From: a virus | DNA length: 33,264 nt | IMG/VR virus record: IMGVR_UViG_3300047276_000179 | Span: 1-33,264 of that record | Direction: 5' to 3' (one strand) | Part shown: positions 1-33,264 of the stretch, piece after piece | Layout of the letters: each line of letters opens with the position of its first letter | How positions within the stretch are numbered: the stretch's first letter is position 1 | The notes under the pieces: generated by a model | What the model was told of the DNA's origin: nothing | Seen by the model: only the letters and a program-made list of their open reading frames with translations | Database searches by the model: none | Program-made: the position numbers and the translations under genes

Positions 1-847
1 CAGATCCTGCAGTGATAGTGACAAGTTCTCCATATCGAACTCCATGGAGTAGGCGCTGTAATCCGTCGAAGGGGTAGTCATGATCTGATGGTGGTGATGG
101 TGTAGTAACAAGATCTAAGAGGGTTTTTCCGTCAACGATCCCATCTGGACGGTAAGGTTTCGCGTCCCAAATAGCGCGACGAATCGCTTCAGTGTCATTG
201 GCAGAGAGGGCGTCTGACGCATCTTTGTAATCGCCTTGGAGCGATGCGATCTTGCACTTGCCAGGTGGTAGGACCCCTGCTGCCTCCTCCGACGCCTTAC
301 GGCCTGCCTCGTCATTGTCGAAGAACAAGACAATCTCCTCATAGCCCTGGAGCCAGGGGAGAGCCCGTTGAACCGACTTTCTGGCCGCTGCGGCACCGCT
401 AGGTAGAGAAACCATCGGCCACCCCGGCATAGCCTCACTACATGAAGCTGCATCGAGTTCCCCTTCAGTGATAACGACTCGTTTTCCAGTGGCGGGAAAC
501 AAATGTTGTCCAAAGAGTGTGCCAGGGGTTTCTCCTTCATAACTGAAGATCTTGTTCTTAGTCTTTACCTTGCAGCCCCTAAGGACTCCAGCATCGTCAA
601 AATAATGGAAGCGTAAAACGTCTCCGTCTGTGTAGATCTTGTATTGTTGGCAGACCTTTTCTGAGACTCCTCGTTTGTTGAGGCGCTGCGCTGATCCTTT
701 GAGGGATACATTGGTGGACATATTATGAGTGTGAATGTCGCCGTCGCCATGCGTGTATGCATTGCACGAAAAGCAGAAAGTATGGCCATCCGTGTACAAA
801 CTATTTGCATCGGATGACCCACAGGTTTCACACGGTAAGTGCCTCAC
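1..847 (-). CDS. DNA primase-helicase (T7 gp4-like), C-terminus beyond window
   Basis: Replicative primase-helicase that makes RNA primers and unwinds DNA at the phage fork. The frame opens with GTG at 847 and stays open to base 1. Residues 6-28 form a CxxC...CxxC zinc finger (C6, C9, C25, C28) of the T7 gp4 primase type. A TOPRIM domain follows with the acidic signature VVITEGELDAA and the metal-binding DND of IVLFFDNDEAG. The visible end, GELVTITAGS, is the lead-in to the helicase Walker A loop, so the RecA-like helicase domain lies outside. I chose GTG because the zinc finger begins five codons later and no upstream ATG is evident. It overlaps the preceding small gene by 20 bases, consistent with coupled translation downstream of SSB and endonuclease. 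Identity is secure; the exact start is less so. Confidence 0.93.
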   Translation of the reverse strand, partial: MRHLPCETCGSSDANSLYTDGHTFCFSCNAYTHGDGDIHTHNMSTNVSLKGSAQRLNKRGVSEKVCQQYKIYTDGDVLRFHYFDDAGVLRGCKVKTKNKIFSYEGETPGTLFGQHLFPATGKRVVITEGELDAASCSEAMPGWPMVSLPSGAAAARKSVQRALPWLQGYEEIVLFFDNDEAGRKASEEAAGVLPPGKCKIASLQGDYKDASDALSANDTEAIRRAIWDAKPYRPDGIVDGKTLLDLVTTPSPPSDHDYPFDGLQRLLHGVRYGELVTITAGS

Positions 848-1037
848 GAACTCGCTTTCGCACTGCTGCGTAGGTTCGTGCTTGTTCATCGTGATACTCA
901 AACCAGGAGTCGAGTGCTCGGTAAAAACCTTGAATCAGGTTGTCGGTCGTCTCGGGATCATCCGACTGAACATCGGCAAGGAAATCGCTAAACTGTTCAG
1001 CGTAGTAATCAGCTGTTCCGTACTTATAGGTGGACAT
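828..1037 (-). CDS. small hypothetical protein between endonuclease I and primase
   Basis: A 69-aa acidic protein of unknown function. It starts MSTYKYGTADYYAEQF. The ATG at 1037 overlaps the TAA of the endonuclease gene as TAATG, the same junction used at RNAP/SSB and SSB/endonuclease, so I prefer it to the ATG at 1079, 42 bases upstream. The protein contains aromatic and acidic stretches (DSWFEYHDEQAR) and a basic C-terminal helix. No domain is recognised. Its place inside the replication operon suggests a replication or nucleotide-metabolism accessory role, but that is inference only. Confidence 0.7.
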   Translation of the reverse strand: MSTYKYGTADYYAEQFSDFLADVQSDDPETTDNLIQGFYRALDSWFEYHDEQARTYAAVRKRVREALTV

Positions 1038-1390
1038 TACGTAAGCCAGTCGATTGGGATGGAATGAAATGAACACCATGGGAACCCGTTCTTTTCGGCC
1101 CATGATGCGTAGGTTGTCTTTGATCCTTTATAGATCTTGTTATAGGGCGACTGGAAGACAAATCGAATATCGAGATCGGGATTCGCTTTCTTTACTGCTT
1201 TCATCTTGCGCCGGTCCTCTTCTGTTAGGTGTCCCTTGGTTTCAAGGTAGATACCTGATGGTAGAAGAAAATCCGGCGTGTAATTACACTGCAGTATGTA
1301 TGGGACCTTTGTTGATTCGTATTCGTATTTGACGCCAAGATTGGAGAGAAGATCAGCAACCTTCTCCTCCAGCCCTGAGCGGAAAGCCAT
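1037..1390 (-). CDS. Endonuclease I, Holliday-junction resolvase (T7 gp3-like)
   Basis: Structure-selective endonuclease that resolves branched DNA during replication and packaging; in T7 gp3 it also helps break down host DNA. At 117 aa it is shorter than T7 gp3 (149 aa). It retains the core: FRSGLEEKV carries the N-terminal glutamate, and YTPDFLLPSGIYLETKGH carries the D...ExK catalytic residues of the T7 enzyme. The later segment LDIRFVFQSPYNKIYKGSKTTY also follows T7 gp3 closely. The basic C-terminal tail of T7 gp3 is missing. The start ATG overlaps the SSB stop (TAATG) and the stop overlaps the next ATG in the same way. Confidence 0.94.
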   Translation of the reverse strand: MAFRSGLEEKVADLLSNLGVKYEYESTKVPYILQCNYTPDFLLPSGIYLETKGHLTEEDRRKMKAVKKANPDLDIRFVFQSPYNKIYKGSKTTYASWAEKNGFPWCSFHSIPIDWLT

Positions 1391-1968
1391 TAGAAGTCTT
1401 CTACGTCCTCATCGGATTCAGGTTCAGCCACTTGCGACACATTGGGTTCACCAATCTTGAAACCCTTAGTTTGTCCAAAGAGCGCAGCCACTTCGGTTTC
1501 ATCTAGATCCCCGGCGTCCACACCAGCTGCTGATGCAACAGCAACGACCTGGATACCAACGAGCTTAAGTGTGGTTCCGTAGGTGACACCATCACGGAGG
1601 ATATAGGGCTTCTGCTTAAAAGCAAGCTTAACCTTTGAGCCACTGTAGAGGGGAGTGCCTGTGTCAGTAATAGGTGTTCCCTCAGTATCCACCACGGGCG
1701 GCTTGTTCTCTTCATTCCAGCTGAACTTGACTTTGTATTTACCTTCAGAGACCTCCTCCCAAGGCTCTGGCTTTAGTGTCGAGCGCTTTGGATTCTTGAG
1801 CTTTGACTCAGCCCACTTAATCGACTCGGCGCGATCTTCTTCTAGTTTGTTGACAAGATCGCTGTCTACCACTGCGGACAACGAGTAGCCAAACTTGCTT
1901 GGTTTCAGTACAGCCTGATAGCCCTCAAGGACAACAGGTTGTTGGGTAACGTGAATTGCTTGTGCCAT
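1390..1968 (-). CDS. Single-stranded DNA-binding protein (T7 gp2.5-like)
   Basis: Coats single-stranded DNA at the fork and recruits the polymerase and primase-helicase. The 192-aa product starts MAQAIHVTQ at an ATG overlapping the RNAP stop codon (TAATG). A second ATG six bases upstream is possible but would overlap the polymerase gene more. The OB-fold region is followed by a very acidic C-terminus ending ESDEDVEDF. An acidic tail with a terminal phenylalanine is the hallmark of gp2.5 proteins and mediates contacts with polymerase and helicase. Assignment rests on this tail, on length (T7 gp2.5 is 232 aa) and on position between RNAP and endonuclease I. Confidence 0.88.
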   Translation of the reverse strand: MAQAIHVTQQPVVLEGYQAVLKPSKFGYSLSAVVDSDLVNKLEEDRAESIKWAESKLKNPKRSTLKPEPWEEVSEGKYKVKFSWNEENKPPVVDTEGTPITDTGTPLYSGSKVKLAFKQKPYILRDGVTYGTTLKLVGIQVVAVASAAGVDAGDLDETEVAALFGQTKGFKIGEPNVSQVAEPESDEDVEDF

Positions 1969-4307
1969 TAACAAAAGAAATAGGTGGATTCAATCACGGA
2001 TTCTGGTTCCAGATCTCCGATGATCGGCGGTTCAGACTCTGCTCCAATTTGCTGAGCAAAGTCCTTGAGGTAATCGTGTTCTGCAAATAGGTGCATGTAT
2101 GTCTCGCGTACCATTGTGGACAGGTAAGACATATCAGTTGCCCGACACAGAACTGAATCGTGGATCAATGCAATAGGTGCATCAAACCGTAGGGTGGTCA
2201 AATGTAACAAGCTTGCATCTAGGCTGTGAATAAGATTTGGGCTAGTTGCATTCTTGTGGTGGTTGATGTCAACCTCATCCGTATCTCCGGTTGCTACCGA
2301 CATACGGCATTCGCCCAGAAGTTGCAAGGTGATTCGTTCAACTTGCTTCTTCATGAGTTTTTGATGGACGACAAACCCTGATGGGGTTGTCCAAGTCAGG
2401 TGGTCAGCGCCACGCTTAATGGCGTTAGCGACCTCATTTTCGATCCAACGCATCACTTTCATGGGGCCGGGAACAATACGCTCCATCGCCCCACGTACAG
2501 CTGTCACAACCTGGGTCAACTCATCCTTGTCAATCTCTATACCCGCCTCAGTGAATGCATCCCGAATGTAACCACGATTGCTGAACGGCTTTGCATTGTA
2601 AGGAACAGTCATGACGACCCGTTTGGTCTTCTTTCTGTCCATGTGTTCTTGTAGCCGTTCTGGGCAATTGGGTCGAGCTGCTTCAGCTACAACCTTGTAT
2701 GCATCCTGGGGCTTATCACTAGGTAAGACATTGACCAGCTTCGCTGTACTCTTGTCTCGTGCCAATCCTGCCAGGATCTGGAGTCCTGAACAGGTTGCAT
2801 CGGTTGCGACCATTAAGCCTGTGAACTGTCGATCAGCTGCGATCACGCAATGATAGAACTCATCGCAGGCACTTAAGAATTGCCACGGCTCTTCAGCTGC
2901 TTCCCATTCAGGTAATGATCCGATTGGGTCGGTAGCAACTTGCGTGATGAGTGTGAGGTTGTTCTCTGTCCACTCAAGACGCTCAGCCATCGTAGCTTTA
3001 TCTAGGCCGTAGCAAGTGGCTACCTGAAAGGCAAGCCAATCTTCTGCTTCAGGAGTCATGTACGACTCATCAGCAAAGCGTAAAAGTGATTTCCCAAAAT
3101 CCGTATCCTGAGGAGTCAGGAATGCAGGAATCGGGTAAGCTCTTCCACGGTAGTCAAATGACCACGGCAAAAAGAAACGGTCAACGTCCTTGAAACGTTG
3201 AACCGCTTCCATGGTCATCCGAGTGCGACAAGAGCGTTTGAACTCTTGTGCATTGCGATTCATCACCTCTGCTGCTCGTCTCCGATAGTCCTTACGACTT
3301 TCGTAGTTTGTGTCGATGTCAGCAGGTTTAGCAGGCAGATCGTGATGAACGATAGGTAGGAATTTACCGACTGAGCGTTCCAGTCTGATTAGCTCCTCAG
3401 CTACGCCCACAATGAAGGGGTTTAGCTTGAAGGCGACCTTCTGAATTTTGTTCAGGAAGGAGAGCGGTATTTCCCCCTGTATACATGACGGATCGCCTCG
3501 TCGAACCAAGTCATGGCCTCGCATTACCTCATTGAGCAGGTAGCCACCAGGCCGGTCGTTCGTCCAATCATTGGGCTCAATCAGCATCGGCCATGCCAGC
3601 GGAGCGAAGAGCTCTGAGTCCTTGATTACTTGCTCCTTGATCTCAAGGAACTCTGGTGTTGGCACGATGTAATTGACTCGCTTGCGGCCCTCTTGTTTCA
3701 TCAGCCGCGTGAACCAATTGCTGCTGCTGATAATGCAATCCAATAGCCAGCCACCCAGCTTTACGCGATTGGCACGACCCCAGGTCTCCCATGGTTTGAC
3801 TTCGTACCGATTCATCAAGGTACGAATGATCACCAGTTTCTGGTGTGTGCCACAGGATCGGTGCCAGTAGTTCTTCTTCAGGGTCTCCAGTAGACCTGGC
3901 GCTTCACGTTCGTAGTGGCGCATCTGACATTCCGCTTCGACGGCTGAACCGATCGCATCACACACTTCGGTGACCTGATCGCTGCCTTCCTTGACGCTGA
4001 ACACCTTGTCAAAGGTGATCTTCAAGGCAATCGCAGCCGCTGCTAGGGGTTCGACATCAGCTAGGTACTGCCGGATTTCCTTGAACGAGGCCCCGACCTT
4101 GCCCTCATGAATCCGATTGGTTGTGTCTTCAATCCGTGACACAAGCTTCGGAAGCAGGGCATCAATGGAGGCCACTCCGTAAACCGTAGCCGATGCGTAG
4201 CTCTGCTGCTCCAGCTTTTGTGTGTTTTCTTTAAGCCGCTTCAGGCCTTGCCTGATCTGTTCGCGCTCAAGCTCGACTTGTTTTTCGATCTGGGCAGGCG
4301 TTGGCAT
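1968..4307 (-). CDS. Phage single-subunit RNA polymerase (T7 gp1-like)
   Basis: DNA-directed RNA polymerase that transcribes the phage genes from phage-specific promoters. At 779 aa it is about 100 aa shorter than T7 RNAP, mainly in the N-terminal domain. Motif A is ATDATCSGLQILAGL near residue 500, with a catalytic aspartate. Motif B is KRVVMTVPYNAKPF near 566, with the catalytic lysine and the sugar-selecting tyrosine. Motif C is LIHDSVL near 716, with the second catalytic aspartate. The C-terminus YFFC resembles the aromatic FAFA foot of T7 RNAP. No good Shine-Dalgarno precedes the ATG. A strong terminator upstream isolates the gene from the integrase operon, and a degenerate copy of the proposed phage promoter lies between them. 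The gene contains one copy of a 24-bp repeat and a full promoter-like motif near its 3' end. Confidence 0.97.
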   Translation of the reverse strand: MPTPAQIEKQVELEREQIRQGLKRLKENTQKLEQQSYASATVYGVASIDALLPKLVSRIEDTTNRIHEGKVGASFKEIRQYLADVEPLAAAAIALKITFDKVFSVKEGSDQVTEVCDAIGSAVEAECQMRHYEREAPGLLETLKKNYWHRSCGTHQKLVIIRTLMNRYEVKPWETWGRANRVKLGGWLLDCIISSSNWFTRLMKQEGRKRVNYIVPTPEFLEIKEQVIKDSELFAPLAWPMLIEPNDWTNDRPGGYLLNEVMRGHDLVRRGDPSCIQGEIPLSFLNKIQKVAFKLNPFIVGVAEELIRLERSVGKFLPIVHHDLPAKPADIDTNYESRKDYRRRAAEVMNRNAQEFKRSCRTRMTMEAVQRFKDVDRFFLPWSFDYRGRAYPIPAFLTPQDTDFGKSLLRFADESYMTPEAEDWLAFQVATCYGLDKATMAERLEWTENNLTLITQVATDPIGSLPEWEAAEEPWQFLSACDEFYHCVIAADRQFTGLMVATDATCSGLQILAGLARDKSTAKLVNVLPSDKPQDAYKVVAEAARPNCPERLQEHMDRKKTKRVVMTVPYNAKPFSNRGYIRDAFTEAGIEIDKDELTQVVTAVRGAMERIVPGPMKVMRWIENEVANAIKRGADHLTWTTPSGFVVHQKLMKKQVERITLQLLGECRMSVATGDTDEVDINHHKNATSPNLIHSLDASLLHLTTLRFDAPIALIHDSVLCRATDMSYLSTMVRETYMHLFAEHDYLKDFAQQIGAESEPPIIGDLEPESVIESTYFFC
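2109..2122 (-). promoter_or_regulatory. Putative phage promoter motif, upstream of SSB operon
   Basis: Minus-strand TGTCCACAATGGTA, an exact match to the repeated TGTCCACNNNGGTW motif, preceded by TTACC. It lies inside the 3' end of the RNAP gene, about 140 bases before the SSB start. A promoter here would drive SSB, endonuclease and primase-helicase. The same bases encode part of RNAP (STMV). Confidence 0.55.
3472..3495 (+). repeat. 24-bp direct repeat, copy 1 (inside RNAP gene)
   Basis: A 24-base sequence with core GTATACATGACGG is identical to bases 10914-10937. The match ends sharply on both sides. Here it codes for part of the polymerase (around DPSCIQGE), so this copy looks like the source. 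Confidence 0.9.
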
Positions 4308-4364
4308 AGGCGATGAGTGTGAAGAATTGAGACAAGACTGTTACTAGATTCAGCGTCTTGGTGA

Positions 4365-4378
4365 TACGGATATGGACA
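4365..4378 (-). promoter_or_regulatory. Degenerate promoter-like motif upstream of RNAP
   Basis: Minus-strand TGTCCATATCCGTA preceded by CTACC. It differs from TGTCCACNNNGGTW at two fixed positions but shares the ACCTGTCCA left half with the copies at 2109, 15246 and 25056. It lies 58 bases before the RNAP ATG and after the terminator, where an RNAP promoter would be expected. It could instead be a relic or chance match. Confidence 0.35.
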
Positions 4379-4390
4379 GGTAGATGCTGC

Positions 4391-4415
4391 AATAAAAATG
4401 GGGGATCTCTCCCCC
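4391..4415 (-). terminator. Rho-independent terminator after integrase/attP
   Basis: On the minus strand a perfect 6-bp GGGGGA/TCCCCC stem closes a GAGA (GNRA) tetraloop and is followed by ATTTTTATT. It ends the MarR-integrase transcript about 85 bases before the RNAP start, so the polymerase needs read-through or its own promoter. Confidence 0.85.
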
Positions 4416-4448
4416 ACGTATACGTTTAATGAACAGGACTTGAACTCA

Positions 4449-4489
4449 GATTTTGAGTCGAGTCCGTCTACCAATTCCGGCACGCTCCC
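4449..4489 (-). other. Putative attP core: 5' half of a tRNA-Leu(CAA) gene
   Basis: These 41 minus-strand bases fold as the 5' half of a leucine tRNA. They comprise acceptor strand GGGAGCG, linker TG, D-stem CCG/CGG around loop GAATTGGTAGA, anticodon-stem strand CTCGA, loop CTCAAAA (anticodon CAA) and the first two bases of the 3' strand. The tRNA pattern then breaks: no paired anticodon strand, variable arm or acceptor 3' strand follows. It is therefore not a functional tRNA. A roughly 42-bp match to a host tRNA-Leu just downstream of the integrase gene is the described attP arrangement in the Prochlorococcus podovirus P-SSP7. The position, 80 bases after the integrase stop, is the same here. 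Confidence 0.75.
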
Positions 4490-4503
4490 AAGGGATTCCA
4501 ACA

Positions 4504-4521
4504 ATTCTCAGTCTTGAGAAT
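4504..4521 (-). other. 7-bp inverted repeat beside attP
   Basis: ATTCTCA and TGAGAAT form a perfect stem around a 4-base loop, between the integrase stop and the tRNA-Leu half-gene. No T-run follows, so a terminator is unlikely. It may be an accessory binding site of the recombination site, or a processing hairpin. Confidence 0.45.
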
Positions 4522-4571
4522 AGCCCTCGGAATCATGGTAGCAGGGGAAATGGCAGCTGCTCTAGACGGAC

Positions 4572-5510
4572 CTAGATAGCGTTCGCGCAGTTGACAACAG
4601 CCGCTTGTGTGTTATGGATGTAGCGCTCGGTGGTCTTCACATTGCTGTGTCCCATCGTTTGCTTCACGTGCATAACGGATGTACCGGCTGCGATTTGCCA
4701 CGTGCCGTAGCTGTGACGCAAGGTGTGGAAGACATGACCTCGGGTGATGGTCGGGTCTTCGTACATCAAGAACTCACGCACTCGGTTGAAGTCACGTGAG
4801 ACTTTCTGGCGGTTGTACCAGTAGTCACCAAACACCAGATCATTGGGACGGGCACCATCCAAAAGGCGGTGAACCATTGGCATCAGACGGTCGTTGAGAC
4901 CGACTTGTCTGTAGTTACCAGTTTTGGTGCGTGTTTCAGGGGTACCACCCACATGAATCTGTGGTTGTTCCAGCCTGAAATCAAAGTCCCAAGCCCTTAG
5001 CTTTCTCAGTTCTCCTTGCCTGAGTCCAGTGTAGGCAGCAAACAAAACTAAATCAGCTAACTCATCGCGTCCATGATCTCTAGCGATCTGGCAGTAATGA
5101 TCGACCTGTTGTTGTGTATACCATTCTGTGCGTCCTTCCGGTGTACTGTACCGAAGGATGACAGGCATCGTGTCAACAAGGTGATGTCTCAATAAGCACT
5201 TGAATGTCGTGCTGATTGTCGACAAGAACTTGTTAGCACTGTTCTCTGACCACTCAAGATCATCTTTGATGTCTTCAGTGATGTCTTTGATCATCTTGGT
5301 ATCCATGAACTTGAGAGGGACTGCCTCTCCGTCCATGTGTTCCTTGAGCTGTCGATGGTGCCTGCGCACATTGTCAGCTTGTGTGCTGCCTTCTCGTTTG
5401 AGGGACCACACGGGATGATTGTGACAAGCAAACTCAAAGGCTTGATCAAAGTTCTTGATCGTTGCCTTGACTGGTTTCCTGTCCAGATAACTCTGGAGCT
5501 TGGTCGCCAT
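4572..5510 (-). CDS. int: Tyrosine-family site-specific integrase
   Basis: Catalyses recombination between phage attP and host attB. The 312-aa protein has an N-terminal SAM-like DNA-binding region and a C-terminal catalytic domain with the full active-site set: R164 (TGLRQGEL), K196, H262 and R265 (HTLRHS), H288 (MGHSN) and nucleophile Y297 (TERYIH). I chose the ATG at 5510 because GAGGAG lies about 8 bases upstream. An in-frame TTG at 5525 is the alternative. It overlaps the MarR-like gene by 65 bases, so the two are co-transcribed. The tRNA-Leu half-gene lies just downstream. The gene appears intact, so integration is plausible, although lysogeny is not proven for this phage group. Confidence 0.96.
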   Translation of the reverse strand: MATKLQSYLDRKPVKATIKNFDQAFEFACHNHPVWSLKREGSTQADNVRRHHRQLKEHMDGEAVPLKFMDTKMIKDITEDIKDDLEWSENSANKFLSTISTTFKCLLRHHLVDTMPVILRYSTPEGRTEWYTQQQVDHYCQIARDHGRDELADLVLFAAYTGLRQGELRKLRAWDFDFRLEQPQIHVGGTPETRTKTGNYRQVGLNDRLMPMVHRLLDGARPNDLVFGDYWYNRQKVSRDFNRVREFLMYEDPTITRGHVFHTLRHSYGTWQIAAGTSVMHVKQTMGHSNVKTTERYIHNTQAAVVNCANAI

Positions 5511-5856
5511 AGAGAATCTCCTCAATCTGTTGGATCAGGGCCTTGCCTTTAGGCGTGAGCCGTAGCTGTTGTCTTCGTTTATTCGATGGGTCTTGCTCCT
5601 TGATGATGAGATCAAGCCCTGGCTTATTAACCCAGGACTGATCCGTGAGCTTGTCTGTGCACCTACTGCCAGCAGCGGTGGTGAGATTGAGTTCTTCCTC
5701 CACCGCTTGCTTGTGGCAGTTGTCGTGAGCGGCTACATAGAAAAATGTGGCCAGCACCTGGGCAGGTACCTCACGATCAAGCAGACGCAACAGGTTCATC
5801 ATCCGCTGGACCCGCTCCATCTGGGGATTGGTAACCGTTCGACGAAGTGGGTCCAT
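5446..5856 (-). CDS. MarR-like winged-helix transcriptional regulator
   Basis: A 136-aa DNA-binding protein. Helices around residues 20-45 (dimerisation region) are followed by a helix-turn-helix in HKQAVEEELNLTTAAGSRCTDKL and a beta-wing ending DPSNKRRQQLRLTPKGKAL. The D..NKRR..LxLTPKG signature is typical of MarR proteins. It is co-transcribed with, and overlaps, the integrase gene. It therefore probably controls the integration module or early genes, by inference from position. The start ATG has no strong Shine-Dalgarno, and ATG codons inside the first 20 residues are alternatives. A copy of the promoter-like motif lies 37 bases upstream. Confidence 0.82.
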   Translation of the reverse strand: MDPLRRTVTNPQMERVQRMMNLLRLLDREVPAQVLATFFYVAAHDNCHKQAVEEELNLTTAAGSRCTDKLTDQSWVNKPGLDLIIKEQDPSNKRRQQLRLTPKGKALIQQIEEILYGDQAPELSGQETSQGNDQEL

Positions 5857-5892
5857 TGGTCCGTGGTGAGCAGTCCCACTCTAGTCTAAGCC

Positions 5893-5906
5893 TACCGATG
5901 TGGACA
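5893..5906 (-). promoter_or_regulatory. Putative phage promoter motif, upstream of MarR-integrase
   Basis: Minus-strand TGTCCACATCGGTA, an exact match to TGTCCACNNNGGTW. It lies in the 105-base gap between the early gene ending at 5962 and the MarR-like gene, 37 bases before the MarR ATG. TTGTCCACA here is also one base from a bacterial DnaA box, an alternative reading. Confidence 0.55.
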
Positions 5907-5961
5907 AGTACATCCGTGAATGATTCCTTATCCATCCCTAGGTAGAAATTTCGGAAGCTGA

Positions 5962-6111
5962 TCAATTGCAAAGCTGTGAAGCGTCTACAAGTACAAGCGT
6001 ATCATCCAAGAGCTGTTCTTGGGCTAATTGTAGCAATTCAGTTTTATGCGGATGTTGCATAACTTCCTCGATCAGCTGCGAAAGACGGCGGTTAAATGTC
6101 TGCTCAGTCAT
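5962..6111 (-). CDS. Small hypothetical early protein (49 aa)
   Basis: MTEQTFNRRLSQLIEEV begins a 49-aa predicted helical protein of unknown function. The ATG at 6111 overlaps the end of the 105-aa gene by 8 bases, which supports it as part of the early operon. It is the last early gene before the MarR-integrase module. No domain is recognised. Confidence 0.62.
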   Translation of the reverse strand: MTEQTFNRRLSQLIEEVMQHPHKTELLQLAQEQLLDDTLVLVDASQLCN

Positions 6112-6421
6112 CAATAATGTCGGCTGGAGTGATGTGATGGATAGACTCGTGATCTACAACGGTGAACTCGATATCAGGTGTATGCAGGAGTTGATTAACC
6201 TTGTTCTGGGCTGCGCTTTGCTTGGAGTAGACATGTTCTTTGACCTTCTTGGTCTGCATGTCCGTGACCCGGATTACGCAACACACAGAGCTGGGTAGCT
6301 CCCACCCGGCAACCTTCCAAGACATGACCTCCTCAAATGTATGGGGAATGAAGTCGTTGTCATCAGCTTGGTAGTACTCTTGCCAGTTATTTGGGAAGTA
6401 ATCTTTACGTTTACCACTCAT
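6104..6421 (-). CDS. Hypothetical early protein (105 aa)
   Basis: A 105-aa soluble protein, MSGKRKDYFPNNWQEYYQ at the start, with a basic first few residues and an acidic remainder (ending TPADIIDD). The region VCCVIRVTDMQTKKVKEHVYSK looks like a pair of beta-strands with a basic turn. No family is recognised. It overlaps the upstream 47-aa gene by 11 bases and the downstream 49-aa gene by 8 bases, so it sits in a tightly coupled operon. Confidence 0.72.
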   Translation of the reverse strand: MSGKRKDYFPNNWQEYYQADDNDFIPHTFEEVMSWKVAGWELPSSVCCVIRVTDMQTKKVKEHVYSKQSAAQNKVNQLLHTPDIEFTVVDHESIHHITPADIIDD

Positions 6422-6554
6422 CGTTTAGCTTTACGTTTATAAGGGTTGCTCGTTCTTCTCTGGACAACTCAAGGGCAGACCAGGCTGCGTGCTCTGAGTC
6501 GGGTGCAAGGATGTACCAAACACCTGTAGACAATGTGACCTGATATGTTTGCAT
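6411..6554 (-). CDS. Small hypothetical early protein (47 aa)
   Basis: MQTYQVTLSTGVWYILAPD starts a 47-aa protein predicted as a short beta-strand pair followed by a helix (EHAAWSALELSREE) and a final strand ending KLNDEW. From memory, this short strand-helix-strand pattern resembles small uncharacterised cyanophage proteins; that cannot be checked here. It overlaps the next gene by 11 bases. Function unknown. Confidence 0.6.
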   Translation of the reverse strand: MQTYQVTLSTGVWYILAPDSEHAAWSALELSREERATLINVKLNDEW

Positions 6555-6589
6555 ACGCCTTCGCGATGAGTGTGAAACGAGTTATGTAG

Positions 6590-6760
6590 TCAGTCCTTCA
6601 AACAAAGGAACTTGGCTACCCTTCCCAATTGAGTGGTGAGATACTCAACCTGCTCAGTTGTGTAGTAACCAGCTGTTGCTTGTGTGCGTACACCTTGAGC
6701 AACAAAGTCAACCAACTCAAGACGCAGCTTGCGTTGTTCATCAGTCAGTGCTTTAGCCAT
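6590..6760 (-). CDS. Small hypothetical early protein (56 aa)
   Basis: MAKALTDEQRKLRLELVDF opens a 56-aa, mostly helical protein. The ATG overlaps the stop of the preceding gene as TAATG, which strongly supports it. It contains two predicted amphipathic helices separated by QGVRTQATAGYY, a layout compatible with a small DNA- or protein-binding adaptor. There is no recognisable family. Confidence 0.66.
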   Translation of the reverse strand: MAKALTDEQRKLRLELVDFVAQGVRTQATAGYYTTEQVEYLTTQLGRVAKFLCLKD

Positions 6761-6963
6761 TAAATACCTTCGTTAAGTGCAGTGGAACTGAAGTCATCAA
6801 GGAAGTCATTCACTTGTGACCATTCATCCTCATTGAGGATCTTGCGCGAGTCTTCACATACCAGCGCATACTTAAGCGCCTTCATGATGGGCCTGAATTC
6901 ATCAGGGTACACATCAACTTTGATTGCCACGTCGTGGATACCAGCTTCTGCTTTGTAGGTCAT
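6760..6963 (-). CDS. Hypothetical early protein (67 aa)
   Basis: MTYKAEAGIHDVAIKVDVYPDEF begins a 67-aa acidic protein. A strand region is followed by helices (PIMKALKYALVCEDSRKIL and DEWSQVNDFLDDF). The ATG at 6963 forms a TGATG junction with the upstream membrane peptide. A GTG one codon upstream is less likely. Function unknown; its acidity matches its early-gene neighbours. Confidence 0.68.
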   Translation of the reverse strand: MTYKAEAGIHDVAIKVDVYPDEFRPIMKALKYALVCEDSRKILNEDEWSQVNDFLDDFSSTALNEGI

Positions 6964-7076
6964 CACTTATTGATAGGGTTGCGAACAGTGCTGTACACAA
7001 ACACAGGTACAACACTAAAGATGCCGATCATGCCAATCACAGAAAGGATGATCTGTTGCTCAGTCCAAATAGTCAT
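6963..7076 (-). CDS. Predicted single-span membrane peptide (37 aa)
   Basis: MTIWTEQQIILSVIGMIGIF opens a 37-aa peptide whose centre (about residues 8-27) is one hydrophobic transmembrane helix, followed by a short basic end VRNPINK. The ATG overlaps the TGA of the ArdA-like gene and the TGA overlaps the next ATG (TGATG at both junctions). These overlaps argue that it is real despite its size. An early phage membrane peptide could block superinfection or act on host membrane proteins; that is inference. Confidence 0.6.
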   Translation of the reverse strand: MTIWTEQQIILSVIGMIGIFSVVPVFVYSTVRNPINK

Positions 7077-7648
7077 CAGTTATTGCGGAAGAAGTAGGTA
7101 CCGTTGCTAGTCTCAATCGAGCTGTAGTCGTAGCGAAGGTCGTGATCCCATACGTGTTGCCAATCAACTGCATAAAGAACAATGTCAGGGATCTGTGCAT
7201 TCAACACTTCAAGACAGAAGTACTCCGCAAACTCTTTCTCAGCGTATGAAGAGTAGCTGTCGTGCTCCCACTCAAATGCATCCTCAAACTCACGAGCAGT
7301 GGTGATACCAATGTCATCAAGCTCTTCAATGAACTCAATAATCTCCTCGTGAGTCCACTTACTACCAATTCGCTCGTCTACACTATCGTATAGATCTTTC
7401 TTGTCTTGATCGAGGTCTGCATACTCTTGATCCTCCACATCTCGCATCGTTGTAGGTGTCACACCACGTGCATTCAGTAGCTCGGTATAGAAGTCCACAT
7501 ACATGGCCTTACCGTTGTCATACACATAGCCAGCGTCCTTGATAAGATCTGTGCGTGTCAGCTCGCCTCTATTAACTAAAGGCATCTTGTCGTCTACATA
7601 ATCAAGTAGCGATTGCCCAGTTAACATGATTGGAATGGTGGTGGTCAT
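7076..7648 (-). CDS. ArdA-like antirestriction protein (putative)
   Basis: A strongly acidic 190-aa early protein. I chose the ATG at 7648 (MTTTIPIMLTGQ) because CGGAG lies about 8 bases upstream; longer in-frame starts would overlap the 58-aa gene. The C-terminal third resembles the ArdA C-terminal pattern: AEKEFAEYF, then P-x-x-x-L-YAVDWQHVWDHDLRYDY, then a final GTYFF strand (ArdA has Y-D-Y-E-x-F-x-R-D-L and YVFR). ArdA proteins mimic DNA and inhibit type I restriction enzymes. Its early position matches T7 Ocr, which does the same job. The N-terminal half is not convincingly ArdA, so a general acidic DNA-mimic is the cautious reading. Confidence 0.5.
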   Translation of the reverse strand: MTTTIPIMLTGQSLLDYVDDKMPLVNRGELTRTDLIKDAGYVYDNGKAMYVDFYTELLNARGVTPTTMRDVEDQEYADLDQDKKDLYDSVDERIGSKWTHEEIIEFIEELDDIGITTAREFEDAFEWEHDSYSSYAEKEFAEYFCLEVLNAQIPDIVLYAVDWQHVWDHDLRYDYSSIETSNGTYFFRNN

Positions 7649-7652
7649 TGAA

Positions 7653-7829
7653 TTACTCCGCGTGATTGTGAACGATATCGACATAGGCGTATGGATACAT
7701 CTCCTCATACTTATCAAAGACAAGTTCAGCCTCACTGTATGAATCGAAGGTATCGAGTGCTACCCAATAGCCTTCATCATCCATGCGAGAGATTGTGTAG
7801 CTGTAAGCGTTAGCGTCAGCATTGCTCAT
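7653..7829 (-). CDS. Small hypothetical early protein (58 aa)
   Basis: MSNADANAYSYTISRMDDEG opens a 58-aa acidic protein rich in tyrosine (YPYAYV). Its ATG overlaps the TGA of the upstream gene as ATGA, and its final codons carry the Shine-Dalgarno for the ArdA-like gene, so all three appear translationally coupled. Predicted strand-strand-helix (SYSEAELVFDKYEEM) layout. Function unknown. Confidence 0.68.
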   Translation of the reverse strand: MSNADANAYSYTISRMDDEGYWVALDTFDSYSEAELVFDKYEEMYPYAYVDIVHNHAE

Positions 7830-8044
7830 GCGTACATACCTTGATACTCTTGCTCATCTTCCATTGCTTGCTGAAAGAGATGTGGACAAATGCCCTCACT
7901 CAATAGCATCCTTGCTGCATTACGTGCGATTACATAATCACCGTAGTCATGTAGTTCAGATTGACTGTGCATCTGAATGTCATCACGATTGAATGAGACG
8001 ATGTTGTTAGCAGGCAGCTTGAGCTTTTTCTTTTTCTTACCCAT
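7826..8044 (-). CDS. Hypothetical early protein with basic N-terminus (72 aa)
   Basis: MGKKKKKLKLPANNIVSFNR starts with a run of lysines, then an acidic helical remainder (ARNAARMLLSEGICPHLFQQAMEDEQEYQG). The polar charge split suggests nucleic-acid or acidic-surface binding by the N-terminus. No family is recognised. The stop overlaps the next ATG (ATGA). Confidence 0.66.
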   Translation of the reverse strand: MGKKKKKLKLPANNIVSFNRDDIQMHSQSELHDYGDYVIARNAARMLLSEGICPHLFQQAMEDEQEYQGMYA

Positions 8045-8053
8045 GTGTAGTGA

Positions 8054-8335
8054 TCAGATAAACGACATTGAAGGGAGCTGCTGTATTCCTACAGAGTCCT
8101 GATTGAATGCATCCTTGTACTTACGTGCGACATACATCACATCATCAACGTACTTAGTGCATACGCTTACACATTTAGTGATCTCATGCTCACTCTTCCA
8201 CACACCATCAACAGTGCTAATTGTGTAGCCATCAAAGACAGTATCAAGTACTTTGATGAACTCATCCCATTCACTGTTGGATACGGTGTCTCCATTAGGT
8301 ACGTTTGTACCCATGAATAGTTGATATGTATTCAT
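8054..8335 (-). CDS. DUF3574-like hypothetical early protein (93 aa)
   Basis: MNTYQLFMGTNVPNGDTVSNSEWDEF-style opening: F-x-G-x-N-x-P-x-G-x-x-V-x-x-x-E-W-x-x-F, followed by F-D-G-Y-T-x-x-x-x-x-G-x-W and a later pair of helices. This spacing matches the uncharacterised DUF3574 family (fGlsrpdG..vs..eW..Fv...f.dGlTv..g.G.W). No activity is known for that family. I chose the ATG at 8335 because GAGGTG lies 6 bases upstream and the ATG overlaps the TGA of the 22-aa peptide (ATGA). A GTG at 8359 is the alternative. Confidence 0.62.
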   Translation of the reverse strand: MNTYQLFMGTNVPNGDTVSNSEWDEFIKVLDTVFDGYTISTVDGVWKSEHEITKCVSVCTKYVDDVMYVARKYKDAFNQDSVGIQQLPSMSFI

Positions 8336-8400
8336 CGCATCACCTCGGCAGTACCCCACACAGTGCCAGCAATCAACAAGAACAAAGCAAGCAAGGTCAT
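8332..8400 (-). CDS. Tiny membrane peptide (22 aa)
   Basis: MTLLALFLLIAGTVWGTAEV plus two residues: a single hydrophobic helix with a short polar end. Its TGA overlaps the ATG of the next gene as ATGA, and its last codons supply that gene's Shine-Dalgarno. A repeated regulatory motif ends 6 bases before its ATG. It may be a genuine membrane micropeptide or a leader that couples translation. Confidence 0.5.
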   Translation of the reverse strand: MTLLALFLLIAGTVWGTAEVMR

Positions 8401-8405
8401 AGTAT

Positions 8406-8425
8406 TATTCGTAAGTGTACAGGTT
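8406..8425 (-). promoter_or_regulatory. Repeated early-region motif, copy 2
   Basis: Minus-strand AACCTGTACACTTACGAATA matches bases 8780-8799 at 18 of 20 positions; only the two central bases differ. It lies between the first and second early genes. The left half ACCTGT-x-CAC is also shared with the TGTCCAC promoter-like motif. It could be an early promoter element or an operator. Confidence 0.5.
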
Positions 8426-8657
8426 AGACAGTAGCAAGAGAGTTGCACAGGTTAGCAAGCTCACCATCTACATCATCGTTGTTGCTGATGTAGGACACAA
8501 GGTCATCGAACTCATAGAACGGATCGCCATCAACATCACCATAAAGGTCAATTAGGTTGTAGTAGGTGCCGTCTTCATCAGTCTCCTTATTGAAGGAGTA
8601 GCCCGTCACATCCGTGAGAATGTTGCGGACTTGGCGTTCATAGCTAGTCAATTGCAT
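8424..8657 (-). CDS. First early gene: acidic hypothetical protein (77 aa)
   Basis: MQLTSYERQVRNILTDVTGY begins a 77-aa very acidic protein with clusters such as DLYGDVDGDPFYEFDDL and NNDDVDGEL. It is the first gene after the long noncoding region, hence probably the first phage protein made. In T7 that slot holds the DNA-mimic Ocr. Acidity and position make a host-takeover or antirestriction role attractive, but no homology supports it. No clear Shine-Dalgarno is visible. Confidence 0.65.
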   Translation of the reverse strand: MQLTSYERQVRNILTDVTGYSFNKETDEDGTYYNLIDLYGDVDGDPFYEFDDLVSYISNNDDVDGELANLCNSLATV

Positions 8658-8779
8658 TGAATGCTAATTAAAGGACAAGCCGCACTGAGTATCGCTTTCA
8701 CCTCAGACTGCAGCATATGTGTTGCCATGATCAAACTTGTAGTGTGCGTTAGCACGCACTAGCGCATGTGGCTCTGCGC

Positions 8780-8799
8780 TATTCGTTTGTGTACAGGTT
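8780..8799 (-). promoter_or_regulatory. Repeated early-region motif, copy 1
   Basis: Minus-strand AACCTGTACACAAACGAATA, 123 bases upstream of the first early gene. It is nearly identical to the copy at 8406-8425. No good -35/-10 pair is aligned with it, so it may be recognised by a specific regulator or by the phage polymerase. Confidence 0.5.
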
Positions 8800-8941
8800 C
8801 GTAGTGTCTGGTCGGGTTGCAACCATATCTACACTTCGTGGGATCGCTCGCACCACTAGCTCCGTCTTGTGACGAACCGGCTATTCAGTTGTCGAGGTGC
8901 TGGTGTGAAGGCCGTGTCGCCCGTCCCCCACCGATGAACCT

Positions 8942-8970
8942 ACCATACCATAGTGGACACGATGTGTCAA
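8942..8970 (-). promoter_or_regulatory. Candidate early promoter overlapping a phage-promoter motif
   Basis: The minus strand carries TTGACA (8970-8965), a 17-base spacer and TATGGT (8947-8942), a plausible host sigma70-type promoter directed at the early genes. Within it, TGTCCACTATGGTA (8959-8946) is an exact TGTCCACNNNGGTW match. CACTATGG is the copy closest to the CACTATAGG core of T7 promoters. The two could serve host and phage polymerases in turn. Confidence 0.5.
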
Positions 8971-9476
8971 TCCCAAGAACCCAGTGGATCCGTGTAGGCC
9001 ACTGATTGACCCTATCAGCGTTCCTTATCGGTAGTCATAAGGTTGGCTTATCAATGGTGTATGTACGTTAGCTTGAATGGAATGAAAGCATTGGTGCTGT
9101 GTGTGTTGGTGATGGCGTGCGTGAGCGCGAGTGTAACGAGTGCATGATTGTGAATGCAAGCAAACGCAGTGTTGGTTATGGTTAGTTGGATTGTTAATAA
9201 CCCAGGTTTATTGAGAATGCTAGTAAGTGAGTAGATGTGATGATCGTGTTGGGCTATGTATTAGCTGAGCTTATCAATGTGTGTCGTATTGATAATTATA
9301 ATTGATGAGGCCATACAGATCACTTCATATCTACCAATACGCATTCGTATCGATGTTATTGCAAACAGTTCTCAATAAGCCAACGCTTCGCTATACATAC
9401 TAGGTGCGTGGACTAGACTACATATCTAGGGCGTCCTCGATACCGACGCTATGCCTAATTCAATAGAGGGGCACGG

Positions 9477-9495
9477 GGGGAGTAGCGTCCTCCCC
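9477..9495. other. GC-rich hairpin near the late end of the terminal region
   Basis: GGGGAG and CTCCCC form a perfect 6-bp stem around TAGCGTC. No T-run follows on either strand. A GCGTC/GACGC hairpin lies at 9431-9449 and shares the GCGTCCTC word. Such structures near a T7-like concatemer junction could be packaging or processing signals. Confidence 0.4.
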
Positions 9496-9563
9496 TAACG
9501 ATATAAGGCTTCAGAAAATTATGTCAAAAATAAAGGACCCTTCAGGATTGACCTACAAGGCCT

Positions 9564-9860
9564 CTATTTCTCATCATACAGTTCAGTATACCAAGGAGCC
9601 GTTAGACGCATCTCAGGGAGGCTTGTAGATGTATCTGACGGCTTTTCCGTATAGATCGGTGTCACCATATCAGGCATAGGAGGTTCAATCTTTTTGTACT
9701 CTTCAATTGCCTGATCGACTTCTACTTTCACCCGTGCATCAATGAACTTCTCCTCAAGCCACACCAGCAACCCAAGGAGAAGATGATCGAACCAAGGTAT
9801 CTCTCTCTTCCAAGTACGGTAAAGGACTCGGAACTCCTCTAGCTTAAGTTTCTGTTCCAC
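9564..9860 (-). CDS. Hypothetical protein downstream of thyX (98 aa)
   Basis: MEQKLKLEEFRVLYRTWKRE begins a 98-aa protein with a moderately hydrophobic helix (PWFDHLLLGLLVWLEEKF) and a charged helix after it. The C-terminal third is proline- and threonine-rich. It overlaps the end of thyX by 22 bases and is the last gene before the probable genome terminus. A membrane-associated role is possible, but the hydrophobic stretch is short and ends in charged residues. No family is recognised. Confidence 0.7.
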   Translation of the reverse strand: MEQKLKLEEFRVLYRTWKREIPWFDHLLLGLLVWLEEKFIDARVKVEVDQAIEEYKKIEPPMPDMVTPIYTEKPSDTSTSLPEMRLTAPWYTELYDEK

Positions 9861-10483
9861 ATAGCCTCACATACATTTGGTAGGTGTTCATACAAGATAT
9901 CTTGGACACTTGCTGCTATCTGTGCGTGTTCTTTCTGCGTACCATTACTGGTCCTCAGATCACAGTAATGTAACCATGACCGAATACTGCCATTCATATA
10001 CAACCGAGTTGGTGTAGCCAGTGGTAACACTTCTCTTGCACACTCTTTAGCAACACCAGCTGCTACCATGTCTTTATACAAACGATAACCATCACCGTAC
10101 AGTACACCAATCCTAAACTTGAAGCTTTGCTTTAGAACATCATCCAGGTCGTCAATACTGTTCTGACGGTTCTTGGTATCTTGTCTCCGAAGCTCAGGTA
10201 GTTCTGCAGGGATTGGGACTTCTGCATACCGTTGACTAAACTCTTGAAACGAGAATGACCTATGCCGAAGGATCTGTGCAGCTATACTACGTGTTGTACT
10301 GATCTCTACACACATGTTAACCATCTCAAATGGAGACCAATGCTGGTGCTCGATTAGATACCTAATGAGTCGAGGTGAGGTCTCAGTATTTGTTTGGTTA
10401 GATGGGTTGGATACCCTAGCCATGTAAGAGATAAGCTCTTCAGCGTTAGGGGTGATGTGAACCAGTTTGGTGGAATGGGTCAT
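9839..10483 (-). CDS. thyX: Flavin-dependent thymidylate synthase
   Basis: Makes dTMP from dUMP using methylene-tetrahydrofolate and FAD, supplying thymidine nucleotides for phage DNA synthesis. The 214-aa length is typical of ThyX. The signature RHRX7S is exact: RHRSFSFQEFS at residues 73-83, followed by QRYAEV. The C-terminal EVLPLATPTRLYMNGSIRSWLHYCDLR region carries the usual substrate-binding serine/arginine pattern. It sits at the end of the late region, the accessory slot where related cyanopodoviruses carry metabolic genes such as the transaldolase gene. ATG at 10483 overlaps the upstream gene's TGA (ATGA). Confidence 0.96.
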   Translation of the reverse strand: MTHSTKLVHITPNAEELISYMARVSNPSNQTNTETSPRLIRYLIEHQHWSPFEMVNMCVEISTTRSIAAQILRHRSFSFQEFSQRYAEVPIPAELPELRRQDTKNRQNSIDDLDDVLKQSFKFRIGVLYGDGYRLYKDMVAAGVAKECAREVLPLATPTRLYMNGSIRSWLHYCDLRTSNGTQKEHAQIAASVQDILYEHLPNVCEAMWNRNLS

Positions 10484-10674
10484 TTATGGTGGTCTAGTTG
10501 TTTGTATGCAGATACTTTGATGTCGTCGTACAGTGATGGAACATACCGATGCCGAGTAGACACCTTATAGTCCTCATCATAGAAGTCATCGCTAACCCTA
10601 ACCTGTCTTAATTCATTGAAAGTCTTAACAGGTCGGAATACGTATGTTGGATTATTCCTATATGTTCTACTCAT
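10480..10674 (-). CDS. Small hypothetical protein upstream of thyX (64 aa)
   Basis: MSRTYRNNPTYVFRPVKTFN starts a 64-aa basic, tyrosine-rich protein (KVSTRHRYVPSLYDDIKVSAY). Its stop overlaps the thyX start, so the two are probably one transcript. No family is recognised and no strong Shine-Dalgarno is seen. Its basic character would suit nucleic-acid contact; that is a guess. Confidence 0.62.
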   Translation of the reverse strand: MSRTYRNNPTYVFRPVKTFNELRQVRVSDDFYDEDYKVSTRHRYVPSLYDDIKVSAYKQLDHHK

Positions 10675-10702
10675 TGGTTAAGGGTAGGTAGTGACATATT
10701 CT

Positions 10703-10743
10703 CTACTGCCTCCCACGCCTTCGGCTGTGGTCGAGAGGAGTAG
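10703..10743. other. Large imperfect hairpin upstream of the thyX operon
   Basis: CTACT/AGTAG, CCTC/GAGG and CCAC/GTGG arms nest around 10717-10726, with small bulges, giving 13 paired positions. It lies in the 276-base gap between terL and the 64-aa gene. It could be an RNA-processing or 5'-end stabilising structure on the thyX transcript. Confidence 0.45.
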
Positions 10744-10804
10744 AACTCAGTGGGGAAGAGGTAGGGAAGTAGATGAATGAACTAAGAGGGAGATGTGTGT
10801 CTTT

Positions 10805-10818
10805 GGAGCCTTGGCTCC
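10805..10818. other. Short perfect hairpin in terL-thyX gap
   Basis: GGAGC and GCTCC pair perfectly around a 4-base loop. No strong T-run follows. It is the middle of three consecutive hairpins between terL and the thyX operon. Confidence 0.45.
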
Positions 10819-10841
10819 CTCACTGTTCATTAGTAAAGGAA

Positions 10842-10885
10842 GGGAAAGATGAACAAGACAACTTGCTTGTCTTGGAGTCTTTCCC
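10842..10885 (-). terminator. Two-tier hairpin after terL (terminator or RNase III-type site)
   Basis: An inner perfect 8-bp stem (CAAGACAA/TTGTCTTG, loop of 5) is extended by an outer perfect 8-bp stem (GGGAAAGA/TCTTTCCC) across a small internal loop. On the minus strand the structure lies 66 bases after the terL stop and is followed by TTCCTTT. The T-rich tail is weak for an intrinsic terminator. The long interrupted duplex also resembles RNase III processing sites of T7 transcripts. Confidence 0.6.
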
Positions 10886-10913
10886 CCCTCCAGGGGTCCG
10901 GTCCACCCTTCCA

Positions 10914-10937
10914 TCCCCCTGTATACATGACGGATCG
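10914..10937 (+). repeat. 24-bp direct repeat, copy 2 (3' of terL)
   Basis: Identical over 24 bases to 3472-3495 inside the RNAP gene, with different flanks. It lies 13 bases beyond the terL stop, in noncoding DNA. Confidence 0.9.
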
Positions 10938-10950
10938 GTCCAGATCCCAG

Positions 10951-12702
10951 TCAGGAACTGGAGTTTACCCATACAGGTGTAGAGGATCTTTGTGTCTTTC
11001 CTCTAGCCTGTCTACGCTGGTCAATATTGAACCCCAACACAAGGTGATTAGTCGCTGATTGAGGGTCGTCAATAAAGGTCTCAAGCATGTCTTGCCAGTC
11101 TTCTTGCTTACGTTGCTTGACAGCTTCATAGGCGCTAATACCCATAGCATCTGTGAAGTACTTAACCCCTTGAGCTAAGCTATCCAATCTGTCGTCATGT
11201 TTAACTGCACCCTTTTCACGACACATACGACTCATCTGGTAGAAGAGCATGTATAGGAGTCGTTCTTCAGGTGCTGCGTCTTTATTGGAGTGGTAGTCCC
11301 ATTCGATGACGCTGCGATCAACGATGAGCTTGTGTTGGTTCATGATGGGCTCTAAAGCATCAATGATCCGGTCTTCTTTACGGACATTGGCTCGTACCTC
11401 TTCTACGTCTATGGCTTGCTTGGTTTGTTGGAGGTGCTTCTTAAACAGTTCTGCGACGATACCGTCTCCGAAGTTTGTTTCGATGAGTAGTTTAGTAACA
11501 TTGTACCGCTTACACCCACGCAAGATGTCAAGAAGTGTACTGTCGCTATAACCGTCGCGATAAGCTCGTACTTCGTGAACGTAGAGAAAGCCATTCTTTT
11601 GTGAGATGTATGTAGCTGCTGTTTCGTCAGTACCACGACCACTGGGGTCTACTGAGCAGATCGTTTCTGTGTATGGACTCCAGTCGCCTTGGAGCTGCAT
11701 CGGGGAGTAGAAGTAATCACCCGGTAGGCCAACCGTAGGCAGATCCTTGAGGCAATTACGAGGGTCACTGCACCACACAACAGCATCCGGCGCTTGAGTC
11801 GGATTAACAGAGGTAATGACGAGATCGGAAAACTTAAGCGGGAATTTCTCTGCATCGCTCAGTGTTGTGTCGAGTTGGAACTGCAACATGAAGTTGCTAC
11901 GACCCATAGCTGCTTCCCGTTCCAGCAGGTCATCACTGGAGAAGCGATCTGAGTCGGTAGGGGACCACTCCTCCACTCCCATCTCAATGTCTTCCACGAT
12001 CTGTGGAGCAAGAAGCCCTTCGTATTGGGAGAGCTTGTCTTTACGTGGGTAACGGGATGGCCAGACAAATGGACGATAGTTACGTTCCGCTAGCTTTCGG
12101 TAGACAGTGAAGGTAGTCTGTGGAGTGCCAAGGTACATAATGCGCGAGTCCTTCTTCGGCGTAAGGATGGACTCCGCTTCTGTACACAGCTGCAAAAGCT
12201 TCTCTCGCATAAGCTCGGTCATGCTGTTGCCTGGAACCTCAATGTCGTCCAGAATCATTAGGTCTGCACGAGAACCAGTCAGCTGACCTGTAATACCTAC
12301 AGACTTGACTGAGGGTGCCTGGTGAGGACTGCAGTTCACGTCAAAGGAGATACGACTCCAACGACTGTCATCACTTTTAGGCCTTAAGTGAACTAGCCAA
12401 GGTGTCTCAATGATTAGCTTCTGCAGGAAGATGGACATGTTGTCTGCCCGCTCCTTGGAAGCCGAGATGATCATGATCTTCTTCTCAGGATCATTGAACA
12501 ATGTCCACAGCACAAAGGCACCAGTAATCCAGCTCTTACCAACTCCTCGGAAGGCTTGGATCTGTAGTCGCTTAGGTCCGTGTTGCAGATAATCAGCAAT
12601 CGCGTACTGTGCCCTTGTTGGAGAAGGTAGATCTAGTTGATGCCACAGAGCTTGAAGGAATAACTTAAAGTCACCCTGGAGAGACTTGAGAACGTCTTGC
12701 AT
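10951..12702 (-). CDS. Terminase large subunit (T7 gp19-like DNA maturase B)
   Basis: ATP-driven packaging motor and nuclease that cuts concatemers. The 583-aa length equals T7 gp19 (586 aa). Walker A is FRGVGKS near residues 51-57, and the block IISASKERADN follows as in T7. SVKSVGITGQLTGSRADLMILDDIE gives Walker B. CSVDPSGRGTDET carries the nuclease aspartate, followed by FRDGYSD-like and SNFGDG-like blocks (YRDGYSD, TNFGDGI) and HDDRLDSLAQG. I chose the ATG at 12702 because T7 homology (LQGDFKLFL) begins there; a longer in-frame start would be buried in the upstream gene. It overlaps the sulfotransferase-like gene by 32 bases. Confidence 0.97.
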   Translation of the reverse strand: MQDVLKSLQGDFKLFLQALWHQLDLPSPTRAQYAIADYLQHGPKRLQIQAFRGVGKSWITGAFVLWTLFNDPEKKIMIISASKERADNMSIFLQKLIIETPWLVHLRPKSDDSRWSRISFDVNCSPHQAPSVKSVGITGQLTGSRADLMILDDIEVPGNSMTELMREKLLQLCTEAESILTPKKDSRIMYLGTPQTTFTVYRKLAERNYRPFVWPSRYPRKDKLSQYEGLLAPQIVEDIEMGVEEWSPTDSDRFSSDDLLEREAAMGRSNFMLQFQLDTTLSDAEKFPLKFSDLVITSVNPTQAPDAVVWCSDPRNCLKDLPTVGLPGDYFYSPMQLQGDWSPYTETICSVDPSGRGTDETAATYISQKNGFLYVHEVRAYRDGYSDSTLLDILRGCKRYNVTKLLIETNFGDGIVAELFKKHLQQTKQAIDVEEVRANVRKEDRIIDALEPIMNQHKLIVDRSVIEWDYHSNKDAAPEERLLYMLFYQMSRMCREKGAVKHDDRLDSLAQGVKYFTDAMGISAYEAVKQRKQEDWQDMLETFIDDPQSATNHLVLGFNIDQRRQARGKTQRSSTPVWVNSSS

Positions 12703-13207
12703 AATATTCAGAGATACATTGAAAGTTATCGGACCAATACTTAGGGCCACGTGGAATGTCAGACTTCCACTGCTTAACGGTGAAGTGGCTTCTGTCTTCC
12801 ACAAAGAGACGATGTGACTTTAAAGAGGCATAAGGCAGCAGTAATACCTGTTGTGGCAAATAATTTGTTAGTTGTTCAATTAGTTGGAAGCGATTATCAA
12901 CATAGTCGTTTAAGAACTGTTCCCAGTCTTGGACGTTATCTTTGCACCAGAGAATACGCTTCATGCTTTGGATGATGTCACCCTTGTCCCGCGTCACAAC
13001 AATAAACTGTGAGTATGGATAGATGTGATGAAGCATGACATAGCCGTCTAAAGCTCCAGGTAGGTGAATCACGCAGTCCCTGTAGTCGTTACCGGGGACA
13101 AACTCAGCCTCATCAATAAAAGTAAGATTGTTATCTGTAGCAGTGATAATAGATGCAATTGTTGTACCGCTTCTCTGAGAGCCTGTAACAAAGGTTGGTG
13201 GAGCCAT
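12671..13207 (-). CDS. Sulfotransferase-like protein (putative)
   Basis: A 178-aa protein with a P-loop-like start, TGSQRSGTT at residues 8-16, matching the 5'-phosphosulfate-binding loop (xxPRSGTT) of PAPS-dependent sulfotransferases. A second segment, IVVTRDKGDIIQSM at 69-82, matches the 3'-phosphate site pattern (R73, S81). The usual fold is 250-300 aa, so this is a compact or truncated member. If active it would transfer sulfate from PAPS to a sugar, lipid or protein, perhaps modifying host surface or virion. It lies directly after a strong terminator and overlaps terL, an odd place for an accessory gene. Confidence 0.7.
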   Translation of the reverse strand: MAPPTFVTGSQRSGTTIASIITATDNNLTFIDEAEFVPGNDYRDCVIHLPGALDGYVMLHHIYPYSQFIVVTRDKGDIIQSMKRILWCKDNVQDWEQFLNDYVDNRFQLIEQLTNYLPQQVLLLPYASLKSHRLFVEDRSHFTVKQWKSDIPRGPKYWSDNFQCISEYYARRSQVSPG

Positions 13208-13222
13208 ATAAGGGAATGTATT

Positions 13223-13252
13223 AAAAAGCCCCCAGAAGCGTGTTCCAGGGGC
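13223..13252 (-). terminator. Strong rho-independent terminator
   Basis: On the minus strand GCCCCTGGAA and TTCTGGGGGC form a 10-bp stem (two G-U pairs) around CACGC, followed by TTTTT. It lies between the 98-aa gene and the sulfotransferase-like gene, so terL expression must rely on read-through or a local promoter. Confidence 0.87.
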
Positions 13253-13261
13253 ATACAGGCG

Positions 13262-13558
13262 TCAATCAGCGAGCTTTACTCGTGATGGGATATACACATT
13301 GTTGATTCGTTCGATCTGACCAATACTTCTAGTCATCTGACGAAGCTGGTCAGCTGGATCTCCCTTGCGAATCAGCATTGATTTATCAACAGGGGAGTTG
13401 CTTATCAATGCTCCGAAGTTTGTCGCTGCATTCTTGGTTGGTAAAAACCCAAACCGTGACTGCACACGATCATTGGCACCCTGGCCATCAATGTACTTAA
13501 GCTTTAGAAGTTTAAGTAGGTCTACGATTGTGGGGTCATCATGTTTTTGCTGTGACAT
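13262..13558 (-). CDS. Hypothetical protein (98 aa)
   Basis: MSQQKHDDPTIVDLLKLLKL starts a 98-aa soluble protein with two likely helices and a basic C-terminal half (NNVYIPSRVKLAD). The ATG overlaps the last base of the stop codon of the 561-aa gene, so both are co-transcribed and end at the strong terminator. No family is recognised. Partner to the large protein upstream is the simplest guess. Confidence 0.72.
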   Translation of the reverse strand: MSQQKHDDPTIVDLLKLLKLKYIDGQGANDRVQSRFGFLPTKNAATNFGALISNSPVDKSMLIRKGDPADQLRQMTRSIGQIERINNVYIPSRVKLAD

Positions 13559-15243
13559 TAGTCCCTAACAATGTTGGATATGATTTTGTTGAAACCACGG
13601 TAGGCATCAACCAATGGCTGAAATGGCGTCACTGGTTTTGGGATGTATTGAGCAGCCTTCTTGGCAACAGGTGCTACAGCGTTAGGTATGCCACCACGAT
13701 TTTGGGAGCTAGGTTGATAAGGAATAATACGTGCAGGTTTTCCTGATCCATACAACGCGGGTTGAGGTTTACGTGAAACAGGGGAACTAGGCATAAGGTT
13801 GGGATTTCTAGCAACGTATTTCTGACCCTCACGAGCTGCTTGACTAATGCCAACTAATTTTTGAGCCCCTTCTGCACCTGCAGAAATCAATGGAATTGGA
13901 ATTAACGTAGCTGCATCAAGTAAAAGGTTTGCTCCATCCCAAGCAGCAGATTCAAGTGTATCTGAGTTAGGCTTTTGTATGGCAGCGTTAGCCGATTGAC
14001 CAAAAGCGGCTACACCTAACGGAAGACTTGCCCACATAGGAGCTGTATTCCTTGCAATCCTAAGAAGTTTAAGACCTGCAGTTGCTGGCGAGTCGGGAAC
14101 AACTCCTGTGTATTTATTTGGATTCCCTCTAGCATTGACATTATTAGGATCCGTTGATCTTACTTTGCCGGTTTCAGCAGATTTAATTGCTAAGATATCC
14201 GGGCGTGGGTTGATAATACTACCATCAGTATCATATGTAATGTTGGCTGGTTGCAACCTTGTGGCCCTTCTGTTTACAACATCAACCTTCGGCCTAGTTC
14301 CGGCTGGTTGAATTTGAAGCGCCTTGAGTCTGTTTTGTGCAGCCGCTATGTCTTCGGGACTAGCCGGTGAACCACGCTGTGGATCGTAGCCTTTGTCAAC
14401 AATACTACGATCATTGATCTCCTGAATATGCCGACTATGTTGGTCAATAGTCTCATCTCTACCAAGCTGGCTTCCGTAGATATAACCTATTGAGTCATTA
14501 TCTACAGCACCTTTTCGACTAAACTGTTCAGCCACTCTCTGAGCAATCAGTTTATCAGCAGGCACTCCATTTGAAATAGCTTGTAGATCCGCCTGTTTAA
14601 GATGTTCCGCTCCAGGAACCCCTAGATTATCCTCAACAAACTTCCATTGATAGAAGTCGTCTAACCAACCATTAGATGTGCGCCCGGTTAACTCTAAATC
14701 ACCCGGACTATTCCTAAAATTAGCACCATGACCCCGGTTATGAACCGCTAATTCAACAGAGCCAGCCCTAGCACTTTCTGCACCTCCAAATTTATTAGCA
14801 AGCCAATGGCCACGATCAAAAGGTTGACCAGTCTCTGTTGCCAGCATCCTAGTCTCTTCATTCATTAACGACCACTCTTTTTTAACAGCTTTCTGATATA
14901 CATCTGCCGTTTCTTTGCCATGCTTTTGAGCAATTAAATCATATACAGGGGGTGGTAAGCCACCATCAGCTGACATGTATGCTCGTTTATTAAGTTTAAC
15001 GGTGTCGCCGTCTATAGTTAGAGGTGGGCCTTTATAACTTTCGCCAAACACTTGCTTGACTAGCTTAGCTGGCGTGAGTTTTTCTTTTGACGAATTAAGT
15101 GCTGCTTGCGCAACTTCAATCAGATCATTAAAAGATAGGATCCCCGGAGGCATCCTACTGCTTTCCAGATAATAACGTAAGATATCGTCTGAGTTTTCCG
15201 TTAAGTTAGCAGCTGCAGCACGAACTAACGTGCTTTCTTTCAT
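13558..15243 (-). CDS. Large protein of unknown role with DRGH nuclease-like motif (561 aa)
   Basis: Not recognised as a standard T7 gene. Residues 141-180 read PFDRGHWLANKFGG...HNRGHGANFRN. DRGH followed by asparagine-rich segments resembles the catalytic core of beta-beta-alpha-metal non-specific nucleases (EndoG/NucA and related toxins). An adjoining GDLELTGRTSNGWLDDF segment has no known match. Residues about 395-480 include two weakly hydrophobic segments (APMWASLPLGVAAFG and LLLDAATLIPIPLIS), and the C-terminus is proline-rich and basic. It could be a virion-carried nuclease, a moron toxin or a packaging-linked nuclease. By eye it looks more AT-rich than neighbours. A promoter-like motif abuts the start codon. 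Confidence 0.75.
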   Translation of the reverse strand: MKESTLVRAAAANLTENSDDILRYYLESSRMPPGILSFNDLIEVAQAALNSSKEKLTPAKLVKQVFGESYKGPPLTIDGDTVKLNKRAYMSADGGLPPPVYDLIAQKHGKETADVYQKAVKKEWSLMNEETRMLATETGQPFDRGHWLANKFGGAESARAGSVELAVHNRGHGANFRNSPGDLELTGRTSNGWLDDFYQWKFVEDNLGVPGAEHLKQADLQAISNGVPADKLIAQRVAEQFSRKGAVDNDSIGYIYGSQLGRDETIDQHSRHIQEINDRSIVDKGYDPQRGSPASPEDIAAAQNRLKALQIQPAGTRPKVDVVNRRATRLQPANITYDTDGSIINPRPDILAIKSAETGKVRSTDPNNVNARGNPNKYTGVVPDSPATAGLKLLRIARNTAPMWASLPLGVAAFGQSANAAIQKPNSDTLESAAWDGANLLLDAATLIPIPLISAGAEGAQKLVGISQAAREGQKYVARNPNLMPSSPVSRKPQPALYGSGKPARIIPYQPSSQNRGGIPNAVAPVAKKAAQYIPKPVTPFQPLVDAYRGFNKIISNIVRD

Positions 15244-15245
15244 TA

Positions 15246-15259
15246 TACCCGTGTGGACA
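15246..15259 (-). promoter_or_regulatory. Putative phage promoter motif before the 561-aa gene
   Basis: Minus-strand TGTCCACACGGGTA, an exact match to TGTCCACNNNGGTW preceded by GACC. It sits in the 20-base intergenic gap and ends two bases before the ATG at 15243. If transcription starts near GGTA the 561-aa transcript would be nearly leaderless. Confidence 0.52.
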
Positions 15260-15263
15260 GGTC

Positions 15264-15632
15264 TTACCCAATAACGCGGGAATCACCATCCTTTTTGCGC
15301 TTACGTTCTTCCATGTAGCGGTTCATCGCATCCTCTCGACCTGCACCGGGGCGACGCTGTGGTTTCTTCGGTTGTACTTGCTCTTGCTTGGGTTGCTCTT
15401 TAGGTTTGTATTCCCCATAAGCTGGACCTGCATATTCCTTTCCATTGGGAGCATCTTTCACAGTTGCTGCACCGCCCTTTGCTTTAGGCTCAAGGTCTTT
15501 AGAGGTCAGGTTGCTTCGTCCTTGCTGACGCGACATTGAGGCAGCAGTCATACGACGGCTGAACTCCTTCATGCTTTCAACAACGGATCCACGATTCTTG
15601 TCTTGATCCTTACCGTTACGCTTAATAACCAT
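15264..15632 (-). CDS. Charged low-complexity hypothetical protein (122 aa)
   Basis: MVIKRNGKDQDKNRGSVVES opens a 122-aa protein that is highly basic and probably disordered. It is rich in lysine, glutamine and proline (YKPKEQPKQEQVQPKKPQRRP) and has a basic helix near the end (REDAMNRYMEERKRKKDG). Such proteins often bind nucleic acid or act as internal structural linkers. No family is recognised. It lies between the HNH and 561-aa genes. Confidence 0.7.
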   Translation of the reverse strand: MVIKRNGKDQDKNRGSVVESMKEFSRRMTAASMSRQQGRSNLTSKDLEPKAKGGAATVKDAPNGKEYAGPAYGEYKPKEQPKQEQVQPKKPQRRPGAGREDAMNRYMEERKRKKDGDSRVIG

Positions 15633-15634
15633 TT

Positions 15635-15961
15635 CTATTTAATATGAGACAGTATGAGTTGCTCCCTTGGAGTAATGCCAAATGTGGCTCTCATCCATTG
15701 GAGCCAATTGTTGCTTCCTTTGTCCTGATTACACTGACGACAGCTGGGTACGAGGTTTGAAGTAAGGTCTTCGCCACCAAAACACTTAGGGCGAACGTGA
15801 TCCAGAGTAAGTTCATGTAATTCATAAGTTTCTCCACAATAAACACATTGACAATTGAAGTGCTCTTTAATAGCGCGTCTCCACATACGCTTTGCTTCAG
15901 GGCTTGTCATTGTTATTAGGTTGTATATGTAGTGATCAGGACTGGGCAGCAACGGGGTCAT
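15635..15961 (-). CDS. HNH endonuclease
   Basis: A 108-aa HNH nuclease. The zinc ligands are C39-C42 (CVYC) and C74-C77 (CRQC). The HNH core is LTLDHVRPKCFGG (D54, H55), then SNLVPSCRQCNQDKGS. The ATG at 15961 follows the lysozyme stop closely; an internal ATG at MTSPEAKRMW is possible. It may be a homing endonuclease inserted among late genes. Small HNH proteins beside terminase can also assist DNA cleavage in packaging, though in T7-like phages the terminase does not need one. Confidence 0.9.
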   Translation of the reverse strand: MTPLLPSPDHYIYNLITMTSPEAKRMWRRAIKEHFNCQCVYCGETYELHELTLDHVRPKCFGGEDLTSNLVPSCRQCNQDKGSNNWLQWMRATFGITPREQLILSHIK

Positions 15962-15962
15962 A

Positions 15963-16565
15963 TCACCGGATCGTCATTGCTGGTTTCCATTTTTTAGATG
16001 CAGCATCCCAGGTAACAGGCTTTCCTTGTTTGACTGCTTTTGTACCGTCCTTACGGGTACGGTCATTCGCAAGGGTGCTGTTCTTAGGAGACATGTAAGG
16101 AGTAGTGGCTAGCCTTGCCTCAGCTTCACGTCGCCGTACAAGACCAGGCACACCACCGTTGGTGTAGAGCTTCAGAGCCTCTGCTACCTTCTTGTCGTTA
16201 CCAGACCTGATTGCATCAGTAAGTGTCTGGAAATTTGAAGCACCAAAGAAGTTTGGACCAGCGTTGAAGGCGAAGGATTCAACAGCTGCTTGTGCATTAG
16301 GAGATAGCTTTTTGTAGCCAGGATCCTGCCTAACCTGCGATGCATGTTGATCAACTTTCACTTTCAGAAGCGGATCAGCCTGTTGTCTGGTGATGGTTGC
16401 CTGAGGGGATACATCCTTTCCAGAGGCATCGAAATTAAATCCATAACCATATGCAAAGCCACCACCCTCAGGCCTTGGGTACGCTCTTGGCTCAAACCCC
16501 TCAAAGGCTTTGATTAGACTGTCACGCGCAGTTGTATTGGTAAGAATTCCTAGTGGATTAGGCAT
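15963..16565 (-). CDS. GH24 phage lysozyme-like protein with altered active site
   Basis: A 200-aa T4-lysozyme-like muramidase. LIKAFEGFEPRAYP holds the position of the catalytic glutamate (E22). NAQAAVESFAFNAGPNFFGASNF and VPGLVRRREAEARL match the family's later blocks. The usual motif with aspartate and threonine before GYG is instead RPEGGGFAYGYGFN, so the threonine is alanine and the aspartate is not evident. It may work with other residues or be a binding module. The C-terminal 50 residues are a basic tail. It overlaps the upstream gene by 8 bases. Confidence 0.8.
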   Translation of the reverse strand: MPNPLGILTNTTARDSLIKAFEGFEPRAYPRPEGGGFAYGYGFNFDASGKDVSPQATITRQQADPLLKVKVDQHASQVRQDPGYKKLSPNAQAAVESFAFNAGPNFFGASNFQTLTDAIRSGNDKKVAEALKLYTNGGVPGLVRRREAEARLATTPYMSPKNSTLANDRTRKDGTKAVKQGKPVTWDAASKKWKPAMTIR

Positions 16566-16812
16566 ACTTCTTTCCCTTACGCGGACGTGTACGGTTCGCC
16601 TTAGGGGACTCTAGTTTTCCTTTATTAGGACCAGTGTGACTGGCATCCATTCCGTCCCCATTACCGTAGGTACCAAGCTTTCTGTTCAACTTATTGGCAT
16701 CACTACGGATCTTCAGACCCTCTTTGGTCTTGTTGTATTCAGCTTGTTGCTTCAGCCTTTTGGCTTTTGCTGTAGGGTTACTCTTGTAGTAGTTAGATGT
16801 GCGACTTGCCAT
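16558..16812 (-). CDS. Basic hypothetical phage protein (84 aa)
   Basis: MASRTSNYYKSNPTAKAKRL begins a very basic 84-aa protein. The segment NKLNRKLGTYGNGDGMDASH followed by a KxxSPxxNRxRPRKGKK tail resembles a small uncharacterised protein seen in many marine phages, by memory of the pattern. I chose ATG at 16812 rather than upstream starts because it overlaps TerS by only 20 bases. A structural or DNA-associated role would suit the charge. Confidence 0.75.
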   Translation of the reverse strand: MASRTSNYYKSNPTAKAKRLKQQAEYNKTKEGLKIRSDANKLNRKLGTYGNGDGMDASHTGPNKGKLESPKANRTRPRKGKKYA

Positions 16813-17044
16813 ACAACCTCTTTTGTACAAGTTCAGGGTCTACCTTGGGTAGAACGGTGGCAAGTTTGTCCAGAGGATTGCCGTCGTAGGCGACACCACT
16901 GATGTCATTCTTGGCAAGCCAATCACAGGCTGCCTTTAAGTCAGCAGTGGAGGCTTCACCAGATTTGATTCGGTTGAGGAGCTCTTTGGTTACCATATTA
17001 TGTAACTCATTGAACATATCCTCACTGGCCTTCTGCTTAGCCAT
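16793..17044 (-). CDS. Terminase small subunit (T7 gp18-like DNA maturase A)
   Basis: Recognises phage DNA for packaging and works with TerL. The 83-aa product MAKQKASEDMFNELHNMVTK contains IKSGEASTADLKAACDWLAKNDISGV, then G-N-P-L-D-K-L and VDPELVQKRLYG, matching the T7 gp18/DNA_Packaging_2 family in order and size (T7 gp18 is 89 aa). It is separated from terL by about 4 kb holding the lysozyme, HNH, 561-aa and sulfotransferase-like genes; in T7 the gap is only a few hundred bases. Confidence 0.9.
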   Translation of the reverse strand: MAKQKASEDMFNELHNMVTKELLNRIKSGEASTADLKAACDWLAKNDISGVAYDGNPLDKLATVLPKVDPELVQKRLYGKSHI

Positions 17045-17282
17045 TTCTCAATACGATCTGATCTAATTTATTTTCGATGCGGATCATGTGATCCTCCATC
17101 TTTTGGAGTGCATTGGCGAGTTCTTGTCTTGGGACGTACTTCTCTGCTAGACGTAATTCCATTTGGTCAATACGTTTGTCAATAAGATCCATACGTGAGT
17201 TGGTTCGTGAACTGAGAGTCATCACTCCTCCGCCAACGCCAAGAACGAGAGAAATGACTCCCGTAATGACAGCTTCAATCAT
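17037..17282 (-). CDS. N-terminally anchored coiled-coil membrane protein (81 aa)
   Basis: Residues 1-24 (VITGVISLVLGVGGGVMTLS) form one transmembrane helix; the rest is a charged coiled coil (MDLIDKRIDQMELRLAEKYV and further). This topology is like an inner-membrane spanin or an accessory holin. It lies in the lysis cluster between TerS and the glucosaminidase, the place of T7 gene 18.5 (Rz-like spanin). There is no outer-membrane partner gene with a lipobox nearby, so spanin is tentative. Confidence 0.75.
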   Translation of the reverse strand: MIEAVITGVISLVLGVGGGVMTLSSRTNSRMDLIDKRIDQMELRLAEKYVPRQELANALQKMEDHMIRIENKLDQIVLRNG

Positions 17283-17838
17283 GCTGCTCCATCAACCGAA
17301 TTAGTTTCTGTGGGTAGACGGGATCAGTGGCATAACCTTCACGCTTTAGAAGGTATGCACAGTCTTCACGGGTAGAAGCTCGGTTGACGCCTTTATAACC
17401 TTTGTAATCCTTGTACCACTGCTCGACTAGATGTTCAACACAGTCGTATGGGGTAGCAAAATCTTTGAAGGAAGCCTTGATGGTTACAGGACCATTGCCG
17501 TAATCTTCCCAGGTGGTTTTAACGGTGCCAGTTCCTTTGATGCCGAAGTAGTTGTTCTTACCACTGAGAGCGGTACCAAACGCACTCTCAAGTGCCCACT
17601 GAGCAGCAACTACTTCCGGGAACTTTGCACCAGCAGCTTTAGCTGCAGCTTCAATTCCTTCCCAGGTATTTGTAAATTGTTGAGGAGCTGTGGGAGTAGG
17701 TAGACGCCAGATCTTGACCCACTCCGCCTCATCTGAAACACCATAGGACCCTAGCAGACGCTCCAGGGCCTCAATAGCTTGCTTTTGATGAGGTAGCCCC
17801 TTGTAGTTACGGATAACGTCAAGGAGCTTGATACTCAT
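17275..17838 (-). CDS. Glucosaminidase-type endolysin
   Basis: A 187-aa peptidoglycan hydrolase of the FlgJ/LytG glucosaminidase family. AKFPEVVAAQWALESAFGTALSGKNNYFGIKG holds the catalytic glutamate E84 and the typical NYFGIKG turn. YKDYKGYKGVNRA and GYATDPVYPQKLIRLM match the domain's C-terminal half. There is no signal peptide, so release needs a holin. The short proteins on both sides have transmembrane segments, completing a lysis cassette. The virion protein gp15 carries a second copy of this domain. Confidence 0.9.
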   Translation of the reverse strand: MSIKLLDVIRNYKGLPHQKQAIEALERLLGSYGVSDEAEWVKIWRLPTPTAPQQFTNTWEGIEAAAKAAGAKFPEVVAAQWALESAFGTALSGKNNYFGIKGTGTVKTTWEDYGNGPVTIKASFKDFATPYDCVEHLVEQWYKDYKGYKGVNRASTREDCAYLLKREGYATDPVYPQKLIRLMEQHD

Positions 17839-18032
17839 CGGAATGTATCCTTAATGCGTTGGATCTGATCGTCTTCCTTACGCAGTGGCTTCAGAGCGTT
17901 GACGCCGCTGAGCAGCAGTTGGACAATTCCGTTGGACTTCAGCTTGGAAGCACCAACAACTTCAGAGCCTAGGAACAGTGCAAGGAAGGCAAGTGCCTCA
18001 TAGGACACCTTGATGCCAAGGATGGTAATCAT
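17835..18032 (-). CDS. Small membrane protein, candidate holin (65 aa)
   Basis: MITILGIKVSYEALAFLALF starts a 65-aa protein with one hydrophobic helix (about residues 10-27), a weaker one (GIVQLLLSGVNAL) and a charged C-terminus (RKEDDQIQRIKDTFR). Holins of T7-like phages are short membrane proteins with charged tails beside the endolysin. Its TGA overlaps the endolysin ATG (ATGA). Holin is by context and topology only. Confidence 0.65.
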   Translation of the reverse strand: MITILGIKVSYEALAFLALFLGSEVVGASKLKSNGIVQLLLSGVNALKPLRKEDDQIQRIKDTFR

Positions 18033-18052
18033 TTGTTTGTACCTTTAGGTTA

Positions 18053-18349
18053 TTACCAAGGCACTCCAGAAGCCTTAGTAGGAGCAGCTTGCTCATCAAG
18101 TTGAGCCTGGAGAGCAGCTTCAATTTCAGAAACCTTTTCTTCACCGAGAGAGTCTTTGACCCAGTTCACACACTGCTCTTCGGTCAAGTCTGCAAACGGT
18201 GTGGTTACTTCGCCGTCAAGACCAATAGAGCCATACGCTCCAGAACGGTAAGTATCGTTGGAGGCGTCAATGGTGTAGTGAACCGTGTAGACCTTGCCAG
18301 TGGAGGTCTCACGCTCAAGGTTTGCAATTTTCCAAGTAAAGGTGGTCAT
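18053..18349 (-). CDS. Conserved-type hypothetical protein (98 aa)
   Basis: MTTFTWKIANLERETSTGKV opens a 98-aa protein with predicted beta strands (VYTVHYTIDASNDTYRSGAYGSIGLDGEV) and an acidic helix (EEQCVNWVKDSLGEEKVSEIEAALQ). Its W/NWVK pattern resembles small proteins found next to tail-fibre genes in cyanophages, by pattern memory. I chose the ATG at 18349, just after the fibre terminator; the longer frame would run through the terminator into the fibre gene. Confidence 0.75.
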   Translation of the reverse strand: MTTFTWKIANLERETSTGKVYTVHYTIDASNDTYRSGAYGSIGLDGEVTTPFADLTEEQCVNWVKDSLGEEKVSEIEAALQAQLDEQAAPTKASGVPW

Positions 18350-18365
18350 AAGGTTGAGTAGGTTA

Positions 18366-18398
18366 GTAAAAGAAAAGGCACCCCGTCTCAGAGTGCCT
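18366..18398 (-). terminator. Rho-independent terminator after the tail fibre
   Basis: The minus strand has AGGCACTC pairing with GGGGUGCCU (8 bp with a G-U pair), followed by TTTTCTTTT. It sits just beyond the fibre stop at 18426 and before the lysis cassette. Confidence 0.85.
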
Positions 18399-18425
18399 AT
18401 GTAGGGTGAACGGTGGAGGGGACTA

Positions 18426-21400
18426 CTAAGATAACCTGTAAACAGTAAACGTATTTGCCGCTGTTCTGCGTACCGCAAAACGTGCAGAGTTACCAGCGTT
18501 ATTACCGCCAACAATAGTTATTCCAGTGTTCGTTGCGATAGACGGAGTTCCACTGCTCAGGTTGATCACGCTGAACTCAAATGTCATGTTTGTGTAAATT
18601 CCAGGGAATGCCGCCTCTAGATCGGTACCAGTCGGCATCGTAAGGTTTGCGTTGGAAGCACTGCTGTATGTAATAATGCCAACCTTTAATTCAGCGGGCG
18701 TTAGTGTTGCGGCTGCAGTCTTGGCAACTGGCGCAGCTTGGTTGTAGCACTGCACGCCATCGTTGGTGATTCGCAGGCGTTCCACTGAAGAACTCGCCCC
18801 ATCCGCCGTTGTAGAAAATACGAGGCGGCCTGGCATGTCATTAGCGCCAGGGGTGCCGTCTACCTGGGCAGTGATTTCAGCGGCTTGGACAAACTTAGAT
18901 CCGTCTGTCCCTTGAAACGAAATTGTGCCCAAGTATCCACCATTAAGCGAAACCGTATTTGAACCAATGGTGTTGCTGCCAGTTGAAGCTAAGACAAGAT
19001 TGGGACCGTACTGAGTGCCTCCAAAAATAGTATTTCTAATTAGAGAAACAGAGCTGTTTTCGTGATCCGCTCCCTCTACCTGTAAAAGCGCAGAAAGCGT
19101 ACTGTTAAAGAAGTTTACCCTTGCACTACTCGTCCCCACCAGCAGGCGACCCGATGAGTCGATGCGGGCGCGTTCTGCGTTGTTATGTACAAAAGTAAAA
19201 GGACCAGAGTCAACAGCATTAAAGCCAAGAGCACCTGTCCCTCTGTGGTAAAGAACAGAAGGTGCATTTGCGCCGGTGTTATATCTAAAAACTCTTAAGC
19301 CATAGTCTGTGTAGGTTGTATCACCTACTAAATCTATGTAAGCGTACTGGTTGCCGGTTGCACCATCGCCTATTTCTAAAGACGCAATGCCTGATCCCGG
19401 ATTACTGATACGTACTATTGAACCTTTAACATCAAGCGTATGCGCCGGGCTCGTGGTTCCGATGCCGACGTTGCCTCCGGCTGTAACAGTTACTCGTTCG
19501 GCCCCATTCGTACCAATGCGCAGGTCGGTGTTATTGCGGTTAAAGACATAAGCAATTCCGCCAGAGCTAACACCAACATCAAAGCCAGATGATGCAGCGC
19601 TGTTGCTCGTGCGGACATAAACATCAGCAGCTGATCCTGAGTTGCAGTGAAGGATTGACCCTGGGCTGCTCGTCCCCACGCCCACGAGCCCTGCCGATGT
19701 GATGCGCAGCGCCTCGCTGCCGCCGACTTGAAATGTTAGAGGCAGATAAGTGCCTGTACCAGAAATCTGGCCCTCAAGACCGAACGCGCCAGATGTAGTG
19801 AAAAAGCGCCCACCACCCGAGTTGGCGGCGTCTGAATTGTTGAATAATCTTACTTGACTTGCCGTCCCAGTCCCGCTTGGCAATACCTGTAGGACAGTAG
19901 ACGAATTTGCTGTTGTTGTTTGGAATGAAACGCGATTTGCAAGCGTTCCATTAGTAAAGTCACCGCGAATCCGAGCACCGCTACTAGCGATCTCTACATT
20001 CCCACTCGCATCCACGAACAACCTGCCAGACCCACCAGTGCTGATGGCTACTTGGTCTGCGCCTGGTGAATAGATGCCCGTATTCAGGTCGCCGGTGAAC
20101 GTAATGCTCGGTGATCCTGCAGAACCAGCCGCAGCGCTGATCACACCGCTCGTGGTGACGTTCTGGCTGCCAAAGTCCGGGCTGATCTTGGTGCCGGCAA
20201 TCGCGGCGCTGGCGTTGATGTCGCCGTTGACGATGGTGCCGTCAACAATGTTGGACGAGGCGACGGTGATCGCAGTGGGGAGTGCTCCAGTTGCCAGTTT
20301 GCTCAGACTGATTGCTGCAGCTGCATTGATGTCTGAATCGGCAATGGTGCCATCAGCGATCATCGTTGAGGTGACAGTACCTGTGCTACCTGTCTTTAGG
20401 TAACGAGTCTCAGGATCATTAGGAAAATACTGGATCCACGTCCACGTAGAACCAGTGGTCTGGTAAATAATACGAACACTAAGACCAGAGCTACCGATAA
20501 ATCCTGCAGGTTTCCCACTAAGCGGTGTAAAACTCTCAATACCAGTAGAGTTGGTAACTTCAATAGCAGTATTGTTAGCAGGTGATGCAGGGATAGCTGC
20601 AACGTTGGCTACGGTTGTGTAGAGCACAGCATTGGCCACAGCCGCTGCTGCTGCATTAGCAGTGGTAACTGCAGTATTTGCGGTGTTGACTGCGGTTGTG
20701 GCGTTAGTAGAAGCAGTATTAGCTGTCGTTACAGCGTTAGATGCGTTGGTGGACGCTGTGTTGGCTGTAGACACAGCAGAGCTTGCTGCAGAAGACGCAG
20801 CATTGGCTGTGTTGACAGCGGTAGTTGCAGCAGTAGATGCAGCGTTAGCCGTACTTGTAGCGGCATTGGCCGTACTAAGTGCTGTATTAGCCGTTGAGGT
20901 AGCGCTGTTAGCCGTAGCAGTGGCAGCGTTAGCCGTGTTTACAGCAGTAGTCGCGTTGCTACTTGCAGTGTTAGCCGTTGAGACAGCAGCACTGGCATTG
21001 GAGCTAGCAGTGTTTGCCGTAGACACAGCAGCAGAGGCGTTACTGGAGGCTGTATTAGCGGTGCTAAGAGCGGTGTTAGCCGTACCAATAGCAGTGGCTG
21101 AGTTCGTCAGTGCAGTGTTAGCCGTTGTGGTGGCTGTTGCTGCATTGTTCGTGGACTCTTGGGTTACATACAGGTTCTGCGTGAAGTTCTCGTTCAGGTC
21201 AGCAGACCGAATAGCAGAGCCCGGATAGAACGTAGCAGCCAGTGCTGCGTCATCTGTTTGACGATAAATCCGAATAGCAGCACCATTAGCTGGTGCCGTA
21301 TTGAATTGGATAGTAGTAGCGTTGGCAAGGGTGTATGCAGTTGTATTCGTACCATTGACACTTACTTTGATGTCAGTGGTCTCAAGATATGGGAAAGTGA

Positions 21401-21455
21401 AAGAGTAATTAGTGGTGGATCCATTACCCGTATAAGTATTCTGAGTGACTGCCAT
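18426..21455 (-). CDS. Tail fibre protein (T7 gp17-like N-terminus)
   Basis: Receptor-binding fibre. Residues 1-105 (MAVTQNTYTGNGSTTNYSF... to the SADLNENFTQNLY region) match the T7 gp17 N-terminal domain that attaches the fibre to the tail. About 105-275 is an Ala/Thr/Asn heptad-like shaft with repeats of SNASAAVSTANTA. Then come SDINAAAAISLSKL repeats. The long distal half has beta-rich repeats of the VGIGTTSPAHTLDVKGS type, ending AANTFTVYRLS. No S74 chaperone dyad is visible. At 1009 aa it is nearly twice T7 gp17 (553 aa). The distal half is expected to fix host range. Confidence 0.95.
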   Translation of the reverse strand: MAVTQNTYTGNGSTTNYSFTFPYLETTDIKVSVNGTNTTAYTLANATTIQFNTAPANGAAIRIYRQTDDAALAATFYPGSAIRSADLNENFTQNLYVTQESTNNAATATTTANTALTNSATAIGTANTALSTANTASSNASAAVSTANTASSNASAAVSTANTASSNATTAVNTANAATATANSATSTANTALSTANAATSTANAASTAATTAVNTANAASSAASSAVSTANTASTNASNAVTTANTASTNATTAVNTANTAVTTANAAAAAVANAVLYTTVANVAAIPASPANNTAIEVTNSTGIESFTPLSGKPAGFIGSSGLSVRIIYQTTGSTWTWIQYFPNDPETRYLKTGSTGTVTSTMIADGTIADSDINAAAAISLSKLATGALPTAITVASSNIVDGTIVNGDINASAAIAGTKISPDFGSQNVTTSGVISAAAGSAGSPSITFTGDLNTGIYSPGADQVAISTGGSGRLFVDASGNVEIASSGARIRGDFTNGTLANRVSFQTTTANSSTVLQVLPSGTGTASQVRLFNNSDAANSGGGRFFTTSGAFGLEGQISGTGTYLPLTFQVGGSEALRITSAGLVGVGTSSPGSILHCNSGSAADVYVRTSNSAASSGFDVGVSSGGIAYVFNRNNTDLRIGTNGAERVTVTAGGNVGIGTTSPAHTLDVKGSIVRISNPGSGIASLEIGDGATGNQYAYIDLVGDTTYTDYGLRVFRYNTGANAPSVLYHRGTGALGFNAVDSGPFTFVHNNAERARIDSSGRLLVGTSSARVNFFNSTLSALLQVEGADHENSSVSLIRNTIFGGTQYGPNLVLASTGSNTIGSNTVSLNGGYLGTISFQGTDGSKFVQAAEITAQVDGTPGANDMPGRLVFSTTADGASSSVERLRITNDGVQCYNQAAPVAKTAAATLTPAELKVGIITYSSASNANLTMPTGTDLEAAFPGIYTNMTFEFSVINLSSGTPSIATNTGITIVGGNNAGNSARFAVRRTAANTFTVYRLS
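20640..21140 (-). repeat. Tandem heptad-type repeats in the fibre shaft
   Basis: About 170 codons built from repeated A/T/N-rich units (TANTA, SNASAAV, TNATTAV). DNA copies of the units, such as those around 20980-21060, are near-identical, so slippage or unequal recombination could change shaft length. The repeat composition also creates long spurious reading frames on the plus strand. Confidence 0.8.
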
Positions 21456-21461
21456 TAAGCG

Positions 21462-24400
21462 TTACCGATAGATTTGGGTAAGTTTCTCAATCTCAGCCTT
21501 GCGCCGATCAGCTGCACGAGCTGCATCATCAACACGACCTTGCTTGAGGTAGTTCTTATTACGGATGGATTCCTGAATGCCGCGCCACATTGGCTCGTTT
21601 TCAGTCTGTAGACGAAGCTCGGCTGCCTTCTGGGCTTTGATCATGATGTCATTCATCACTCCATAGGCCTCCAGCTGTGCAGCATTGATCTCGTCAGATG
21701 GTCGACCTTGTGCCCGCATTGCGCGAATTCGATCTAGTTGATCGTTATATTTCTTGTTCTTGCTTAGCTTGTCAAACTGCTTCCAGATCTGCTGCTCACC
21801 GATGTACCGATAGAGGACTTCACGTTCAGCAGGAGTGTACTCATGGTTACCAGAAGAGTCTTTACGAATCAGTTGCACACCATCCCAACCACTGTCGATC
21901 AGCCACTGCCTCCAAGGCTCTGTACCCTCACTCACCTTTACGGGGTTGACAGCATTCAGTGCTCTAAGAACAGGGTTGTCAATGTCGTTGAGAGGCTTGC
22001 CAGTGTAGATATCAATCTGCTCAGGAAGCGTGCTAGCAAGACCAGGCAGGCGATTCTTGATGTAACCGATCATGTCGTTATAGATATCCTTCTGGGAGCT
22101 TGTGATGGCGTTATTAGCAACACCAAGTACACTGCTCCAAGGAATCATTGATCGCGCTTCGTTTGCAAGATAACGGGAGATTGCTGTCTCATCGCCATTA
22201 GCAACAGCCACCAGCGGTTCAAGACCAGAGGTCCATGTCTTATTGACAAAAGTTGCCGAAAGCGTCCAAGCAATCTTGGCTCCAAAGTCTTCGGTTAGCG
22301 TTGAGCCAAGGTCACGAGAGTAGTAACCAAGGTCACCAATAAGACTCAGTAGTGTGTCGAACGGTTCAATACCTGCATAGCTCACCCACTTACCACCAAT
22401 GTTGATAGTCTTGGGTTGCCAGTTAAAGTTATCCCGAAGTTTCTTACGCTCAGACTTATTCTCAGGACCATTACCTCGGATCTTACCGCTAAGTGCATGA
22501 CCCATCAGACCAGAAGTCAGTAGACCAGCAAAAGCAAGACGCCCACGATACTCAGCCTCAAGGCCTTTGAAGATAGCCATACCATTAGGCACAGCATCGT
22601 AGACAATACCGTGCTCCTCTAATGCAGCTTTGATCAGGTCCATATTGTCACCTGCCCACAGAACCTTGGCATAACGATTCATGCCAGGGATTAGTGCAAT
22701 AGGGGTGTAGGACATTGCGTACTTAGCTGCATTCACACCTGTAGTTGGGAACATAAAGAACCCCTTCAGGAAGGGAAGCTTATTGAGACCATTGCTCAGC
22801 CATGAAGCTGTTGCATCATCCAGATTCATCGACAACTCACCTGATGCATACTTGAGAGCATCGTCAGTGATATTGCCAGCTGAATCGAACATTTCATCGT
22901 AGGCAATCTTCTCAGCCTTAAGCATTTGCTGCTCAAGCTCTGCCCCTTTGTAACCAATACGAGATACCTCTTCCCATGCACGAGCCTTGGCAAGTTGGTG
23001 GGCTACCGTAGTGGACATATAGGCGTCAGCAGAGATCAACCCATTTGTTCCGTACTTAGCCCAACGCCAGTTACCAAGGTCATACATCAGACGTGATGCT
23101 CGATACTGCATCAGCTTTCCGTAGTTACCTTCCTTCTCCCAGATAGGTTCCATCTTGGCAAGGGTGTCCCACAGCTCTGGCTTTACGTAATCAACAAGGT
23201 CTTCACGTGCCAGCATCCGTGGATTCATCTTGAAGTCATTGCCCCACTTGCCAGCGTTCCACAGCTTCTTATAGGTCTCCCAGGAATCCTTGAGTGCTTT
23301 GTTGTGGACTGACCACATCGACCCATAAACATGGGTTGCTTTACGTAGGTCATCAACAGAATTGCGACCCATCAGCATCCCGATACCAGTTCCAAGGAAT
23401 GAATTGGTCGTCTTAAGGCCCAAGACAGTCATGTTGGCTACACCTGTCTTCAGCAACGAAAGACCACTAAGGATGCCGCTATAGCGGATTGCAAAAGCTC
23501 CTTGAGCAAACGCATTCAGGCCATCGCTATCACCCTTCAGTAGACCAAGAGGGCTTACCTGCTTAGAGGTCCACTTCATCAGTTTGTCGATGGTGTCCAC
23601 ATCACCCTTTGATAGGGCAAAGGCATCGATCAATACTTGTGCAGCTTCAGGACGTTCCTTGGCTACCGTCACAATCATGTTGCGGTAGTTCTGTGACTTA
23701 AGCTTTGCCTCGTTCAGCTTCAGGTCAAACTGCTTTGTGATGCCTTTAATGGCTTCTTCAGGGTTAGCCGTCTTGCTGACAACACGCTCCCAACGATCTT
23801 GGTTCTTAAGCGCCCAACCAGCAATATACTTGTTAAGTGCATACTCTTCCATCAGGAATGAGATACGGTCAGCAATAGCTTCAGTTGTGCGATCAAAGTC
23901 GGCAGACTCAGGGAAGGTCTTATACGCCTCAGCAATGTCTGAGATCTCCCGGCCAGTTGTATCCATGGCACGGGCAGAGGTCTCGTTGACAACACGACCG
24001 ATGTACTTATCTGTCAGGTCACGCATGGCATAGGCAACAGCCTGTGCTTGCACATCATTGATGTACTTAATCTTGCGACCATCCAGGATATTCTTTACGT
24101 CACGGTTATCCAGGAACAGCTTCTTTACATCATCTACACTACGCGCAGTGATAATGTCCTTATAGATCTCAAAGGCTGCATCCGTCATCTGTTGACGGGT
24201 GTACCGGAAGCCATCAACGATTGCGTCGAAGTTACCAGCAGAACGAGCCTCCTCTGCAAGATCAACCACAAGGTCGCGTGCATAGGTCGAGCCTTCAGGG
24301 TTATCAATGGTGCGAGACAGAGAATGATAAGCACGCTCCGACATCATCGGTGCAGGGGAACCGTCTACAGCACCACTCTTAATAGCAGCAACATCAGCCA

Positions 24401-25721
24401 TGTTCCTAGCATTGGTGCCAGGAGAGCGACTCATCGTTGCAGTAGAGCCTTCAGGGAACATGGTGGGAGTGATGTAGGGATCAACGCCATTCAGACCTTC
24501 AGGATCTGCATAGAGACGCTCTTTGCCGATCTCATCAACCTGTAGATCACGGCTGATCTGATCACGCTCCAGGTAGCTCTCCACAGGGTTCTCTGTGACC
24601 CTGGAAGCGCCAGTAGTTACGTATTCCTTGGTGATAGCCGCAGCTTCTTCATCAAGGGCCTTAGCAGCCTTTGTATTGCCCATAACTTGATCCGCCATCT
24701 GTTGGATGGTGATCGGATCAGTACCTTGCTGTGCAGCTTGATCAAGCATTTGAGCGGCTTCAGTAGCTGCGCTCTTCAGGTCAGAGGATTGGCTTGAGAG
24801 CTCAGAAAGACGTGTAGCTGTAGCAGCATCGGCGTTAACAAGAACCTCAGAAGTCATGAACTCTTGAGCTGCCTTGTCCTTTGGCTTGAACCATCCCATC
24901 ACAGGCTTACCTGCTTGGAATGCATAACCAATCAAGGATCCAACAATACCAAGCCCTGCGTTTTCGTAGATGTTCTTATGACGACGAATCTCAGGAGAAT
25001 CGCCATCACTGATTACAAGCGCCTCTGGTACAGGAAGCCACGGTGCGGCTTCTTTAACCATAGTGGACAGGTTGTCGTCGGTTCCTTGGTCACTGAGTTC
25101 AATGATCCCAGCTTCAAGCGCTGAACCAACGCTAAGGGCAGTAGCACCACGAGCTAAAGCACCGCCCTTGACAACGTTACTAGCAGCACCTGCAACACCA
25201 CCAGAAGCAATACTTGGAAGTACTACGGATGCAATGTTACGCAGCTTCTGAAAGAGCGGGTTTTGGAACTTCGTCATCTGGTCCCACCCGTCATCAATAC
25301 GCTCAGCACCTGGTACACGACCAATGGCATCAAGACCGAAGTCAATCATGCCCATGCCTGCTGCACCAAGTCCCTCAAATACACGAGTCGCGTATTCACC
25401 TAGGTCTTTGCCGAGGTCTGCATTCGGGTCACCACTACCGTAGATAAAGCCAGATCCTGGGTTCAGTGGCTTCTGTTCAGCAGGTGGGTTTGGGTTACCA
25501 ATAGGATTAACCTGTGCTAGCGCTTGGTTGGTAGCACCTTTGACAGGTTGTACATTGCCAGCTGCTTTATTCTCTTGCGGGCTGGCTTCTTTGAATTGTG
25601 TTTGAGTAGCCGATTGAGCGTTGTACTCAGGAGCAGCAGAGTTAAGTGCCTCCTCCTGAGCCTTGTTCTCGGCTTCAAGCCGTCTCAGCTCCTCTTCATC
25701 GATAAATGGGGTTTGTGTCAT
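21462..25721 (-). CDS. Internal virion protein (T7 gp16-equivalent, 1419 aa)
   Basis: The largest protein here, at the gp16 slot between gp15 and the fibre. T7 gp16 (1318 aa) sits in the capsid and is ejected to form a DNA-translocation channel. Residues 1-90 are proline/glutamine-rich and disordered. Glycine/alanine-rich hydrophobic segments lie near residues 120-205 (GLGAAGMGMIDFGLDAIG, VLPSIASGGVAGAASNVV). Long amphipathic helices and basic/aromatic blocks follow. The N-terminal transglycosylase of T7 gp16 is not seen; a glucosaminidase domain in gp15 may replace it. The ATG overlaps the gp15 stop (ATGA). The two promoter-like motifs inside are listed separately. Confidence 0.86.
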   Translation of the reverse strand: MTQTPFIDEEELRRLEAENKAQEEALNSAAPEYNAQSATQTQFKEASPQENKAAGNVQPVKGATNQALAQVNPIGNPNPPAEQKPLNPGSGFIYGSGDPNADLGKDLGEYATRVFEGLGAAGMGMIDFGLDAIGRVPGAERIDDGWDQMTKFQNPLFQKLRNIASVVLPSIASGGVAGAASNVVKGGALARGATALSVGSALEAGIIELSDQGTDDNLSTMVKEAAPWLPVPEALVISDGDSPEIRRHKNIYENAGLGIVGSLIGYAFQAGKPVMGWFKPKDKAAQEFMTSEVLVNADAATATRLSELSSQSSDLKSAATEAAQMLDQAAQQGTDPITIQQMADQVMGNTKAAKALDEEAAAITKEYVTTGASRVTENPVESYLERDQISRDLQVDEIGKERLYADPEGLNGVDPYITPTMFPEGSTATMSRSPGTNARNMADVAAIKSGAVDGSPAPMMSERAYHSLSRTIDNPEGSTYARDLVVDLAEEARSAGNFDAIVDGFRYTRQQMTDAAFEIYKDIITARSVDDVKKLFLDNRDVKNILDGRKIKYINDVQAQAVAYAMRDLTDKYIGRVVNETSARAMDTTGREISDIAEAYKTFPESADFDRTTEAIADRISFLMEEYALNKYIAGWALKNQDRWERVVSKTANPEEAIKGITKQFDLKLNEAKLKSQNYRNMIVTVAKERPEAAQVLIDAFALSKGDVDTIDKLMKWTSKQVSPLGLLKGDSDGLNAFAQGAFAIRYSGILSGLSLLKTGVANMTVLGLKTTNSFLGTGIGMLMGRNSVDDLRKATHVYGSMWSVHNKALKDSWETYKKLWNAGKWGNDFKMNPRMLAREDLVDYVKPELWDTLAKMEPIWEKEGNYGKLMQYRASRLMYDLGNWRWAKYGTNGLISADAYMSTTVAHQLAKARAWEEVSRIGYKGAELEQQMLKAEKIAYDEMFDSAGNITDDALKYASGELSMNLDDATASWLSNGLNKLPFLKGFFMFPTTGVNAAKYAMSYTPIALIPGMNRYAKVLWAGDNMDLIKAALEEHGIVYDAVPNGMAIFKGLEAEYRGRLAFAGLLTSGLMGHALSGKIRGNGPENKSERKKLRDNFNWQPKTINIGGKWVSYAGIEPFDTLLSLIGDLGYYSRDLGSTLTEDFGAKIAWTLSATFVNKTWTSGLEPLVAVANGDETAISRYLANEARSMIPWSSVLGVANNAITSSQKDIYNDMIGYIKNRLPGLASTLPEQIDIYTGKPLNDIDNPVLRALNAVNPVKVSEGTEPWRQWLIDSGWDGVQLIRKDSSGNHEYTPAEREVLYRYIGEQQIWKQFDKLSKNKKYNDQLDRIRAMRAQGRPSDEINAAQLEAYGVMNDIMIKAQKAAELRLQTENEPMWRGIQESIRNKNYLKQGRVDDAARAADRRKAEIEKLTQIYR
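23004..23017 (-). promoter_or_regulatory. Putative phage promoter motif inside gp16 (distal)
   Basis: Minus-strand TGTCCACTACGGTA, an exact match to TGTCCACNNNGGTW. It lies inside the gp16 gene, about 1.5 kb before its end, so it could add expression of the fibre gene. Confidence 0.45.
25056..25069 (-). promoter_or_regulatory. Putative phage promoter motif inside gp16 (proximal)
   Basis: Minus-strand TGTCCACTATGGTT preceded by CAACC, an exact match to TGTCCACNNNGGTW and identical in the CACTATGG core to the copy in the terminal region. It lies about 650 bases into the gp16 gene. Confidence 0.45.
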
Positions 25722-28684
25722 ACGGCATTACCATGTAGGAAACTGAAACGTCGACCATCGGGAAGTTGGATTACAACTTTGTCCCCATGCTCTGTACGTG
25801 CTTTAGAGATAACACGAGCACCATTCTTTACGAACACTTTTGTTCCGCTGTATAGACCGTAGTCAATACCATGTGATCCACGGGCGCGATGCTGTGCAAA
25901 GGTGTTTGTGATAGGTGTACGGCTAAGGGGAACGCGACCAAGCTCTCTATCCTCGACAACAACGAAGTTATCTAGGACATTAACTGGAAACTCCCTAGCA
26001 AACTCGTTCTGAGGAGTATTGGGATTGTCCTGCTGTTTTACATCAAGGTGTTGACCTGTAGAGGTCGTGCCGATGTTGCCTGAAATGTAAGCAAGGGTGG
26101 GACGCATATAGGCGTTATTGCGTGCAGGGTTCGGGTTGTTGTTTAGAGGCTGATCAGGGTTGATTCCGTTATCACGCATTACACGCAGGATCTTTGAGGT
26201 ATAGTCACGCTCTTGACCAGAGTAGGTCATGGCAATACCTTCAATGAACTGACGTGGTGTCGTGGCTGCATTCAGAGCAGGTGCATACTTGGGATCTGTC
26301 ATCAGGTACATGAAATCCTTGGCAGACTCAAGAGGAGATGCATAGCTCTTGAACTGACCAGTCCTACGGTCCTTGATGTTGAAGACATTGTTTGGGTTGG
26401 AGTGGTACTTACCGTATCCAGACTCCAGAGCCCACATCGCAGCCATTGCATGTGGGAACTTAAATCCAGCTGCAGTACCAAGGGCAACTACATCTGCATA
26501 ACCCTGGGATCCTGTACGGACAGTAGCCGGGGCACTACCACTACCAATGATTGCTGTGTTCAGTCTCTCTTGAGTCAGAGGCTGATCAAGTATTGCACGA
26601 AGCTTTGGATCTTGAATCTGATTCAGTTGCTCACGGAAGCCAGGCCTTACTTGTGCAGTATGACCAGCTGCCTTCAACTGAGCATTCAAGATTTCAGTTG
26701 GGGTTCTGCCTAGCGGTTTAGCTAAATCAGAGTAGATAGTCGGAATGGAGAATGGCTTGCCGTTATCAATGCGATTAGCAATATCCTGCAGGAGACCTGG
26801 GCTTGTCAGTACCTTCTTATCTACAAGAGACGGGTTGGTACGTACCTGACGCAACACTGAGGATGCATCAATAATGTCCACTGCCCGTGGAGCTCCTTGG
26901 TGCTTACCAGGGGTGAATGCTGCGTAGAACGCCTGAGTACCTTGGGCTTCAGCAGAGCCGATCACCTTGAACGACCCAGTACCCTTCTCAATGGCAGTCA
27001 GAACATCATTACGTGCCTGTGCAGCTGCCTTGGAGGGCTCCATGGTCTTGGAGTACTGCTTGAACTTGCTGTTGAACAGACGCAGGGCGTAATCAGATGC
27101 AAACCTAGCGCTGTAGTGTGCTGCACGATCAGTACTCTCACCGACGAGCTTCGACTTGATCAGGTCTTGGAACTCAGCCTTAACAACTTCCTGCTTGATG
27201 CCTGACTCACCACGCATCCTCTCTTGTTCTTGAGCACGTTCGCGGTACTCTTTACGTACTTCCCAGGGAACACCTGGCTGGTCTACATCCTCAAGAGTAA
27301 GAGTTCCTTGATCATATGCCTGATCAAACTGTTGCTTCCAGAAGTCAGCATTCTTAGATTCGTTACTGCGAGCAAGGTGGGCCTTGAGACGATCAGTAGG
27401 AATACCTTTGGTGTCAGCTTCTTTAATGAGGTCCTGGAGTGTCTTGGAAGAACCATCCCAGTCCTCTTCAACCCACTTCAGCAGGGACTTTTCAGCTGTC
27501 TTCTGTTGCTGGCGCTCTTCTGCTTGTCCTAGCTGGAACTCGGCTTCGGCATCTCTACGACGGTTTGCAATCAAGTCATCGTAATCACGACCAAACCTAT
27601 CCTTCATGCTCTGACCGTTATCAGTCATTGCATTACCAAGGATATTGGCTACATCCTGTTCGCTGTAGCGGGTTGTATCAGCAAGCTCCTTGTAGAGCAT
27701 CTGACGTGCTTTACCTAGACCAACTGGTGTACGACCATCTTCACCATAGGTGCGTGCCGTTAGGCGTAGAGCTTCAGAGAAAGCATCACCACTCTTAGAG
27801 CGGAACAGGTTCTCCATAGCTTCATCACGCATACTCTCTGACTTATTGATGATGTCAGACTTACGAGCGTCATCGACAAGAGCGTTGTATTGCCCACGCA
27901 TCTTGATAAGACCTTCAGCAAGGAAGTCAGCCTTAAGGCCAAACAATCCCTTCTCCTTTAGGAATCCTTCAAAGATGTCAGGCATTGCAGCTTGACGATC
28001 AGGAGCGGTGATAGCACCCATATCAGAGAGTTTTGTCTGGGCATAGCCAGCAAACTCCCCAACATTCATTTCCCAATAAGCCTTGAGACGACCGTAGTCC
28101 CTCCACTTATTGCCGGTCATTAGGCCCATCACCACATCAGCAGGAGCTCCAACAGCTTGGAAGTTCTCTGCTACACGGTCTTGGGCCTCACCAGCTACTT
28201 GCAGAACAGTTTCACCTTGAGCTACCGCTGTCTGACGCTCAGGGGTGAATCCACCTGATGCCACCTCCATGTAGCCGGACTTCATATCACTCTCACTCTT
28301 TGCCTTCTGGAAATCCATAAGGGCAGACGAGATGGTGTCACTGAACTTGGCAAGGCTACCCATTGTGTTCTGGATAGACTTACCTTGTTGCAGGTAGTTC
28401 TCTATGACTACCTTTCCTTTGGCTTCAATAGCAGATGCACGGTTCTCCCTATACTTCTGAAGAAGGTTATAATTCTGATCTCTGTTGCGTTCTTCTTGGC
28501 TGAACTTACGCTCAAGTCCAGCACCGTATTCGTCACGAACCTGCTTAATAGCTCGCCTGTTATCCTCCATGCCCCGTAGGACACGTGAGTCGTGCTCCTC
28601 CATTCGTTGGAGAGCAGCGTAGGGAGCTTTAACAGGATCGAAACCAACACTCCGGGCGTACCCTTTGTAGTTTACTTGATCCAT
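25718..28684 (-). CDS. Internal virion protein with glucosaminidase and degenerate M23-like domains (T7 gp15-equivalent)
   Basis: A 988-aa protein in the gp15 slot. Residues 1-700 are mostly charged long helices. Residues about 715-840 form a FlgJ-like glucosaminidase with catalytic E754 (MWALESGYGKY, then NNVFNIKD). This would locally open peptidoglycan during DNA entry, as gp16 does in T7. The last 65 residues resemble a LytM/M23 fold (SHGIDYGLYSGTKVFVKNGARV, GDKVVIQLPDGRRFSFLHGN). The first zinc histidine is replaced by serine, with a histidine shifted by one, and the C-terminal HxH is not intact, so peptidase activity is doubtful. ATG at 28684 follows the gp14 stop by 11 bases. Confidence 0.85.
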   Translation of the reverse strand: MDQVNYKGYARSVGFDPVKAPYAALQRMEEHDSRVLRGMEDNRRAIKQVRDEYGAGLERKFSQEERNRDQNYNLLQKYRENRASAIEAKGKVVIENYLQQGKSIQNTMGSLAKFSDTISSALMDFQKAKSESDMKSGYMEVASGGFTPERQTAVAQGETVLQVAGEAQDRVAENFQAVGAPADVVMGLMTGNKWRDYGRLKAYWEMNVGEFAGYAQTKLSDMGAITAPDRQAAMPDIFEGFLKEKGLFGLKADFLAEGLIKMRGQYNALVDDARKSDIINKSESMRDEAMENLFRSKSGDAFSEALRLTARTYGEDGRTPVGLGKARQMLYKELADTTRYSEQDVANILGNAMTDNGQSMKDRFGRDYDDLIANRRRDAEAEFQLGQAEERQQQKTAEKSLLKWVEEDWDGSSKTLQDLIKEADTKGIPTDRLKAHLARSNESKNADFWKQQFDQAYDQGTLTLEDVDQPGVPWEVRKEYRERAQEQERMRGESGIKQEVVKAEFQDLIKSKLVGESTDRAAHYSARFASDYALRLFNSKFKQYSKTMEPSKAAAQARNDVLTAIEKGTGSFKVIGSAEAQGTQAFYAAFTPGKHQGAPRAVDIIDASSVLRQVRTNPSLVDKKVLTSPGLLQDIANRIDNGKPFSIPTIYSDLAKPLGRTPTEILNAQLKAAGHTAQVRPGFREQLNQIQDPKLRAILDQPLTQERLNTAIIGSGSAPATVRTGSQGYADVVALGTAAGFKFPHAMAAMWALESGYGKYHSNPNNVFNIKDRRTGQFKSYASPLESAKDFMYLMTDPKYAPALNAATTPRQFIEGIAMTYSGQERDYTSKILRVMRDNGINPDQPLNNNPNPARNNAYMRPTLAYISGNIGTTSTGQHLDVKQQDNPNTPQNEFAREFPVNVLDNFVVVEDRELGRVPLSRTPITNTFAQHRARGSHGIDYGLYSGTKVFVKNGARVISKARTEHGDKVVIQLPDGRRFSFLHGNAV

Positions 28685-28695
28685 CTATGTAATAG

Positions 28696-29640
28696 TTATT
28701 GTTGCCAGTTGTACCCTGAAAGTGGTATGCCCCCTGCCAATGGATTCGAGCTAAGTCCACTCAAGCCTGCATATGACATTGCCGGAGTCTTACTTGCTTC
28801 TGCAAAGCCTGCAATACCACCAGCGAGGCTAGTGAGGCCACTCATGATGGCTCCAGGCATAGACGACGCCACAGCACCCATGATTGGCTTAGGACCATAA
28901 TCAAAAACCTTTGGCGCACGTGGATCCTGGAAGACAGCACGAGGCGTTGTAAGAGGCTTAGGAGGCTGTGGAAGACGTTCAGGTTGGAGCATACGAGCAG
29001 CTTCTGCAGCAATATCTGCACCGAACTTGTCAGCTGCAATCTTCTGTAGTGCTGCCTGCGTCTCCCCCCTTGCACTAAGAAGTGACTCTGCAAGGATTGC
29101 TTGATTACGGCCAAGTGATGCAAGCACTGTTTGATCACTCTTGCCAGCACTCCTGCCTTGCTGTCCTTTAACAGCAGCAGCTCCTTCAGACTCCATTGCC
29201 TTAATAACAATGTCTTGATTCTGGAAGGCGATTTCATTCGTAGCGTCTTCAAGCCGACGCATCTCAGCTTCCCTAGCAGCACTGGCTGCCATGTTGTTGT
29301 AGGAGAGCTGTTGTCCATAGAGTTGCTCAGATTTGGCATACTGCCTCATCTGTGTTGCATACTCAAAGTCTTGGATCTTAAGTTGATACTGCCAATCTTG
29401 AAGATTAGTAGCATCTTTAAATGAAGCTAGTGTCTCTTCATTCTGCCTGGCAATATTTACGCCACGTGTAGCATATCGATAATCTGCATTTAGCCGCCGC
29501 CTGTTCATATTCCAGGCTTGAGTGTAGTATTTATGCTGAGCTTCAGCTGCTTTCTTTGCTGCTGAATCAGCAGAAGATGCACCGAAGATACCTGCGCCTG
29601 TGCTAATAGCTGATATACCGAGGCCAATCCATGCTGGCAT
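28696..29640 (-). CDS. Internal virion protein (T7 gp14-equivalent)
   Basis: A 314-aa protein in the gp14 slot between gp12 and gp15. In T7, gp14 (196 aa) inserts in the outer membrane during DNA ejection. The N-terminus MPAWIGLGISAISTGAGIFG is a hydrophobic glycine-rich segment typical of gp14 homologues, followed by a long coiled region (KAAEAQHKYYTQAWNMNRRR, RQYAKSEQLYGQQLSYNN). The C-terminal part has another glycine/alanine-rich hydrophobic stretch (GAVASSMPGAIMSGLTSLAG). Assigned by order and composition rather than strict sequence match. Confidence 0.8.
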   Translation of the reverse strand: MPAWIGLGISAISTGAGIFGASSADSAAKKAAEAQHKYYTQAWNMNRRRLNADYRYATRGVNIARQNEETLASFKDATNLQDWQYQLKIQDFEYATQMRQYAKSEQLYGQQLSYNNMAASAAREAEMRRLEDATNEIAFQNQDIVIKAMESEGAAAVKGQQGRSAGKSDQTVLASLGRNQAILAESLLSARGETQAALQKIAADKFGADIAAEAARMLQPERLPQPPKPLTTPRAVFQDPRAPKVFDYGPKPIMGAVASSMPGAIMSGLTSLAGGIAGFAEASKTPAMSYAGLSGLSSNPLAGGIPLSGYNWQQ

Positions 29641-29642
29641 AC

Positions 29643-32102
29643 TTACGCCCTCCTATAGAATCCAGATGAATACTGACCTTCCCATTGCATAGCTACAAGG
29701 CTGACAGGAAAAGGGTTGTTAGATAGTATTTTCATTACGTAGTTGTCAGGCTTTTGGTAAACAGGAACCTTGTATACATATGATTCTCGATATGGAGAGG
29801 TGTCAGCCGGGTAAGTATCTGCAATCTGAACACCAGAAACATTAGTCCATTCAGATCTAGTGTTATCCTTAATATTAAAGGACACAGAACCACCGAGACC
29901 TGTATAGAACTTCATACGCGCTGTAGTGGTATAACCTGTAAAGTCGTACCCTTGCTCACCAGCTGAATAATTATATCGTGGTAGCGTTACAGACATTTGG
30001 TATTGGTAACCTACGTAAATGTAATTGCCAGTGACATCTCCAGGAATTTCAAAGTAGTTGCCACCTCCATCAGATTTGATGGTGGCTGCGCTAGATAGAC
30101 CTGAGTAGTTTAGATTACTAGGATTTACCTTCAAAAGGCCGACTACGTATGCGATAGTCTTTGAAGTGTTGTAATAGGTAGGTAGATAGACCTTTGTGAC
30201 ACCATTCGCAAAGGTAGGCGTAGTGGTGATAACTGACCAAGCATCAAGATACGGATCTACTGGTTTGCCTAGATTATTAGTTAGCCCCCCTGTGCTAGGG
30301 GTCACAACTAGTTTATGACTAAGTACTTGATATCCAGTAGAGCCTGAAGTGACTAGATACAGAATATCCTGTTGAATCGCTGTATGGATCACGTTGTCAT
30401 GTAATGTCCACTTAATCCATGCAGCTAACTTCCGCTCGCTTGCCTCTTCATAGTATCTAAACATGTAGATATCAGGAGAGATCGCGCTAGAGCCAATCCA
30501 CAAGCCATTCTGTGAGCTGCCAATTGAGTTTGTAATATTATTAGAAATCCATTCAGGAACTACTCTGCTTGGTTCAGATACAGTGGGGGCTTCCCGTTGA
30601 CCTCTGGTAAAGATCTCAAAGGCTCTAGACCAACTTTGGTTCTTACTAACAAACAGGACTGTCGAGCCAAGGTCAGCTGGCTTTAAGTATCTATCACATT
30701 CGTAGTTTGAGATAGTTCGTATTGTTGTACTAGATGGGGTCCAAGCACCACCATCTGACTCCATAAGAAATTGTTGGTTATTGCTAAAGAGTAGAAGGCC
30801 TTGTGTTATTGGGGTAACAAAGTTCAGAACAGCCGGTTTAATACTTGCACAACTTAAGTCTATCGGATCACTAACAACTTGCGTGGTAGCCGACTTATGA
30901 TAGAAGTTAAAGTAATCGCCGGCAACAGACATTGAAACATTGTCTTCTGTAAGAAATCCTAGGCGGTTGTTAAATAGGAAGACATCTTGGATTGTGTTTC
31001 CTACAAAACTCGGGTGACTATTGGAGATATCGTCGCCTACATTTCTGGGCTCCCATAGAAGACTTACATCATTGATGGCTGCATGTGAATTATCTAGATG
31101 AGTTACAGTGAAGCTCCCATTCGGTTCTTTAATTAGAACGACTGGCATTGTTGTAGCATCTAACCCAGGGCTTACATTAGGTGCAACTGTCTCTTCCCAA
31201 TACCCCTTACCTGATCCTGCTACATTAACTGTACCATTGGCATTGTACGTAGTATTCTGGGCAATAAATGTTAGATAGAAATCATCCTTGTCTGCAGATG
31301 AATTGGCAACCTTTACGACGACGCCATGTTTGGATTGCTCTGGAAGTCTGTTAAAAGTGTCAACGCTATCCTGAATGGCTCTAATATACTTACCATCAGG
31401 GCCAGCTTCACAAGTTACGTCTGTAGATGAGTTAAAGGTAAGGTAGATGCTGTTGTCGATAATTGTCTTAGTTGCATACCCAGACGTAATTGCACTAGAA
31501 ATGCCATTTACTATTTCTGACAATTCAAGTGGCAGCACCTGAGGAGGTGGGGTACCAGTTACATAGCTTGTTCGGCTTGTATATGTAAAAGAGCTACCAC
31601 CAACAGTTACTTTGTACTTTGTGTCGTACTCAACTGTCTGGACAACTATAATTGCAAACTTTTTTGGTGACCAGTTGGGCGCAGGTAATGCAGAGACAAT
31701 CTTTTCTGAATTACAAAGATAAGTAAAGTCGTTAATGTTTAGGTATTTTAGATTTCTGGCATCTGACGCTGTAAGGTAAGACCTTGTTCCAGCTGTATCT
31801 GAGACAGTCTTTTCAAGTCCGGTAACCAGATCCCATACTCTTACAATACCTGTCGTCTTTGCAATACTTACTACGTATTTTGTTGTGTCATCCCTGAATA
31901 TACTAAACCAGAAATTAGAATCAAGGCCAGAAGCATTTTGGAGCTTAGACAAGAACTGTCCACCAGACCTTTTAATAAGTCCTAATGTCGGGTCTGGGTA
32001 GACATTTACAGCATCCTTAACTTGACCTGGAAACAGTTTCTCATCAGATTGCTGTGATACTCCTCCAAGAAAGTTGGGGATTCTCTGTGTTACTACGGTC
32101 AT
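29643..32102 (-). CDS. Tail tubular protein B (T7 gp12-like nozzle)
   Basis: Forms the hexameric tail nozzle. At 819 aa it matches T7 gp12 (794 aa). The N-terminal block RIPNFLGGVSQQSDEKLFPGQV, then PTLGLIKRSGGQFL, aligns with the T7 gp12 start (KNLKGGISQQPD, GLQKRPP). WSRAFEIFTRGQREAPTVSEPSRVVPEWI is also typical, followed by YEEASERKLAAWIKWTL. The remaining beta-rich sequence fits the propeller-like nozzle. The ATG overlaps the gp11 stop (ATGA). Confidence 0.95.
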   Translation of the reverse strand: MTVVTQRIPNFLGGVSQQSDEKLFPGQVKDAVNVYPDPTLGLIKRSGGQFLSKLQNASGLDSNFWFSIFRDDTTKYVVSIAKTTGIVRVWDLVTGLEKTVSDTAGTRSYLTASDARNLKYLNINDFTYLCNSEKIVSALPAPNWSPKKFAIIVVQTVEYDTKYKVTVGGSSFTYTSRTSYVTGTPPPQVLPLELSEIVNGISSAITSGYATKTIIDNSIYLTFNSSTDVTCEAGPDGKYIRAIQDSVDTFNRLPEQSKHGVVVKVANSSADKDDFYLTFIAQNTTYNANGTVNVAGSGKGYWEETVAPNVSPGLDATTMPVVLIKEPNGSFTVTHLDNSHAAINDVSLLWEPRNVGDDISNSHPSFVGNTIQDVFLFNNRLGFLTEDNVSMSVAGDYFNFYHKSATTQVVSDPIDLSCASIKPAVLNFVTPITQGLLLFSNNQQFLMESDGGAWTPSSTTIRTISNYECDRYLKPADLGSTVLFVSKNQSWSRAFEIFTRGQREAPTVSEPSRVVPEWISNNITNSIGSSQNGLWIGSSAISPDIYMFRYYEEASERKLAAWIKWTLHDNVIHTAIQQDILYLVTSGSTGYQVLSHKLVVTPSTGGLTNNLGKPVDPYLDAWSVITTTPTFANGVTKVYLPTYYNTSKTIAYVVGLLKVNPSNLNYSGLSSAATIKSDGGGNYFEIPGDVTGNYIYVGYQYQMSVTLPRYNYSAGEQGYDFTGYTTTARMKFYTGLGGSVSFNIKDNTRSEWTNVSGVQIADTYPADTSPYRESYVYKVPVYQKPDNYVMKILSNNPFPVSLVAMQWEGQYSSGFYRRA

Positions 32103-32716
32103 CGTGCCAATGCTCGGAATGGTTGATAGCTGTTGTAGAAGTCGTTACCTTTCTTGAACCCAAACATTGTATAGTCACCTTCATTGCAGTCATATTCAAT
32201 GCAGATGGACCTACGCCATCCTTCAAATGCTGCAAGTGTTTGTGCTAGGTTCACATCACCAACAAGACGTACAGCAGCTCTAGACGCTGCGCGTGCTGTT
32301 ATGTAATCCCTGAATGGTTGCGGTAGATCATCAAAACCAAAATACCACACGACATCAACCTTGTACTCCTTACCTACTGTCCAGGTAAATGTATGGTTTA
32401 TTTTGTCGTACAGTTTCCCTTCCCTAATAACTGTGTCATAGTCTTGGTTCTCGTAGCTACTGCTGAGATCCATGGCCAACACATTGCTAGGAACGTTGAT
32501 GTTGCCGTCATTGTCAGCAACAACTGGGTATTCAAATTCTCGGTTAAATGTCCAACCCTCAGCTTGAACCTCTCTGCTAATGTCCATTAGGGTGGTGTAA
32601 GCAAAAGCAACTTCAGGGTTCGTTTGGTCGAGAACAGTAACTGGAGCCTGTCCTACCGACCCCAGGATTTCATTGATAGCAGCGAGTTGTGTGGTCGAAT
32701 AAGTAGGAGTAGGCAT
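32099..32716 (-). CDS. Tail tubular protein A (T7 gp11-like gatekeeper)
   Basis: Joins the portal to the tail nozzle and holds fibre attachment sites. The 205-aa product matches T7 gp11 (196 aa). AAINEILGSVGQAPVTVLD matches SAVNDILASIGEPPVSTLE in T7. EVQAEGWTFNREFEYPV matches the QSRGWTFN block, and the final YNSYQPFRALAR lies beyond a Y-x-M-x-G type helix (CNEGDYTMFGF). It follows a strong terminator at 32745, so a promoter is needed or read-through occurs. Confidence 0.95.
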   Translation of the reverse strand: MPTPTYSTTQLAAINEILGSVGQAPVTVLDQTNPEVAFAYTTLMDISREVQAEGWTFNREFEYPVVADNDGNINVPSNVLAMDLSSSYENQDYDTVIREGKLYDKINHTFTWTVGKEYKVDVVWYFGFDDLPQPFRDYITARAASRAAVRLVGDVNLAQTLAAFEGWRRSICIEYDCNEGDYTMFGFKKGNDFYNSYQPFRALAR

Positions 32717-32744
32717 ATGCTTATAGTGTTATATGCATGTGAAT

Positions 32745-32771
32745 AAAAAAGGGAGCCCCGAAGGACTCCCA
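32745..32771 (-). terminator. Rho-independent terminator between capsid region and gp11
   Basis: On the minus strand GGGAGTCC and GGGCTCCC pair (8 bp, one G-U) around a UUCG tetraloop, followed by seven T. T7 places terminator Tphi just after its capsid gene; this is the same position. Confidence 0.93.
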
Positions 32772-32801
32772 ATGATCTCCTAATTTAATCCAAATTAGGA
32801 A

Positions 32802-32984
32802 TTAGACGTTAGTGATATTACACTCAACGCCGGGGTATGCAGTGCGCAGACCCTTGGTCACCGACTTCACAGCGGAGTCGGGAATAGCAGCACCGCCGAA
32901 GCGACGCTGAGTTTTGGCGACAGAAATGCGCTCTGCATCAGTCGTGCAGACGCCATTGCCACCAGCAGCTACAGAAGCGGCCAT
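32802..32984 (-). CDS. Small hypothetical protein between capsid region and gp11 (60 aa)
   Basis: MAASVAAGGNGVCTTDAERI begins a 60-aa protein with two cysteines and a basic middle (VAKTQRRFGG). GAGG lies about 10 bases before the ATG, a good ribosome-binding site. It is the last gene before the terminator, co-transcribed with the capsid-region gene. High late expression would suit a minor capsid or decoration protein. No family is recognised. Confidence 0.72.
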   Translation of the reverse strand: MAASVAAGGNGVCTTDAERISVAKTQRRFGGAAIPDSAVKSVTKGLRTAYPGVECNITNV

Positions 32985-32995
32985 AGTTAATTACC

Positions 32996-33264
32996 TCAGT
33001 TGGTGTACGAAACAGCCGTAACGCGGAAGGTTGCATCAGTTGTACCAGCTACGGCCAATACATCACCAACACGATATCCGTCACCACCGTTGGCAACAGT
33101 TTGGCCTGTAACTGCTCCACTCGCCACAGTAGTAGTGAGAGTGCAGCCACTGCCATTGATGTTGTCATCAGTAGTGGTCTTAGTGCCAGCGGTTTGACCA
33201 GTACCTGCAGTGAGGCGAGTTACGCTCACAACAGTGCCACCTTCGCGACCAGGCTCAATAGGAG
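32996..33264 (-). CDS. C-terminal part of a capsid-region structural protein, truncated by window edge
   Basis: The frame is open to base 33264 (PIEPGREGGTVVSVTRLTAG) and ends at TGA 32996. A GTG at 33229 could start a 77-aa protein, but because the frame continues upstream, a longer gene is more likely. The sequence is serine/threonine/glycine-rich and beta-like. It includes VANGGDGYRVGDVLAVAGTT, a GGxGYxVGDxLxVxG unit seen in surface and decoration modules of many phage structural proteins. By position it is the major capsid protein's C-terminus or an adjoining decoration protein. Confidence 0.6.
   Translation of the reverse strand, partial: PIEPGREGGTVVSVTRLTAGTGQTAGTKTTTDDNINGSGCTLTTTVASGAVTGQTVANGGDGYRVGDVLAVAGTTDATFRVTAVSYTN

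What the first reader, a model, noticed from the sequence alone, without database searches (positions are those of the whole stretch)
4449..4489. tRNA-Leu(CAA) 5'-half as attP, next to an intact integrase and a MarR-like regulator
The 41 bases match the 5' half of a leucine tRNA through the anticodon loop and stop abruptly, as expected for a captured attachment core. It lies 80 bases after the integrase stop. Integrase residues R, K, H, R, H and Y are all present. T7-like cyanophages are generally thought lytic, so an apparently complete integration module deserves testing. The repeat covers the 5' half rather than the more usual 3' end.
Basis: partly seen in the sequence, partly recalled or inferred. 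Interest (0 to 1): 0.7.

Follow-up and report, generated by a model that had tools for sequence, protein, structure and literature searches.

The report
Phage integration site in leucine tRNA
This cyanobacterial virus carries a copied front half of a host leucine-tRNA gene beside its integrase, the known docking site for inserting into the host chromosome; close study shows the copy sits in a small promoter-to-terminator cassette and that a relative sits fully integrated in a sequenced cyanobacterial genome.

Summary
Window 4449-4489 (- strand) equals nt 1-41 of picocyanobacterial tRNA-Leu(CAA): exact in 111 of 120 retrieved genome loci and in 151 of 400 family genomes. No complete tRNA is present; the integrase ends 82 bp upstream with all six catalytic residues. 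The attP reading is right, but the kind is already published: Sullivan 2005 (P-SSP7, as cited there) and Shitrit 2021 showed that T7-like cyanophage attP sites match the first half of tRNA-Leu genes and mediate integration without stable lysogeny.

New here: (1) a 5' half separates the tRNA from its host promoter, and the phages appear to supply one. An extended -10 (TGnTAnnnT) lies between int and the tRNA half in 46/51 dereplicated attP loci (shuffles 3; opposite strand 0), and a terminator follows in 43/51 (shuffles 6). (2) Relatives show the products: an attL contig (L142), an attR (G363:C25), and a 45.5-kb prophage with a full T7-like gene set flanked by attL and attR (G281:C12). There the only complete tRNA-Leu(CAG) has a phage-type 5' half and leader, with the -10 TGCTATATT. 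D-loop markers place the crossover in the anticodon arm.

Promoter activity is inferred. Whether the prophage is stably inherited is unknown.

The parts
4449..4489 (-). attP core: nt 1-41 (5' half through the anticodon loop) of tRNA-Leu(CAA)
   Evidence: exact in 111/120 host loci and 151/400 family genomes; exact in 19 other viral contigs
4535..4543 (-). extended -10 promoter element TGCTACCAT reading into the tRNA half
   Evidence: pattern match; same element between int and core in 46/51 dereplicated relatives vs 3.0 in shuffles, 0/51 on the other strand, 4% in random windows of the same loci; promoter activity inferred
4504..4521 (-). 7-bp inverted repeat in the leader (ATTCTCA-AGAC-TGAGAAT); RNA hairpin or integrase-binding repeat
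   Evidence: hairpins of >=6 bp in 15/51 relatives vs 2.7 in shuffles; not universal (absent in P-SSP7)
4398..4417 (-). intrinsic terminator directly after the tRNA half, before the RNA polymerase gene
   Evidence: terminator within 120 nt after the core in 43/51 relatives vs 6.1 in shuffles
4572..5510 (-). tyrosine integrase (312 aa from ATG; the listed ORF begins at TTG 5525)
   Evidence: PF00589 E 4e-21, phrog_1 E 1e-38; catalytic residues invariant
5446..5856 (-). MarR-type transcriptional regulator, overlapping int
   Evidence: phrog_9665 E 3e-47; aligned with P-SSP7 pMarR and S-CBP1/S-CBP3 regulators
6027..6035 (-). extended -10 TGCTACAAT, candidate promoter of marR-int
   Evidence: pattern only; function not tested
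1968..4307 (-). T7-like RNA polymerase, downstream of attP and its terminator
   Evidence: PF00940 E 1e-64

Best explanation
4449-4489 is the phage attachment site (attP) of a T7-like cyanophage integration module (marR-int-attP). The integrase recombines the circularised phage genome into the host's tRNA-Leu(CAA) gene by crossing over in the anticodon arm. Because the phage carries the 5' half, the host tRNA promoter and original 5' half end up at attL, pointing into the phage and stopped by the terminator at 4398-4417. At attR the phage 5' half is joined to the host 3' half and restores a complete tRNA-Leu. That rebuilt gene would be transcribed from phage DNA: read-through from int and, most likely, the extended -10 at 4535-4543. 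Shown directly: the core, its identity with host tRNA, the integrase, the cassette pattern, and attL/attR products in sister phages that use tRNA-Leu(CAG) or (UAA). Inferred: that this particular phage integrates, and that the -10 element is an active promoter.
For: Core exact to host tRNA nt 1-41. Intact integrase 82 bp upstream. Same architecture across relatives and isolates. Joining the window attP to a host attB in silico gives a complete tRNA-Leu(CAA) at attR and none at attL. Natural products: L142 is host DNA colinear with picocyanobacteria up to the tRNA-Leu(CAG) half, then T7-like phage DNA. G281:C12 has attL at 48124 and attR at 2526-2610 around a 45.5-kb T7-like gene set. G363:C25 has a complete tRNA-Leu(UAA)-int-marR. 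At G281 attR the 5' half has the D-loop allele GGAATCTGG and the leader of free phages L426/L427, while attL has the host allele GGAATTGG, which places the crossover 3' of the D loop. Hosts have TAnnnT at -15 or -14 before nt 1 of tRNA-Leu(CAA) (91 and 16 hits among 118 upstream sequences), a promoter that integration cuts off. Extended -10 in 46/51 attP leaders and terminator in 43/51. Published genetics: int and attP needed for integration of S-TIP37, and P-SSP7 integrates (PMC8776855).
Against: No junction involving this phage or the tRNA-Leu(CAA) site itself was found: L142, G281 and G363 involve CAG and UAA. No -35 hexamer is found by the strict sigma-70 scan. The distance from the -10 element to the tRNA varies from -28 to about -121 among relatives. 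The element could instead be an integrase-binding or other phage signal. The 51 loci are dereplicated but not phylogenetically independent.
Confidence: 0.87

Rival explanations
1. Relic: the tRNA half is a captured fragment from an earlier integration or imprecise excision, and the module no longer works in this phage.
For: T7-like cyanophages behave lytically; no stable lysogens were obtained with S-TIP37 (PMC8776855).
Against: The 41 bases are exact over a lineage whose flanking DNA is only about 76% identical to S-CBP3; integrase active site intact; integration demonstrated for relatives; natural junctions exist.
Confidence: 0.06
2. The promoter-half-terminator unit mainly makes a short (~137 nt) phage RNA containing a tRNA-Leu 5' half during lytic infection (a regulatory or decoy RNA); integration is secondary.
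For: The layout predicts such an RNA (leader, half tRNA, terminator; MFE -49 kcal/mol, z -2.9); promoter and terminator are conserved around the half.
Against: The half always ends at the same anticodon-arm crossover region and matches whichever tRNA-Leu is the attB; deletion of attP in S-TIP37 abolishes integration. No RNA data were available.
Confidence: 0.08
3. The extended -10 upstream of the core serves expression of the downstream RNA polymerase gene, not the restored tRNA.
For: In the window and many relatives RNAP follows attP in the same direction.
Against: A terminator lies between in most phages, and a -10 element is also present where RNAP lies upstream of int and SSB follows (S-TIP28, SS120-1, G281).
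Confidence: 0.12
4. The TGnTAnnnT element is an integrase arm-type or accessory DNA-binding site rather than a promoter.
For: It is in attP, strand-specific and conserved; integrases bind arm sites near the core.
Against: Only the positions typical of an extended -10 (TG, T-A, final T) are fixed and the inner bases vary; spacing to the core varies by tens of bases, and integrases sharing only 25-35% identity share it.
Confidence: 0.15

Closest known systems
T7-like cyanophage int-attP modules (P-SSP7, S-TIP37; four attP groups of Shitrit et al. 2021, PMC8776855)
   Same: Integrase followed by a perfect match to the first half of a host tRNA-Leu gene, T7-like genome, MarR-type gene upstream of int in many
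   Different: [quoted passage not shown] this window is a new phage
Synechococcus phage S-CBP3 (Lirvirus)
   Same: Same 41-bp core, same order marR-int-attP-(RNAP), 84% identical integrase
   Different: About 76% DNA identity over the module
5'-fragment tDNA genomic islands (Islander, PMC4383910)
   Same: Tyrosine integrase, tRNA gene split and restored, 5' tRNA fragment displaced
   Different: Islander reports 159 of 3919 islands with 5' fragments; the promoter consequence is not mentioned in the passages read
LUZ100-type T7-like Pseudomonas phages (PMC10134795)
   Same: MarR-like regulator and integrase co-transcribed, most transcripts ended by a terminator after int, T7-like RNAP downstream
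   Different: Carries a whole tRNA-Leu upstream of int rather than a half after it

Membership tests
T7-like cyanophage integration module (Shitrit et al. groups) | tyrosine integrase with R-K-H-R-H-Y | tested here: met
T7-like cyanophage integration module (Shitrit et al. groups) | 39-bp or longer perfect match to the first half of a picocyanobacterial tRNA-Leu directly downstream of int | tested here: met
   41 bp exact, 82 bp after int
T7-like cyanophage integration module (Shitrit et al. groups) | T7-like genome (RNAP, T7-type terminase, tail genes) | tested here: met
   RNAP PF00940; terminase, tail and core ORFs by homology to relatives
T7-like cyanophage integration module (Shitrit et al. 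groups) | integration into the host during infection | not testable with these tools
   needs infection PCR; natural junctions found only for sister phages
Classical temperate phage | stable prophage in a host genome | tested here: inconclusive
   45.5-kb prophage with a full T7-like gene set in G281:C12 and partial in G363:C25, but whether these cells were stable lysogens is unknown; none found for this phage
Classical temperate phage | dedicated lytic repressor | tested here: inconclusive
   only a MarR-type protein beside int in the window; its P-SSP7 homologue activates host rne (PMC9692554); a weak RHH_5 hit in the G281 prophage
Complete phage-encoded tRNA | ARAGORN or Rfam call at the locus | tested here: not met

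The most novel reading that the evidence does not exclude
T7-like cyanophages carry attP as an expression cassette: an extended -10 promoter, a captured tRNA-Leu 5' half and a terminator. Integration swaps the promoter of the host's only copy of that tRNA for a phage one and insulates phage genes from the host tRNA promoter. At least some of these phages persist as complete prophages (G281:C12), so 'integration but not lysogeny' is not universal for the group.
Probability: 0.6. Interest if true: 0.65.

Novelty: new member of a known kind. Interest (0 to 1): 0.48.

Why it matters
The site itself adds one more phage to a published class. The added value is mechanistic. Using the 5' half forces the phage to re-supply the promoter of an essential host tRNA, and the conserved -10 and terminator around the half suggest it does. 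A prophage with a full T7-like gene set and both junctions in a sequenced picocyanobacterial genome also gives a concrete case against the view that T7-like cyanophages only integrate transiently, and a place to look for what keeps such a prophage silent.

Tried and rejected
First host scan returned nothing because my pattern had one base too many (GGNAATTGG); corrected. Integrase homologues within the 120 host tRNA-Leu(CAA) loci: none, so no prophage at the CAA site was found there. Strict sigma-70 scan of 4300-6300: no -35/-10 pair, so the promoter claim rests on the extended -10 statistics only. A conserved hairpin in the leader was considered as a universal feature and rejected: only 15/51 have a 6-bp stem, and P-SSP7 and P-SSP3 lack it. 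The T-arm-like TTCAAGTCC right after the core in the window was considered as a decayed tRNA 3' half; it is not shared by the other relatives listed and no tRNA is called, so I treat it as chance. Full tRNA-Leu hits in many IMG/VR contigs are ordinary phage or host tRNAs. Sullivan et al. 2005 is not held, so it is cited through PMC8776855.

Full report
Observation. The minus strand of 4449-4489 is GGGAGCGTGCCGGAATTGGTAGACGGACTCGACTCAAAATC. A scan of public genomes found it exactly in 111 of 120 retrieved picocyanobacterial loci, where it is nt 1-41 of tRNA-Leu(CAA). In a separate draw of 400 family genomes, 151 have it; the rows listed show one copy per genome. Host genes continue with gagcgcc and a normal variable arm, T arm and acceptor; the window does not. 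No tRNA is called in the window.

Surroundings. Reading on the minus strand the order is: marR (5856-5446), int (5510-4572), an 82-bp leader, the tRNA half, an intrinsic terminator (4417-4398), then the T7-like RNA polymerase gene (4307-1968). The integrase active site is intact. S-CBP3 has the same core and order. S-CBP1 has a MarR 87% identical to the window's, but an integrase only 32% identical and a different core, the 5' half of tRNA-Leu(CAG). The DNA match to S-CBP1 covers marR and ends at about the start of int. This suggests that int and attP are exchanged together as a target-switching block.

What was known. Shitrit et al. 2021 (PMC8776855) report that T7-like cyanophage attP sites are perfect matches to the first half of tRNA-Leu genes. 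[quoted passage not shown] They do not discuss transcription of the split tRNA. The P-SSP7 homologue of the MarR protein activates a host rne promoter (PMC9692554). In LUZ100 the MarR-like regulator and int are co-transcribed and mostly terminated after int (PMC10134795). 5' tDNA fragments are a minority elsewhere (159 of 3919 islands, PMC4383910).

Problem posed by a 5' half. In hosts, tRNA-Leu(CAA) has a TAnnnT element at -15 or -14 before nt 1 (91 and 16 hits among 118 upstream sequences). Integration in the anticodon arm leaves that promoter at attL. The restored tRNA at attR has only phage DNA upstream.

Phage leader and terminator. I collected viral contigs with the CAA, CAG and UAA cores plus isolates. 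Of 191 core occurrences, 169 have an integrase ORF ending just upstream and none carries a complete tRNA by the T-arm pattern used; L142 was later recognised as a junction. After dereplication to 51, an extended -10, TGnTAnnnT, lies between int and the core on the tRNA-reading strand in 46 (shuffle mean 3.0, maximum 8; other strand 0). It is the commonest of all 1024 five-base patterns of that spacing, while 4% of random same-length windows of the same loci contain it. P-SSP7 has TGTTATAAT. A terminator follows the core within 120 nt in 43/51 (shuffle mean 6.1). In the window the element is TGCTACCAT at 4535-4543. The motif is rarer than chance over the whole window (42 against 75 expected). 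Promoter activity is an inference: no -35 was found and no transcript data were available.

Natural junctions. L142 (IMG/VR, 4339 bp) joins host DNA (tRNA-Leu(CAA), murA, leader of tRNA-Leu(CAG)) to phage DNA at the end of the tRNA-Leu(CAG) half, followed by a phage terminator, SSB, endonuclease and primase; host genomes are colinear up to the core and free phages from the core on. G363:C25 has trpA, a complete tRNA-Leu(UAA), int, marR, talC and a terminase 82% identical to the window's, running off the contig. G281:C12 (52 kb) contains both ends: murA and a host leader with the tRNA half at 48124, and a complete tRNA-Leu(CAG) at 2526-2610. Between them lie 45.5 kb with RNAP, int, thyX, terminase, tail, core, capsid, portal, scaffold, DNA polymerase, primase, endonuclease and SSB. 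Most genes covered by the partial contigs of free relatives L426/L427 align over their full length at 81-98% identity, the exceptions being cut by contig ends. Free phage L426 has the joined attP. Its D-loop allele (GGAATCTGG) and leader (TGCTATGTT at -45) match attR of G281 (TGCTATATT at -45), whereas attL has the host allele GGAATTGG. So the crossover lies between the D loop and about nt 40, and the 5' half, leader and -10 at attR are phage-type. No other complete tRNA-Leu(CAG) was found in that genome. An IMG/VR record drawn from an IMG genome, UViG_2716884610_000003, is identical to this contig over the 2985 bases compared.

Caveats. No junction at the CAA site used by the window phage was found. 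The relatives are not independent samples.

Verdict. The finding is a correctly read attP of a published kind. The undescribed parts are the promoter-half-terminator cassette (strong sequence statistics, function inferred) and the prophage with a full T7-like gene set in G281.

Noticed in passing
G281:C12 2611-48124 (L407, L413, L414): A 45.5-kb prophage with a full T7-like cyanophage gene set in a picocyanobacterial genome, with attL, attR and all genes expected of a T7-like phage; no MarR beside int, a weak ribbon-helix-helix candidate regulator at L407:8159-8491.
   Followed up: partly
L142 (IMG/VR 3300034198_030546): Assembled attL junction at tRNA-Leu(CAG); tRNA-Leu(CAA) and tRNA-Leu(CAG), both phage attB sites, lie about 1.5 kb apart around murA in many hosts.
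   Followed up: partly
L418 (G281:C79:83-139): A displaced 3' fragment of tRNA-Leu(CAG) next to the usual host downstream gene, suggesting a second element that used the 3' half in tandem with the phage at the 5' half.
   Followed up: no
L130, L132, L137: A distant podovirus clade (RNAP about 24% identical, int about 23%) uses the identical 41-bp tRNA-Leu(CAA) core in the same position.
   Followed up: no
L381, L382, L383, L386: Integrases in host-genome contigs followed by 5' halves that look like other tRNAs (Leu(UAA)-like, CAT-anticodon types) and a distant T7-like RNAP.
   Followed up: no
L206 (S-CBP42): Integrase without a recognisable tRNA half downstream.
   Followed up: no
window 5446-5856 versus S-CBP1: marR is 87% identical to S-CBP1 while int and attP differ; apparent recombination at the marR/int border that switches the target tRNA.
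   Followed up: partly
window 12671-13207: ORF with a sulfotransferase-like GSQRSGTT start next to the terminase gene.
   Followed up: no
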